This document shows positions 1 to 64,000 of a stretch of 64,000 nt of DNA, piece by piece. The notes under the pieces were generated by a model. It saw only the letters and a program-made list of their open reading frames with translations. It did not search any database and had not been told where the DNA came from. The position numbers and the translations under genes are program-made. Position 1 is the stretch's first letter. The number at the start of each line of letters is the position of its first letter. Source of the DNA: Candidatus Limosilactobacillus excrementigallinarum (GTDB lineage Bacteria; Bacillota; Bacilli; Lactobacillales; Lactobacillaceae); contig DWZS01000003.1 in assembly GCA_019117445.1 (NCBI GenBank), positions 1-64,000 on the forward strand, read 5' to 3'.

Positions 1-25
1 GTCTGAAAATGATAAGATAGTGGTG

Positions 26-93
26 CCCATAAAGGTCCTTCTTTCTAATGGAATGTTGTAACGACACCATTAAAGACCTTTATGGGTTTTTCT
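26..93 (+). terminator. Nested hairpin followed by T-run, probable intrinsic terminator of a gene upstream of the window
   Basis: CCCATAAAGGTC (26-37) pairs with GACCTTTATGGG (75-86); inner TAATGG (46-51)/CCATTA (67-72); then TTTTTCT. Confidence 0.55.
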
Positions 94-160
94 GTCCACT
101 AAAATGTTCAACTTAAATTTTACAATCTGCCCAATAAAAAAAGCAGCTGCCCAATGACAA

Positions 161-1018
161 CTACTTTACCAAATAAATTTGTTCATCAATTAAATCGAAG
201 GTCTTTAAATACTGATTGACCTTTTGTAAAGCGGCAGGTTGTGATAACTGCGCGTTTTGCCAAAAGGTTGGTGAATTAGTAGCGCCATTTTTTTCACCCA
301 CGACTAGTAATTGCAGGTTAGGGTAATCCTGCCGAATTAACTGGAGTAGTTGCCAATCTTGCTCGCCTTTGTCGGGTGCCCAAGACATCACAACGTACTT
401 AACTTGGTTACCATATTTTTGAACGGCGGCTAGTGCATTTAATGGTTTGATATTGGTAACTGGATGGCGACCAGTTTCGTTTTCTTTGACCCATGCCCGA
501 TTATCAGTAGTGTAAATTTCCTGATGCGGATCAGAGTTTCGCAATCCTTTCGATAAGTAACCATTGCCGGCCATTACTTCCAGAACGGGAGCACCAGCTA
601 GATAGTTACTTAGAGCGTTGGTAAATGACGAATTGGTGTACGACCACATTCCATAAGTTTCTTCTAGGTAGTCACGGTAATTTCGTAAGAGACGATCAAG
701 CTTAGGAAGTGTAGTGGTATATTTTTCCCATAATTTGTCGCCTCGCGGATCACCTTGGGGATATTTGGCATTCACTTCTTTAAAAATGGTATCTTGAATA
801 TCATCCGGGAGAAGCATTTTCGGGAGCGGCTGGGGAAGTAGTCCAGAACGAAGCAATCGGTCGTTGAGCAAGGCATTATTAATCAGAAACTTGATACTGG
901 AAAAGTCATTAAATAGTTCGCCATAGTGCTGCAATTCTTGAATATATGATGATTGATGGGCAGCAGTTGTGACTTTGCGGTACTGCTTTTTTAATTTTTT
1001 CAGTTTCTTTGGATTCAT
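161..1018 (-). CDS. SAM-dependent methyltransferase-like protein
   Basis: 285-aa ORF; VLEVMAGNGYLSKGL resembles a class I methyltransferase motif I. Confidence 0.65.
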   Translation of the reverse strand: MNPKKLKKLKKQYRKVTTAAHQSSYIQELQHYGELFNDFSSIKFLINNALLNDRLLRSGLLPQPLPKMLLPDDIQDTIFKEVNAKYPQGDPRGDKLWEKYTTTLPKLDRLLRNYRDYLEETYGMWSYTNSSFTNALSNYLAGAPVLEVMAGNGYLSKGLRNSDPHQEIYTTDNRAWVKENETGRHPVTNIKPLNALAAVQKYGNQVKYVVMSWAPDKGEQDWQLLQLIRQDYPNLQLLVVGEKNGATNSPTFWQNAQLSQPAALQKVNQYLKTFDLIDEQIYLVK

Positions 1019-1029
1019 AATGGCCCTTC

Positions 1030-1443
1030 TTAATTAAAATGCAAATTTAGTTCTTCTTGTTTACTGTAGAATTTGTCGGTATCTTGACGGTGATTGCGTC
1101 CTGTGAGGTAACCATCAATTAACTGGAAAATTTCGTAACGGTCTTCACTTGATAATTTTGTGTGGTTGAAAGTGAGACTTTTACTGGAAAAAAACAGTTT
1201 TGCCAGATCGTAATCGTCATGGTCTTCTTTTCCAGTTAAGTAATCCAGGCTAACGTCAAAGAATTCGGCTAATTTTTTGGCCTCGATATAGGAAGGGGTA
1301 CGGATACCGCGCTCCCAATTGCCAATTTGTGAAGCAGTATTTGGTCGTTCGTCTGGTCCAAGGTGCTGATTCAGTGCTGCTGCTAACTGTTTTAATGTGA
1401 TTTTTTGTCCACGGCGTAATGCCCGTAGTCTTTCTGGAAACAT
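1030..1443 (-). CDS. XRE-family helix-turn-helix transcriptional regulator
   Basis: N-terminal HTH (RLRALRRGQKITLKQLAAALN...ASQIGNWERGIRTPSYIEAKKLAEFFDVSLDYLTGK). Confidence 0.85.
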   Translation of the reverse strand: MFPERLRALRRGQKITLKQLAAALNQHLGPDERPNTASQIGNWERGIRTPSYIEAKKLAEFFDVSLDYLTGKEDHDDYDLAKLFFSSKSLTFNHTKLSSEDRYEIFQLIDGYLTGRNHRQDTDKFYSKQEELNLHFN

Positions 1444-1569
1444 AGCTACTCCCCCTTTTGAGAACTAATTCTATTTTAACATTGAACCACGGAGCGAGGA
1501 AAACACGTGGTGCTTTTTTTGTCAGAATGCGCTAAAATTAACGCTATTATTGAGATAGGGGAAGAATTC

Positions 1570-2535
1570 ATGAAGAAAAAGAAGAATAAGCAACAGCATG
1601 TATGGCGGTGGCTAACAGCCATTATTGGCACTTTACTGATTATTTGGCTAGCGGTCGGTGGATACTTTTTCAAAGTCGGCATGGTGCCGGGGCATAAGTC
1701 ATTTATCAGCAGTAACCACCAAACGCTGCGCCGTTCTAATCCACTGTATCGGCAAAAGAAATGGTTTCATGATGTAAAAAAGCAACGGTGGGTAATGAAG
1801 TCCGCTAGAAAAAACTACCGGTTAGTAGCGGATTATATTCCTGCAGCTCAGCCATCCAAGAAAAGTGTTTTAATTTGTCATGGCTTTATGAATAATAAGG
1901 AAACGATGGGTGCCTATGCGGCGATGTTTCATCAAATGGGCTATAATGTCTTGCTCCCGGATGCACGGGCGCATGGAGAGAGCGAAGGTCGTTATATTGG
2001 TTATGGCTGGCCGGAACGTTATGATGAGCGCAAATGGATTAATCGGCTAATTCAAAAGAATGGTCAGGATAGCCAAATTGTGATGTTTGGGGTTAGCATG
2101 GGTGGTGCCACCACGATGATGACGAGCGGAATTAAATTACCTCATCAGGTAAAAGCCTTTGTCGAAGATTGTGGTTACACCAGTCTAGCGGCGGAACTCG
2201 ATCATGAAGCTCAGCAGCTGTATCATTTACCGCCAGTGGTTGCTAAACCAGCAGAAGCATCGCTGAGTATCGTTAACCGGATTGCGAATGGATTCTATAC
2301 AAGTGAAGCCAGTTCGGTGGATTCATTGCATCATAATAAGCGGCCAATGTTATTCATCCATGGGGCTAAGGATACGTTTGTGCCTACGGAAATGGTTTAT
2401 ACTAATTATCGAGCAACCCGGGGGTCGAAGGAGTTATGGGTAGTGCCGAAAGCTGCGCACGCCAAATCTTTTCAAACGTCCCCTCGGCAGTACCAACGGC
2501 ATGTGCAACAGTTTTTGAATCGTTACGTTCATTAA
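1570..2535 (+). CDS. Alpha/beta hydrolase with N-terminal membrane anchor
   Basis: GVSMGGA nucleophile elbow, HGFMNNKE oxyanion region, FIHGAKDTFVP; N-terminal TM; start at MKKKKNK. Confidence 0.8.
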   Translation: MKKKKNKQQHVWRWLTAIIGTLLIIWLAVGGYFFKVGMVPGHKSFISSNHQTLRRSNPLYRQKKWFHDVKKQRWVMKSARKNYRLVADYIPAAQPSKKSVLICHGFMNNKETMGAYAAMFHQMGYNVLLPDARAHGESEGRYIGYGWPERYDERKWINRLIQKNGQDSQIVMFGVSMGGATTMMTSGIKLPHQVKAFVEDCGYTSLAAELDHEAQQLYHLPPVVAKPAEASLSIVNRIANGFYTSEASSVDSLHHNKRPMLFIHGAKDTFVPTEMVYTNYRATRGSKELWVVPKAAHAKSFQTSPRQYQRHVQQFLNRYVH

Positions 2536-2553
2536 ACGAAGTGGAGGATCACA

Positions 2554-2800
2554 ATGGTCACAATTAAAGAAATCGCGCAACGCGCTGGATATTCTTCCGC
2601 CACGGTGTCCCGGCTATTAAACTCAGATCCGCGATTAGTAATTTCGGGTCAAGCTCGCGAAAAGATTCTGGCAGTGGCGGATGTATTAGGATACTGGGAC
2701 GAGCACGACCGACCATTAGGTAATAAAGAGATCGCGATTCTATTTCGAATTACCAAGCAAGATCAGGAGAATGATGTCTATTTTGCCACCCTGCAAGAAC
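2554..2800 (+). pseudogene. LacI-family regulator, 5' fragment (HTH plus linker only)
   Basis: MVTIKEIAQRAGYSSATVSRLLNSDPRL is a LacI HTH; homology stops near LQEHL and the frame then runs into GH42 DNA. Confidence 0.8.
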
Positions 2801-4592
2801 ACCTTCAACCGCCGCCATGCCAGCGTGGATGTTTAAAAAATACCCCGATGTAGCGCGGGTGGACTATCAAGGACGGCGGCATGTTTTTGGTCAACGCCAT
2901 AACTTCTGTCCCAGCTCTCCGAACTATCAACGGCTCGCTCAAAAGATCGTTGCTAAATTAGCGGAACGGTATGGTGACAATCCCCACATTGTTGCTTGGC
3001 ATATTAACAACGAATATGGTGGTAATTGTTACTGTGAGAATTGCCAAAAGGCGTTTCAAAAATGGTTGCAGCAAAAGTATCAGACTCTTGATCGCCTCAA
3101 TCAGGCTTGGAATAATAACGTCTGGAGTCACACCATTTATCATTGGGATGAAATTGTGGTTCCCAACGAACTTGGTGATGCATGGGGCCCAGAAGGCAGT
3201 CATACGATTGTTGCCGGTTTGTCGTTGGATTATCTCCGTTTCCAATCGGCTGCGCTTCAAGATCTTTATCGGATGGAAAAGCGGACGATTGAAAAGTATG
3301 ATGATCACACCCCAATTATGACGAACTTTCATAGTACGCCAAATAAGATGATTGATTACCAATCCTGGGCAGGGGATCAAGACATCATTGCGTACGATTC
3401 ATACCCGGCTTATGACCAACCAGCCTATCAACCTGCGTTTCTGTACGATTTAATGCGGAGCTTAAAGCACCAGCCATTTATGTTGATGGAGTCGACGCCC
3501 TCCCAAGTTAATTGGCAGCCGTATAGTCCACTGAAACGACCTGGACAAGTCCGGGCAACTGAGTTTCAGGCGGTGGCACATGGGGCCGATACGGTTCAAT
3601 ATTTCCAGCTTAAGCAGGCAATGGGTGGCTCAGAGAAGTTCCATGGAGCCGTGATTAGCCACTCCCAAAGGACGGACACCCGTGCGTTTCAAGAAGTTGC
3701 TCACATTGGTCATGATTTAAAACGGCTGAGTACCAAGATATTAGGTTCCAAAACGCCTGCGAAGGTCGGCATTATCTTTGATTGGAATAATTTCTGGTCA
3801 TATGAATACGTGGCAGGGATTTCTCAAGATCTAGACTATGTTGGCTCTGTTCTGGATTATTATCGGCAGTTTTATGAACGCCATATTCCGACGGATGTGA
3901 TTAGCGTAGATAACGATTTTAGCCAGTATGACTTAATTGTGGCCCCCGTTCTCTACATGGTTAAGCAGGGGCTTGCCGAAAAAATTAATGACTACGTTGC
4001 TGCTGGTGGTCATTTCCTTACGACCTATATGTCAGGGATGGTGAACGAGAGTGATAATGTCTACACTGGCGGTTATCCAGGACCGTTAAGCAAAGTGCTC
4101 GGGATTTGGGTTGAAGAGACGGATGCAATGACTCCTGGAAAGACAACCCAAGTCGTTTATGAAAAAGATGGTCTTGCTACTGATGGTCATTATTTATGTG
4201 ACCTCATTCATTTAACCAGTGACCATGCTCGTGCGGTCGCTAAATACGGTTCAGAATTCTATAATGGGGTTCCTGCAATCACGGAAAATCAGTATGGGCA
4301 AGGGACGGCTTGGTATGTCGGCAGTCGGATTGATCATGCTGGATTGAGTCACTTGATGGATGAAGTACTACAAGTGGCAGATGTGTCAGGATTAATTACG
4401 ACCCCAACTGATTTGGAAATCACTAAACGAGTGAAGGATGGTCATGAGATTTACTTTGTTCTGAACATGCGGAACGAGGAACGCCAACTACCCGCAGAGT
4501 TAGTAGATGGCTGGACGGACCTATTAACAGATGAACAATCACAACCAAAGATGATGGGTTGGGACTTACGAGTTCTTAGTAAAAATAATTGA
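2799..4592 (+). pseudogene. GH42 beta-galactosidase lacking its N-terminus
   Basis: TAAMPAWMFKKYPDVARVD...HNFCPSSPNY...WHINNEYGGNCYCENC...LMESTPSQVNWQ are GH42 signatures; first ~85-95 residues absent; ORF begins at an internal Met with no SD. Confidence 0.8.
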
Positions 4593-4601
4593 TAAAGAAA
4601 G

Positions 4602-4639
4602 AAGCAGGTAATCATTTCCCGGGAAATGATTACCTGCTT
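4602..4639. terminator. Bidirectional terminator, 38-bp perfect palindrome
   Basis: AAGCAGGTAATCATTTCCCGGGAAATGATTACCTGCTT equals its own reverse complement; lies between convergent genes. Confidence 0.7.
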
Positions 4640-4645
4640 TGTTAA

Positions 4646-6622
4646 TTAATCCAATGACTGCATGTAAACTAACTGGTCCGTTGAGACTTGTTCGTTAAGT
4701 GCGTTTGCCAAGTCAAACGAAATTTTATGCGTAGCAGCTTGTTGTTGGATATAGCTGTGTTCTGCTTGAAAGGCATTGATAAAGTAGCTAGTCATGAGAT
4801 CAGCGTTAATCTTATTTTTACGTGAGAAGATTCGGTAACGGTTTAGATAAGTTCGACGCACCGCGGCGATTTCATAAGCATTTTTCGGCGTTTGAGCATC
4901 ATTCAAAAATTTATTAACGCGTCGGATCACGATTCGTAAAATGGGTCCAATTTCATTATTAACCGCTTTAAAGTGATCTTGTCGCGCTTTTTTTAATTCC
5001 GGATTTTTATGATAAAGTTTGATTACTTTCCGCCGGGCGTGTAGCCAGTGCAGACGGTGATACAACATGATAAAAGTATCCCAAAAACCGTGCTTTGATT
5101 TACTGAAGAGGTCACGGGCCATCAGCCGCGAGTACATTCGTTCCTGCCGTTCAGTGATGACGTCATTATCGGTCAGTTCTTCAAGGGTATCTAATTCTAC
5201 TTGGTGGCACTTTTGCAAGAGATGGTTATAGGTTTCGGTATTCAGGCGTGCCCGCATGGTCATTTGACTAGCCAATTGGTCAATTACTAAGGATTTTTCA
5301 CGATTTTGTTCACCGTTATTGGTTAAATCATTAATGGCATACTGAACAGTATTGGTTAAAGCTTTGTGAAATTCGGCTTTAGAATAACTTTCTTGTTTTT
5401 GGGGAAGGAGTTTTGGAAAAGCAAAGGTACCAACAAAAAGACTAATAAGGATTACAAAGGCCGCAATCAAAATTAAAGCATTCCGCATAGCAATTCGGTC
5501 TTCGTTGACCAGTAGAGGAATGGAAAAGGCCATTGCCATAGTGATGGTTCCGTGAACACCACCAATTGCTAACAATAAGCTATCCAGTTTTTTGTCTTGT
5601 TGTAAAGCTTTGGAATGCAGACGCACAAAACCAATTTGTGACCACAAATACCTCAACCAAGTCATAACCAGATAAAGAACCAGTGCAATGCCAACAATTT
5701 TAAAAGTTTGCAGCTGTTTCATATGGCCAAGCACCATTGGCAAGCTAAGTCCCAAAAAGACGAACACAAGGCCGTTTAAAGCATCAGCAATGATATTCCA
5801 AATAGTAGTAGTAGCAATCTGCACCTTGGTCGAAGTAAGGTGGAGACGGTCATACAAGATACTGTGCATAATCCCAGCTGCTACAACTGCTAGAATACCT
5901 GAGAGGTGGAGTTCTTCGGCTATCCAATAAACGACAATCGGGGTCATCACGTTAATTGGAATAACAATCGGGGCGATATCAACGTGATGTTGCATTAGCG
6001 CGGTTCGCACGTTAATGAGCAGGGAGCCGGCAATCATTCCAAAGATAATCCCACCGAAGAAAACATACAGGAATGTCCAAATTCCTTGAGCAAGTGAAAA
6101 TGAACCAGAAGCCAGGGCGGATGAAGCGAGACTAAACAGGACGATTCCCGATGCGTCATTAAAAAGTGATTCGTGTTCGAGGGTTAAACTAACGTTTTCT
6201 GGCATTTCGACATCAGTAGTCAACGATTTAACAGAGACAGCATCAGTTGGGGTAATAATGGCAGCAAGCATGAAGGCAACGGGGAATGAGAATGAACGTG
6301 GGAGGAGGAAATGTAATCCCAGACCGAGAATAATGACTGTAAAAAGCGCCAAATAGACAGCCATCGACATCGTTCTTGACAGTCCTCGTGCGAGTTGCCT
6401 AGAGGAAGTATTTTGACCGTCGTTAAACATGAGCGGTGCGATAATCAAGAGCATGAAAATTTCTGGTTCGAGTTGAAATGTCTTTAAGTCAGGAATGATT
6501 GCTAAAACCACTCCAGCAATAATTTGATAAATTGCTAAAGGGAGGACAGGCCAAATTAAATGGATAATGTTGGCCGTAACGACGGCAACTAATAAGAGAA
6601 CAATTCCGAGAACGGTCGACAT
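4646..6622 (-). CDS. CPA1-family Na+/H+ antiporter
   Basis: Multi-TM; AAIITPTDAVSVKSL, EHESLFNDASGIVLF motifs; start taken at MSTVLGIV. Confidence 0.9.
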   Translation of the reverse strand: MSTVLGIVLLLVAVVTANIIHLIWPVLPLAIYQIIAGVVLAIIPDLKTFQLEPEIFMLLIIAPLMFNDGQNTSSRQLARGLSRTMSMAVYLALFTVIILGLGLHFLLPRSFSFPVAFMLAAIITPTDAVSVKSLTTDVEMPENVSLTLEHESLFNDASGIVLFSLASSALASGSFSLAQGIWTFLYVFFGGIIFGMIAGSLLINVRTALMQHHVDIAPIVIPINVMTPIVVYWIAEELHLSGILAVVAAGIMHSILYDRLHLTSTKVQIATTTIWNIIADALNGLVFVFLGLSLPMVLGHMKQLQTFKIVGIALVLYLVMTWLRYLWSQIGFVRLHSKALQQDKKLDSLLLAIGGVHGTITMAMAFSIPLLVNEDRIAMRNALILIAAFVILISLFVGTFAFPKLLPQKQESYSKAEFHKALTNTVQYAINDLTNNGEQNREKSLVIDQLASQMTMRARLNTETYNHLLQKCHQVELDTLEELTDNDVITERQERMYSRLMARDLFSKSKHGFWDTFIMLYHRLHWLHARRKVIKLYHKNPELKKARQDHFKAVNNEIGPILRIVIRRVNKFLNDAQTPKNAYEIAAVRRTYLNRYRIFSRKNKINADLMTSYFINAFQAEHSYIQQQAATHKISFDLANALNEQVSTDQLVYMQSLD

Positions 6623-6724
6623 AATATTAATCCTTTCTTGAATGTAATTTAGTTCTATTATAACGAAAAATGTAAAAAAACAAGCGATTAGCAACTGGAA
6701 ATTACTAATCGCTTGTTCAATTAA

Positions 6725-7069
6725 TTATTGCCTTTTAATTAAAACGCTAATTCCCATCGCCAAGTTATAGATGTAGAGAATTAAAGAAATTAAAAGAGCT
6801 AAAACCGTTAGAATGCCGAATAGCCAACCACCCGAACTACGAACCTGATCTATTCCGGCCGCACCGAGAATAAAGAAGGTTAGTAAGGCGACAATCACGT
6901 AAAGGGCGGGGAAGATCTGCGTCCAGAAAGCAGACCGCGCATGTCGAGCAACATACGGGTCTTGATGATCAACGATCCAAATGATTAACGGAAACAAAAC
7001 GGGAAGAAATAGGATACTGAGGTAAGCTAAGCAACTGAGAATCCTACTGGTTGTTGATTGATTATTCAT
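6725..7069 (-). CDS. DUF4870-like small membrane protein
   Basis: MNNQSTTSRILSCLAYLSILFLPVLFPLIIWIVDHQDPYVARHARSAFWTQ pattern; 3-4 TM helices. Confidence 0.6.
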   Translation of the reverse strand: MNNQSTTSRILSCLAYLSILFLPVLFPLIIWIVDHQDPYVARHARSAFWTQIFPALYVIVALLTFFILGAAGIDQVRSSGGWLFGILTVLALLISLILYIYNLAMGISVLIKRQ

Positions 7070-7103
7070 AATGAACTCCTTTTCTTTTAGTATACCAGAA
7101 AAG

Positions 7104-7757
7104 TTATGGGAGCATGAGCAATGTGACCTGAACAATTGCCAAACTAACGATGAGGGTGATCCAATCTCGCGTTTTAATCTGAATGTTTTGAACATGGGTC
7201 CGTGAGCGCCCCTCAACAAAGCCTTGTGATTCCATTGCTTGAGCGAGCACGTCCGACCAACTTAAAGCTGAGAGAATGGCTTTGAAGTAGAGCTGCGGTG
7301 ACCAGAAGTTGAGAGTGATTCCACGCATTCGGGCTGCAATGCAAATGGTTTGGATTGCTTGAATTGTTCGCGGAACGGTATTGAGGGCGGCTAATGTTCC
7401 ATAGGCATATTTAGCTGGGAGGTGGGCATTTTGATCTAGTGAGCGGGCAAGCTCAAGTGGAGACGTTGAAATAGTAATAAGAGCTCCTAAAAAGCAGTAG
7501 GAGTAGATCCGACTAACCATTACCCAAGCAAAGAACCAACTATGGCCTGGACTAAACCAGCGGATGGTAACTGCGATGGTTAAAGCAGGAAGCAAGGGGA
7601 TAAGTAGTAATTTCACCAATTTCCGTAGTGAACAATGATGCAAAATTAGAAAGATTAGTGCAAAGAAGATTAAGAGTAGGTTGGTGGTGATTTTACTGGT
7701 AAAAGATATTTCCAGGGAAATAATGATAATCAGTAATAATTTTAGACTAGGATTCAT
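7104..7757 (-). CDS. ECF transporter T component (CbiQ/YkoC-like)
   Basis: Multi-TM with ARMRGITL coupling motif; start at MNPSLKLLL; overlaps the upstream ATPase gene. Confidence 0.8.
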   Translation of the reverse strand: MNPSLKLLLIIIISLEISFTSKITTNLLLIFFALIFLILHHCSLRKLVKLLLIPLLPALTIAVTIRWFSPGHSWFFAWVMVSRIYSYCFLGALITISTSPLELARSLDQNAHLPAKYAYGTLAALNTVPRTIQAIQTICIAARMRGITLNFWSPQLYFKAILSALSWSDVLAQAMESQGFVEGRSRTHVQNIQIKTRDWITLIVSLAIVQVTLLMLP

Positions 7758-9132
7758 GACTTGGCCTCCCTTGATATGACAGTTGTCGACCACTCAGATT
7801 GAGATGATAATCAATTAATGAATCGAGTCCCGTTAATTGATGACTGATAATCAGAATGGTTTGGGGTAAAACCTGCTGACAGTTATGAATTAGGTCAATC
7901 ACATTAGCAATTGATTGCTGATCTAGGCCACTGAATGGTTCGTCAAGGAGTAGGAATGACTGCCCCATCATTAGCATTACCAGTAATTGGAGCTTCTTCT
8001 TTTGACCACCAGAAAGGGAGTATACTACCTGATTGGTGAGATGTTGTAAGCCTAGCTTGGTGATTGCGTCTGCTAAACGGGAGCGATTAAAATATGGATG
8101 CTGACCATTTTTTAGACTGAGTTCTAGTTCTTCCTGGACGGTTACCTTAAGAAACTGATCGTTGGCATTTTGAAAGACAAGGCCCAAGGTTTGGCCAAGT
8201 AGATGTGAAGAATAATTTTTTAAAGGACGATCAAAAAGCTGAACAGTTCCGTCAAATGGAATGATTTTAGTTAATGCCTTAAAAAAAGAAGATTTGCCAC
8301 TACCAGATTCACCGGTTAAAAGGGTCACCTTATTTTTATAGATTGTCAGTTCTGATTGCTGAATAAGCAATTGATTCTGTCGCCGTAAGGTAAAGTTATG
8401 TAATGAAATAGCAGCCGGATCGGTTAATTGAGGTAGGGTGGCTGGAACGTTATTAGGTTGATTAAATCGATCCAACAATGTGTGAGTAGCAGCTAATGAT
8501 AATGGTTGAAGATGATTATTGAAATCAATGATTAGCGGATGAAGTGAATCATATGCGGCTAAATCATGGTCGGCAATAATGATCGTTTTTCCGGTTTGAA
8601 GGAGTTTTTTAAGTTGTTGGATGATCAAAGTGCGATTATGAAAATCTAAACTCGCGAAGGGCTCATCCAAGAGGATGATTTGTGGATTCATTGCAATGAT
8701 AACGGCTAAGCTGGCGCGTTGCTGTTCACCACCGGAAAGAGTTGTGAAGTGGCGTTCAGCAAGGTGTAAAATACCGACTTCCTCTAAAGCTTGGTGAGTT
8801 AGTTGGGGAATGCGCTGAGCGGATACTTGCTGGTTTTCTAGTGCAAATTCGATTTCATGCCGTGGTGTGTCTAAAGCGAATTGTAATGCCGGGTCTTGAA
8901 ACATCATGGCACAGGTGAGATGGTCTGGGAGATTGATGATGCCTGATAAGTGTCCGCCATACTTGGGGAGTAAACCGGCAATGATTTTGAGCAGGGTGGA
9001 TTTTCCACAACCAGATTTGCCGTAAAAAATAGTTAATTGATTAGTTGGAATAGATAATTGAGAAATATTGAGAATATTTTGCTTTTTTTGATAACCAAAC
9101 TGGAGTGATTCAATTGTAATTGGTGTTGTCAT
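7747..9132 (-). CDS. ECF transporter duplicated ATPase (YkoD-like)
   Basis: Two Walker A (GKSGCGKSTL, GESGSGKSSF), two signature motifs (LSGGEQQR, LSGGQKKK), two Walker B. Confidence 0.9.
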   Translation of the reverse strand: MTTPITIESLQFGYQKKQNILNISQLSIPTNQLTIFYGKSGCGKSTLLKIIAGLLPKYGGHLSGIINLPDHLTCAMMFQDPALQFALDTPRHEIEFALENQQVSAQRIPQLTHQALEEVGILHLAERHFTTLSGGEQQRASLAVIIAMNPQIILLDEPFASLDFHNRTLIIQQLKKLLQTGKTIIIADHDLAAYDSLHPLIIDFNNHLQPLSLAATHTLLDRFNQPNNVPATLPQLTDPAAISLHNFTLRRQNQLLIQQSELTIYKNKVTLLTGESGSGKSSFFKALTKIIPFDGTVQLFDRPLKNYSSHLLGQTLGLVFQNANDQFLKVTVQEELELSLKNGQHPYFNRSRLADAITKLGLQHLTNQVVYSLSGGQKKKLQLLVMLMMGQSFLLLDEPFSGLDQQSIANVIDLIHNCQQVLPQTILIISHQLTGLDSLIDYHLNLSGRQLSYQGRPSHES

Positions 9133-9154
9133 AATGACCTCGTTAAATAAAGAA

Positions 9155-9184
9155 ACCCTGCCGGATTAAAATGTCCGCCAGGGT
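9155..9184 (-). terminator. Hairpin between riboswitch and ATPase gene, probable expression platform
   Basis: ACCCTGCCGGA/TCCGCCAGGGT stem with one mismatch, then TTTCTTTATT on minus strand. Confidence 0.5.
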
Positions 9185-9205
9185 GGTAATTGTAAAATAA
9201 AAAAC

Positions 9206-9288
9206 AACCTTGTGATCTCCCTTCGCTGGTCCTAACCAGAGCAGGTTCGATGGGTATTTCTCAGCCGTGCGGCACCCCAGACAAAGAT
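9206..9288 (-). ncRNA. TPP riboswitch (THI box)
   Basis: Minus strand GGGGTGCCGCACGGCTGAGAAATACCCATCGAACCTGCTCTGGTTAGGACCAGCGAAGGGA matches the THI-box core. Confidence 0.93.
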
Positions 9289-9583
9289 AATTAAATTTAA
9301 TTTTATCATACCGAAAGCAGCAATGAAGTGCAAGCGGGTAGAATAATTAACAGGCTGTGGAAAAGATGTGCACAACTCTGAGGGAGGCGTAATTGCTGAT
9401 TAGACAGCATTTGTGAATGGGAGAAAGTAATTATTAACAGGTTTCCATAAGATATTGTGGATAACTAACAAATCATCCCCAATCATTGGGGAAACGAAAG
9501 AGTAAGTATGTGAATTTGAAGGTAACGGAACGTGGTGTTTGAGAAATTATTAATTCTGATTACGAAAAACAAGTAACATAAAG

Positions 9584-9620
9584 TGGAAAACCCGTTCCAA
9601 AATTATGGAACGGGTTGCTT
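9584..9620. terminator. Terminator downstream of nucleoside hydrolase
   Basis: AACCCGTTCCA/TGGAACGGGTT hairpin. Confidence 0.65.
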
Positions 9621-10583
9621 TTAATGTTGACTAAATAAATTAGTGAGGTAGTTCATGAAGGTTTGCAGATAACGGTCTTTGTCGACGTTTACAGCAACTT
9701 TAACGTTTGGATTTGGATCATTTAACTTGGCGTTATTTCCAATTGTCCGTCCATAATTTGGTCCTTCGTGAACAACCTTCATGAAAAGACTGATGGTTTT
9801 AACGAAACTTGGATCTAATGAGACCCCTACCGCTAATGGATCATGCAGGGCACAGCCATTTTTATCAATATCAAGATTGTAGTAAGCATCAATGTAGAAA
9901 TCGGTGATGTCAGCGTATGCTTTACCAGCAGCAGTGCCAAGATCACGCCATTTCTGTGTTTCCCGCTTGGTTAATAGTGTCCGCAGTGTGACGTCCAAGC
10001 CAACCATTGTTAATGGTAAATCAGGATTGGATAACACAGTGTTGGCCGCTTCAGCGTCTTGATGGATATTTGCTTCAGCTGCTCCAGTCACGTTGCCTTC
10101 AACGGTTAACGCACCGCCCATGAAGGTAACATTACCAATCAATTTGGCAATTTCTGGATCCTTTTCTAAGGCTGCCGCAAGGTTCGTCATTGGACCGGTC
10201 GGTACGATAATTAAATCTTGACCATACTTGTGAGCAGCTTCAATGTAAAAGTCAACACCAGATTGGCTTTCAACTTGATGTTGCGGAGCTGGTAACTGAA
10301 CTTCACCAATTCCATTCTTACCATGAATATCAAGTGAAACCTGCATAACGTCAAAATGATCAGTCGTACTTGAATGAGCCAATCCCTTAAAAACAGGGAC
10401 ATCAGTCTGGCCAAGCAGTTCTAATAACTTGAGACTGTTTTGTGCACAAATGTCGATTAAATTATTACCATATGATGAAACGATCCCGATCAGATCCACA
10501 TCTGGGGCCGCAGTTGCGTATGCAATGGCTAAAGCATCATCCACCCCAGTATCCAAATCTAAAATCATTTTTTTCTTTGCCAT
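9621..10583 (-). CDS. Nucleoside hydrolase (inosine/uridine-preferring type)
   Basis: MILDLDTGVDDALAIAYA and IIVPTGPMTNLAAAL motifs. Confidence 0.92.
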   Translation of the reverse strand: MAKKKMILDLDTGVDDALAIAYATAAPDVDLIGIVSSYGNNLIDICAQNSLKLLELLGQTDVPVFKGLAHSSTTDHFDVMQVSLDIHGKNGIGEVQLPAPQHQVESQSGVDFYIEAAHKYGQDLIIVPTGPMTNLAAALEKDPEIAKLIGNVTFMGGALTVEGNVTGAAEANIHQDAEAANTVLSNPDLPLTMVGLDVTLRTLLTKRETQKWRDLGTAAGKAYADITDFYIDAYYNLDIDKNGCALHDPLAVGVSLDPSFVKTISLFMKVVHEGPNYGRTIGNNAKLNDPNPNVKVAVNVDKDRYLQTFMNYLTNLFSQH

Positions 10584-10750
10584 AACCGTACCTCCATTGG
10601 AATTAAATATACTTTTATTTTAAGCGACTCATAGAGAAAAGACAATCGAAACTGAGCGATAGCGTTTTCGATGTTCGGATTATTCGTTAGCAATGAACAT
10701 GATACAATGATGATAAAATGGGTCACAGATTAATAAGGGAGAATGATGAG

Positions 10751-11746
10751 ATGACAGACCAACTTCATGACGTTAGTGTAATCGGCGGGGGACCCGCAGG
10801 AATGTTTGCGGCCTTTTATGCTGGATTGCATGAATTAGATACGCAATTAATTGAAGCATTGCCTCAATTAGGTGGACAGGTACGCGCATTATACCCAGAA
10901 AAGCAAATTTGGGATGTTGCTGGTAAAGCGGGGGTGACAGGAGAACAGTTAATTAGTGATTTAGAAGAACAGCTGAGTCATACAAAGATTAATTATCAGT
11001 TATCAACGAAAGTGACGGAAGTCGTTAAAGACCAGGATGGCTACTTTATGATCATTAGTAACCGGGGGACTTTTCGTTCCAAAGCGATTGTGATTGCGAT
11101 GGGGAATGGTGCTTTTGCGCCTCGACCATTCAAGGTAGAAGGGATTGAACAGATTGATGGACAGCGGATTAATTACTTTGTTCAGCATAAAGCTCAGTTT
11201 AAGAATCAACGGGTAGCAGTTCTCGGTGGTGGTAATTCCGCAATGGATATGGCTTTAATGTTGGAACCGTTGGCAAGCGAGGTCTATTTAGTTCACCGTC
11301 GTGACCAATTTCGGGGTTTACCGGCGACATTAACGCAGTTACAAGAATCACGAGTGCATTTACAGACCCCATTTTTACCAAAGAAGATTAGTCAAGCTGA
11401 GGATGGAACGATTACTTTACAGCTAAAAAAGATGCGGAGTGATGAGGAAACTTTGCTGAATGTGGATCAAGTGGTTGTCAATTATGGATTTACATCGAAT
11501 AATGCGGCTTTAAGTGAATGGTCATTGAATTTAGCGACGGAGCGTCATTTAATTAAAGTCGATTCTACCATGATGACCAGTATTGAGGGGGTCTACGCAA
11601 TTGGCGACGGAAATACTTATCCGGGGAAAGTACCGTTGATTGCAACTGGGCTGGGCGAGGCTCCTGTGGCTATCAACGATTTGGCAAAGCGGCTCTATCC
11701 AGATAAACGGGTGGCCACGCATAGTTCGTCAATGAAGATTAAATAA
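10751..11746 (+). CDS. Ferredoxin-NADP reductase type 2 / thioredoxin reductase-like flavoprotein
   Basis: GGGPAGMFAAFYAG FAD-binding and GGGNSAMDMAL NAD(P)-binding motifs; GVYAIGDGN. Confidence 0.88.
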   Translation: MTDQLHDVSVIGGGPAGMFAAFYAGLHELDTQLIEALPQLGGQVRALYPEKQIWDVAGKAGVTGEQLISDLEEQLSHTKINYQLSTKVTEVVKDQDGYFMIISNRGTFRSKAIVIAMGNGAFAPRPFKVEGIEQIDGQRINYFVQHKAQFKNQRVAVLGGGNSAMDMALMLEPLASEVYLVHRRDQFRGLPATLTQLQESRVHLQTPFLPKKISQAEDGTITLQLKKMRSDEETLLNVDQVVVNYGFTSNNAALSEWSLNLATERHLIKVDSTMMTSIEGVYAIGDGNTYPGKVPLIATGLGEAPVAINDLAKRLYPDKRVATHSSSMKIK

Positions 11747-11765
11747 GAAGAATTAATGATAAATA

Positions 11766-11806
11766 ACGACCGAGAGTGGACTAAGCCATTCTCGGTCGTT
11801 ATTTTG
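11766..11806. terminator. Bidirectional terminator
   Basis: ataacgaccgagagtgg / ccattctcggtcgttat stem-loop between convergent genes. Confidence 0.75.
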
Positions 11807-11812
11807 TTGAAA

Positions 11813-12478
11813 CTAATTTAATTCTTGGTAAATGTCCGATAATGGTTGCCGGACTTTGGGAGTGATCTCTTGATCACGATAACCAAAGCTGACCATGACG
11901 GCAACGCCCCATTCTTTAGGATCCATGTAATGGTGATCAGCTAAGTATTCATTCAGTTGCGCATAGTTAAATCCTTCAATTGGACAAGAATCAATATCCA
12001 GTGCTGCCGCAGCAGTCATCATATTTGCCATTGCAATGTAACACTGCCGAACCGCCCATTCAAAAATATCATGAGAATTTTTAAGACCCAAGTCTTGTTC
12101 TTGAAATTTCTTGAACTTTTGAGAAACGGTTGAGGTTGGTGAATAGTCTTTATGTTTGATATCATCAACCAAATGTTGAACGTAGTGACTGTCGTAAGTC
12201 ACGTTTTTATGGGCGAGGATGACCAATAATTTATCAGCACCGTTAATACTGTTTGCGGCACCCCACGCAAACGGCTTAATTGCTTCTTGGTCGTGTTGAT
12301 TATTTAGTAACAGGAATTTCCAGGGTTCATACCCGAAGGAGCTCGGCGATAAACGACCAACTTCGAGAATCGTTTTCCAATCATCGTTTGGAATATGTTG
12401 ACCTGCTCGGTACTTTTTAGTGGCATATCGACGATGAGCGTTTTGAATTAGCAACTGTTGAATTTCTGGTTTATCCAT
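11813..12478 (-). CDS. Nitroreductase family NAD(P)H-dependent oxidoreductase
   Basis: HRRYATKKYRAGQHIPNDDWKTILEVGRLSPSSFGYEPWKFLLL; DIDSCPIEGF. Confidence 0.9.
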   Translation of the reverse strand: MDKPEIQQLLIQNAHRRYATKKYRAGQHIPNDDWKTILEVGRLSPSSFGYEPWKFLLLNNQHDQEAIKPFAWGAANSINGADKLLVILAHKNVTYDSHYVQHLVDDIKHKDYSPTSTVSQKFKKFQEQDLGLKNSHDIFEWAVRQCYIAMANMMTAAAALDIDSCPIEGFNYAQLNEYLADHHYMDPKEWGVAVMVSFGYRDQEITPKVRQPLSDIYQELN

Positions 12479-12523
12479 TTTTGATGATCTCCTTTCAAGA
12501 ACACTGAGGTATTTCCTGGGAAA

Positions 12524-14653
12524 TTAATTATTTCCATCGGGGTTAGTAATCTTGATCCGGTTAGAATCAGTTCGTGAGTGATTCTGCTCTGGAGCATTGG
12601 TGGAGTAGTCACTGACGGTGGATTGATTACCATTTTCGCTATAGATACTGGTAGAGCGATTGCCCTTCTTCTTTTCAATTGCTTTGGCTTTCTTAAGACC
12701 GTTAGAGTAATTATAATTCTTTGGATTAACTTTCTTGAAGCCCTTTGGTGTGTAAAAGCGCAGTAAATTCTTTTCATTTAAAGAGTCGGAAAGACTTAAC
12801 TCTTTATTAACGAGCCGGGCCTGTTTTTTGAGCCGTTTCTTTTGTGCCTTGGTTAGGTGAGCTTCTTTACCGGTTTGATTATCATAAATTGTCCCGCTAA
12901 TACTCGTGTATTTAGGCGTTACGAAGTCGTGGTTCCGGAAGGCAACCGTCTGGCTATGTTTGGAACTAAAGAGGTCGGTTCCGAACATAATGTAGCGCTT
13001 CGAACTAATACCGAGCAGGTGGAGGAGGGTTGGTAAGACGTCGATTTCACCACCATAAGTATGTGAAATACCGCCATGACCCCCAGAACCAGGGATTACA
13101 AACATCATTGGAACCCGTTGGAGTTGGGCATTGTCAAAGTCTGTCCACGTATCAGCGCTCTTGCCAAGGACGCTGGCAAGACTCTTGTTAGCTGAATTAG
13201 AAATGCCATAGTGGTCACCATAAATCATGATAATGGACTTCTTATCAAGCCCTGTTTTTTGCAGGTAGGCAAAGAATTCTTGGAGTGATTGATCAAGGTA
13301 GTGTGCAGTTTCAAAGTAGCCATCAACTGTTGAATCACCGGTGTTAGTTGTTTGGAAATTAGAATCCTTATCCTCATCGTCAATGGTAAATGGGAAGTGG
13401 TTAGAAACAGTCAAAAACTTTACGTAGAAAGGCTGCTGGAGTGTCTGAAGATACTTAATCGAGTTAGCAAAGAGTAGCTTATCCTTCAGCCCATATCCCA
13501 TCGCCTTATCGCCAGAAGTATCGTAGTAACTGGCATCAAAGAAGTATTGGAAACCGAGATTTTTATATACGTTATTGCGGTTCCAGAAACTAGCCACGTT
13601 ACCGTGGAAAACCGCGCTGGTATAACCTGCACGTTGGTTCAAAATGGCTGGTGCAGCTTCAAAGGTATTATCACTACCCAGTGTTGCAAATAATGACCCC
13701 TGTGGTAAACCGAAGGTACTGGTTTCTAGCATGTTTTCCGCATCAGACGTCTTTCCTTGACCAACCTGATGGAAAAAGTTATCGAAAGCATAGGTATCAT
13801 TACCGTGATAAAGCGAATTCAGAAACGGAGTAACCTCTTGGCCGTTGATTTTTCGGTCAATCAAAAATTGTTGGAAACTTTCTAAGTGAATCACAATCAC
13901 ATTCCGGCCCTTAGCAATCCCAAACATTTTAGGATTGGCTGGTGCGAAATGTTGATCAGTAAACTTTTTAACGGTAGTTAATTCGGAACGGGTCGCACTT
14001 TTCCGCATATTATCGATATGTTGAGATTTAGCTAAATCATAACCGGTAAAGGCATCAATTCCTAAGTACTTAACAATGTATGATCGGTCGAAGGTCCGCC
14101 CCAAGAGTTGGGGACGGTTAAATTCTGCGACCATTAAGTTTAACCCAAACATTAGTACCGATAACGAGGTAAATGAAAAAGCTAAGCGGTTACTAATGGC
14201 ACGAGGATCAAACTTAATTTTACGAAAGAGCATCAATAATAGGATTACGACAATGTCGGCCCAATATAATAAATCATGGACGTTGGTTAACGCTAATGAA
14301 CTACCGCTGAGTCCCTGATTAACCTTAGAATAACCAGTCATAGTAGCAACCGTCATAAAGTCAGTGAACTCTCGATAGTAGATAACATTGAGATATAAAA
14401 GTAACGTATTAAGAATATCTAGTCCCATTAATACTGGGTAGAAAAACCGGGACCGTTTAAAGTAAAAGGCAAGACTAAATAGGAAGATTGTCGTTGCTAA
14501 GGGGTTGATTAGCAAAATTGCGTACTGGATGATACCAGATGCCCCTAATTTAAAATCTGTGAAGTACGCGATTAACGTCTTCAACCAAAAAAGGACGACC
14601 AGGAGGCCGCAAAAGCCGATCCGGGTGTCCACAAGTTGACCTATTTTTTTCAT
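12524..14653 (-). CDS. Lipoteichoic acid synthase-like sulfatase-family membrane protein
   Basis: Five N-terminal TMs; NVIVIHLESFQQFLID, GQGKTSDAENMLETSTFGLP, YGDHYGIS motifs. Confidence 0.9.
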   Translation of the reverse strand: MKKIGQLVDTRIGFCGLLVVLFWLKTLIAYFTDFKLGASGIIQYAILLINPLATTIFLFSLAFYFKRSRFFYPVLMGLDILNTLLLYLNVIYYREFTDFMTVATMTGYSKVNQGLSGSSLALTNVHDLLYWADIVVILLLMLFRKIKFDPRAISNRLAFSFTSLSVLMFGLNLMVAEFNRPQLLGRTFDRSYIVKYLGIDAFTGYDLAKSQHIDNMRKSATRSELTTVKKFTDQHFAPANPKMFGIAKGRNVIVIHLESFQQFLIDRKINGQEVTPFLNSLYHGNDTYAFDNFFHQVGQGKTSDAENMLETSTFGLPQGSLFATLGSDNTFEAAPAILNQRAGYTSAVFHGNVASFWNRNNVYKNLGFQYFFDASYYDTSGDKAMGYGLKDKLLFANSIKYLQTLQQPFYVKFLTVSNHFPFTIDDEDKDSNFQTTNTGDSTVDGYFETAHYLDQSLQEFFAYLQKTGLDKKSIIMIYGDHYGISNSANKSLASVLGKSADTWTDFDNAQLQRVPMMFVIPGSGGHGGISHTYGGEIDVLPTLLHLLGISSKRYIMFGTDLFSSKHSQTVAFRNHDFVTPKYTSISGTIYDNQTGKEAHLTKAQKKRLKKQARLVNKELSLSDSLNEKNLLRFYTPKGFKKVNPKNYNYSNGLKKAKAIEKKKGNRSTSIYSENGNQSTVSDYSTNAPEQNHSRTDSNRIKITNPDGNN

Positions 14654-14758
14654 TAGGTGATTTCCTCGCAGTTCCAGAATGTTGTTGGTAATTAAACGAT
14701 CCTTATTTTAACACATTCTGCAATTGAGAAGCGCTCCACCGTAAATTGTTGCATAATC

Positions 14759-15019
14759 TTAATCATCAATTATGACCGGCTCCGTTAGCCAATCATAGCG
14801 GAAAAGTTGCCGTAATTTTGTATTGACCGGGATCCAAATTTTGTTATGCCAAATATCTTTTAGAGCAGCACGAAAAACTTGGTCCCGTTGGTATTTTGGC
14901 GAAAGGGAGAGGCGCAGAATCCGTCCTTGTTCTGTTTTAACGACCACGTGGGTCTTGGACATACTAATAATCTGGGCGGCAGCAATATCAGTCTGGCGAT
15001 TTGGTTGTCTTAATTTCAT
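14759..15019 (-). CDS. Small conserved hypothetical protein
   Basis: 86-aa ORF upstream of the LTA synthase gene with an AAGGGA ribosome-binding site. Confidence 0.5.
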   Translation of the reverse strand: MKLRQPNRQTDIAAAQIISMSKTHVVVKTEQGRILRLSLSPKYQRDQVFRAALKDIWHNKIWIPVNTKLRQLFRYDWLTEPVIIDD

Positions 15020-15141
15020 TAAAATCATTCCCTTCATGCTGTTATAGTAATTGGCAATTGTGAAGAAAGTATGCCCGATTTAGTAAGTGATTCTTAAATC
15101 GGGTGGTAGAATGAACTTAAATGAGGGAGGTTACAGAAATA

Positions 15142-15795
15142 ATGAAACGAAATATTTACCTGGTTCGGCATGGGCAAACCTACTACAATATTTATAACAA
15201 GCTGCAGGGTTGGAGTAATTCACCACTAACCGATCAGGGGAAAGCGGATGCTCGCCAGGCGGCTGAACGGTTAAAAAAGGTTCATTTTGATGCGGCATTC
15301 TGTTCGGATTTACCGCGGGCAGAAGAAACGTGTCAAACCATTTTGGATCTGAATGAAGCTGCTTCGATTAAAAAACCGATTGTGTCACCCTTTTTCCGAG
15401 AGGAATTTTACGGGGTGTATGAAGGAACAAATATGGATCAAGCGTGGTACTTAGCAGGAGCTCCCCATGGTCTCAAATCGTTTCAAGAGATCGTAACGAA
15501 ACATTCGATTGGAACAGCTAAAGATTGGTTGCATGACGCTGATCCCTTCCATCATGCGGAAAATAATCGACAGTATTGGCAGCGGATGGACCAGGGAATT
15601 CAATTAATTCGTGATACTAAATTGCCAGCAGATGCGAATGTCCTCTGGGTTAGCCATGGCAATACTTGTTTGAGTTTAATTGAGCGTTATGGACAGGGAA
15701 AATATGACGTTACAAAACGCCCTGATAATGGTAGCCTCTCGAAATTAATCATGACGGATGATGACATTCAAGTCGCATTTTATAATCAGAAATAA
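15142..15795 (+). CDS. Histidine phosphatase family protein (phosphoglycerate mutase-like)
   Basis: YLVRHGQTYYNIYNKLQGWSNSPLTDQG and WVSHGNT. Confidence 0.92.
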   Translation: MKRNIYLVRHGQTYYNIYNKLQGWSNSPLTDQGKADARQAAERLKKVHFDAAFCSDLPRAEETCQTILDLNEAASIKKPIVSPFFREEFYGVYEGTNMDQAWYLAGAPHGLKSFQEIVTKHSIGTAKDWLHDADPFHHAENNRQYWQRMDQGIQLIRDTKLPADANVLWVSHGNTCLSLIERYGQGKYDVTKRPDNGSLSKLIMTDDDIQVAFYNQK

Positions 15796-15823
15796 AAAAG
15801 GCACGCAATCGCGTGCCTTTATA
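15796..15823. terminator. Bidirectional terminator
   Basis: aaaaaaggcacgcaatcgcgtgccttta. Confidence 0.75.
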
Positions 15824-15825
15824 TG

Positions 15826-16470
15826 TTACATTGTTTCAAGATTGTTAGTCATTTCAGTAGCGTCTGCTGCAGACGTCCGGAATTGATCCTTGGCTAATTG
15901 ACGATAATAAAGGGCGTTTGTGGTTTGCATGTAAGGACGTAACCAGAGGAACCCAATTCCACAGGTAAAGATGCACAGAATAGCCCAGCCCAGGAAACTA
16001 AGCTGTAAGACAAAAAATTCCCACTTATGACCATCCATCAATTGTTTACTCTTGGTGATCGCTTCGGTAGCTTGAACTTCCCGCCCTGAATCAACCATGT
16101 CCTTGGCGATAAAAAAGGCCTGTGAGTAAGCCAAGGCTTTAATAATGCCTGGCACAATCAGCAAGATCGTCCATAGTAAAACAAAGATGGTTTGTAATAA
16201 CCACGTTAGAAACACTGGGAGTAGTCGTCTGTTAGTAAATGCTGAAAACATTGCAGAAAAGTAGTTGGTTTCCTTTTTGCCTGCTACCAGATCCAGAAAA
16301 GCAAAGGCATATCCGGCAGTAATTAAGCCGGCAATAATTGAACCAATTCCTCCAGTAGCGCCCGCAATCAAGCCTCCAATGATGGCGGTTAATAATGATA
16401 AAATTACTGCCCATTCCCAATTGCCCCTTAACAAGAGCAAAGCAGTTTGTTTTAGTTTTGATCTATCCAT
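15826..16470 (-). CDS. DUF975-family membrane protein
   Basis: Multi-TM; SQAFFIAKDMVDSGREVQATEAITKSKQLMDGHKWEFFVLQLSFLGW pattern. Confidence 0.8.
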   Translation of the reverse strand: MDRSKLKQTALLLLRGNWEWAVILSLLTAIIGGLIAGATGGIGSIIAGLITAGYAFAFLDLVAGKKETNYFSAMFSAFTNRRLLPVFLTWLLQTIFVLLWTILLIVPGIIKALAYSQAFFIAKDMVDSGREVQATEAITKSKQLMDGHKWEFFVLQLSFLGWAILCIFTCGIGFLWLRPYMQTTNALYYRQLAKDQFRTSAADATEMTNNLETM

Positions 16471-16561
16471 AAATCAATCACTCCTCCAATTGTTATCATT
16501 GAGTATACAAAAAAGGAAAAGCCACTTCAACAGTGGTTTTTCCATTTATCGGTATTTAATT

Positions 16562-17998
16562 TTAAAGTCCGTCACCTAAGTTAAAGGCAATCTTAGATGA
16601 TAACAGGGTTTGGTGAATGAGCTGATCGATTAAATCGGTGGTCTTTTCAGTGACGTGATCGGCCGTCTTAATATTTTCATTTGTTAAGAATTCTTGCAAT
16701 TCGTCACCGGAAAGGTTTTTAGCTTGTTCATCCACTTCGTCTAAGCGGCCAACAACGTAGCTTTGGGCATCATCCCGGTAAGCATTGACTTGATTGATGA
16801 ATTGGTGATACTTCGGTTCGATGATGACCGGTAGTAATTTGTACATCCAATAAGCACTGTCCAGGTTGAACTTGTCTGGAGCAAACTTGTAATTAGCTGG
16901 TGTATCAACGATGTTTGCATAGAATGGAACGTATGGACTATAGCAATAGAAGCCAAAGGCAATCCATTGGATCGCCGCCATATTTGCTGGGACATCATTC
17001 CGTAATTGGAGGATACAAGAACTTTGGTTTCGATCCAGGGCAATTGAACGGAATTTTTGTTGATCATCTTCACTTCCGGAGGAGTGAGTACCAAATGGGT
17101 CATATTGGGTGCCATTGTAGTGGGAGCTAAGGAAGAACTGGACATCTTCAATGGCAATTTTCTTTTCAGGTTTGCGGCAGAACGGCATATTTTGACTAGT
17201 TGGCTTTTGTTCAACACTTGGGTTAAATAGTTTTTGACCATACCAAGTCCGTGGGGTGTTGTAATAACTGTCTGCTTCATTTTGGGATCCAAAGATATTG
17301 CGGAAGTTAAAATCGAGGGGATTTGGATTTAAGTGGTACTTGTCAACAAAATCACGAATCCCAGCGGCATACATGAAGTTGTCCTTATTATCAAATTCAA
17401 TCTTTTCGATCACCATGATGTTTGGGCAGATTGCATACGCGTCATCAGGGAGGCGTTGTGCAACCCACTGGTGACCACCAGCAGTCTCCATATACCAAAC
17501 TTCGTTTTGGTCACTAAATGCAATCCCGTTCGTTTCAGCAGTTCCGTATTTTTCAATCAAACTACCTAACCGTTGAACCCCTTCCCGGGCACTGTTAACG
17601 AATGGCAAGACTAATGTTACCATTGCGTCTTCAGCAATTCCGTTTTCCACCAGTGGATCGTGACCAAGCACCCGTGGATTCGTCAATTCAGTTTCGGTAG
17701 CGGACATTGCGACATTTTGTTCGTTGATGCCGGCTTCAAACCAGTCACCTTCACTCGGATTACCATTTGGGGTGGCGGTGTACCGGTATCCATGACCCTT
17801 TACTGGGACTTTAAGACCGGTGTATTTTGATTCGTAAGTGAGATCATAATCTTGGGAGGGGACAACTACAAACTTCTTGGTATTGATTGCTGTATGTGCG
17901 TCTTCATCCCGCGCGATGATTGTCGAACCATCAATGGAAGCCTTCTTGCCGACAATGATCGCCGTACAATCAGAGCTGAGTCGATTAAATTTGTCCAT
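16562..17998 (-). CDS. C69-family dipeptidase (PepD-like)
   Basis: SSDCTAIIVGKKASIDGSTIIARDED N-terminal Cys nucleophile motif; FSDQNEVWYMETAGGHQWVAQRLPDDAYAICPN. Confidence 0.92.
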   Translation of the reverse strand: MDKFNRLSSDCTAIIVGKKASIDGSTIIARDEDAHTAINTKKFVVVPSQDYDLTYESKYTGLKVPVKGHGYRYTATPNGNPSEGDWFEAGINEQNVAMSATETELTNPRVLGHDPLVENGIAEDAMVTLVLPFVNSAREGVQRLGSLIEKYGTAETNGIAFSDQNEVWYMETAGGHQWVAQRLPDDAYAICPNIMVIEKIEFDNKDNFMYAAGIRDFVDKYHLNPNPLDFNFRNIFGSQNEADSYYNTPRTWYGQKLFNPSVEQKPTSQNMPFCRKPEKKIAIEDVQFFLSSHYNGTQYDPFGTHSSGSEDDQQKFRSIALDRNQSSCILQLRNDVPANMAAIQWIAFGFYCYSPYVPFYANIVDTPANYKFAPDKFNLDSAYWMYKLLPVIIEPKYHQFINQVNAYRDDAQSYVVGRLDEVDEQAKNLSGDELQEFLTNENIKTADHVTEKTTDLIDQLIHQTLLSSKIAFNLGDGL

Positions 17999-18087
17999 AA
18001 AAAACACTCCTTTAGTTAGATCTGTACAAAAACTATTATACGCCTTTAATAGCTTGGTGATCGAAAAATAAGGAGTGTTAGTAAATA

Positions 18088-19401
18088 TTAATCTTTAGTT
18101 GAGCTTTTAAATTGATCAAAATTAAGGATGAGGTTCAGGACTACCGCAGCCAGACTACCCATCACAACTCCGTTACCCAAGATAATTTGTAATTCTGTGT
18201 TGAGGTGTTGGAAGATTTGTGGATAGACTGTGACGCCGAGTCCAAGGCCGATTGATAAGGAAGCCACCATTAAATTGCTGTTTTTAGAAAAATCAACTTT
18301 GTGGAGAATTTGCATTCCTTGAATACCAACCATCCCAAACATTACGACCATCGCACCACCAAGAACTGGATCGGGAATCATCGTGGCTAATGCTCCGGCT
18401 TTGGGAAGTAAACCAAGGATTAGTAATAAGACCGCAGCATAGTAAACGGGTCGCCGTGACCGCACTCCTGACATCTTCAAGACACCAACGTTTTGAGAGA
18501 AAGTTGAATACGGAAAGGTATTGAAAAGTCCACCCAGGATGGCAGTAACCCCTTCTGCACGGTAACCGCGTTTCATATCATTTTCGGTAATCTTTTGGTG
18601 CGTTGCTTCGGCAAGGGCAAAGTAAACCCCGGTGGATTCAATCATGGTGGTGAGGGCCACCAGAATCATAGTAATAATTGCCCCAGAGTTAAATGCTGGT
18701 ACACCAAAGTAGAAGAAGCGGGGGAGGTGGAACCAAGCAGCGCTGGTGACGGGCTGGGTAGAAACCATTCCCCATGCTGCGGCCGCAAAGGAACCGATTA
18801 AAATACCAAGTAAGATTGCGATCGATTTGATAAAGCCCTTACCAAAGCGGTTAATGAGCACGATCATGATAATTGTTAAAAAGCCGATGACGAGGTCTTG
18901 CGGACTCCCGAATGATTTCGCAGTGGCGGTCCCACCACCAAGATTTTGAAAACCAACGGGTACTAACGTGAAGCCAATTACAGTAATGAGCGATCCAGTT
19001 ACAACTGGCGGAAATAGTTTTTTCATTTTAGCGAAGTAGCCAGCAATTAAAAAGATGAAAATTCCGGCACAAATAATGGCCCCATACATGTAAGTAATGC
19101 CCATCTTGCTACCGATGGATTCCAGAGGGGCAACCGACTGGACAGCACAACCAAGAACGACTGGTAAACCAATTCCCATGAGTGGGGTGCGGTGGAGTTG
19201 AAGTAGGGTGGCAATTCCACACATAAAGATGTCGATGGAAACGAGGTACGTCATTTGCGCAGTCGAAAAATGTAAGAAATTACCAATCAATAGTGGAACT
19301 AAAACGTCTCCGGAATACATTGCCAAAAGGTGTTGAAAACCGAGGATGAGGTTCTTTCCAAAATTAGTGGTTGGTGCAGGCTGAATGGTTTGTTGTGTCA
19401 A
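18088..19401 (-). CDS. Nucleobase:cation symporter-2 family (xanthine/uracil permease)
   Basis: NCS2 features (GFQHLLAMYSGDVLVPLLIG, VALTTMIESTGVYFALAEAT); TTG start after AGGGAGG; guanine-type riboswitch upstream. Confidence 0.88.
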   Translation of the reverse strand: MTQQTIQPAPTTNFGKNLILGFQHLLAMYSGDVLVPLLIGNFLHFSTAQMTYLVSIDIFMCGIATLLQLHRTPLMGIGLPVVLGCAVQSVAPLESIGSKMGITYMYGAIICAGIFIFLIAGYFAKMKKLFPPVVTGSLITVIGFTLVPVGFQNLGGGTATAKSFGSPQDLVIGFLTIIMIVLINRFGKGFIKSIAILLGILIGSFAAAAWGMVSTQPVTSAAWFHLPRFFYFGVPAFNSGAIITMILVALTTMIESTGVYFALAEATHQKITENDMKRGYRAEGVTAILGGLFNTFPYSTFSQNVGVLKMSGVRSRRPVYYAAVLLLILGLLPKAGALATMIPDPVLGGAMVVMFGMVGIQGMQILHKVDFSKNSNLMVASLSIGLGLGVTVYPQIFQHLNTELQIILGNGVVMGSLAAVVLNLILNFDQFKSSTKD

Positions 19402-19420
19402 GATAGTCCTCCCTGAAGTA

Positions 19421-19452
19421 AAAAACGGGTCCTCCCTATTGGTGGACCCGTT
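19421..19452 (-). terminator. Riboswitch expression-platform terminator
   Basis: AACGGGTCC/GGACCCGTT stem followed by TTTTTT on the minus strand. Confidence 0.75.
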
Positions 19453-19463
19453 CATTGTAACGA

Positions 19464-19530
19464 TGCTTATAGTCTCATATTTACGGCATGAGGTAGAAAC
19501 GTCCGACCATATTACGGAAATATATAGGCA
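19464..19530 (-). ncRNA. Purine riboswitch, guanine-type
   Basis: Minus strand TATATATTTCCGTAATATGGTCGGACGTTTCTACCTCATGCCGTAAATATGAGACTATAAGCA; C at the xpt position-74 equivalent (GACTAT). Confidence 0.9.
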
Positions 19531-19578
19531 ATATTTAATTGTAAGTATCTTAGCATGTTTGACGAACAATCTCAATAA

Positions 19579-20499
19579 TTATTTCCACCAATGGCGGTTA
19601 AAGACGAACCAGATGGAAAGTGCCATCAAAATTAAGGTGATAATAATGGTGATTTGCCATGCAAAGTCGTTTTGAGCGAACGGTAATGTTTTGACATTTT
19701 CACCATAAAATCCGGAAACAATTGGTGGAATTGCCAGGACAATGGAATAGACGGTTAAGAATTTCATGGTTTGGTTTAGGTTACTATCCAGAACCTTACT
19801 GTATGCATCGGAAACGCGGGCCGACACATCCGAAGTCATCTGGGCCATTTCTAGTCCTTGTTGGGCTTCGACGATGACGTCATCAAGGTCGTTACGTTGC
19901 TTACGTGTCATTAAGTGGTTAAACCGGCGTTTGAATTCTTGAAGTAAGGAAACGTTTCCCTGTAAGGAAGTCAAAATATAGACCAAACCGGTTTCAATTT
20001 CCATGAATTCGGTGATGGCTTTCCGTTCAGTATGCTTTTGCAGATTTCGCTGAATTTCTCGTCGTTGTTGGTCTGCCCGGCGGATAGGGCCAAAGTATGC
20101 CGTGGAAAGCTGATATAAGATTGGCAAAATGAAGTCAAACTGATCGGTCTGACTATCCCGCTGCTGGAGTTTGTCAAGCTGGCGGGCGATAATGCCGTTA
20201 ACGAAGTTGGTTTGGGCGTTAGTAAAGGTAAGTACATTATTGGTTGTCAACATAATACCGATGGGGGCGGTTTGTGGAGCCGATAATTCGTGAGTTGGGA
20301 CATAAACATCGAAAATTAAAAGGGTTACTCCAGCGTCAGGATCGACTTCCACCCGGGCTTTTTCGTAAGGGTCAATTGCGTAATCCAGTAATTCCTGAGT
20401 CACTTCATATTTTTCAAACAAGTCTTCCCGTTCGTTGGGAAGAGGTTCAAAGACACTGACCCAGTAACCATGATCGTTAATTTTAACTGAACTAAGCAC
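19579..20499 (-). CDS. CorA-family Mg2+/divalent cation transporter
   Basis: C-terminal YGENVKTLPFA (GMN-like loop) between two TMs; CorA-type N-domain. Confidence 0.88.
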   Translation of the reverse strand: MLSSVKINDHGYWVSVFEPLPNEREDLFEKYEVTQELLDYAIDPYEKARVEVDPDAGVTLLIFDVYVPTHELSAPQTAPIGIMLTTNNVLTFTNAQTNFVNGIIARQLDKLQQRDSQTDQFDFILPILYQLSTAYFGPIRRADQQRREIQRNLQKHTERKAITEFMEIETGLVYILTSLQGNVSLLQEFKRRFNHLMTRKQRNDLDDVIVEAQQGLEMAQMTSDVSARVSDAYSKVLDSNLNQTMKFLTVYSIVLAIPPIVSGFYGENVKTLPFAQNDFAWQITIIITLILMALSIWFVFNRHWWK

Positions 20500-20583
20500 A
20501 ATTTCACCTCCACAAATTAATTACTTATCATTTATTATACGCTATTATAATATCAGGATTGAAGTAGAAATGAGGAGAATCTT

Positions 20584-21501
20584 TTGATAAAACCACGGTG
20601 GATAATCAGGGAACAATTGACTCCACAACAAGAACGATGCTCGGTCCGCTACTTACTCCAGCGGCAATGGGCGCTTCCAAGTAGACTAGTCCATTATTTA
20701 CGGGTTCGGCGGCAAGTGTTAATTAACGGAACCTACCGGAATATGAACGAGCCAGTTGCGTCGGGTGATCAGGTGACGCTTAAGTTTGCTGGAGATGAAT
20801 TTCGAACACCAACTTCTAATTATCGGCCGACACCGTCACCAATGCTGGACGTTCTTTTTGAAAATCGGGATCTACTGGTCGTTAATAAGCCCGCGGGCCA
20901 GAAGACGCACCCTAACCAACCACTCGAAACAGGAACATTAATGAATGATGTTGCGGGTTACTTACAAGGCAGTTCTGCGGCAGCTTACATGGTGCACCGC
21001 ATTGACCAAGCAACCAGTGGGGCAGTGATTGTCGCAAAAAATCCTGTGGTGGTACCGATTTTAGATCGCTATATTGCAGCAGGAAAGATTCACCGCCGCT
21101 ACGTTGCCGTCGTCGAAGGAAACTTTGCTAAAAAATGCGGCCGATTTAGCTGGCCAATTGGTTTCGATTTGACTGATCAGCGGAAACGATGTGTTAATGG
21201 CTTAAAGGCCAAGCCAGCAGTAACAAACTATCAAGTATTACAAACATCAGGTAATTTAAGTTTGGTCCAGTTGCAATTGCAGACTGGACGGACACACCAA
21301 ATTCGGGTCCACTTAGCCCATAGTGGACACCCCATCGTTGGTGATCCCTTATACAATGGTCAGCCTAATTCACGGATGCTCCTCCATGGAATCGCTCAGC
21401 AGTTAGTGATGCCGTTTAAGAAAACTTTACGTGAGATTTACGCTCCCCTCCCTAACTATTTTCCGCCAGCTCTGGTAAAATATGACCAGAAAGAATCATA
21501 A
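20584..21501 (+). CDS. RluA-family pseudouridine synthase
   Basis: MVHRIDQATSGAVIVAKN (HRLD-like motif), S4-like N-terminus, LQTGRTHQIRVHLAHSGHPIVGDPLYN. Confidence 0.93.
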   Translation: MIKPRWIIREQLTPQQERCSVRYLLQRQWALPSRLVHYLRVRRQVLINGTYRNMNEPVASGDQVTLKFAGDEFRTPTSNYRPTPSPMLDVLFENRDLLVVNKPAGQKTHPNQPLETGTLMNDVAGYLQGSSAAAYMVHRIDQATSGAVIVAKNPVVVPILDRYIAAGKIHRRYVAVVEGNFAKKCGRFSWPIGFDLTDQRKRCVNGLKAKPAVTNYQVLQTSGNLSLVQLQLQTGRTHQIRVHLAHSGHPIVGDPLYNGQPNSRMLLHGIAQQLVMPFKKTLREIYAPLPNYFPPALVKYDQKES

Positions 21502-21513
21502 GGGGGATATTAA

Positions 21514-22314
21514 TTGTCACTTTTAGGGGAACTCTATGGACCATTTTTTGATGGTCATAATTGGTTAACTGTTGTTGAGTCCGGTCAGGACTGGCTAATT
21601 ATTTTATCGCTAGTATTAATCGAATGTCTGCTGTCCGTTGACAACGCCATTGTTCTGGCTGCCCAAACCAGAGTTCTGCCAACGTTAAAGGAACAAGAAG
21701 AGTCACTATTTTACGGTATTTGGGGATCCTACCTTTTCCGTTTTTTAATTATTGGAATTGGGACATTTCTAATCAATTTTTGGGAAATTAAAGTACTTGG
21801 GGCAATTTACCTGATGTACCTTTCATACCGTTTCTTTAAGAGTCAACTAACTGGACAGCACCATCGTCGACAACGCAAGAGTCGCGCGGCAGGGCTGACT
21901 GGTCGGAAACGATTTTGGGCGGTCGTTGCTCAAATTGAATTTATCGATATTGTGTTTTCAATTGATTCGGTTTTGGCATCATTAGCCGTGTCATCTAACC
22001 CCGTGATTGTATTAATTGGTGGTTTTATCGGAATTGCCTGCATGCGGGGAGTGGCGGAGATTATTATGCGTTTAATGCGCAAGATTCCAGAACTGGAGCC
22101 AATGGCATATGTATTAATTTTCTTGATTGCAATTAAACTCTTCTTGACGATCCCAATGATTGATATTGAAATTCCTTCGGGACAATTTGGGATTTTCATT
22201 GTTGGGGTGTTTATTGTAACCTTGATTGTTCACTTTATTCGTAACCCCAAGGGTAAGGGTGAACAACCACAAATGAAGGAGGATGGTAGTGATGATCGAG
22301 GCAACCGTCGATAA
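21514..22314 (+). CDS. TerC-family integral membrane protein
   Basis: LIECLLSVDNAIVLAAQTR and EFIDIVFSIDSVLAS; TTG start. Confidence 0.9.
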   Translation: MSLLGELYGPFFDGHNWLTVVESGQDWLIILSLVLIECLLSVDNAIVLAAQTRVLPTLKEQEESLFYGIWGSYLFRFLIIGIGTFLINFWEIKVLGAIYLMYLSYRFFKSQLTGQHHRRQRKSRAAGLTGRKRFWAVVAQIEFIDIVFSIDSVLASLAVSSNPVIVLIGGFIGIACMRGVAEIIMRLMRKIPELEPMAYVLIFLIAIKLFLTIPMIDIEIPSGQFGIFIVGVFIVTLIVHFIRNPKGKGEQPQMKEDGSDDRGNRR

Positions 22315-22615
22315 TTTTGACCAACTAACCGCAGGTAAGCTGACAGTTGTTGATTTCTGGGCACCCTGGTGTGGACCATGTAAAATGATGGCGCCCGTAA
22401 TGGAAGAAATGGCCCAAAAGTATGGCGATCGAATTCAATTCGTCAAATTTAATGTTGATGATAATAAGTCAATTCCGCAACGATACAAAGTGATGAGTAT
22501 TCCAAGCCTCGTCCTATTTCGGGATGGGCAAGCGAAGGAAAAGGTGACTGGCTTTTACAATGCCGCCCAACTTAGTCACTATTTTGAACGAAAATTGGGA
22601 GAAAACGATCAGTAA
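22292..22615 (+). CDS. Thioredoxin
   Basis: VVDFWAPWCGPCKMMAPVMEE active site. Confidence 0.95.
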   Translation: MIEATVDNFDQLTAGKLTVVDFWAPWCGPCKMMAPVMEEMAQKYGDRIQFVKFNVDDNKSIPQRYKVMSIPSLVLFRDGQAKEKVTGFYNAAQLSHYFERKLGENDQ

Positions 22616-22626
22616 TTTGAACAACA

Positions 22627-22674
22627 ACAGCCTTCCGAAAACGGGTTTCGTTTTTGAAAGGCTATTTTTATATA
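22627..22674. terminator. Terminator between convergent genes
   Basis: agccttccgaaaac...gtttttgaaaggct stem then tattttta. Confidence 0.6.
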
Positions 22675-22694
22675 GATATAATGATGGCAGCAAA

Positions 22695-23657
22695 TCACAT
22701 TTCCAATAATTTTTCCGCATTATTTAAATCTGTAATTAAAACGTTTGCGTAACCACCAGTTAAGGCTGCATGGATTGCTGGTAATTTTTCAATTCCACCA
22801 GCGACCAAGATAGATTGGCGTTTATGTTTGAGATCTGCAAGTGGTAATGAGACGGTCCGTTGGGCAATTTTGGGCGCGGCAATAGTCCCATTTTTGGTGA
22901 TGAATTGAGAGAGAACATCACCAACTGCATGGGCCTCTAAAAAGTCAATTTGCTGCTGTGTGAAGTAGCCAAGTTGAAAGAGCATTGCTTCGGGCCGGGT
23001 TGTACCAACCGTAAAGAGGGCAATTTGCGCATCTTGTCCCTGCTTAATAATGCGCTTAATGAATTGATCCTGGAGCACGAGATCACGAGTCTTTTGGTTG
23101 TCAAAAATAACCGGGACGGGCAGGATCTCTGTCTGGGTGTGGAACGAGGCATTAAAGCGTTGAGTAATAATACTGGAATAGTTGTTTCGCGATGAATTAG
23201 AAACGGTTCCCTTGAGATAAACCGTTTGGACATTCTTTTTCGTACTTGGCTGAAGGTATTTTGCAATCGCGGCCATGGTGGTTCCCCAAGTCAAACCAAT
23301 GGTATCGTTATCCTCGACGATTGTGCCTAAGTAATTGGCAGCGAGTTCGCCAATTTGATTCAAAATACTTTGGTATGAGTCGCCAACTTGGTCAGCAACT
23401 AAGACTTTTTTGAGATGATATTTTTGAGCTAGCTTTTGTGGCAAACTGGAAACCTGTTCAAACGGATTATTAATGGTAATTTGAACAATATTTTGATCTT
23501 GTGCTAGCTGAAGGAGGCGTGAAACCGTGGGCCGGGATAAAGCTAACTTTTTTGCAATTGCTGTTTGACTGATTTTATCAATGTAATACAACCGACTAAC
23601 CGTAACGGCCGCCTTTAATTGGGCGGCATTTTTATTTGTTGTGACCATTGGTTTCAC
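22695..23657 (-). CDS. SorC/DeoR-type sugar-binding transcriptional regulator
   Basis: N-terminal HTH (YIDKISQTAIAKKLALSRPTVSRLLQLA) and SorC sugar-binding domain (IGLTWGTTMAAIAKYL); divergent from deoC. Confidence 0.88.
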   Translation of the reverse strand: MKPMVTTNKNAAQLKAAVTVSRLYYIDKISQTAIAKKLALSRPTVSRLLQLAQDQNIVQITINNPFEQVSSLPQKLAQKYHLKKVLVADQVGDSYQSILNQIGELAANYLGTIVEDNDTIGLTWGTTMAAIAKYLQPSTKKNVQTVYLKGTVSNSSRNNYSSIITQRFNASFHTQTEILPVPVIFDNQKTRDLVLQDQFIKRIIKQGQDAQIALFTVGTTRPEAMLFQLGYFTQQQIDFLEAHAVGDVLSQFITKNGTIAAPKIAQRTVSLPLADLKHKRQSILVAGGIEKLPAIHAALTGGYANVLITDLNNAEKLLEM

Positions 23658-23701
23658 CCCCGCTAACGAGCATTAATTTTTACTATTTTTCATTTTAGCT
23701 A

Positions 23702-23762
23702 TTTACAAATGTAAAAGCAAGGATTAATATGAAAGCGTATTCAAGAAATGTAAACGCAATCA
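23702..23762. promoter_or_regulatory. Putative regulator operator and two cre-like sites in the deoR-deoC intergenic region
   Basis: TTTACAAATGTAAA (23702-23715); TGAAAGCGTATTCA (23730-23743) and TGTAAACGCAATCA (23749-23762) each fit TGNAANCGNTNNCA with one mismatch. Confidence 0.55.
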
Positions 23763-23791
23763 TTAGTGATTGTAGAGGAGGACGATTAGTT

Positions 23792-24445
23792 ATGGAATTT
23801 AACAAGTACATTGATCACACATTATTAGCACCTGACGCAACTGAAGAACAAGTTGACACGGTGATTAAGCAGGCAATTGATAACCACTTCCACACCGTAA
23901 TGATTAATCCATACTGGGTTGCTAAGACGCACAAGGCAGTTGCCGGAACTGATGTTAAGACCGCTTGTGTGATTGGATTCCCTCTCGGGGCCAATACCAC
24001 CAAGATTAAGGTCGCAGAAGCACAAGATGCCATTGACAATGGTGTTGATGAATTAGACATGGTAATGAACATTGGTGAAATGAAGTCTGGTCATTACGAT
24101 AAGGTTGAAAAAGACATTCAAGCAGTTGTGGATGCCGGACACGCAGCCAATAAGGTTGTTAAAGTTATCATTGAAACCTGCCTCTTAACTGATGATGAAA
24201 TTACCAAGGCTTCAGAAATCGTTGCTAAGACCGGGGCTGACTTTGTAAAGACTTCCACTGGTTTTTCTACTGAAGGTGCTACCGTTCATGCAGTTAAATT
24301 AATGTCAGCTGCAGTTAAGGGTAGCAACACGGCCGTTAAGGCTTCCGGTGGGATTCACAGTGCCGAAGAAGCTCAAGCAATGATTGATGCCGGGGCAACT
24401 CGTTTAGGGGTAAGCCACAGTATGGCAATTATTGGTAAGGAATAA
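23792..24445 (+). CDS. deoC: Deoxyribose-phosphate aldolase
   Basis: [38 protein letters not shown]. Confidence 0.96.
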
Positions 24446-24465
24446 TTAAACGAAGGTGAAAAATC

Positions 24466-25482
24466 ATGAAACGTTTTAATTTAAGTCATGCAATGTTCTC
24501 TGATGCCAAATATCTCCTTTATGAAGATGACAATTTTAAGGCAGAAACGTATAAGTTTCCCGATGGCATCGAAGCTTTAAAGGTTTCCAACAGTCGTGGT
24601 TACCTAACATTATTACCATTTTACGGTTTGATCATTTGGGATGCCGTATTTGATGGCATTAACTTAAAGGAAAAGGATGGTTTTAAGCAGCCTCACTGGG
24701 GGAAGCAAATTGCTGACACCTATGGTGCCTTTGAATTTACTTCCGGTTTGCTGGCTAATGGGAACCCCGGTCCAGAAGACCACCATGTGCAACATGGGGA
24801 AGCCGCCACTGCACGGATGGACCACGCTTACTTAGAAATTGGCGATGACACCATTACTGTGCAAAGTGACTACGAATACATCAAGGGCTTCGGTGATCAC
24901 TACATTGAAAAGCCGTCAGTCACAATGCACAAAGACAGTGGCTTATTTGATATTCGTCAACACGTCAAGAACTTATCAGGCTGCGCACCGATGACGTTGC
25001 AATACATGTGCCACCTTTGCTATGCATATGTTGACAATGCCGTGATGACTTCTAACATTCCAGACGAAGCCTTCCAATTGCGAACTTCAGTACCGGATCA
25101 CGTTCATCCAACTCCTGAATGGACTAAGTTCACTGATGAACTGGAGAAGAGTGGCAAGATGATTGACAAATTGGACGATGCTAGTCACTATGACCCAGAA
25201 ATTGTCTTCTTCTCCAAAGATTTACTGAAGTACACAGATAAAGCTGAATTCCGGATGGACTTAGGGAATGGTCATAACTTCTTGACAACTTATGAGACAG
25301 AAAACTTGCCAATTGTTACTCGGTGGATTCTCTACAATGCTGACCAACAAGTTGCTGCTTACTGTCTTCCAGGAACTTGTACCCCAGAAGGCCAAGCAGC
25401 TGCGAAGAAGGCTGGGACATTAATTATGCTCCAACCAGGTGAAGAAAAAGACTTCCACGTTGTAACTGGACTTGAAAAATAG
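24466..25482 (+). CDS. Aldose 1-epimerase-like (DUF4432-type) protein, possible sugar mutarotase
   Basis: 338-aa ORF with galactose-mutarotase-like features between deoC and a sugar kinase. Confidence 0.65.
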   Translation: MKRFNLSHAMFSDAKYLLYEDDNFKAETYKFPDGIEALKVSNSRGYLTLLPFYGLIIWDAVFDGINLKEKDGFKQPHWGKQIADTYGAFEFTSGLLANGNPGPEDHHVQHGEAATARMDHAYLEIGDDTITVQSDYEYIKGFGDHYIEKPSVTMHKDSGLFDIRQHVKNLSGCAPMTLQYMCHLCYAYVDNAVMTSNIPDEAFQLRTSVPDHVHPTPEWTKFTDELEKSGKMIDKLDDASHYDPEIVFFSKDLLKYTDKAEFRMDLGNGHNFLTTYETENLPIVTRWILYNADQQVAAYCLPGTCTPEGQAAAKKAGTLIMLQPGEEKDFHVVTGLEK

Positions 25483-25495
25483 GAGGGTGTAGAAG

Positions 25496-26446
25496 ATGAC
25501 TCACGACATTACAGTAATTGGTTCCAACATGATGGAACTTTCAACAGATATTGACCGGATGCCAAAGCTCGGTGAAACTGTGGCGGCACCTGATTTTCAC
25601 ATGGCCTTTGGGGGTAAAGGGGCAAACCAAGCCTATGCGGCCTCACAATTGGGATCAAACGTGGCGATGATTTCCAAAGTTGGTTCCGATATGCTGGGTC
25701 GTGAGTATCTAAAGCACTTTAAAGAAAGTGGCATTGATGTTGCTGGAGTTAGTGTTGGTAAAAAGAGTAACGGGGTTGCACCATGCTTCATTCAAGGAAA
25801 CATGAACAGCATTATTATTGTTCAAGGTGCCAATAGTGAATTAACACCAGATGTGCTGGAAGACTACCGCGATATTATTAAAAATTCGAAGTTGATTGTT
25901 CTACAACAAGAAATTTCACTTGAGACTGACTACCGGGCAATTGAAATGGCCCATTAATATGGCGTGCCGGTAATGCTTAACCCGGCACCGGCTAACGACC
26001 ACATTGACATTCAGCATGTGGCAATGTGTGAGTTCTACTCACCAAACGAAACGGAATTAGGTCGCCTGACCAAGATGCCAATTGATACGATTGATCAAAT
26101 CAAAGCAGCGGCTCATAAGCTCGTTGATCTCGGAGTTAAAAACGTCATTGTTACGATTGGTTCCCGGGGCGCACTCTGGGTAAGCAAGGATCACGAAGAA
26201 TTAATTCCGTCATACAAAGTCGACGCAGTTGATTCAATTGGTGCAGGTGACTCGTTTGTCGGGGCCTTCTCGCATTATTATACTCAAGGCGAAGACATTA
26301 GTACGGCGCTCAAACATGCAAACGCATATGCTGCCGTTACGGTCACCCGTGCTGGTAGTCAAACCTCGTACCCAACGGCGAAGGAATTACCAGCTTTGCA
26401 AAGAAAGTTGGGCATTGACGTCACCGATGAATTGGTTGGAGCATAA
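25496..26446 (+). pseudogene. Ribokinase/deoxyribokinase (PfkB family) interrupted by an in-frame TAA at 25955-25957
   Basis: ORFs 25496-25957 and 25964-26446 are in the same frame and together form one PfkB kinase (GGKGANQAYAASQLG ... SIGAGDSFVGAF). Confidence 0.9.
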
Positions 26447-26460
26447 CGTTGTTTTAAGGA

Positions 26461-26496
26461 GAAGCACAACACAATGGTGAACGTGCTTCTTTTTTA
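26461..26496 (+). terminator. Terminator after the deoC-epimerase-kinase operon
   Basis: GAAGCAC...GTGCTTC followed by TTTTTTA. Confidence 0.8.
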
Positions 26497-26553
26497 GACC
26501 CAAATTTGGTGTTTAACTTCACAAACAAACCGGTTTTAGTTCACTGATGTTTT

Positions 26554-26746
26554 TGAATGCGTTTACAAGTGTTGAAAGTAATCAAATAAAAAAATTCAAA
26601 AAAATTAACTTAATGTGAAAGGCCGAGCGTATACGTTTTCATGACGTTTTCATTGTTAAAACGTTAAACTTGTTGCCGGAATGCGCTTGCAAACGATTTC
26701 TTGGTATGGTAAATTATGATCGTTAAGAAAATGTAAAACGGTTTAC
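26554..26746 (+). promoter_or_regulatory. cre/LacI-type operator cluster upstream of rbsK-rbsD
   Basis: TGAATGCGTTTACA (26554-26567), GGAATGCGCTTGCA (26678-26691), GTAAAACGGTTTAC (26733-26746). Confidence 0.5.
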
Positions 26747-26776
26747 GTGATTTTACTGAACAAGGAGGATGACAGA

Positions 26777-27706
26777 ATGTCAAACAAGATTGCTGTTCTG
26801 GGTAGTATTAATGTTGATACTACTTACCACATGGATCGCTTCCCACAACCTGGAGAAACTTTACAAGCTAAGGATAAGTCCTCAGCTCCTGGTGGAAAGG
26901 GTGCTAACCAATCAGTTGCCTGTGCACGGTCTGGTGCTAAGACTTATCACATCGGCATGGTTGGCGCTGACCAAGAAGGCCAATTTATGCGTGAATCAAT
27001 GCAAGAAGATGGCATTGACACGAAGTTTGTTGGCATTGACAAGATGCATGGTACCGGGACTGCGATGATCACTTTGGATGCTGAAGGCCAAAATGACATC
27101 ATGGTATACGGTGGTGCTAACCAAGCTATGACAACGGATGTTTTGAAGAACACTGATGATTTATTTAAAGAAATTGATTTCATCATTACTCAATTTGAAA
27201 CACCACAAAAAGTTTCTGCTGAAGCCTTTAAGCGGGCAAAGGAAAATGGCGTAACCACCATTTTGAACCCCGCACCAGCCAAGGATATTGATCCAGAATT
27301 GTTGAAGTACACTGATGTGATTGCACCAAACGAAACGGAAAGTGCTTTACTCACGGGAATCGAGATTACCGATGAAGATTCCATGATCAAGACGGCTGAA
27401 TACTTCAAAGCTAAGGGTGTACCGAACCTGCTGATCACATTAGGCTCAAAAGGGGTCTTCTACTCCACACCAAATGATCATGGCTTGGTTCCAGCGTTCA
27501 AAGTTAAGCCAGTGGATACTACTGCTGCTGGGGACACCTTTATCGGTGCATTGACTTCACAATTGAAGACGGACTTGAGTAATATTGCGGATGCTTTGGT
27601 ATACGCGCAACGGGCTTCTAGTCTTACAGTTCAAAAGATGGGGGCTGCACCTTCAATCCCAACTTATGATGAAGTTAAAGCAGCCTTAGCCGAAAGTGGC
27701 AAGTAG
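26777..27706 (+). CDS. rbsK: Ribokinase
   Basis: [52 protein letters not shown]. Confidence 0.93.
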
Positions 27707-27731
27707 AAAACTACGAAAGGGGAATATTAAA

Positions 27732-28127
27732 ATGAAAAAAACAGGAATTTTAAATTCAGAAGTTGCATCAGTTGTTGCCGGAATGGGTCACATGGATTGG
27801 CTTTCAATCGGTGATGCGGGAATGCCAGTACCAATGGGTACAAAGAAGATTGACCTTTGTGTTGATAAAGAATTACCAAGCTTCATGGATGTTCTCAAGA
27901 ATGTTTTGAAGGAAATGAAGGTTCAAAAGATTTACTTAGCGGACGAAATTAAGGATCAAAACCCTGAACAATTGGAAAACATCAAGAAGGCATTGCCAGA
28001 TGTTGAAATTGAATTTATGCCCCACGCTGACTTAAAGAAGAACTTGGCCAAGACCCACGCCTTTATTCGGACTGGTGAAATGACGCCATACTCCAACATT
28101 ATTCTTGAATCTGGTGTAACATTCTAA
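27732..28127 (+). CDS. rbsD: D-ribose pyranase
   Basis: [34 protein letters not shown]; next to rbsK. Confidence 0.94.
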
Positions 28128-28152
28128 AGCTTAATTAGAAAGAGGTTTAATA

Positions 28153-29502
28153 ATGGATAGTACAAAAAAGCAATCATGGGTTCAATATCCCGATGGTTAC
28201 CTTAGCAAAACGCCAATTTGGCAATACATTTTAGTTACTTTAGTTTTCCCATTCTGGGCAATGGCCGCAGCCTTAAATGATATCTTAATTACTCAATTTA
28301 AGACGGTCTTTACTTTGAATGATACTGCCACAGCACTTGTTCAATTTGCCTTCTACGGTGGTTACTTCTTACTGGCATTACCAGCCGCAGCAATCATTCG
28401 GAAGAACACATATAAATTTGCTATTTTAACTGGTTTAACATTCTTTATTATCGGTTGTGCATTGTTCTTCCCTGCATCTCACATGGCTACTTATGGGATG
28501 TTCTTAGGTGCGGTTTTCGTTATCGCAATTGGTTTAAGTTTCCTGGAAACTTCATGTGATACTTACTCCACAATGATCGGGCCAAAGAGTACGGCCAACC
28601 TGCGGATCAACATTTCCCAATTATTAATTCCAATTGGTAACATTACTGGGATTGTGTTAGGTAAGTACTTAGTCTTTGCCGGTCACGGTAACATGGAAGA
28701 CGAAGTTAAGGGAATGAGTGCCGCTGAAAAGTTGGCATACAACAAAGAAGTTCTTCAATTGACTTTGAAGCCATACAAGTACATTCTGGTTGCCTTAATT
28801 ATTCTCTTTATTTTGATTGCCATTACTAAGATGCCATACTCCAAGGCTGCACCAAAGAAGAATGCCCAAGGGGTTGAAGAAAAGAAGCCATCAACTGGTG
28901 AATCAGTTGGCTACTTAATTCATAACAAGCGCTTCATGAAGGCGGTTGGGGCACAATTCCTTTACGCCGGAATGCAGACTTGTGTTTGGTCATTTACGAT
29001 TCGTTTTGCTTTACGGATTATCCCTGGCATTACTGACCACGCTGCTACTAACTACATGATTATTGGTTACGCTGCCTTCTTTATTGGTAAGCTACCTGCT
29101 ACTTGGTTAATGCACCGTTTCTCAATTACCAAGGTTATGACTTGGTACGGTATTCTTGGAACATTGAGTCTGGTCTTTGCCTTTACTTACCATGGAACTG
29201 CTGCTATTTGGGGCGCCGTAATGAGTGACTTCTTCTTTGGACCATTCTGGCCAACGATTTACGCTCACGGTTTGGACCAAGTTCACGAAAAGAAGTACAC
29301 CGAAACCGGTGGTGCCTTCATGGTTATGTCCTTGATCGGTGGTTCATTAGTTCCATTACTGATGGGTCGGGTATCTGACCTTTCTGGTTCAATGCAACTT
29401 TCCTTCGTTGTTCCAGCAGTATGTTTCGCTTTAATTGCGATCTACTTCTTCAGCGAACACCGTTGGGAACAAGCTCACCCAGACCAAGTTCAAGAACACT
29501 AA
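28153..29502 (+). CDS. FucP-family sugar:H+ symporter (MFS), probable ribose transporter by context
   Basis: 12-TM MFS with FLETSCDTYSTMIGPK...LRINISQ FucP-type motif; in the ribose operon. Confidence 0.8.
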   Translation: MDSTKKQSWVQYPDGYLSKTPIWQYILVTLVFPFWAMAAALNDILITQFKTVFTLNDTATALVQFAFYGGYFLLALPAAAIIRKNTYKFAILTGLTFFIIGCALFFPASHMATYGMFLGAVFVIAIGLSFLETSCDTYSTMIGPKSTANLRINISQLLIPIGNITGIVLGKYLVFAGHGNMEDEVKGMSAAEKLAYNKEVLQLTLKPYKYILVALIILFILIAITKMPYSKAAPKKNAQGVEEKKPSTGESVGYLIHNKRFMKAVGAQFLYAGMQTCVWSFTIRFALRIIPGITDHAATNYMIIGYAAFFIGKLPATWLMHRFSITKVMTWYGILGTLSLVFAFTYHGTAAIWGAVMSDFFFGPFWPTIYAHGLDQVHEKKYTETGGAFMVMSLIGGSLVPLLMGRVSDLSGSMQLSFVVPAVCFALIAIYFFSEHRWEQAHPDQVQEH

Positions 29503-29529
29503 TCTGGATGGATAAAAATGATATAATAA

Positions 29530-29568
29530 AGAGGTTTGATCATCGAGGTTTCAAACCTCTTTTTTGTT
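29530..29568 (+). terminator. Terminator of the ribose operon
   Basis: aaagaggtttgatcatcgaggtttcaaacctctttttt. Confidence 0.8.
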
Positions 29569-29582
29569 TAGGAGGAAAGATC

Positions 29583-29669
29583 ATGATTTGGATTTACGTG
29601 ATTATCGTAATCGTCTGTTTCTTAATTGGAACAGTTTGGAGTTATCGCAAAAATCGTCACCATAAGTAG
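29583..29669 (+). CDS. 28-aa single-TM micropeptide, candidate
   Basis: MIWIYVIIVIVCFLIGTVWSYRKNRHHK; strong SD (taggaggaaagatcATG); hydrophobic helix plus basic tail. Confidence 0.6.
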   Translation: MIWIYVIIVIVCFLIGTVWSYRKNRHHK

Positions 29670-29686
29670 TCAAGAAGGGATATAAA

Positions 29687-30913
29687 ATGGATGTTCAAAC
29701 GGTTCGCAAGGATTTTCCCATTTTAAATCAACGGGTCAATGGGGAACCATTAGTCTATTTTGATAATGCTGCTACTTCTCAAACACCATTGCCAGTTTTA
29801 GATGCGGTTCGCAATTACTATTTAACAGAAAACGCTAATGTCCATCGGGGTGTTCATACGTTGGCAGAGCGGGCCACAGAACACTATGAACGGGTCCGCC
29901 AAAAGGTGGCATGTTTCATTAATGCCGAAACAGCTGAAGACATTATTTTTACCAGATCAACGACAGAAAGTCTAAACGTGATTGCGCGTGGCTTCGGCGA
30001 TCAGGTTGTTGAAGCGGGCGATGAAATTGTCGTGACGGCAATGGAGCACCATAGCAATTTAGTACCGTGGCAAGAATTGGCGATGCGCACTGGGGCCAAG
30101 CTCAAGTTTATTGAACTAGACGCCAAACAGAAATTATCGCTTGAAAGTGCAGCTGAACAAATTACACCGCGGACGAAGATTGTAGCGGCGACGGCGGCTT
30201 CTAACGTGCTTGGTACAGTGACACCAATCTGTCAATTAGCAAAGTTAGCACACCAGGTCCAGGCTTTTATGGTGGTCGATGCAGCGCAGCTAGTTGGTCA
30301 TCAGCCGGTGGATGTTCAAAAGTGGGGTGCTGATTTCATTGCATTTTCTGGTCATAAGATGTTAGCTCCTACGGGCATTGGTGTCTTATACGGACGAAAT
30401 GATGTTCTGCAGATGATGCGCCCAGTGCAGTTTGGGGGCGAAATGATCGAAGATGTTACCCGCACAAAGACGACTTTTAAACGTTCACCATTGGGTTTTG
30501 AGGCTGGAACCCCCAATATTAGTGGAGTGGTCGGCCTTGGTGCGGCGATTGATTATTTGAAGCAAATTGGCTTTTCGGCAATTGCACAGCATGAACAGGA
30601 GTTAGTTGATTACCTTTTGCCTCGGCTTTGTGGAGTTACTGGTGTAACGTTATATGGACCACAAAATGAGCACACGGGCGTCTTTGCTTTCAATATCAGT
30701 GGGCTTCATCCACATGACGTTGCAACTGGATTGGATATGGAAGGGGTCGCTGTGCGGGCTGGCCATCATTGTGCACAGCCTTTGATGCAGACGCTCGGGG
30801 TAAACGCGACGGTTCGCGCGAGTGTTGCCTTTTACAATACAATTGATGAATGTCAGCGGTTCTTGGATGCCCTCGTGGCGGTAAGGGAGTTCTTTCAAAA
30901 TGGGATTAACTAA
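29687..30913 (+). CDS. sufS: Cysteine desulfurase, SufS type
   Basis: VYFDNAATSQTP, NVHRGVHTLAERAT, DFIAFSGHKMLAPTGIGVLYG (PLP Lys), RAGHHCAQPLM. Confidence 0.95.
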   Translation: MDVQTVRKDFPILNQRVNGEPLVYFDNAATSQTPLPVLDAVRNYYLTENANVHRGVHTLAERATEHYERVRQKVACFINAETAEDIIFTRSTTESLNVIARGFGDQVVEAGDEIVVTAMEHHSNLVPWQELAMRTGAKLKFIELDAKQKLSLESAAEQITPRTKIVAATAASNVLGTVTPICQLAKLAHQVQAFMVVDAAQLVGHQPVDVQKWGADFIAFSGHKMLAPTGIGVLYGRNDVLQMMRPVQFGGEMIEDVTRTKTTFKRSPLGFEAGTPNISGVVGLGAAIDYLKQIGFSAIAQHEQELVDYLLPRLCGVTGVTLYGPQNEHTGVFAFNISGLHPHDVATGLDMEGVAVRAGHHCAQPLMQTLGVNATVRASVAFYNTIDECQRFLDALVAVREFFQNGIN

Positions 30914-31346
30914 ATTAGGGTTTTTATACAAAACGTTGGTCTTAGAACATGCCAAGCAACCACACCATTATGCTCTTCACCTGCCAGAAGGGAGTCATCA
31001 AAAGACACTTCATAATCCAACGTGCGGGGATACGGTAAACGTGGCAGTGCAAATTCAAAACGGCCACTTACAAAAAGTCTGTTTTAATGGTCAAGGATGT
31101 ACGATTTCGCAAGCGGCTGCTAGTATGATGACGGATGAATTGACTGGACGAAGCGTGGACGAAGCGCAACAATTAATTCAAGCGTTTTTAGATTTATGCA
31201 TGGGAAAAGAAATTTCACCAACAATGCAAAGAAAATTGGGCGATGCCGCAGTGATGGGGACCGTCGCGGAATTTCCGGCGCGGATTAAGTGTGCGACTTT
31301 GTCGTGGCATGCGGTTCAAGAAATTTTAATGCAAAACGATTGTTAA
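30900..31346 (+). CDS. sufU: Fe-S assembly scaffold / sulfur-relay protein SufU
   Basis: NPTCGDTVNVAVQIQNG, FNGQGCTISQAAASMM, RIKCATLSWHA; overlaps sufS. Confidence 0.93.
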   Translation: MGLTKLGFLYKTLVLEHAKQPHHYALHLPEGSHQKTLHNPTCGDTVNVAVQIQNGHLQKVCFNGQGCTISQAAASMMTDELTGRSVDEAQQLIQAFLDLCMGKEISPTMQRKLGDAAVMGTVAEFPARIKCATLSWHAVQEILMQNDC

Positions 31347-31361
31347 TATATAAGTAATGAG

Positions 31362-31397
31362 GCCGAGAGTGTGGTAATCGCACTCTCGGCCTATTTT
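31362..31397. terminator. Bidirectional terminator
   Basis: aggccgagagtg...cactctcggcctatttta. Confidence 0.75.
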
Positions 31398-31399
31398 AC

Positions 31400-31921
31400 T
31401 TACTTATTCCAATGTTGATCTTTAAATTGTTCACGACCACCCGCTTCTTGGGCGGCATAAACGTCCGGATTTTTCTTGTAAAAGTCCTGATGGTAATCTT
31501 CAGCTAGATAAAATGGTTGTGCATCTTCAATTTGCGTGACGATTGGTTCATCAAACAGGCCACTGTCTTGAAGCTTTTGCTTAGATGCTTCCGCGATTTG
31601 ACGCTGCTGGTCGTCTTTAACAAAGATGACGGGTCGGTAGTTATCTCCCCGGTCTTGAAACTGACCGCTGGCATCGGTGGGATCAGTTTGGTGCCAATAA
31701 ATTTCTACCAATTCTTGGTAGGAAATTACCTGGGGATCAAAAGTAATTTTTACCGCTTCAGTATGACCAGTCGTGCCAGATTTAACCTGTTCATAAGTCG
31801 GGTTGGCGACGTGACCGCCAGTATAGCCGGATTCAACTTTTTCAATTCCTGGATGGGTATCGAATGGTTCGACCATGCACCAAAAACAACCACCAGCAAA
31901 AATTGCAGTATCTAAACTCAT
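31400..31921 (-). CDS. msrA: Peptide-methionine (S)-S-oxide reductase
   Basis: [40 protein letters not shown]. Confidence 0.96.
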
Positions 31922-31934
31922 TGTTCATTCCTCC

Positions 31935-32780
31935 TTAATTTTTACCAAAGATTGGCCAAGCGGCAACTTCAGAACCCTTGTAGGTTTTTTCGATGGCTTG
32001 CTTAGTTTCCTCAGTTTGGTAAGCAGCGACAACTTTTTTGTAGACTTTGTTATTCTTGTTCTTTTCTTGAACCGCAATGATATTTACGTATGGCTTGGCC
32101 TGTTTGTTAACTGGTTCGAGGTAGATAGAATCCTTCTTTGGATTCAAATTAGCGGCTTCGGCGTAGTTCCCGTTAATGATTGAAGCATCAACGGAATTTA
32201 GTGCACGCGCGGCAGTTGCAGGATCAACTTCCTTAAATTTTAAATTTTTCGGGTTATCTGTAATATCGTTCAAGGATGGTTTAATTCCGGAACCCTTTTT
32301 AACTTTGATCAAACCAGCGGATTGCAAGACATTTAAACCACGGCCCAGCGTAGTCGGTTCGTTTGGAATCGCAATCGTAGCGCCGTTGGGAAGATCTTTG
32401 ATACTTTGAAATTTTTTGGAATAAACCCCCAGTGGTGAAATAACGGTGTTCCCGATGGAAGTGAGGTGGGCATTTTCCTTTTTGTTGTAGGAATCAAAGT
32501 AGTAACGGGTTAGGCAAGAGTGCATATCAATCTTACCTTCTTTTAGTGCCACGTCGGGTTGGACATAGTCATTAAAAGTGACGTACTGAATGGTAATGCC
32601 TTGCTTCTTTAATCGTTTACGGACGTTATTCCAAACTGGTTGTGAATCCGTACCGACTAATCCTAACCGAACCACTTTATTTTGCTGGGTAGTTCGGTGG
32701 TGAATAAAGCCAATGACGCCACCAATAACAATAATAGCGATAATGATTAATGTAATAATCCCAGAATGACGTTTTTTCAT
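31935..32780 (-). CDS. MetQ/NlpA-family substrate-binding protein with N-terminal TM anchor
   Basis: LGLVGTDSQPVWNNV...GATIAIPNEPTTLGRGLNVLQSAGLIKVK matches NlpA-family SBPs; no lipobox Cys in the N-terminus. Confidence 0.82.
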   Translation of the reverse strand: MKKRHSGIITLIIIAIIVIGGVIGFIHHRTTQQNKVVRLGLVGTDSQPVWNNVRKRLKKQGITIQYVTFNDYVQPDVALKEGKIDMHSCLTRYYFDSYNKKENAHLTSIGNTVISPLGVYSKKFQSIKDLPNGATIAIPNEPTTLGRGLNVLQSAGLIKVKKGSGIKPSLNDITDNPKNLKFKEVDPATAARALNSVDASIINGNYAEAANLNPKKDSIYLEPVNKQAKPYVNIIAVQEKNKNNKVYKKVVAAYQTEETKQAIEKTYKGSEVAAWPIFGKN

Positions 32781-32809
32781 AAGAATTCCTCCTTGATTAG
32801 AAAAGAAAA

Positions 32810-32848
32810 ACGTCCCAGAGAACAAGCTATGCTTATTCTCTGGGACGT
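32810..32848 (-). terminator. T-box leader terminator
   Basis: ACGTCCCAGAGAA/TTCTCTGGGACGT followed on the minus strand by TTTTTC. Confidence 0.85.
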
Positions 32849-33095
32849 CTGTAACGTGTTACCACCCTAATTCAGTATCTCAAGATACCCTCAGTCGGTT
32901 CATTATTTGTCACCAAATCAATCAGCTCAAACAGTAAACCGCAGCTCTGAATAACGGTTGCCACCCCGTAACCAACTTACTAATGCTCGTTAGTTAGATT
33001 TTCACAAGACCATCTTCATCAACCATTTCAGGATCGTTTTTCAGCAAGCCACGACTCTCTTTACCAGAAATTAGTGATTACTCATCTTTTCTAAT
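32849..33095 (-). ncRNA. T-box riboswitch leader
   Basis: Minus strand AGAGAGTCGTGGCTTGCTGAAA (stem I motif) and AGGGTGGTAACACGTT (T-box sequence, 32855-32868) preceding a terminator. Confidence 0.88.
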
Positions 33096-33151
33096 CATTT
33101 TTTAATTAAGTTGCCATTATCATAACGAAACGATTTACGTCTGTCAACCCT

Positions 33152-33658
33152 TTAGAGCGATTTTCCTAATTCATAGGCGACTTCTGGATAGAAGCGTAGG
33201 TGATCGGGTCCCGTCACCTTACCAGCCAGAACTTGACCGCCAAAACGCCAGCCAAGATCGTCAAAAATTTCTTTGAATTCTGATTTGATATTATCAAAGT
33301 TATCGGTTTCTGCGACCGCAATCAAGACAGCCGTCTTTTCTTTGTGTAGCTCTTTGGTCCAAAATTGCATATAGTCGATAACTGTTTTCATTTGTGCCGA
33401 CATTCCGAAAAAGTAGAGGGGCGTGGTAAAGACGATGGTATCAGCTTTAATCATTTGCTCTTTTAATTCGCTTAATCGTTGGTTGCTTAGCTGAAAATTT
33501 TGCTCGTGATCAACGTGTAGCATGGGCAAAGGATCGCTACCAGCATTAAATTGGATCACTTCATGTCCTGCTTCTTGCGCCCCAGCACTAAACCGATTGG
33601 TAATTGCCCGGACTGCCCCATCTTTGAGTGGGCTACCGTTAATAATTAACATGCGCAC
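33152..33658 (-). CDS. NAD(P)H-dependent FMN reductase / flavodoxin-like oxidoreductase
   Basis: MLIINGSPLKDGAVRAITNRF; ADTIVFTTPLYFFGMSAQMKTVIDY. Confidence 0.88.
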   Translation of the reverse strand: MRMLIINGSPLKDGAVRAITNRFSAGAQEAGHEVIQFNAGSDPLPMLHVDHEQNFQLSNQRLSELKEQMIKADTIVFTTPLYFFGMSAQMKTVIDYMQFWTKELHKEKTAVLIAVAETDNFDNIKSEFKEIFDDLGWRFGGQVLAGKVTGPDHLRFYPEVAYELGKSL

Positions 33659-33797
33659 CGTGAGTCCCTCCTTGATTTATACATTGCTAAACGTTCTAAC
33701 CTCTATCTTAGCACTTCTCAAACGTTTTTGTTGTCTTCTTTATCGTAAATTGTTATGATTAACAGTATTTGATTAAATTATACGGAGATGAAATTAG

Positions 33798-35348
33798 ATG
33801 GCCGTTTTAGATGTTTCGGGACTGACGATGAGTTTTGCAGATAAAAAACTGTATGAAAATGCCAGTTTTCAGCTCGAAAAGGGTGAACATATGGGAGTAG
33901 TTGGCCAAAACGGGGCTGGTAAATCAACCCTTATTAAGATTTTGATTGGGACTGAATTGCCGGTTGCGGGCCAGGTTAAGTGGCAGAAGAATACTAAAAT
34001 CGGCTATTTAGATCAATACGTTGATATCCCACACGGGATGACGTTAATTGAATTTCTCCATACCGCCTTTAGTCATTTATATAAGATAAATGACGAGATG
34101 AACCAACTGTATTCTGAATATGCCACATCGATGGATGATCAGCTATTAACTAAGGCGGGGCGTCTGCAAGAGAAGTTAGATGCTAATAATTTCTATGAAG
34201 TGGAAACTGAGATTGAACGCGTAATGTCTGGGCTAGGGCTGAATGAAATTGGTAAAGATCACGTCGTTTCAGAGATGAGTGGTGGTCAACGCTCCAAAAT
34301 TATTTTGGCCAAGATGTTATTGGAAAATCCCGATGTCATTTTGCTTGACGAACCGACAAACTATTTGGATACTGCCCATATTGAATGGTTGATTGACTAT
34401 TTAAATGACTTCACTGGCGCTGCGATGATTATTTCTCACGATTATGATTTTTTGGAACGAGTTACGAATTCAATTGTGGACGTGGCGTTTGGGAAAATTA
34501 CGAAGTACCGCGGCAGTTTCCAGCAGGCCATGCGGCAAAAGGAAGAACGTAAAGAGACGCAGCAACGGGAGTATGAGAAACAACAAGAAACGATTGAGAA
34601 GGCTGAACGTTTTATTCGAAAGAATAAAGCGGGTTCTAAATCAACGATGGCGAAGTCGCGGGAGAAAATGCTGGCGCGGATGGACCGGATTGATCCACCT
34701 TCAGACAATTTAAAAGCCACGTTTAAGTTCCCCTATGAAAATACAGGATCAGCCAACGCATTGCGGGTGTCTGAACTAGCGGTGGGCTATGGACGACCAT
34801 TGTTAAAGCCAGTTACGTTCTCCATGACAATGGGTGAGAAATTACTCTTGACTGGTTTTAATGGGGTCGGTAAGTCAACGCTGATCAAGTCAATTCTCGG
34901 CAAGATTCCATCTTTAGCAGGGGAAGCGACCTTCTCACCATCGGCGATTGTGAACTACTTTGATCAGGATCTGGAATGGGATGACCCGACACTAACGCCG
35001 CTCCAAACCATTCAGAATCTATTTCCGACCATGCTGCCGAAAACGATTCGTCAACGGTTAGCAGGGGCGGGAATTAACGCTGCTAACACCCAAAAACCGC
35101 TGCATTTGTTATCTGGTGGTGAGCAAACTAAGGTGAAATTAGCAATTCTTGAATTAACGCCCAGCAACTTTCTGGTCATGGATGAACCAACGAATCACCT
35201 TGATGATGAAACGAAGGAAGGATTAAAACGAGCATTACAACAATTCCCGGGGAACCTCATTCTGGTGAGTCACGAAGCGAGTTTTACAAATGGCTGGCTC
35301 GATAAAGTGTTAAATGTGGAAAAATTAAGTTTAAAAGAGCGGAAGTAG
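33798..35348 (+). CDS. ABC-F family ATP-binding protein (YbiT-like)
   Basis: Two Walker A (GQNGAGKST, GFNGVGKST), signatures (MSGGQRSK, LSGGEQTK), DEPTNYLD/DEPTNHLD, no TMD. Confidence 0.9.
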   Translation: MAVLDVSGLTMSFADKKLYENASFQLEKGEHMGVVGQNGAGKSTLIKILIGTELPVAGQVKWQKNTKIGYLDQYVDIPHGMTLIEFLHTAFSHLYKINDEMNQLYSEYATSMDDQLLTKAGRLQEKLDANNFYEVETEIERVMSGLGLNEIGKDHVVSEMSGGQRSKIILAKMLLENPDVILLDEPTNYLDTAHIEWLIDYLNDFTGAAMIISHDYDFLERVTNSIVDVAFGKITKYRGSFQQAMRQKEERKETQQREYEKQQETIEKAERFIRKNKAGSKSTMAKSREKMLARMDRIDPPSDNLKATFKFPYENTGSANALRVSELAVGYGRPLLKPVTFSMTMGEKLLLTGFNGVGKSTLIKSILGKIPSLAGEATFSPSAIVNYFDQDLEWDDPTLTPLQTIQNLFPTMLPKTIRQRLAGAGINAANTQKPLHLLSGGEQTKVKLAILELTPSNFLVMDEPTNHLDDETKEGLKRALQQFPGNLILVSHEASFTNGWLDKVLNVEKLSLKERK

Positions 35349-35388
35349 CTTCATTAGAAGGGCTTTGGCTCTTTTTTTGTAATTTATA

Positions 35389-35467
35389 TGTAAACGTTTT
35401 CTTAAAATGGTTGCAAATTGGTCAAAAGGTGTTAGGATAAGAATTGTAGTTAATGTAAACGTTTACA
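35389..35467 (+). promoter_or_regulatory. Two cre/LacI-type operators upstream of an MFS transporter
   Basis: TGTAAACGTTTTCT (35389-35402) and the perfect palindrome TGTAAACGTTTACA (35454-35467). Confidence 0.75.
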
Positions 35468-35567
35468 AGAGTTAGCTGTCTACAGAAAATAACCTTTGCA
35501 TTAGTTAGCAATTATTCATTTATTCGTGTAAAAGTTAGATTCTGCTGTCAATTAGGGGAGTGCAAAT

Positions 35568-36965
35568 ATGGATATGACACATAAGGGTAACCAACTACAC
35601 CAAGTCAAGCCCGTAAAGAAAGCACGGGTGGATCTCGATGCTGGGCTACCAGATCTACCAAAGCGCGTGATTTTTGCGATTACGTTTGGTTTCTTGGGAA
35701 TTAATATGGGATTCTCACTACAGAGTTCCCAGATGAGTCGGATTTTCCAATCAATTGGTGCTAATCCGAACACGTTAGGTTTCTTCTTCATTTTCCCACC
35801 GTTAATGGGAATGATTGTGCAACCATTAATTGGTAAGTACTCAGACCGGACCTGGAATCGGTTTGGTCGGCGGATGCCATACTTACTGTTTGGTGCGCCA
35901 ATTGCAGCACTAGTTTTGCTGATGCTGCCATTTTCTGGATCCTTCGGCTTCGGCTATGGTTCGCTGGCTGCGATGATCTTTGCGGCATTTGCTGTTTGCT
36001 TTATGGACCTGTTCAACAACATTTGTATGCAACCATTCCGGATGATTGTGGGTGACATGGTTAACAACAAGCAAAAGAATTTTGCCTGGTCATGGCAACA
36101 GATCTTCTTTAATACTGGTGGTATTTTAGCATCACTGTTACCATTCATCTTTACTGCATTCGGTATGCACAACACTGCTAAAAAAGGCGTGGTACCAAAC
36201 ACCGTTATTTGGGCATACATCGTTGCGGCGGCAGTTTTACTGATTACTAGTATGTGGACCGTCTTTAATGTTAAGGAATACGATCCAGCTACTTACGCTA
36301 AGTATCATGGGATTGATCCAGCTGCTAATAAGAAGTCAGTTTCGCTCTGGCACTTATTGAAGACGGCACCAAAGGCCTTTTACGAAATTTGTTTGGTTCA
36401 ATTCTTCAGTTGGGTCGGTGTAATGTACGTCTGGACTTATTCAACTGGAACCCTTGCAAAGAACGTTTGGGGAACCACAAACCCAACCAGTGCTGGCTTC
36501 CAATCAGCTGGTAACTGGTACGGTGTGCTGACGGCAATTTTGAGTGTTGCCGGAATTTGCTGGGGCTTTCTCTACTCCAAGTCCAAGGCCAATGCACGGA
36601 AACAATGGTACACGCTAGGTTTGACTCTCGGGGGAATTGGTTTAATCTTAGTATCATTAGCGCATAATCAAGCGTTGACGATTGTGGCCTTCATTCTCTT
36701 TGGGATTTCATACTTTACGATTCACACGATTCCATTTACCCTGTTAACTTCATCGTTAAATGGTGAAAATGAAGGTGCCTACATGGGATTGTTTAATATC
36801 GGAATTTGTTTACCACAAATTGCAGCTTCATTATTGAGCTTCGTGATCTTCCCAATGACGGGCAAGAGTCAACCAACAATGATGTTAATTGCGGGAATTT
36901 CCTTAATCATTGGTGCCATCGCGGTTCATCAAATTCATGAAGGGGTGGCCGCTGCTAAGGCATAA
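35568..36965 (+). CDS. MFS sugar transporter (SLC45/GPH-like)
   Basis: 12-TM; close in-window similarity to the 56787-58142 transporter (SLQSSQMSRIFQSIGA..., IGKYSDRTW). Confidence 0.85.
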   Translation: MDMTHKGNQLHQVKPVKKARVDLDAGLPDLPKRVIFAITFGFLGINMGFSLQSSQMSRIFQSIGANPNTLGFFFIFPPLMGMIVQPLIGKYSDRTWNRFGRRMPYLLFGAPIAALVLLMLPFSGSFGFGYGSLAAMIFAAFAVCFMDLFNNICMQPFRMIVGDMVNNKQKNFAWSWQQIFFNTGGILASLLPFIFTAFGMHNTAKKGVVPNTVIWAYIVAAAVLLITSMWTVFNVKEYDPATYAKYHGIDPAANKKSVSLWHLLKTAPKAFYEICLVQFFSWVGVMYVWTYSTGTLAKNVWGTTNPTSAGFQSAGNWYGVLTAILSVAGICWGFLYSKSKANARKQWYTLGLTLGGIGLILVSLAHNQALTIVAFILFGISYFTIHTIPFTLLTSSLNGENEGAYMGLFNIGICLPQIAASLLSFVIFPMTGKSQPTMMLIAGISLIIGAIAVHQIHEGVAAAKA

Positions 36966-37054
36966 GCGATAACTAAATTTAAAAAGTACGGAACAACTAG
37001 CTGTTGTTTCGTGCTTTTTGTATAATGAAGAAAAATAACAAAGGAATTGAGCAA

Positions 37055-38134
37055 ATGGCACAGCGACAAATAAAAGTTTTTTCACATAATGATTTAGACG
37101 GGTTTGGGGCGCCATTTTTACTAACGGCGGTTCAGGAATTAGTGTTCCCCGATGAACAGTTTGAGATTACCAATATTGGGGCTGGCAAGATTGATGAAGA
37201 ATTGGATTATTGGTTTGCCCATGCTGATTTAGGGGCTTACACTGATGTTTACATTATGGACATGACGCCCGAAAGTGAACACACTTTTCAGCAACTGAAC
37301 ACCAATTTTGCCAATCACTGGTTGGTGTTCGACCATCATGAAACGGCGGCGGCTTCCCGGCAGCAGTATTCTAATAACATGGTTACTTTTGATAATGGGC
37401 AGAACCAAAGTGCCACTAGTTTAGTCTGGAATTGGGTTCAGCAACAGGACAGGGCGGAGCGTTTGGCTCCAGAACGTCAAACGACCTTAGCGCAAATTGT
37501 GGAATTGATTCGGGCCTACGATACTTGGGATTGGCAAAATGATCCAACCTTAGCGAAGGAAGTTAAAACGGGGGCGGATGAATTGGACCAACTCTTTTGG
37601 TTTTATCCGTTAGATCACTCCGCAGAATTTATTCAAAAAGTGTATTTAGAAGGGTGGTCGCAATATCGTGAAGAAAACAAGCTCCTGATTCAAACGTTAA
37701 ATGATCGACGTCAGCACTATCTTCACCATCACTTGAAAGACGTTTTAATTGATGAATTAGGTGGTCATAAATGGGGCTTTGTATACGCTGACGATTACAA
37801 GTCTGAAATTGCGCATGAGTTATTAGAAGAGCATCCCGAAGTCGCAGCAGCAATGGTAATTAGCCCAACTAGTTTATCGTTGCGGAGTAATGGTCAGATT
37901 GATGTGGCCAAATTTGCAGAAAAATATTTCCGCGGCGGTGGCCACGCAGATGCTGCAGGTGGTCGAATTGATATTAATATGATTCAAGTTGGGGAACGTG
38001 CCGTGATTGAGCATGTTCAGAACCAAATTCAAGAAGCAGCAAAAGATCAAGCGGCAAATCAGGAAACGGTAGCAGATAATTTAGACCCAGCGGTGGCAGA
38101 AAAATTGGCCGCTTTGTTTGGCGATCAGAACTAA
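37055..38134 (+). CDS. DHH-family phosphoesterase
   Basis: FSHNDLDGFGAPFLL, LVFDHHETA, FRGGGHADAAGG. Confidence 0.9.
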   Translation: MAQRQIKVFSHNDLDGFGAPFLLTAVQELVFPDEQFEITNIGAGKIDEELDYWFAHADLGAYTDVYIMDMTPESEHTFQQLNTNFANHWLVFDHHETAAASRQQYSNNMVTFDNGQNQSATSLVWNWVQQQDRAERLAPERQTTLAQIVELIRAYDTWDWQNDPTLAKEVKTGADELDQLFWFYPLDHSAEFIQKVYLEGWSQYREENKLLIQTLNDRRQHYLHHHLKDVLIDELGGHKWGFVYADDYKSEIAHELLEEHPEVAAAMVISPTSLSLRSNGQIDVAKFAEKYFRGGGHADAAGGRIDINMIQVGERAVIEHVQNQIQEAAKDQAANQETVADNLDPAVAEKLAALFGDQN

Positions 38135-38166
38135 AAAAAATGGCTCCAATTTGGAGCCATTTTTTA
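38135..38166. terminator. Bidirectional terminator
   Basis: aaaaaatggctccaatttggagccatttttta. Confidence 0.8.
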
Positions 38167-39030
38167 TAATGATGATTTTTGGTAATTAGCGTGCAAAAAG
38201 CGGTCCATTGTAATTGGATCTTCACCAGTAAGGCGGTGGAAATCATTGCTAGTTGCGCTCATTAAACCGCGCCCACCAGCATCGTACATGGAAGCTAGTT
38301 CAGCACCGCCATCATTCTTATATATTCTTCCGAATTGTTCAACCGTCACTGGTCGATAGGAAATCGGCTGCCCAGTGACGTCGGTCATAATTTTGGCTAG
38401 CTCAATCATATTATAATTTTGCGGCATCGAGAGGAGATAACTTTGTCCATGATCTCGCATGGTTGGTTGCGCAGCTAGACTAGCAATTGCTTTAGCACTG
38501 TCGTTACGACTAATAAAGCTGAGTGGTTGGTCGCCAACTGGGTAGATAAGATGACCACGTTCGATTAATTCCGGTAAGTACGGCACCAGTGGATCTGCAT
38601 AGAGGGTGTTGCGGACATAAGTGTAGGCTAACCCACTTCCCGCGAGACGCCGGGGAACGTAAGCGTAGAATGGTGACATTTGAAATGGATTATTAGTTTG
38701 ATCGGCAAAGAAGCTAACGAAAATAAAACTTTCAATTCCATTGCGCTTGGCACCGGCCAACACATTTTCAAATTCCTGAACCCGTTTTACTAAGTCATAG
38801 GTGATACTTGGAATATATATAAGAACGTCGATATCAGTAAAACTTTGGTTAATTGTTGATGGATCGGTGTAATCCAAGTGGGTAACGGTCATACTGGAAC
38901 CATCGAAAAGGGAAGCCTTTTTCATGTTATGAACACCAACGCGAATGTCAGTTTCGTCAATATAATTTCGCAGGTGACGAACTACTTTTTGACCAAGATG
39001 GCCGCTAGCACCAGTAACTAAGTATTTCAT
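38164..39030 (-). CDS. NmrA/SDR-family NAD(P)-dependent oxidoreductase
   Basis: MKYLVTGASGHLGQKVVRHL nucleotide-binding motif. Confidence 0.9.
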   Translation of the reverse strand: MKYLVTGASGHLGQKVVRHLRNYIDETDIRVGVHNMKKASLFDGSSMTVTHLDYTDPSTINQSFTDIDVLIYIPSITYDLVKRVQEFENVLAGAKRNGIESFIFVSFFADQTNNPFQMSPFYAYVPRRLAGSGLAYTYVRNTLYADPLVPYLPELIERGHLIYPVGDQPLSFISRNDSAKAIASLAAQPTMRDHGQSYLLSMPQNYNMIELAKIMTDVTGQPISYRPVTVEQFGRIYKNDGGAELASMYDAGGRGLMSATSNDFHRLTGEDPITMDRFLHANYQKSSL

Positions 39031-39467
39031 TGTTGATTTTCCTCCCTTGTGTGAGCAACTAAAATGTCATTAATGATGTCTTCTAATGTGATGCGGGATA
39101 ACCGGCCGAATGCGGCGTTCTGCACTTCTTGATAAGTTTGTTCGAGAACTTTTTGAATATTACCGCCCACGATACATTCTGGATTGGTTGTGGGGTCGAC
39201 ACTAAAAAGCTGACGATCACCTTCCACTGCATAGTAAATATCCAGTAAAGAAATCGCGCTCGGCTGCTTAGCAAGATGGGGATTCGGTGAACCGTGGGTG
39301 GTCTGGATTAGACCGGCCTTTTGTAATGCCCCCATGATGCGACGAACCACGACCGGTGATGTCATGACACTTGCCGCGATATTTTCACTAGAAAGTTTAG
39401 TATCTTGATAGATATTTAAGTAGGCCAGGATGTGGATAGCATCACTAAATCGAGTTGAAACTTTCAT
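39027..39467 (-). CDS. Rrf2-family transcriptional regulator
   Basis: FSDAIHILAYLNIYQDTKLSSENIAASVMTSPVVVRRIMGALQKAGLI. Confidence 0.88.
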   Translation of the reverse strand: MKVSTRFSDAIHILAYLNIYQDTKLSSENIAASVMTSPVVVRRIMGALQKAGLIQTTHGSPNPHLAKQPSAISLLDIYYAVEGDRQLFSVDPTTNPECIVGGNIQKVLEQTYQEVQNAAFGRLSRITLEDIINDILVAHTREENQQ

Positions 39468-39518
39468 AAACTCACCTCAATCAAAAAATATGATTGACTA
39501 TAATATACCCTGATAATC

Positions 39519-39535
39519 GTAACTTTTCAAGTTAC
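39519..39535. promoter_or_regulatory. Putative operator of the Rrf2 regulator
   Basis: GTAACTTTTCAAGTTAC, perfect 7-3-7 inverted repeat upstream of the Rrf2 gene. Confidence 0.6.
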
Positions 39536-39617
39536 AAAATTAATCGTTGGTCTTGACACTTTAGAGTCTAAAGATATAATTGACGTAACTAAAATAATTA
39601 CGACTAGGAGGATTGAA

Positions 39618-40565
39618 ATGATTAAATACGATCACGTAGCTAAAACCTATTCCTCCGTTCCGGTCATTCGGGATGTTTCATTTGAAATTAACGAAGGGGA
39701 CCTCTTTGTGTTGGTTGGCCCTAGTGGGAGCGGGAAAACTACCTTATTGAAAATGTTCAATCGATTAACTGTCCCCACCGAAGGGAACGTCTATTATCAA
39801 GGGAAAAAGATTAAAGACTATGATCTCCAACAATTACGGTTACAAACTGGCTATGTTTTACAAGACAGTAGCTTATTTCCTAATTTAAATCTGCAGGATA
39901 ATATTGCGATTCAATTAGAACAGCAAGGGGTTGCGAAAGCAAAACGTCACCAGCGGGCGTGTGAACTATTACGGGCAGTCGATATGGATCCCGAAAAGTA
40001 CGCTAAACGGATGCCGAATGAACTGTCCGGAGGTGAGCAACAACGGGTCGGAATTATTCGAGCACTAGCCGCTAAACCGACGGTAATTTTAATGGATGAG
40101 CCGTTTAGTGCTTTGGATCCAGTGGTTCGTCGCCAATTGCAAGATCTGGTATTGAAACTGCAGAAGCAGACTAAAACTACCATCATCTTTGTGACGCATG
40201 ACATGCATGAGGCATTACGAATTGGTACAAAAATTGCGGTGCTCAAAGATGGTGTTTTGCAGCAGGTCGGGACACCCCAAGAAATTATTAACCAACCTGC
40301 AACTGCATTTGTAAAAGAGTTCTTTCATGGACATGGCTTTCATTTTTCGCTTAATGCAGTCCTTAATGACGGGTTAGGTAAGAAGACCAGCACGGCTTCT
40401 GATGATTTACCCGTGGTTACTGCCAAAAAGCTAGAAGAGTTATTTGTATTTTGCCGTGACCATCAGGCACAGCAGTTTGTTGTGCAGGCTGATGATGGTC
40501 AATACATTGTTAAGCGGCAGGATGTTTGGGATTATTTAATTAGGAGGGAAGAAAATCGTGCTTAA
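39618..40565 (+). CDS. Osmoprotectant/choline/glycine-betaine ABC transporter ATPase (OpuCA-like)
   Basis: GPSGSGKTTLLKMFNRL, LSGGEQQRVGI, C-terminal CBS-like extension. Confidence 0.9.
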   Translation: MIKYDHVAKTYSSVPVIRDVSFEINEGDLFVLVGPSGSGKTTLLKMFNRLTVPTEGNVYYQGKKIKDYDLQQLRLQTGYVLQDSSLFPNLNLQDNIAIQLEQQGVAKAKRHQRACELLRAVDMDPEKYAKRMPNELSGGEQQRVGIIRALAAKPTVILMDEPFSALDPVVRRQLQDLVLKLQKQTKTTIIFVTHDMHEALRIGTKIAVLKDGVLQQVGTPQEIINQPATAFVKEFFHGHGFHFSLNAVLNDGLGKKTSTASDDLPVVTAKKLEELFVFCRDHQAQQFVVQADDGQYIVKRQDVWDYLIRREENRA

Positions 40566-42090
40566 CTCAATTGCAGAAACGCTTCACGCTCAGCAGGGTG
40601 CGATTATTAAGGCAACCGAGCAACACATCAGTATTTCTTTACTGTCCCTACTAATTGCGATGGTGATTGCTATTCCCTTAGCAATCCTGCTAAAGGACCA
40701 TCGTCGTATCGCCGAAGCCTGTTTGCAAGTTGCGGGAATTATTCAAACGATTCCTAGTTTGGCCATTTTAGGGTTATTAATTCCGCTGGTGGGGATCGGC
40801 ACGGTACCGGCTATAATTGCCCTTGTGTTATATGCCATTATGCCGATTTTTCAAAACACCTATGCCGGACTTACGGAGATTGCGCCAAATTTAGAAGAAG
40901 CAGCGACGGCATTTGGTCTCACTAAATGGAAAAAGTTGCAACGGCTTGAATTACCATTGGCGATGCCGATGATTTTATCAGGAATTCGAATTTCGCTTGT
41001 GATGATTATTGGTACCGCGACCCTGGCAGCCTTAATTGGCGGTGGTGGTCTCGGAACCTTTATCTTGACGGGAATTCAATCCAATAATAATACCTATGTC
41101 ATTATTGGGGCGGTGTTGTCCGCCATTCTAGCCTTTTTCTTTAGTTGGTTATTAAAATTTGTCGGTAGTAATCCCAAACGTCTGCGGATCGGGATGGTTG
41201 CGATTGTAATTTTACTAGTTGGATTTGGCGGTTATAAAGGGTTTCAAGCATTGCGTCCCGCACCAACTAAGATTGTGATTGCGGGCAAAATGGGTAGTGA
41301 ACCCGATATCTTGATTCATATGTATAAGGATCTGATTCAGCAGGAAGATCCCCAGGCAGAGGTTACTTTAAAACCAAATTTTGGTGGTACGACATTCCTG
41401 TTTAAGGCGTTACAAAGTAATCAAATTGATGTTTATCCAGAATTTACGGGAACAGTCAACCAACAAATTATTAAGCTCAAGCAAAAAACGGGCGCTAATC
41501 CCCAAAAGACGTATCAGTTGGCCAAGCGGGAATTAGCACGCCGTTATCAAATGCGTTATTTGAAGCCAATGCAATATCAAAATGGGTATGCATTAGTGGT
41601 AAGTCCACAGTTTGCCAAAACTCACCAGTTAACAAAGATGAGCCAGCTCGCTAATTATAATAATGAAATTACTGCTGGCTTTGATCCTGATTTCTATCAA
41701 TTGCACGATGGTTATCAAGGATTGAAACAGCCATATGGCTATCATTTTAAGAATGTCAAAACTATGGAACCGGCTATTCGTTATCAAGCCATTGCCAATG
41801 GACGGGTGAATGTGGTCGATGGCTACACCACGGATCCGCAAATTACCCAATATCACTTGAAAATGTTACAGGATGATCGACACTTCTTCCCACCATACCA
41901 AGGGGCACCACTAATGAAGGAAAGCTTTGCTAAGCGGAATCCACGGGTGGTTGCTGCTCTCAATAAGTTGGCCGGAAAAATTACCACGAAAGAAATGCAG
42001 CACATGAACTATGAAGTAACGGTTAAAAAGAAAAGTGCAGCGACAGTGGCTCGGCAGTATTTGGTAAAACATCATTTATTAGATAACTAA
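40558..42090 (+). CDS. Osmoprotectant ABC permease-substrate-binding protein fusion (OpuCB/OpuCC-like)
   Basis: N-terminal permease TMs followed by SBP domain (IVIAGKMGSEPDILIHMYKDLIQQ...FPEF-like DVYPEFTGT). Confidence 0.9.
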   Translation: MLNSIAETLHAQQGAIIKATEQHISISLLSLLIAMVIAIPLAILLKDHRRIAEACLQVAGIIQTIPSLAILGLLIPLVGIGTVPAIIALVLYAIMPIFQNTYAGLTEIAPNLEEAATAFGLTKWKKLQRLELPLAMPMILSGIRISLVMIIGTATLAALIGGGGLGTFILTGIQSNNNTYVIIGAVLSAILAFFFSWLLKFVGSNPKRLRIGMVAIVILLVGFGGYKGFQALRPAPTKIVIAGKMGSEPDILIHMYKDLIQQEDPQAEVTLKPNFGGTTFLFKALQSNQIDVYPEFTGTVNQQIIKLKQKTGANPQKTYQLAKRELARRYQMRYLKPMQYQNGYALVVSPQFAKTHQLTKMSQLANYNNEITAGFDPDFYQLHDGYQGLKQPYGYHFKNVKTMEPAIRYQAIANGRVNVVDGYTTDPQITQYHLKMLQDDRHFFPPYQGAPLMKESFAKRNPRVVAALNKLAGKITTKEMQHMNYEVTVKKKSAATVARQYLVKHHLLDN

Positions 42091-42130
42091 AGTGGAAACT
42101 CAGGATGCGCATTCTGAGTTTCCACTTTAA
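42091..42130. terminator. Bidirectional terminator
   Basis: agtggaaactcaggatgcgcattctgagtttccacttt. Confidence 0.8.
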
Positions 42131-42131
42131 T

Positions 42132-42701
42132 TTATGAATTGGTAATTACGACCTTAGTCCCTTGTTTGATATTTTGGTACAACCAGCGAGCGTCTGGTAC
42201 GGAGAGGCGGATACAGCCATGTGAGTTGGCAGTTTTACCCAGTGATTGAGCTTCACTAACCAGGTATTGACCTTGGCGATTAACTGGGACGGAGTGGAAA
42301 AGGTACTCACCGTGATTCTTCCACGAAACCCAGTAACGGGCACCTTCGCCACTTTTGGCGTTAAAAAATGATTGGCCGCGTTCGGCTTGAATATGATAAG
42401 TACCAGTTGGTGTATTATTGTTCTTTCCAGAACCCGTCGACGCATACATGGTGTAGAGGGTTCTTCCGTGATTAATTAAGTAGACCCGTTGCCGCTTCTT
42501 CGAAACGAGGATCCAGAGATTAGGGTATTGACCAACGTTCGGGTAAGGTTTCGTTTCGGATGAATGTTGCCATTGATTACTGGTTGGCGTCTGGTGAGTG
42601 ATTGAAGTATTTTCAAGATGTTGGTGAAAAAGGTAGCGTCCACCAAAAAGCACCAGGCACACTAGCACGATCAAAATGATCAAATGACGGATAAATTTCA
42701 T
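42132..42701 (-). CDS. L,D-transpeptidase (YkuD domain)
   Basis: NSHGCIRLSVPDARWLY catalytic motif; N-terminal TM. Confidence 0.9.
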   Translation of the reverse strand: MKFIRHLIILIVLVCLVLFGGRYLFHQHLENTSITHQTPTSNQWQHSSETKPYPNVGQYPNLWILVSKKRQRVYLINHGRTLYTMYASTGSGKNNNTPTGTYHIQAERGQSFFNAKSGEGARYWVSWKNHGEYLFHSVPVNRQGQYLVSEAQSLGKTANSHGCIRLSVPDARWLYQNIKQGTKVVITNS

Positions 42702-42796
42702 AATGAACTTCCTTAATTATTAATGATTAGCCATGAGTTTAGCACAAAAAGCTGCCAGAGAAATAAGCTTAACCAGAATTTAAATGATTATCAAAA

Positions 42797-42832
42797 ACCG
42801 GTCAGCATTGTTTGATGCTGACCGGTTTATTA
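42797..42832 (-). terminator. Terminator of the second L,D-transpeptidase gene
   Basis: aaaccggtcagcat...atgctgaccggttt. Confidence 0.75.
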
Positions 42833-42841
42833 GTTTTTAAG

Positions 42842-43381
42842 CTAGTCTTTGGAAATAACAACTTTCGTGCCGGTAGGGATGTTTTTGTACATCCATTGTG
42901 AATCTGGAATTGATAGACGGATACAACCGTGTGACATTGGCTTTTTTCCTAAGTAAGAAGCCTGCTTCTTGTCGTATTGCCCCTTATCGTTAATTGGGAC
43001 AGAGTGGAAGAGAAAGTCGTTGCCCTTCCAAGCCACGTAGTAGTTAGCTCCCGCCTTTTCCTCTTGGTTATAGAAGGTATCTCCACGGATGTCTTCAATG
43101 TGGTAAGTACCAGTCGGCGTAGCGTTATGCGCACCAGAGGAACAGTACATTGTGTAGAGCTTTTTATTCTTATTGCTCATCAGGTAAACGCGTTGCTTTT
43201 TCAAATTGACGTGAATCCACATTCCCGGATTTTTTTGGACATCTGGGTATGGTTTGTTTTCTGAAGGTTTGCGGTAATCAATCTTGGCAGCCTTCGCAGA
43301 TCCGGCGGTTCCACCCCAGATCATCATTAGTAGTGCTGCCACGAGAGTAGTTGCTAATAATAATTTACTAAATTTCTTCAT
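42842..43381 (-). CDS. L,D-transpeptidase (YkuD domain)
   Basis: MSHGCIRLSIPDSQWMY; signal/TM N-terminus. Confidence 0.9.
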   Translation of the reverse strand: MKKFSKLLLATTLVAALLMMIWGGTAGSAKAAKIDYRKPSENKPYPDVQKNPGMWIHVNLKKQRVYLMSNKNKKLYTMYCSSGAHNATPTGTYHIEDIRGDTFYNQEEKAGANYYVAWKGNDFLFHSVPINDKGQYDKKQASYLGKKPMSHGCIRLSIPDSQWMYKNIPTGTKVVISKD

Positions 43382-43429
43382 TTTAATTCGCTCCCTTAAT
43401 AATACAGGGAACATTCTAACACATTTGGG

Positions 43430-44419
43430 TTACAGAGACTGAAGATTTTTGACACTTTTCCGTTCGTTAATGTTCACAGGAATAAATTCGGCGTCTGCAT
43501 TCTCAATTAAATTGGTGACACTTCGTTGCCCCATTAATTTAAATTGCTGTGAAACACTGGTAATGGTCGGTGATGTGATATCACAAATAAAAGTGCCGTC
43601 AATACTAATGATGGAAAGGTCTTCAGGAATAGAATATCCATACTGGTTGGCTGCCTTAATAAGTCCAGCGGCAACCATGTCACTTGCAGCGATAATGGCC
43701 GTTAAACCTACATTACGCACCCGTTTAAATAATTTTTGGGCATTTTCAAAACTGTAATCACCATATTGCACCCAGTTTGGATCGACCACTAGGTTGGCTT
43801 TAGTCATTACTTTTTCATAGCCGAGTAGCCGTTGCTTTCCAGTCGTGGATTGGTCAATTCCTAATAAACCAATCTTGGAATGACCATGCTCAATTAAGTA
43901 CGAGGTTGCTAATTCACCAATCTTAATGTTATCAGAACTGATAAATTTAGTTTCTTGATCATCACTACCGTAAATAGAAACAAAACGGTAAGGAATGCCA
44001 GAATTATTGAGTAGACTTAATTGACGGGAAGTAGCTTTGGCAGAGATGAGCAGAATTCCCGAAACAGAGCGGGCCAAAACGTTATTAATCGCCTGCGTCA
44101 GCATTGCCGCATCGTTATTTCCCGCATAAAAAATAATCGAATTCCGGTGAGCATCCTGAAGCGCTTCTTGAATGCCATCAAGAACTTCCTGCCAGAAATG
44201 AGTCTTGGTATTATTAATGATGATGGCGATAGTTTTAACTTCATTGGCGGCTAACTCTGCGGCCGATACATTGCGGTGATAGCCTAACTGGTCGGCAACT
44301 TTACGAACGACCTTCGCAGTCTCTTCACGATAGGTTCCCGCTTTATTTGAGAGAACCCGGGAAACGGTTGCCGTAGATACATGGGCCGCCTTGGCAACAT
44401 CTTTAATTGTGGCTTTCAT
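43430..44419 (-). CDS. LacI-family transcriptional regulator
   Basis: MKATIKDVAKAAHVSTATVSRVLSNKAGTYREETAKVV; periplasmic-binding-like effector domain. Confidence 0.92.
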   Translation of the reverse strand: MKATIKDVAKAAHVSTATVSRVLSNKAGTYREETAKVVRKVADQLGYHRNVSAAELAANEVKTIAIIINNTKTHFWQEVLDGIQEALQDAHRNSIIFYAGNNDAAMLTQAINNVLARSVSGILLISAKATSRQLSLLNNSGIPYRFVSIYGSDDQETKFISSDNIKIGELATSYLIEHGHSKIGLLGIDQSTTGKQRLLGYEKVMTKANLVVDPNWVQYGDYSFENAQKLFKRVRNVGLTAIIAASDMVAAGLIKAANQYGYSIPEDLSIISIDGTFICDITSPTITSVSQQFKLMGQRSVTNLIENADAEFIPVNINERKSVKNLQSL

Positions 44420-44476
44420 TTATTTACTTCCTCCGCATATTTTCATTACTACCATTATAGTGCATTTTTGCTAACT

Positions 44477-44557
44477 AGCAAGCGTTTACATTATTATTAC
44501 ATGGCTATTGTAAACGTTTACGTAATGTGATACAGTAAAAACTGTAAACGAATTACA
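44477..44557. promoter_or_regulatory. Three cre/LacI-type operators between the LacI regulator and GH31 gene
   Basis: AGCAAGCGTTTACA (44477-44490), TGTAAACGTTTACG (44509-44522), TGTAAACGAATTACA (44543-44557). Confidence 0.7.
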
Positions 44558-44594
44558 TTTAACTTCACGTCAACTGAAAGGGAGTTTCATGACA

Positions 44595-46922
44595 ATGAGT
44601 AATCAATTAACAGGGTATCAGGATGATAATCAAACAATTACATTAAGTTTTGCTTCCAGCAAGGACTTAATTTTAAAAATTTTAACGAATGAGATTATTC
44701 AGGTTTTTCAAGATCATGGTTGTCCAACTAATTCGTATGCGATTGAGGGCAATAAACAGCGGAAAACCAATTATACAGTCGAAAATAAGGGTGATCATAT
44801 TGAAATCCGGACTGGTGCATTGATCGTTAAAGCATATAATGACGCTAAGCTTGATGTTTATGATGCGGATGGCAATCCGCTAGTGATTGACTATCGAGGA
44901 AAGCGAAAGCCATTACCAACCGACATGGATGATGAGCACCGGAAAACGGTAATGTCAGAAGGACATGCGGTTCATGCTAAGGCCAATCCAGACAACGTTA
45001 ATTTTGAAATCATTAAGTCATTGGCTAAGGATGAAGTCTTCTATGGATTGGGTGGTAAAACTGGCTTTTTGAATAAGCGTGGGTATGAATATGATAATTG
45101 GAATAGTGACGTACCTGTCCTGCACAATGAAACGGAAACCCACCTTTATAAGTCGATCCCTGTAATGTATGGTTTGAAAAATGGGCATCCGTACGGCTTA
45201 TTCTTTGATGATACCTACAAGAGTCATTTTGACCTTGGTAAGGAAAGCGACAATTACTATTATTATTCTGCAGTTGGTGGAAACGTTGATTACTACATTT
45301 TAGGTGGTCACACGCTGAAGGATGTTGTTGCTAACTATACCTACTTAACCGGGGTTGTTCCTCTGCCACAAAAGTGGATGTTAGGTTACCAACAATCTCG
45401 CTGGGGATACAGTACTAGTGACCAGCGAGTAGAAAGCATTGCGGATGGCTTTGCAGAGCACAATCTGCCAATTGATGTCATTCACTTAGATATTGATTAC
45501 ATGTACGGCTATCGTGATTTCACTTGGGACACTACTAAATATCAGGACCCCAAAGCCTTTGTCCAAAAGATGAAGCAACGTGGGATTCGTTTAATGCCGA
45601 TCTTGGACGCCGGAGTTAAAGTCGACGATAAGTATGACATCTATAAAGAAGGAATGGAGAAAGGCTACTTTGTAACCAATCCTGACGGGAGTGTCTACGT
45701 TGGCTCCGTTTGGCCAGGCGACTCGGTTTTTCCAGACTTTGGTAACGAAAATGTACGCAAGTGGTGGGCAAAGCACGTGAAATTCTTTGCTGACATGGGT
45801 GTGTGCGGAGTTTGGAACGACATGGATGAACCCGCAAATTTCCGGGCCAAAGGGCAATTGCCAGACGACCTGGTCTTCCATGATGGGGTAAACATTAGTA
45901 CCCATGCCAAAATGCACAACGTCTTTGGCCACCTACAAGCTCAAGCAACTTATGAAGGAATGAAGCAGGCCACTGGTAAGCGGCCGTACATTATTACCCG
46001 AGCTGCCTATGCGGGGACCCAAAAGTATTCAACGGTTTGGACCGGTGATAATACAGCGGTTTGGTCTCACCTCCAATTGGCAATTCCACAGTTAAACGGC
46101 CTTGGTTTGAGTGGCTTTGCCTTTGCTGGGACCGACATCGGTGGGTTCCAAGAAGATACCACGCCGGAGTTGTTAACCCGGTGGATTGAAGCTTCATTGC
46201 TAGTTCCACTCTTCCGGAACCACTCGATTTTAGGATCACGGTATCAAGAACCATGGGCATTCGATAAACAAACACTGGATATTTACCGCAAGTACTTGAA
46301 CTTACGGTACCGGTTCATCCCATACTTGTACGATCAATTCCGGCACGAAACGGAATCAGGGTTACCAGTAATGCGGCCATTGGTCCTGAATTACCCTGAT
46401 GATCAAGAAACGCGGAATTTGAATGATGAATACATGATTGGTACCAACGTCTTGGTTGCACCAATTGTTAATCAAGGAGCCACAAAACGGTTGGTCTACT
46501 TACCAGCAGGAAACTGGATTGACTTCTGGAACCATGCTGAATATTCGGGTCAACAGTACATCATGGCGGATGCACCAATTGATAAGTTGCCACTCTTTGT
46601 TAAGGCAAACACAGTCTTACCATGGGGTAACAAGGTAATGCACGTTAGTGATGAACCAGAGAAAGTCATGACGTTCCGGCTCTTTGGTGAATGTGGTTCG
46701 ACTAAGCATTATCAAGACAATGGTCAAGACTTTAAGTACCAACAGGGTGAATTTAATGAATACTATGTTGAAGTGACTGAAGACGGTCATGTGGCCGTGA
46801 AGTTAACAAAGCATGGTTACAAGCCAACGTATGAAAAGATTTACGTTGAAACTGATCAAAGCCGCTATGAGTTCACTTATCATGCTGATACTGATGAATA
46901 TAAATTAGTGAATGAACAATAA
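44595..46922 (+). CDS. GH31 alpha-glucosidase / alpha-xylosidase-family glycosidase
   Basis: GVWNDMDEPANF catalytic region, LDIDYMYGYRDFTWD, FAGTDIGGF. Confidence 0.95.
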   Translation: MSNQLTGYQDDNQTITLSFASSKDLILKILTNEIIQVFQDHGCPTNSYAIEGNKQRKTNYTVENKGDHIEIRTGALIVKAYNDAKLDVYDADGNPLVIDYRGKRKPLPTDMDDEHRKTVMSEGHAVHAKANPDNVNFEIIKSLAKDEVFYGLGGKTGFLNKRGYEYDNWNSDVPVLHNETETHLYKSIPVMYGLKNGHPYGLFFDDTYKSHFDLGKESDNYYYYSAVGGNVDYYILGGHTLKDVVANYTYLTGVVPLPQKWMLGYQQSRWGYSTSDQRVESIADGFAEHNLPIDVIHLDIDYMYGYRDFTWDTTKYQDPKAFVQKMKQRGIRLMPILDAGVKVDDKYDIYKEGMEKGYFVTNPDGSVYVGSVWPGDSVFPDFGNENVRKWWAKHVKFFADMGVCGVWNDMDEPANFRAKGQLPDDLVFHDGVNISTHAKMHNVFGHLQAQATYEGMKQATGKRPYIITRAAYAGTQKYSTVWTGDNTAVWSHLQLAIPQLNGLGLSGFAFAGTDIGGFQEDTTPELLTRWIEASLLVPLFRNHSILGSRYQEPWAFDKQTLDIYRKYLNLRYRFIPYLYDQFRHETESGLPVMRPLVLNYPDDQETRNLNDEYMIGTNVLVAPIVNQGATKRLVYLPAGNWIDFWNHAEYSGQQYIMADAPIDKLPLFVKANTVLPWGNKVMHVSDEPEKVMTFRLFGECGSTKHYQDNGQDFKYQQGEFNEYYVEVTEDGHVAVKLTKHGYKPTYEKIYVETDQSRYEFTYHADTDEYKLVNEQ

Positions 46923-46931
46923 TCAATTGTA

Positions 46932-46983
46932 AAAAAAATACGGCGTAGAATTCGGATCCATCGGACTCTACGCCGTATTTTTA
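46932..46983. terminator. Bidirectional terminator
   Basis: aaaatacggcgtaga...tctacgccgtattttt. Confidence 0.8.
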
Positions 46984-46998
46984 TGTTCAAAACTCTGG

Positions 46999-47646
46999 CT
47001 AGCACTTTTCTAGATCGGTTGGTGTATGGAGTAAGTAATCTGCTGCTCCTTTGATCGAATCTGGATCTGCAGAGCCATATAATGCTGCAGCAAATTTAAC
47101 CCCGGCAGCGTGGGCCGCCTTTAAGTCATTAATGGTATCGCCGACATAGACGGTCGTATTTGGATCAGCATCGAGTGCCTTGACCGCCGCAAGAATAGGG
47201 TCGGGAGCTGGCTTGTGCTTTTCGGTATCTTCAGAGGTGATGGCAACCTTAAAAAGATCGGCAAAATAATACTGCCGCTGAAACTTGGCATACTCATAAG
47301 CCAACTTTGAAGTTGCAACCGCCAGTTGGGTATCGGTACGTTTGGAAAGGTCATCCAGCATTTCTTTGATTCCAGGGAACACCGTTACCCGGTCTTGCCG
47401 AGTATAGGAAAGCTGAAACCATTCTTCTTGGATGGGCCGGATGTCTGCTTCTTTGACCTTGGCGAGCCGGAGAGCATCGTCAGCAGTAATGCCGAATCCT
47501 TCCTTATTGAGACGATCCGTTTCCTCCTTTGTATATTGGTAACCATGCTTGGCTAACACTTCAAACATGGCGGGCATGTACATATCAATCGTATTGATTA
47601 ATGTTCCATCAATATCAAAGATAAAGTTTTTCATTTGAGCCATCAT
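46999..47646 (-). CDS. HAD-family hydrolase (phosphoglycolate phosphatase-like)
   Basis: FIFDIDGTLINTIDMY; VYVGDTINDLKAAHAAG. Confidence 0.9.
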   Translation of the reverse strand: MMAQMKNFIFDIDGTLINTIDMYMPAMFEVLAKHGYQYTKEETDRLNKEGFGITADDALRLAKVKEADIRPIQEEWFQLSYTRQDRVTVFPGIKEMLDDLSKRTDTQLAVATSKLAYEYAKFQRQYYFADLFKVAITSEDTEKHKPAPDPILAAVKALDADPNTTVYVGDTINDLKAAHAAGVKFAAALYGSADPDSIKGAADYLLHTPTDLEKC

Positions 47647-47701
47647 AATTCCTCCCACTTGATAATAACTATATTTTACGCCCTTTCGGGACAAACCAAA
47701 A

Positions 47702-47741
47702 GGGACAAAAGATGACCATTGCAGTGGTCCAATTTTGTCCC
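47702..47741. terminator. Terminator hairpin between HAD and peptidase genes
   Basis: gggacaaaag.tgaccattgcagtggtcc.attttgtccc stem-loop. Confidence 0.55.
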
Positions 47742-47750
47742 CTCGAAAAA

Positions 47751-48662
47751 TTATTTATTAAAGGTTCCTGCTTCCACCTGGCGCAGGAAGTCGGCAAGGT
47801 GTTTGTAGTATACATCAGGGTTATCCAGCATGTGGTGATGACCACCATTTGGCGTGGTAACCAGCTTAGCGTTTGGAATCAACTTTTCCATTCGCCGAGC
47901 GGCACTTAGTGGCATCGTTTCGTGCTCACCAAAGGTCAGGAGAGTTGGCACCTTGATGTTGTGTAGCTGATCAGTGAAGTGCCAGCTAGCTAGCTTTCCA
48001 GTGATGACAAATTCGTTATCTCCTTGGAAGGCATGGTAAACAGCATCACCATCTAAACTGCGAACGTGTTCCAGTTTGGATGGTTGTTTACGGTCAACGT
48101 AGTTTTCGTTTAAGACCTGTACGTCAGCTTGATAACGGTCGTTATCCCAGTTGCCATTATCTTCGCACTCCTTCATAAAGGCCACTTCTTCAGCCGGGAG
48201 GACATCTTCCCGAATTTTATTGACGTGTTCAACATAATCGTCAACGTCATCAACCATTGAGGAGATGATTGCGCCCTTCAGATGTTGTCCATATTTAACG
48301 GCATATTCTTGAACGAGAAGGCCACCCCAGCTTTGTCCAATAAGGTAGAAGTTGTCAAGGCCAAGTTTTTGGCGCACTTCTTCAACTTCATCGAGGAAGT
48401 ATTCGTAGGTTAAGTATTTTTTTGCAATTGCTGGGTCAGAGTAATCAGGCTGATCAGAGTAGAGGGAGCCTAATTGATCATACATGTGAACCTGAACGTT
48501 CATCCCCTGCTTCTTTAATTGTTCAGCGGTATCTTCCCAGTATTCATGATTGCCACCAGGGCCACCATGTAGGGCAAGGAGATGGATATCGCCCTCTCCT
48601 TGGGTATTGGTCCAAAGGTGGTAGCCGTTATCTAAGGTTAAGATTTTGGTTCCTTGCTTCAT
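47751..48662 (-). CDS. Proline iminopeptidase-family alpha/beta hydrolase
   Basis: LALHGGPGGNHEYWEDTAEQL, LIGQSWGGLLVQEYA. Confidence 0.92.
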   Translation of the reverse strand: MKQGTKILTLDNGYHLWTNTQGEGDIHLLALHGGPGGNHEYWEDTAEQLKKQGMNVQVHMYDQLGSLYSDQPDYSDPAIAKKYLTYEYFLDEVEEVRQKLGLDNFYLIGQSWGGLLVQEYAVKYGQHLKGAIISSMVDDVDDYVEHVNKIREDVLPAEEVAFMKECEDNGNWDNDRYQADVQVLNENYVDRKQPSKLEHVRSLDGDAVYHAFQGDNEFVITGKLASWHFTDQLHNIKVPTLLTFGEHETMPLSAARRMEKLIPNAKLVTTPNGGHHHMLDNPDVYYKHLADFLRQVEAGTFNK

Positions 48663-48779
48663 AATGAATCTTCCTCTCTCGTCTCTATTAGAATATGGTA
48701 AATGTTAACTCATTTTTCTTTAAAAAACAAACGCCCGTGATGGTAACCATCAGCAGACGTTGTGAAATCAAAAAACTAA

Positions 48780-51179
48780 TTAATTATTCGGCAAGATTAG
48801 CGTGCAATTTTGTGGATCAATCTGGTAGGTAATCGCTTCGTTCCCCCGGAGCGTCATTTCGTAATCCGTCGCGAAGAGAACTAATTCTAACTGGTGACCA
48901 GCTGCTAAAGTGTGGAAAATTGGTTGCAGGGAAAGTTCAACATCGACGAATTGCCCTGCGGTTAAATCATCGACGCTTGAAGCATCTCGCCGGTTTTGCA
49001 GATTAATGTGACCATATGAAATAACTTTGGCGTCCGTAGTTTCCTTTTGCAATTGGAATTCACGGAGGTCATCCTTACCAAAATGATAAGCAAGTTCCAG
49101 ACCACCTTTAGCTAAAATAACTGGTGAAACGGTTAAACGTTTGGCACTTCCACGGTCAACCAGACGGGCACTAAGCAGTCCGTGATCAGTGGAGGAGGCA
49201 ATCCGTACTTTCAACGTTGGGGTACCGCGTAATAGCCAGTCTTCCTTTAAAGGAGCACCAACAAAGTGGGCGCTAAAGTGACCATCAAAGTCGTTCAACA
49301 GGGCTTGCGACCATTCAGCGGGCTTTTGACACCATTTTTGGTAGGTGGCATCATCTTGCTGGTCATTAAATTTAACGAGCCTAGAAGTAGTAGCATTTTC
49401 GGTGGTTAGACTGTTATTTGTTAAATTCAGAGTTGTACTTTGGTTACCCGACCAGTTAGTGTAGGTTGTCCAAGTTTCGGGGTGGACATTATCTTGAACT
49501 AAGACATCCGGGAGCAGCTCGTCAGCATGGTTATCCAGTTCCCATAATTTATTAGCAAACCAGAGATTGATCATTTCAGAAAAATCAAGGGAACGGAAGG
49601 CATTGATATAAATGTGCTGACCTTGGTGAAGGATTAATTTACTAGTGTTGGGCATTCCGGAGAGGGCATCGTAGAGGTTCTTCACATTGACCGGCTTAAC
49701 GTTCCAATCGTTTAAACCATGGACCATCATTACGGAACATTTAATATTATCAACGTTTGGCAGGTAATTACGGTGAGCCCAGAAACCGTTATAATTACCA
49801 GTTGCACGGTCTTCGGCAGCGGTTAAGCCTTTCATATAGCGATTATTCGTTGCTTCAATCCGGCGATAGTCTGCTGGTGACTTGGTCCGACTGAAGGTTT
49901 CAGCTGCCAAAACATCCGCGTCTTCCCCTTGAAAACCACCTGGCGCCATGACTAAACCATTTTCTCTATAATAGTCATACCAGTTGGAAATGGCTGCTTC
50001 ACTGACGATTGCCTTTAGCCCAGCCACCCCAGTTGTGGCAACGGCAGTGGCCAGGGTGCCGAGGTAAGAACGACCAGTCATCCCCACGTTGCCATTGCAC
50101 CAGTTCGCGCGGATAGCAATACCGCTTGTGCGGTCGGTAAAGGCTCGACGATCACCATGCAGCCATTCGACAACAGCTTTCATGGAGTCAGTTTGTTCTG
50201 GCGAACCACAAGTTTGCAGGCCATCGGAGTCCTTGGTGCCAATTCCAGAAGCATAGACAATGGCATAGCCGCGCACGCTCAGGTAAGTATTAAGTGTATA
50301 TGCAGGTGTGGTACTAAATGATTCGGCCGCGGTCTGGCTCTCACCGTTGACGGTTTGCTTAGTAAAGGTCATTGGAAAATCAGGTTCAGTAGGGGATTGG
50401 CCGTGAGGATCCTTATGGGTCAGTGGAACATTAACGTTGTGGGTAATTTCTTCACCCCACTTGTCATTAGTCCCCTGATTGTACGGACTCGCAGTAAAGA
50501 CTGCCGGCACTTTAAGGCCGTCATTACTATCTGCGGGGCGCATAATTTCAACCTTCACGAGATCAGCTTTTCCATCGTAGTCAGTGTCCATGTCGGTTTC
50601 AACATAGACAACTTCACGGATGAAACGTGTCGGGTCAAAACTGGCAATGGGCTTGCCATTAAAGTAGATTGGTTTTTGACTAGCGGGTAACGCGTAAGTC
50701 CACGTGAGCATCCCTTGACTCGTTAGGCGATCGAGCAGATTTTGGCCGAGTTTCGTGCGCGTATTTAATAACAGGTAGAAAGCGTCGATCACGTTAGCAG
50801 TAGTCCAGTGTTCGTGGTGCTCCATTGGCAGTTGAATTTTCTTCATGCCGGTGATGGGATCGTCAATCGCAAAATCAATTGCTGGTTCAAATTGAAGCAA
50901 TTGCAGTGCAACCAGGTAGAAGACTTGGTCAGTTAAAGGCAGATTCTGGTCTAGCCAATCAGTAATTGATTGGTCAGGAGTAGCAAGAAGGCTATTTAAC
51001 CATTCGTGATCCAAGGCGGGTGTGTGGTCGGCAATGTGGATGCGGGTTAGTAGCTTTACCCAAAGCTGGTTAGGACTTAATTGTTGTTCTTCATCTGGAT
51101 GCAACAAATGAATGGTTTGCAGTTCGGTTACGCGCTGCTGATGGTCAGCAGGAGCGATGGCAAATTGATTATTTTTCAT
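48780..51179 (-). CDS. pepX: Xaa-Pro dipeptidyl-peptidase
   Basis: GMTGRSYLGTLATAVATTGV catalytic Ser region; S15-family length and domains; start at MKNNQFAIAP. Confidence 0.95.
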   Translation of the reverse strand: MKNNQFAIAPADHQQRVTELQTIHLLHPDEEQQLSPNQLWVKLLTRIHIADHTPALDHEWLNSLLATPDQSITDWLDQNLPLTDQVFYLVALQLLQFEPAIDFAIDDPITGMKKIQLPMEHHEHWTTANVIDAFYLLLNTRTKLGQNLLDRLTSQGMLTWTYALPASQKPIYFNGKPIASFDPTRFIREVVYVETDMDTDYDGKADLVKVEIMRPADSNDGLKVPAVFTASPYNQGTNDKWGEEITHNVNVPLTHKDPHGQSPTEPDFPMTFTKQTVNGESQTAAESFSTTPAYTLNTYLSVRGYAIVYASGIGTKDSDGLQTCGSPEQTDSMKAVVEWLHGDRRAFTDRTSGIAIRANWCNGNVGMTGRSYLGTLATAVATTGVAGLKAIVSEAAISNWYDYYRENGLVMAPGGFQGEDADVLAAETFSRTKSPADYRRIEATNNRYMKGLTAAEDRATGNYNGFWAHRNYLPNVDNIKCSVMMVHGLNDWNVKPVNVKNLYDALSGMPNTSKLILHQGQHIYINAFRSLDFSEMINLWFANKLWELDNHADELLPDVLVQDNVHPETWTTYTNWSGNQSTTLNLTNNSLTTENATTSRLVKFNDQQDDATYQKWCQKPAEWSQALLNDFDGHFSAHFVGAPLKEDWLLRGTPTLKVRIASSTDHGLLSARLVDRGSAKRLTVSPVILAKGGLELAYHFGKDDLREFQLQKETTDAKVISYGHINLQNRRDASSVDDLTAGQFVDVELSLQPIFHTLAAGHQLELVLFATDYEMTLRGNEAITYQIDPQNCTLILPNN

Positions 51180-51309
51180 GGAAACGACACCTCGTATCAA
51201 TATTGTTATTCTTTACCATTGTACTCTCCGTCGGTGGTCAGAGACCAAATTATTTGTAATAAAAAAGGAGCAGGACAGCAACTTTGCTATCTAGCTCCCT
51301 AAGCGCAAA

Positions 51310-52704
51310 TTATTTCTCTGATGCAATTGTACTGTGGTGGTAACCATAGCTGAAGTAAATGATAATACCGATTACGAACCAGATTCCTGCACCGATAAAG
51401 GTGGTCTTACCAAGCTGACAAATCATCCAGATACAAGCCAAACCGGAGATGATTGGTAGAAGTGGGTAAAGTGGTACTTGGAAGCCACCTTGATTATCAA
51501 TATCTTGCCGGTGGCGGAGTGGAATAATCCCGAATGAAACAAAAGTAAATGCTAATAGTGTCCCGATATTAACCAGACTAGTTAATTCGTCAAGGGAAAC
51601 CAGACCACCCATAATCGCGATGATGATCGTTACAAATAGCAAGGCATTTTCTGGAGTTTCACCTTTCTGAGCATTTAACTTACTGAGCGGTTTTGGCAAT
51701 AAACCATCCCGGCCGATTGAGTACACTAATCGTGAACTGGCAAAAATGGTGGTAATCATCATGGTGAACATTCCGATCAGTGCCCCAATGGCTAAGGTAT
51801 CTGCTAACCATCCTTGGTTGACAAGATTCAAAGCATAGGAGACGGGGTTGGCAACGTCCAACTTGGTGTATTTCACCATGCCCACTAAGACTGCTGAAAC
51901 TCCCATGTAGAGAATTGCCGCAATCAACAACGTGCCGAGAATACCAATTGGCATGTTCTTTTTAGGGTTTTTAACTTCAGCGGCAGAACTTGAGACGGCA
52001 TCGAAGCCTAGAAAGGCAAAGAAGACGGTTGTCGCACCCTTCAAAATTCCGCCAATCTTGTAGGGCATAAATGGATGATAATTGGCTGGCTTAATAAAGA
52101 AGAGGCCGACACCAATGAATAGTAAAATAATAACGATTTTTAAAATTACCATAGCATTATTAACTCGCTTGGACGATTGCATTCCTCGTGAAAGAATCAA
52201 ACTGACCACGAGCACCACGAGTACGGCCACCAGGTTAAAATAGGTTCCGTGGGCGGGATCAAAGGGTCCAGACACGGCTTTTGGAATGTGAATACCAAAG
52301 CTGGCTAACAATGCGTTAAAGTAGGCGGACCAACCAGTCGAAACGGTAGCCACCGCGAGCATGTATTCGAGCACGAGGGCCCAACCCAGAATCCAGCCGA
52401 TAAATTCACCGAAAATGATGTTTCCGTAGGAGTAGGCACTCCCGGCGACGGGCAGAGCGGATGAGAATTCCGCATAACACATTGCCGCGAGCGCACAGAC
52501 AATTGCGGCTAACAGAAATGAAACAATGACGCCGGGTCCAGCAGCGTTGGCTGCCACCGTCCCTGGCAGGATAAAGATCCCAGTTCCGATGACCGCACCA
52601 ACACCCATCGTCATTAAATCGAAAGCGGAGAGCGATTTAACGAAGTGCTGGTCGGCTCCTAAGTAATTTGAAAGACTTTCCTTTCTGAAAATCTTTAAGT
52701 GCAT
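51310..52704 (-). CDS. APC-family amino acid permease (cationic amino acid transporter-like)
   Basis: GVGAVIGTGIFILPGTVAANAAGPGVIVSFLLAAIVCALAAMCYAEF. Confidence 0.92.
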   Translation of the reverse strand: MHLKIFRKESLSNYLGADQHFVKSLSAFDLMTMGVGAVIGTGIFILPGTVAANAAGPGVIVSFLLAAIVCALAAMCYAEFSSALPVAGSAYSYGNIIFGEFIGWILGWALVLEYMLAVATVSTGWSAYFNALLASFGIHIPKAVSGPFDPAHGTYFNLVAVLVVLVVSLILSRGMQSSKRVNNAMVILKIVIILLFIGVGLFFIKPANYHPFMPYKIGGILKGATTVFFAFLGFDAVSSSAAEVKNPKKNMPIGILGTLLIAAILYMGVSAVLVGMVKYTKLDVANPVSYALNLVNQGWLADTLAIGALIGMFTMMITTIFASSRLVYSIGRDGLLPKPLSKLNAQKGETPENALLFVTIIIAIMGGLVSLDELTSLVNIGTLLAFTFVSFGIIPLRHRQDIDNQGGFQVPLYPLLPIISGLACIWMICQLGKTTFIGAGIWFVIGIIIYFSYGYHHSTIASEK

Positions 52705-52816
52705 AATCACTAACCACCTTTGTTATAATGTTCTATAATATAGATTCCATATTAGGACTATGATAAAGTCAGTTAATATTAAAAGTCAATTAAAAAATCA
52801 TTAAGGGGTGTTCAGA

Positions 52817-53239
52817 ATGGCAATTGAAGTGACTGCTGGAGCAGTCGTTTACCGGCGGAACAATGGTGAACTGCAATACCTATTACTGGAAAGTACAAAT
52901 AAGGGAAACTTCTGGGGCTTTCCGAAGGGCCATGTTGAGGTGAACGAAACCTTGGAAGCAACTGCCCACCGGGAAATCAAAGAAGAAACTTCGCTAGATC
53001 TACCGATTGATACGAGCTTTCATGTGTATACAGAATATGATTTGCCAAATGGTAACCGGAAGCAAATGACCCTTTATACTGCAGTCCTTCCAGAACCAGA
53101 AGCACTGGATCTTCAGGCTGCAGAAATTAAGGATGCGGGCTGGTTTAACTATGATGCAGCCCGGCAACGACTAACCTATAGTAACCTCAAAGAACTTTTA
53201 GATAAGGTTCACGCCCACCTAGTTAATCAGCAGAGCTAA
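52817..53239 (+). CDS. NUDIX hydrolase
   Basis: GFPKGHVEVNETLEATAHREIKEETSL Nudix box. Confidence 0.94.
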   Translation: MAIEVTAGAVVYRRNNGELQYLLLESTNKGNFWGFPKGHVEVNETLEATAHREIKEETSLDLPIDTSFHVYTEYDLPNGNRKQMTLYTAVLPEPEALDLQAAEIKDAGWFNYDAARQRLTYSNLKELLDKVHAHLVNQQS

Positions 53240-53793
53240 TGGAAAATAAAAAAGTATTTGTCATTACCGGTGCAACGGGGTCGGGAAAGACCACGGTTGC
53301 CCGTTATTTAAAGAAAAAGTATGACATGTTTAAGGTGATCACCCATACGACCCGAACACCGCGGTCGAATGAACAAAATGGGGTTGATTACTATTTTGAA
53401 AATCGTGATTCAATGCAAAAATTACATTTATTGGAGAAGGTTGAATATGACCATCATTGGTATGGTTCTTCATTAGAAGGGTTAAAGCAGGGGTGGCAAA
53501 ATCATCAATTTGATGTCATTGTGTTGGATACCAAGGGTGCGATTACCTATAAAGAAAAACTTGGCGATCAAGCAGTCATTATTTTTCTGACGGTTTCCCA
53601 TCTAAAAAAACTGGCTGAACGACTCAAAGCGCGGGGCGACCTGAAAAAGGCGATTACTTCACGGCTGAACAGTGCTGAATATGAGCGCGACCTGACCTTA
53701 CCACCTGAATTGAAAGGTAGAGCCCACGTAATTGTGAACGATCGATGGAAAGAAACGACTGCTAAATTGGATCAGATTCTTCGTCAGAAATAG
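53239..53793 (+). CDS. Guanylate kinase-like P-loop protein
   Basis: VITGATGSGKTTVARYL, THTTRTPRSNEQNGVDYYF; TAATG coupling with the NUDIX gene. Confidence 0.82.
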   Translation: MENKKVFVITGATGSGKTTVARYLKKKYDMFKVITHTTRTPRSNEQNGVDYYFENRDSMQKLHLLEKVEYDHHWYGSSLEGLKQGWQNHQFDVIVLDTKGAITYKEKLGDQAVIIFLTVSHLKKLAERLKARGDLKKAITSRLNSAEYERDLTLPPELKGRAHVIVNDRWKETTAKLDQILRQK

Positions 53794-53804
53794 GAGCAAA
53801 CGAT

Positions 53805-54248
53805 ATGACGGAAAGTTTAAGACATGCCAAACAGTTAATTAAACAGCAGGGATTGCGTTGGACTAAGCAACGAGAATCTTTGATTAATATTTTGGATTCT
53901 TTCTTAGAACGGTACGTTGATATTACGGAAGTTGACCGTCAAATGCGTCAACAATACCCAAGTATTAGTCACGACACGATCTACCGTAATCTGCAGGAAT
54001 TTAAAGAGCTTAAGTTAGTGGAAACTAAGCAGGGTACGAATGGTTTGATGGTCAAATTAGAATGTGATCCGCACCATCATCACCACTTTATTTGCCAAAA
54101 CTGTGGCAAAGTGCAAGAAATTAAAATGCCTAATTTTGACTATGCTGCCTATCAAGCCCAGCTACCGGGAGCTAAGATTACTGGCCATAGTTTTGAACTG
54201 TATGGCTATTGCGCAGAATGTCAGCGAAAATTAAAGCGAAAATCTTAG
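53805..54248 (+). CDS. Fur-family transcriptional regulator
   Basis: LRWTKQRESLINIL, HDTIYRNLQEFKELKLV, CDPHHHHHFICQNCGKVQEI, CAECQRK. Confidence 0.92.
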   Translation: MTESLRHAKQLIKQQGLRWTKQRESLINILDSFLERYVDITEVDRQMRQQYPSISHDTIYRNLQEFKELKLVETKQGTNGLMVKLECDPHHHHHFICQNCGKVQEIKMPNFDYAAYQAQLPGAKITGHSFELYGYCAECQRKLKRKS

Positions 54249-54312
54249 AAGATCCTTAACATTCATCAAGGGGAAAGTTGATTATAATTGGGTACTAAAA
54301 GGAGCGTAGAAT

Positions 54313-54726
54313 ATGTTAAAAACACCACCATTTGTTACCCCATTTGCGCTAGTGTCATTAGTGTTAGCATTAGGTGCAACGAACGTGGTGGTTAACAAAA
54401 CCACCCATACTAATGAAGGGGCCAAAGTAACTAATACGCGGACTGATCGCAGAACTACTGATGATCGGCAGCAAAATGATAGTAACCGGAATAGTGATAG
54501 CGATAATCGGGATCGTGATGACCAATCGTCATCATCATCTGTGACACGCCAGAGCCAATCCAGTACAACAACAAATAATAATGCCGGGACGACCGGCCAA
54601 AACGAAACGACGACTAATAAATCGAATTCTACTAACGAAAATGCCACCACTACTAATAATGGCACTAATGGTAGTACCAATAATACCCAAACCAATACTA
54701 CTGGTGGAACAGAAAGTAATAACTAA
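54313..54726 (+). CDS. Membrane-anchored or secreted Thr/Asn/Ser-rich low-complexity protein
   Basis: Hydrophobic N-terminus then a ~100-aa disordered T/N/S/D/R-rich tail; SD ggagcgtagaat upstream. Confidence 0.7.
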   Translation: MLKTPPFVTPFALVSLVLALGATNVVVNKTTHTNEGAKVTNTRTDRRTTDDRQQNDSNRNSDSDNRDRDDQSSSSSVTRQSQSSTTTNNNAGTTGQNETTTNKSNSTNENATTTNNGTNGSTNNTQTNTTGGTESNN

Positions 54727-54738
54727 GGAGGGTAACGA

Positions 54739-55608
54739 ATGTTTAGTTTTCTTGATATGATTAACCACTCGCTGGGTTATTTTAATATCAATACCAAGTT
54801 AAAAAATAAAATCTATACAGTGGTTGCCTTTCTAGGGGATCTTTACCTAATTTATGTCACCTACCGATTACTTGCTAACCACGTTTGGATGCGAGGATTC
54901 CTATATTGTCTAGCGGTCCTGGCCATTACTTACTATGTATATCTGAATGCGGTTTATTATTTTCTGGATCGTACTTCGCAATTTGACGTTTTATCGCCAT
55001 GGCTGGTTAAAATTACGGGTTATGATCAAAGTAATGAAAACCGTGGACAAACGCGGGCTGATCGGGCAGCGGCGATGATTAGTAATCAGGCGAATGGCTA
55101 TTTCACAGATAGTAACCTGATTAGCGCAGACGTATCGATTGATCGTGAGGAGCAGTATAACCTACGCCATTTAGTAGATCAGTTAGTTGAAGAAGGGATC
55201 TTTACAGCTGACTATAACGGTAAGGATGCGTCGGCAATTATCGATGAATACAATCAGACTCACCAGCCAGTAAATGCGCTGAATGATCATCAAACACCAC
55301 CATACTTTGATTTGGTCAATGACGAATTTGGTCACCGCTTGGAAATTTATGCTGGTTTGAACCAAATGGAACGAGTAAGGGTCGGTCACATTACAAAGGT
55401 CGGCTTGACTGATGTACACGCGGCTCATGAAAAGTACCGCCTATATTTAGCGAACGTCTTTGTTACTGGCGGGCCGCATAAGATTCCAGGTCGGCGGGGA
55501 ACAACTATCTTGACGGACGGTGATTTTGGTTTAGTTGCCCATGTGGCGTATAAAAATCGTGAGTCACAAGGTGCCGTTGGACAGCAACGGCGTAATTTAT
55601 ATCAATAA
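54739..55608 (+). CDS. Uncharacterised membrane protein (possibly DUF6681-type)
   Basis: 289-aa ORF with N-terminal TMs and soluble C-terminal domain; SD aaggaggg. Confidence 0.7.
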   Translation: MFSFLDMINHSLGYFNINTKLKNKIYTVVAFLGDLYLIYVTYRLLANHVWMRGFLYCLAVLAITYYVYLNAVYYFLDRTSQFDVLSPWLVKITGYDQSNENRGQTRADRAAAMISNQANGYFTDSNLISADVSIDREEQYNLRHLVDQLVEEGIFTADYNGKDASAIIDEYNQTHQPVNALNDHQTPPYFDLVNDEFGHRLEIYAGLNQMERVRVGHITKVGLTDVHAAHEKYRLYLANVFVTGGPHKIPGRRGTTILTDGDFGLVAHVAYKNRESQGAVGQQRRNLYQ

Positions 55609-55701
55609 AGTTATTACAGGCGATGGTTACCTAAAAAACGGTCAGCCATGGCCTGCTTTTTTTGTTAAAATAATATTATTACGTTTGTGGAGGAAAATAG
55701 G

Positions 55702-56637
55702 TTGGTTACGATTAGAACAATTGCTGCTAAGGCCGGTGTTTCAACATCGACAGCGTCACGCGCGTTAAATGATAATCCCCGGATTAGCAGTAAAACTCGT
55801 CAGCATGTTAAACAAATTGCCCGTGAATTAGGCTATCGGCCTAATTTTTCAGCCCGAAATTTAAGTCGCGGGGAAGCTAATATCATTGGGGTGGTTTTCC
55901 CAATTCCAGATGCCAAGACGACCCAACCCGCCAACCCATTTCATATTGAAATTATGTGGGGAATTGGTAAGGCGATTCGACGTAAAAACTATGAAATGAT
56001 GGTGGCGATGGGGACCAATCAAGCGGACCTAGTCCGTCAGGTTGAAGCGATGGCTCAGCAAGCCAAAGTTCATAAATTTGTCCTCTTGTATTCCCAAAAG
56101 GATGACCCCGTTGTGGATTACCTACGTCAGCATCAATTGTCATATGTCATTGTCGGCCATCCATATAATGCCCTGGACCGCTTTGTTGATAACGATAATG
56201 TTGCGGTCGGTGAGGCGGCCACCCAACGATTATGTACACTGCACAAATTACACCAACCCGTGTTTATTCAATCCACAACTGACCATTCTTTTGAAAATGA
56301 TCGACGAAAGGGATATGAACAAGCAATGCAAAGCAAGTCTTTGCAACCAATGGTCGTTAAGCTCTCTCCACAGGACGATTTAATGAAATGGCTGGCTAGT
56401 CATCCGGCAGTGGATGGGTTAGTTTTTGCTGATGATGTGATTTACCTGCGCTATGCCCGTCAGTTAAAAGAAACCGAACTACCGGTGGCCTGTTTTAATA
56501 ACAGTCAATGGATTAAAGTCGTCTTTAGCGATCAAAGTGTAATTGACCTGCAACCACAGAAGTTAGGGGCAGAAGCCGTGAAGTTATTGTTTAATCCGCG
56601 TCACCACCATATTTATGTACCGTACCAAGTCAGCTAA
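55702..56637 (+). CDS. LacI-family transcriptional regulator, TTG start
   Basis: (M)VTIRTIAAKAGVSTSTASRALNDNPRIS HTH; TTG after gtggaggaaaatagg. Confidence 0.9.
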   Translation: MVTIRTIAAKAGVSTSTASRALNDNPRISSKTRQHVKQIARELGYRPNFSARNLSRGEANIIGVVFPIPDAKTTQPANPFHIEIMWGIGKAIRRKNYEMMVAMGTNQADLVRQVEAMAQQAKVHKFVLLYSQKDDPVVDYLRQHQLSYVIVGHPYNALDRFVDNDNVAVGEAATQRLCTLHKLHQPVFIQSTTDHSFENDRRKGYEQAMQSKSLQPMVVKLSPQDDLMKWLASHPAVDGLVFADDVIYLRYARQLKETELPVACFNNSQWIKVVFSDQSVIDLQPQKLGAEAVKLLFNPRHHHIYVPYQVS

Positions 56638-56692
56638 ATCCAGTTAACAGGAGTGCTAATGCACGTAATCCAGGTTAGCTGGATTTTTTATT
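56637..56692 (+). terminator. Terminator downstream of LacI regulator
   Basis: aatccagttaac...gttagctggattttttatttt. Confidence 0.7.
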
Positions 56693-56702
56693 TTAAATTT
56701 TG

Positions 56703-56767
56703 TGCAAACGGTTGCATTGGATAATGATGTTTGGTATATTATTAGGCGTAATGTAAAAGCGCTTTCA
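56703..56767 (+). promoter_or_regulatory. LacI operator-like palindrome and cre-like site upstream of the maltose operon
   Basis: TGCAAACGGTTGCA (56703-56716); TAAAAGCGCTTTCA (56754-56767). Confidence 0.65.
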
Positions 56768-56786
56768 AAAACGCGGATTTTAAGGA

Positions 56787-58142
56787 GTGTTTGTTATGAG
56801 TCAAGAGAATTCACAAACTACTGGTTTGCCAACGCTCTCCAGTAGCATGATTTGGATGATCAACTTTGGCTTTTTGGGTGTGCAAACGGCATTTACCCTG
56901 CAAAGTTCGCAAATGAGTCGAATTTTCCAAACCATTGGTGCTGATCCAAATAACCTTGGATGGTTCTTTATTTTGCCACCATTGGCTGGTTTGATCGTTC
57001 AACCAATTATTGGTTATTATTCTGATCGAACCTGGGCACCTAAATTGGGTGGTCGGCGGCTTCCTTACTTGTTGTTAGGAACAATTGTGGCGGTAATTGT
57101 GATGCTCTTACTGCCCAACTCAGGGAGCTTTGGCTTTGGATATGGTTCACTAGCCGCACTTTGGTTTGGGGCAATTACGGTTGCCTTTCTTGATTTATCT
57201 TCCAATGTGGCGATGCAACCATTCAAGATGATGGTTGGTGACATGGTGAATGATGATCAAAAGAGCTATGCCTACGGAGTGCAAAGTTTCTTGTCAAACA
57301 CCGGGGCGGTACTGGCAGCGATCTTCCCATTTCTATTAACCTTGATGGGGGTTGCGAATAAAGCACCGAAGGGTGTGGTACCACAGTCAGTCATTATTTC
57401 CTTCTACGTTGGTGCTGCTTTACTGGTGATCACGAGCCTCTTCACGATTTTCCGGGTTCATGAATATGATCCAGCAACCTACGCTAAGTATCATGGCATT
57501 TCCGAAGCGGATAACAAAGAAGGCGGTAACTGGTTGACGTTGCTGAGACATGCACCAAAGGCTTTCTGGACGGTAACCCTAGTTCAATTCTTCTGCTGGT
57601 TTGCTTTCCAATACCTGTGGACTTACTCAGCGGGAGCCATTGCAAGTAACGTTTATGGAACGACGAATGCTTCAAGTGTCGGTTACCAAGATGCTGGTAA
57701 CTGGTATGGGGTTCTGGCGGCCGTTCAATCCATCGCTGCCGTGATTTGGTCATACGTCTTAGCCAAGGTGCCAAACAAGTATCACAAATTAGGGTATGCT
57801 GGTAGCCTTTTGCTCGGGGCCATCGGTTTTATCTCCGTCTTCTATATTCATGACAAGTGGACGTTAATTATTTCGTATACATTGGTCGGGATCGCCTGGG
57901 CCGGCATGAACACTTACCCACTGACCATTGTGACGAATGCATTATCTGGTAAGCATATGGGAACCTATCTCGGATTATTCAACGGCTCCATTTGTTTGCC
58001 ACAAATTGTTGCTTCACTGTTGAGTTTTGTGCTCTTCCCAATGCTGGGTGGTTCACAAGTCCACATGTTCCTGCTCGGTGGGGTGGTAATGATTTTAGCT
58101 GCCTTGTCAGTTGGAACAATTCACGAAACATATGTCCGCTAG
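56787..58142 (+). CDS. MFS transporter, probable maltose:H+ symporter by context
   Basis: 12-TM SLC45/GPH-like MFS directly upstream of the maltose phosphorylase gene. Confidence 0.85.
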   Translation: MFVMSQENSQTTGLPTLSSSMIWMINFGFLGVQTAFTLQSSQMSRIFQTIGADPNNLGWFFILPPLAGLIVQPIIGYYSDRTWAPKLGGRRLPYLLLGTIVAVIVMLLLPNSGSFGFGYGSLAALWFGAITVAFLDLSSNVAMQPFKMMVGDMVNDDQKSYAYGVQSFLSNTGAVLAAIFPFLLTLMGVANKAPKGVVPQSVIISFYVGAALLVITSLFTIFRVHEYDPATYAKYHGISEADNKEGGNWLTLLRHAPKAFWTVTLVQFFCWFAFQYLWTYSAGAIASNVYGTTNASSVGYQDAGNWYGVLAAVQSIAAVIWSYVLAKVPNKYHKLGYAGSLLLGAIGFISVFYIHDKWTLIISYTLVGIAWAGMNTYPLTIVTNALSGKHMGTYLGLFNGSICLPQIVASLLSFVLFPMLGGSQVHMFLLGGVVMILAALSVGTIHETYVR

Positions 58143-58195
58143 AAAGTTATTAAGAGAATTGAATTAAAAGGTTTAAAGTAAGAAAGGAATTTACC

Positions 58196-60448
58196 ATGAA
58201 AAGAACATTTGATATCGCTCCATGGCACGTTGCAACTAAACAATGGGATCCAGAAGATAAACGCCTTCAGGAATCAATGACTTCATTAGCAAACGAAAAC
58301 TTGGGAATGCGGGGCTTCTTCGAAGAAGGCTACACCGGTGACCATATGCAAGGAGTCTACCTCGGTGGAGTTTGGTTCCCTGATAAGACACGTGTTGGTT
58401 GGTGGAAGAACGGTTATCCAAAATACTTTGGTAAGATGATCAACGCGGTTAACTTTATGAAGTTAATCATTAAAGTTAACGGTGAACAACTGGACTTAAA
58501 CAAACAAACACCAAAAGATTTCAAATTAGATCTTGATATGAAACGGGGTGTCTTAACTCGTGAATTTACCGTTGAAATCGGTGGTACTGAAATGTACTTC
58601 AACTTTGAACGGTTCGTTTCGGCCGTCCAAAAAGAATTAGTGGGTCAACGGTTACACATTAAGAATCACGGTAATGATGATGCAAAGGTCGAAATTACCA
58701 GCATGATTGATGCGGATGTCTATAATGAAGACGCTAATTATGATGAACAATTCTGGAACGTTTTGGGTAAAAATGCTAGTGATGAACATGCCGAATTAAC
58801 TTCTGAAACGAAGCCAAACGACTTTGGGACGCCACAGTTTACTGTCGGAATGAAAACGACCACGAAGACGGATTTAGCCCACGTCGGTGATGGTACTGAT
58901 GAGAAGGATGCTTACAATAACTTTGCGGGCACAGTAGCTGCTGGCCAAGAAGTAACAATTGAAAAACGGTCCGTTGTCGTTACCTCCCGGGACTTTGATT
59001 CCCAAGCAGCGATCGAAAAGCGTTTAGATGATTTAACTGACCAATTAGATGGTCAAAGCTTTGATGATTTATTAGCTCCCCATGTACAAGAATGGGCCGA
59101 CCGGTGGACAAAGTCTGATGTTGAAATTGAAGGGGACGAAGGGGCCCAACAAGGGATTCGCTTTAACCTCTTCCAACTCTTCTCAACCTACTATGGTAAT
59201 GATTACCGGCTAAATATTAGTCCAAAAGGCTTCACTGGTGAAAAGTACGGTGGTGCTACATACTGGGATACCGAAGCTTACTGTATTCCAGTCTACTTAG
59301 GGGTTGCCAACCCAGAAATTGCCCGTAACTTATTAATGTACCGGTATAAGCAACTGGATGGTGCCTTTGTAAACGCTAAGGAACAAGGCTTGAAGGGTGC
59401 ATTATTCCCAATGGTGACCTTTAACGGGATCGAATGCCACAACGAATGGGAAATTACCTTTGAAGAAATCCATCGGAATGGTGACATTGCTTTTGCGATT
59501 TACCTATACACTAAGTACACGGGCGACAAGTCATACGTGCTTAACGAAGGCGCGGAAGTCCTAACCGAAATTTCGCGGTTCTGGGCAGACCGGGTTCATT
59601 ACTCACAACGGCAAAACAAGTACATGTTGCACGGGGTAACCGGTCCAGATGAATACGATAACAATGTTAACAATGACTGGTACACGAACCTACTTTGTCA
59701 ATGGACATTGAAGTACACACTGGAAATCTTGGCAGAAGTTGATGACGATGTTGCCAAGAAGCTCAACGTTTCCGAAGATGAAAAGCGTTACTGGAAGGGT
59801 ATCGTGGATAACATGTACTTGCCATACGACAAGCAAAAAGATATTTTCCCGGAAAATGATGGCTTCTTAGATAAAGACCTGACCCCAGTGTCTGAAATTC
59901 CAAGTGATCAACTCCCATTGAACCAAAACTGGTCATGGGACAAGATTCTTCGTTCACCATATGTTAAGCAAGGGGACGTTATTCAAGGCCTGTGGGACTT
60001 TATTGATGACTTTACCAAAGAAGAAAAGAAGAATAACTTTGACTTCTATGAACAATTTACGGTTCATGAATCAAGCCTTTCTGCTTCCGTTTACTCCATT
60101 ATTGCGGCTGACATTGGCTATGAAGACAAGGCTGTTGAATTATACGAACGTTCAGCCCGCCTTGACCTTGATAACTACAACAATGATACTTCTGATGGTT
60201 TGCACATCACTTCCATGACGGGTTCATGGTTGGACATTGTTCAAGGATTTGCCGGCATGCGGGTTCGTGATGATCAACTCCACTTTGCCCCATTCTTACC
60301 AAAGAAGTGGGATTCATACCAATTCCGTCAAATGTTCCGGGGACGGATCTTAAAGGTTAAGGTTGATAAGCATGGTACGAAGATCGACTTAGTATCTGGT
60401 GACCCAATTACAATTGATTTAGATGGTCAAAAGTTAGAATTAAAGTAA
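58196..60448 (+). CDS. Maltose phosphorylase (GH65)
   Basis: EKYGGATYWDTEAYCIPVYLGVANPEIARNLLMYRYKQLDGA and GVTGPDEYDNNVNNDWYTN. Confidence 0.93.
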   Translation: MKRTFDIAPWHVATKQWDPEDKRLQESMTSLANENLGMRGFFEEGYTGDHMQGVYLGGVWFPDKTRVGWWKNGYPKYFGKMINAVNFMKLIIKVNGEQLDLNKQTPKDFKLDLDMKRGVLTREFTVEIGGTEMYFNFERFVSAVQKELVGQRLHIKNHGNDDAKVEITSMIDADVYNEDANYDEQFWNVLGKNASDEHAELTSETKPNDFGTPQFTVGMKTTTKTDLAHVGDGTDEKDAYNNFAGTVAAGQEVTIEKRSVVVTSRDFDSQAAIEKRLDDLTDQLDGQSFDDLLAPHVQEWADRWTKSDVEIEGDEGAQQGIRFNLFQLFSTYYGNDYRLNISPKGFTGEKYGGATYWDTEAYCIPVYLGVANPEIARNLLMYRYKQLDGAFVNAKEQGLKGALFPMVTFNGIECHNEWEITFEEIHRNGDIAFAIYLYTKYTGDKSYVLNEGAEVLTEISRFWADRVHYSQRQNKYMLHGVTGPDEYDNNVNNDWYTNLLCQWTLKYTLEILAEVDDDVAKKLNVSEDEKRYWKGIVDNMYLPYDKQKDIFPENDGFLDKDLTPVSEIPSDQLPLNQNWSWDKILRSPYVKQGDVIQGLWDFIDDFTKEEKKNNFDFYEQFTVHESSLSASVYSIIAADIGYEDKAVELYERSARLDLDNYNNDTSDGLHITSMTGSWLDIVQGFAGMRVRDDQLHFAPFLPKKWDSYQFRQMFRGRILKVKVDKHGTKIDLVSGDPITIDLDGQKLELK

Positions 60449-60467
60449 TTCAGGAAGGAGCTTAACC

Positions 60468-61127
60468 ATGAACTTTTCTGAGATTAAAGGATTTGCCTTC
60501 GACATGGACGGGGTCATTGCTGATACCGCCCGGTTCCATGGGCAGGCTTGGCACCAATTGGCTAACAAGGTGGGGACGGAATGGACCCCGGAATTAGCTG
60601 ATGCACTTAAGGGTGTTAGTCGGATGGATTCTCTCGAGTTGATTCTCAAGGCCGGTGGTCATGAGAATGACTATTCACAGGATGAGAAGGTCGCGTTGGC
60701 GACGGAAAAGAATGATAACTATGTTAAGTTAGTGGAAACTTTAACGCCGGCTGACATTTTACCGGGAATGAAAGCATTCTTAGATGAACTAAAGGCTGCA
60801 GGCTATCACTTAGTGTTAGCTTCTGCTTCCAAGAATGCTCCGAAAGTTTTAAAGTATCTGCAATTAACGGATTACTTTGAGGGGATCGTTGATCCAGCTA
60901 AGCTTTCTAAAGGGAAGCCGGATCCAGAAATTTATGTTGAAGCGGCCAAGACAATGAATTTGCCAGTTAACGAAGTGGCTGGGGTTGAGGACGCACAGGC
61001 TGGGATTCAGGCGATCAACGGTGCCGGAGAGCTCTCAATTGGGATCGGCAGTAGTCTGAAGGATGCAGATGTTAAATTTAATGAGACGAGCGAAGTTTCA
61101 TTAGACGCGATTAAAGCACAACTATAA
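60468..61127 (+). CDS. pgmB: Beta-phosphoglucomutase
   Basis: FAFDMDGVIADTARFHGQAWHQLA; GVEDAQAGIQAIN; follows maltose phosphorylase. Confidence 0.94.
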   Translation: MNFSEIKGFAFDMDGVIADTARFHGQAWHQLANKVGTEWTPELADALKGVSRMDSLELILKAGGHENDYSQDEKVALATEKNDNYVKLVETLTPADILPGMKAFLDELKAAGYHLVLASASKNAPKVLKYLQLTDYFEGIVDPAKLSKGKPDPEIYVEAAKTMNLPVNEVAGVEDAQAGIQAINGAGELSIGIGSSLKDADVKFNETSEVSLDAIKAQL

Positions 61128-61254
61128 TCATAACTATTCACTCATCGCAACAATCATCAAGGAGGCCGGGAGTTACCCCGCCTCCTTTTTATGTGGAAGA
61201 TGATAATGCAATTAATGGGCGTTCGGCGTAAGATATTAATCAAAGAGGAGGATC

Positions 61255-62085
61255 ATGATGAAATTTATTTCTTGGAATATTGATTCAATTAATGCTGCGT
61301 TGACTGGGACATCTACGCGGGCCGGAGAAACCCGGGAAGTTTTGCACAAAATTGCTGATTTAGCGCCAGATGTGATTGCCATTCAAGAAACTAAGCTTTC
61401 CAAAAATGGCCCCACCAAAAAACATTTCACAGTTTTGAATGAACTTTTCCCAGACTACCAAGTTGCCTGGCGGAGCTCAGTTGAACCCGCACGGAAAGGG
61501 TACGCGGGAACGATGTATCTTTATCGGACTGGCCTCGAACCAAAGATTTCTTATCCGCAAATTGGTGCTCCAGAACCCATGGATGATGAGGGCCGGATGA
61601 TTACTTTAGAATTTCCAGACTTTTTTGTTACAGAAGTGTATACACCAAACTCAGGAACCGGGCTCCGACGCTTGGCTGAACGGCAAATTTGGGATGATCG
61701 TTACCGAGAATATCTCCAGCAATTAGACCAGCAAAAGCCAGTGATCGCCAGTGGTGATTTTAACGTTGCTCATGAGCCGATCGACCTGGCCCATCCAGAA
61801 AATAATCACCATTCAGCTGGCTTTACCGACGAAGAACGTGAGCACTTTACTAAATTATTAAAGGCTGGTTTTACGGATAGTTTCCGTCACCTTCATCCGG
61901 AAGAAAAAGGTGCCTATTCCTGGTGGGCACAACGGGTGATTACCAGCAAGCAAAATAACTCTGGATGGCGGATTGACTACTGGTTGGTTAGTGATCGGAT
62001 CGCCGGTAAGGTAGTGAAATCATCGATGATTGATACCGGATCACGCCGTGATCATACGCCGATTGAATTAGACATTGATTTATAA
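61255..62085 (+). CDS. Exodeoxyribonuclease III / AP endonuclease family
   Basis: MKFISWNIDSINAAL, DVIAIQETKLS, VIASGDFNVAH, SRRDHTPIELDI. Confidence 0.92.
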   Translation: MMKFISWNIDSINAALTGTSTRAGETREVLHKIADLAPDVIAIQETKLSKNGPTKKHFTVLNELFPDYQVAWRSSVEPARKGYAGTMYLYRTGLEPKISYPQIGAPEPMDDEGRMITLEFPDFFVTEVYTPNSGTGLRRLAERQIWDDRYREYLQQLDQQKPVIASGDFNVAHEPIDLAHPENNHHSAGFTDEEREHFTKLLKAGFTDSFRHLHPEEKGAYSWWAQRVITSKQNNSGWRIDYWLVSDRIAGKVVKSSMIDTGSRRDHTPIELDIDL

Positions 62086-62140
62086 TTAATTTAGTCTAGA
62101 GGACATTCACAACCGTGGTATACTGAATTTGTGATTATAA

Positions 62141-62680
62141 ATGAGAGAAGGAATAATTGTGGAACGAGCAAATAAGCGTTTTGATTGGGCAGCCTTTATT
62201 TTAGGTGTCCTATTGGTCATTTTAGGGTGTGTTTCGATGTATCATATCGATAAAACCCTGCGGTTAGTGGCAATTTTGATGGGAATTGGTGCCATTATAA
62301 AGGGAATCTATGAAATTTGGCTTCGCCAGACAGTGAATAATTTGCTGAACCACCGATCCGCTTGGTTGTTAATTATGGCCATCTTAGATATTATTGTTGG
62401 GTTGATCTTCCTGTTTGTACGGGGCGTTGGTGCATTAACAATTGCTTACCTGTTTGCTATCTGGTTCATTATTGACAGTATTGGTCAATTGCAAGTTTCC
62501 AATTTCTACCGTCAATTTGGTAAGGGCTACTACTGGTTGCTAGTTGTTTTGAACGTTATCGGCGTAATTGTAGGGGTTATCTTATTGTTTAACCCTGCGC
62601 TTTCGGCAATTACTCTTGTTTGGTTAATCGCTGCTGCTCTGATCCTGTTAGGAGTAATTGCAATTGTTGCTGCCTTTTAA
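62141..62680 (+). CDS. HdeD/DUF308-family membrane protein
   Basis: Six TM segments, repeated short TM pattern; GTG at 62159 (VERANKRFDW) is an alternative start. Confidence 0.7.
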   Translation: MREGIIVERANKRFDWAAFILGVLLVILGCVSMYHIDKTLRLVAILMGIGAIIKGIYEIWLRQTVNNLLNHRSAWLLIMAILDIIVGLIFLFVRGVGALTIAYLFAIWFIIDSIGQLQVSNFYRQFGKGYYWLLVVLNVIGVIVGVILLFNPALSAITLVWLIAAALILLGVIAIVAAF

Positions 62681-62695
62681 AGGCGCTAAGTTTTT

Positions 62696-62730
62696 AAAAA
62701 GACGTGAGCTGGTGCTCACGTCTTTTTTGT
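62696..62730 (+). terminator. Intrinsic terminator
   Basis: aaaaagacgtgagctggtgctcacgtcttttttg. Confidence 0.8.
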
Positions 62731-62776
62731 TGAATCATGCTAAAATAAAAGAAATCGTGATGAAAGAGGAATGATT

Positions 62777-63343
62777 ATGGGGACAGTAGTGGTATTGCCA
62801 TCATTCAAGCGGGAACATAGTGATTGGCAACAAGTAAATATTGGGCATCGTCAGTTGCAAGTTCTCGATTATCAACAATTTCAGCTTAACCCGTACACAT
62901 TTGACCAACTAGTTCAAGCGGTAGTTGATTATCTACGAACCGTGGCCCAGCCAGTCATCCTGATTGGAGAAGACTTTGGTGCGTTAGTTGCGTTACGAGC
63001 AGCAGTTGATCTTTTAGGACGGCTTGATCGGCTAATTTTAGTTCGGCCTCATTGTCAAGCTTCAACGAATCTGCTAAATTCAGGACTATTTCAACCGGCT
63101 CCATTAGATCGCCATCAGCTTAAATCGCTTAAACATTCACTCCAAGGGGTGGATTTAACGGGCGAATTGATGCATGTTCAGGGGCTAACCTACCTCTTTG
63201 CTGGGGAACAAGATCGTAAAAATCGGCGAGTTGCTCAAGAACTCAAGAATCGTTTAATTGATGGTCACTTAGAAGTAGTGCCGAAAATGGGTAAGACGTT
63301 GAATGAAGCCGGAATTAAGGCACTAAGTGAGAACTTACGGTGA
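62777..63343 (+). CDS. Alpha/beta hydrolase-like protein
   Basis: PVILIGEDFGALVALRAAVDLLGRLDRLILVRP; translationally coupled to the next gene. Confidence 0.6.
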   Translation: MGTVVVLPSFKREHSDWQQVNIGHRQLQVLDYQQFQLNPYTFDQLVQAVVDYLRTVAQPVILIGEDFGALVALRAAVDLLGRLDRLILVRPHCQASTNLLNSGLFQPAPLDRHQLKSLKHSLQGVDLTGELMHVQGLTYLFAGEQDRKNRRVAQELKNRLIDGHLEVVPKMGKTLNEAGIKALSENLR

Positions 63344-64000
63344 TGAAAATGCTTTGCAATCGTGACTTAAATGATCGCGAACGTTTGCTGGTTGCCCAAA
63401 TGGAATATCAGCTGCTCCAGACTGGACAAGTTGTCAAAATCGGTCCGCAACCGTTTGGAAGGGTGATCCAGCATTGTCAAACCGCGGATGGTTTTCAAAT
63501 GTTTGTGATCGAAAATCGGCCACAAAGGGAATATACACTGCTGTTTAAAGGTTCATCTGGGCTCATTAAGGGCACCATGGAGACTTGGAATCATGAATGG
63601 TTAGCAACAAATTTACCAATTGGTTGGTCATTATTTGTCCAACGCGGGGTGATTCCAGGGCAACTGCGGACGGCGGCTCACAAGTTAAATGAAATTTTAC
63701 GTAAGTATCCAGAAGCGAAGTTCTATTTATATGGTCACTCACTAGGTTCGATTAATATTCAATATGCGCTAGCCAATTGTCATAAGCTGGGACAGATTAA
63801 ACGGGCAGATATTTATGAAGGGCCTAATATTTACTGGTTACTCAGTCGTCGGCAGCAACGACGGGTCCGTAAATTTAAACATAAGGTCAATAATTATATC
63901 GACGTTTATGATCCGGTAACTGCTGGTTTTGTTGATGGACGACGTCTTGTGGGGCGGCTTCGTTACGTGAAAAGTAAGTTGTTGCCGCCAATTCGGCAAC
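63343..64000 (+). CDS. Lipase/DUF2974-like alpha/beta hydrolase, partial at window edge
   Basis: Open frame from ATG 63343 (MKMLCNRDLNDRERLLVAQ...) to the window end without a stop; FYLYGHSLGSINIQYA nucleophile elbow; absent from the ORF track. Confidence 0.75.
   Translation, partial: MKMLCNRDLNDRERLLVAQMEYQLLQTGQVVKIGPQPFGRVIQHCQTADGFQMFVIENRPQREYTLLFKGSSGLIKGTMETWNHEWLATNLPIGWSLFVQRGVIPGQLRTAAHKLNEILRKYPEAKFYLYGHSLGSINIQYALANCHKLGQIKRADIYEGPNIYWLLSRRQQRRVRKFKHKVNNYIDVYDPVTAGFVDGRRLVGRLRYVKSKLLPPIRQ

What the first reader, a model, noticed from the sequence alone, without database searches (positions are those of the whole stretch)
2554..4592. Deletion joins a LacI-type regulator to an N-terminally truncated GH42 beta-galactosidase
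Seen directly: a LacI HTH (MVTIKEIAQRAGYSSATVSRLL) runs ~80 codons and then, at about 2790-2805, the DNA becomes GH42 sequence in another frame (TPSTAAMPAWMFKKYPDVARVD). From GH42 family knowledge, ~85-95 N-terminal residues are missing, while the likely catalytic Glu regions (NNEYGG, LMESTPSQ) remain. The GH42 part has no obvious SD before its first Met. Inference: one deletion removed the regulator's effector domain and the enzyme's N-terminus together, recently, since the rest of both frames is clean. A free HTH peptide could still be made.
Basis: partly seen in the sequence, partly recalled or inferred. Interest (0 to 1): 0.6.

Follow-up and report, generated by a model that had tools for sequence, protein, structure and literature searches.

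The report
Deletion-scarred galactoside operon in Limosilactobacillus
A lactic-acid bacterium has lost the middle of a three-gene sugar-use operon (regulator, transporter, beta-galactosidase) in one 3.1-kb deletion, leaving two non-functional stumps; this is ordinary gene loss, probably tolerable because a second, intact beta-galactosidase sits elsewhere in the genome.

Summary
At window 2801-2803 a LacI-family reading frame (82 native codons from 2554) passes abruptly, out of frame, into a GH42 beta-galactosidase lacking its N-terminus. The nearest intact relative, Limosilactobacillus coleohominis 101-4-CHN (flanks 95-97% identical), carries here a complete operon: lacI (338 aa), a GPH-family sugar symporter with a fused EIIA domain, and GH42 (674 aa). 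The length is not a multiple of three, so no fusion protein forms. The breakpoints share only an imperfect 8-mer: illegitimate recombination is likely. Substitution patterns show no relaxed constraint, so the deletion is recent. The deleted genes are not elsewhere in the assembly, which keeps intact LacLM, galT and galK. A sister lineage (strain An574) has the same operon broken independently by an IS insertion, a nonsense codon and a frameshift; other relatives have the site without the operon. Ordinary, recent operon loss; low interest. Reads were not available to exclude an assembly error outright.

The parts
2554..2801 (+). 5' stump of a LacI-family regulator gene: 82 native codons, HTH and hinge region; effector domain deleted
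   Evidence: PF00356 hit; colinear with L027 2671-2918, 94% nt
2802..2853 (+). out-of-frame tail of the lacI stump, read into GH42 DNA, ending at TAG
   Evidence: ORF 2554-2853
2800..2807 (.). deletion junction: CACCTTCA, between CATCTGCA (left donor) and CAACTTCA (right donor); 3067 bp absent
   Evidence: base-by-base comparison with L027 at offsets 117 and 3184
2803..4592 (+). GH42 beta-galactosidase remnant, codons 79-674 of the intact gene; first possible start ATG 2817; first three barrel strands missing
   Evidence: Pfam, intact L027 ORF 5752-7776, secondary structure of the model
4602..4639 (.). long inverted repeat, likely bidirectional terminator between GH42 and the antiporter gene, also present in L027
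   Evidence: L027 7774-7821
1570..2535 (+). left flank: alpha/beta hydrolase, intact; next to the antiporter gene in operon-free relatives
4646..6694 (-). right flank: sodium/hydrogen exchanger (PF00999), intact

Best explanation
This is the remnant of a lacI - GPH/EIIA sugar transporter - GH42 operon from which one 3067-bp block was recently lost by illegitimate recombination between non-repeated sequences. Shown: the extent of the block, the intact operon in the closest relative, the out-of-frame join, absence of the lost genes elsewhere in the assembly. Inferred: no working GH42 enzyme is made, since strands beta1-beta3 of the catalytic barrel, the promoter/operator and the native start are gone; at most an unregulated LacI headpiece peptide is made. 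Inferred: the loss is tolerated because a separate GH2 LacLM with galT and galK remains.
For: Intact L. coleohominis 101-4-CHN locus with near-identical flanks; junction and 3067 bp, 1 mod 3. The operon lacI-GPH-GH42 recurs in the same order in about 20 Limosilactobacillus and Lactobacillus loci. No second copy of GH42, transporter or lacI C-terminus in the genome. Sixteen residues invariant in a 16-sequence alignment lie in the lost segment; strands 9-13, 38-41 and 74-78 lost. Lost promoter-like site 3727-3754 and operator 3760-3775 of L027. No relaxed constraint yet. LacLM, galT, galK intact. Independent breakage of the same operon in An574.
Against: No reads are available, so a collapsed assembly or strain mixture cannot be strictly excluded; the assembly has 93 contigs and is 93.4% complete. 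Only one genome of this exact lineage is held, so whether other strains share the junction is unknown.
Confidence: 0.93

Rival explanations
1. Assembly artefact: the assembler joined two ends across an unassembled 3-kb segment, and the operon is really intact.
For: Draft assembly, 93 contigs, 93.4% complete.
Against: The junction lies inside a contig longer than 72 kb, with no repeat beyond an imperfect 8-mer, too short for a normal assembler overlap; the missing segment is on no other contig. Contig breaks in this assembly fall at IS copies instead.
Confidence: 0.05
2. The truncated genes are still functional: the GH42 stump as a shortened enzyme, or the LacI headpiece as a small DNA-binding regulator.
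For: Both frames remain clean and show low dN/dS against the relative, 0.094 and 0.067; both catalytic Glu are kept.
Against: Clean frames are equally expected if the deletion is recent. The barrel lacks three strands; nearly all other relatives have the full-length gene; no Shine-Dalgarno or native promoter remains.
Confidence: 0.03
3. A regulator-enzyme gene fusion producing one chimeric protein.
For: The two genes are adjacent on one strand, and lie in the same frame in the intact relative.
Against: 3067 is not a multiple of three; the lacI frame stops at 2851-2853 and GH42 is in another frame.
Confidence: 0.005

Closest known systems
lacI - GPH/EIIA symporter - GH42 operon of Limosilactobacillus coleohominis 101-4-CHN (L027)
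   Same: Same chromosomal site, same flanking genes, GH42 98% identical in protein over the surviving part
   Different: Intact; the window lacks 3067 bp across all three genes
Same operon in L. coleohominis An574 (L028/L094, a more distant lineage, GH42 about 81% identical)
   Same: Same site, also inactivated
   Different: Broken by other events: IS within lacI near codon 274, TAA in the transporter, one-base frameshift in GH42
GH42 LacZ of Lactobacillus kefiranofaciens, which co-occurs with GH2 LacLM (PMC9705900)
   Same: Same GH42 enzyme type; the host also has LacLM
   Different: There LacZ is full length and active; here truncated
GH42 beta-galactosidase of solved structure 3tts
   Same: Closest solved relative of the intact protein (E 1e-209)
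   Different: The window product starts after barrel strand beta3

Membership tests
GH42 beta-galactosidase | Complete catalytic (beta/alpha)8 barrel, PF02449 1-376 | tested here: not met
   Only profile positions 72-376; strands beta1-beta3 lost
GH42 beta-galactosidase | Catalytic acid/base and nucleophile Glu | tested here: met
   E149 and E308, invariant in alignment A1, both retained in the window ORF
GH42 beta-galactosidase | Trimerisation domain PF08532 and C-terminal domain PF08533 | tested here: met
GH42 beta-galactosidase | Hydrolytic activity | not testable with these tools
   needs an assay
LacI-family regulator | N-terminal LacI HTH, PF00356 | tested here: met
LacI-family regulator | Effector-binding/dimerisation core, PF13377 or PF00532 | tested here: not met
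   Absent from the window ORF, present in intact L027 lacI
Deletion-derived pseudogene remnant | Intact orthologue at the same site in a close relative, colinear on both sides of one junction | tested here: met

The most novel reading that the evidence does not exclude
Loss of the GH42 operon is repeated and perhaps selected in this lineage: gained once between the hydrolase and antiporter genes, then broken independently in two of the three sampled genomes while LacLM is retained in all three; the left-over LacI headpiece might still bind DNA on its own.
Probability: 0.12. Interest if true: 0.3.

Novelty: new member of a known kind. Interest (0 to 1): 0.14.

Why it matters
It is a clean, roughly datable example of strain-level loss of a sugar-use operon in a host-associated Limosilactobacillus, with the intact version, the operon-free site and an independent decay all available for comparison. 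It warns that annotation of this strain should not list a working GH42 beta-galactosidase or LacI regulator here. It does not change any general understanding.

Tried and rejected
Plasmid collection: no match. Considered a fusion gene: rejected on frame. Considered recombination between repeats or an IS at the junction: no repeat beyond CAnCTnCA and no IS there. Considered old decay under relaxed selection: no excess of nonsynonymous change on the window's branch and no indel or stop in the GH42 remnant. Considered loss of all beta-galactoside use: rejected, since LacLM, galT and galK are intact. galK first looked N-terminally short only because the fetched stretch ended there. Literature: nothing found on this locus in L. 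coleohominis.

Full report
What is there. The window (contig C15 of a 1.63-Mb, 93-contig assembly) belongs to Limosilactobacillus; the closest genome found is L. coleohominis 101-4-CHN (L027 = G030), with flanks 95.0% and 96.5% identical in DNA. ORF 2554-2853 begins as a LacI-family regulator and ORF 2817-4592 is GH42 without its N-terminus.

The intact locus. In L027 the same flanks (alpha/beta hydrolase on the left, sodium/hydrogen exchanger on the right) enclose lacI 2671-3687 (338 aa, with PF13377 effector domain), a GPH symporter with C-terminal EIIA domain (about 3808-5739; TIGR00792, PF00358) and GH42 5752-7776 (674 aa). The order lacI-transporter-GH42 recurs in about 20 further Limosilactobacillus and Lactobacillus loci.

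The junction. Base by base, the window follows L027 at offset 117 up to 2801 and at offset 3184 from 2803, base 2802 matching neither. The missing block is 3067 bp, 1 mod 3, so the two stumps are out of frame. The two donor sites share only CAnCTnCA (6 of 8 bases). This fits illegitimate recombination (inference). Lost: lacI from codon ~83, a terminator-like hairpin after lacI (L027 3683-3719), a promoter-like site (3727-3754, 10 of 12 consensus bases; such scans give many chance hits), a palindromic LacI-type operator TTGTAAGCGATTACAA (3760-3775; 0.01 matches expected by chance in L027 at up to 2 mismatches; no match with up to 3 mismatches near the window locus), the whole transporter and GH42 codons 1-78. 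The reading of the palindrome as the regulator's operator is inference from its place and form.

Is the loss real? The transporter, the lacI C-terminus and a second GH42 are absent from the rest of the assembly; remaining hits are distant paralogues, at most 38% identical for the transporter. The junction is inside a contig of more than 72 kb, without a repeat. Reads were not available.

Consequence. A model of the intact GH42 (mean pLDDT 86.7, pTM 0.90) places strands 9-13, 38-41 and 74-78 in the lost segment, i.e. the first three strands of the catalytic barrel. Sixteen residues invariant in the 16-sequence alignment are lost. The closest solved structure is 3tts.

Age. Using An574 as outgroup, changes on the window's branch are 26 synonymous and 8 nonsynonymous in the two remnants, against 36 and 17 in four flanking genes; the relative's branch gives 22 and 7 in the same stretches. 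Neutral change would be about 76% nonsynonymous. With 8 of 34, a nonsynonymous share above about 0.385 is excluded at 5%, so by rough mixture arithmetic no more than about a quarter of the branch's substitutions came after the deletion. There is no indel or stop in the GH42 remnant. The deletion is recent relative to the split of the two strains.

Context. Relatives G033, G029 and G021 have the hydrolase and antiporter genes next to each other without the operon, so the operon is probably a gain in the coleohominis lineage (loss elsewhere is not excluded). In strain An574 the same operon is broken otherwise: an IS end with inverted repeat GGCAGATTG/CAATCTGCC and an apparent 4-base target duplication ATTA sits in lacI near codon 274, the transporter carries a TAA and GH42 has a one-base frameshift. 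Damaged copies also appear in L. pontis (transporter frameshift) and L. kitasatonis (transporter codon ~66 joined close to the GH42 start, many frame changes), though draft-sequencing error is possible there. The window's genome keeps GH2 LacLM with an EbgR-like LacI regulator, galT and galK intact, and LacL is kept in 101-4-CHN and An574 too. Co-occurrence of GH42 LacZ and LacLM, LacLM being the stronger lactose hydrolase, is described for L. kefiranofaciens (PMC9705900), which makes the GH42 operon plausibly dispensable (inference).

Verdict. It is ordinary strain-level gene loss.

Noticed in passing
window 1-131: Right end of an insertion sequence (terminal CAATCTGCC); nine places in the genome, several at contig starts or ends, and the same element interrupts lacI of this operon in strain An574.
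   Followed up: partly
L028 1-4411 and L094 2150-3083 (L. coleohominis An574): Same operon independently inactivated: IS in lacI, TAA in the transporter, one-base frameshift in GH42.
   Followed up: yes
L059 5595-7423 (L. kitasatonis) and L038 4190-4310 (L. pontis): The same operon is damaged here too: transporter codon ~66 joined close to the GH42 start in L059; transporter frameshift in L038. May be draft-sequence errors.
   Followed up: partly
window 9201-9289 (-) and 19450-19547 (-): TPP riboswitch upstream of an ECF-type ABC transporter operon, and a purine riboswitch.
   Followed up: no
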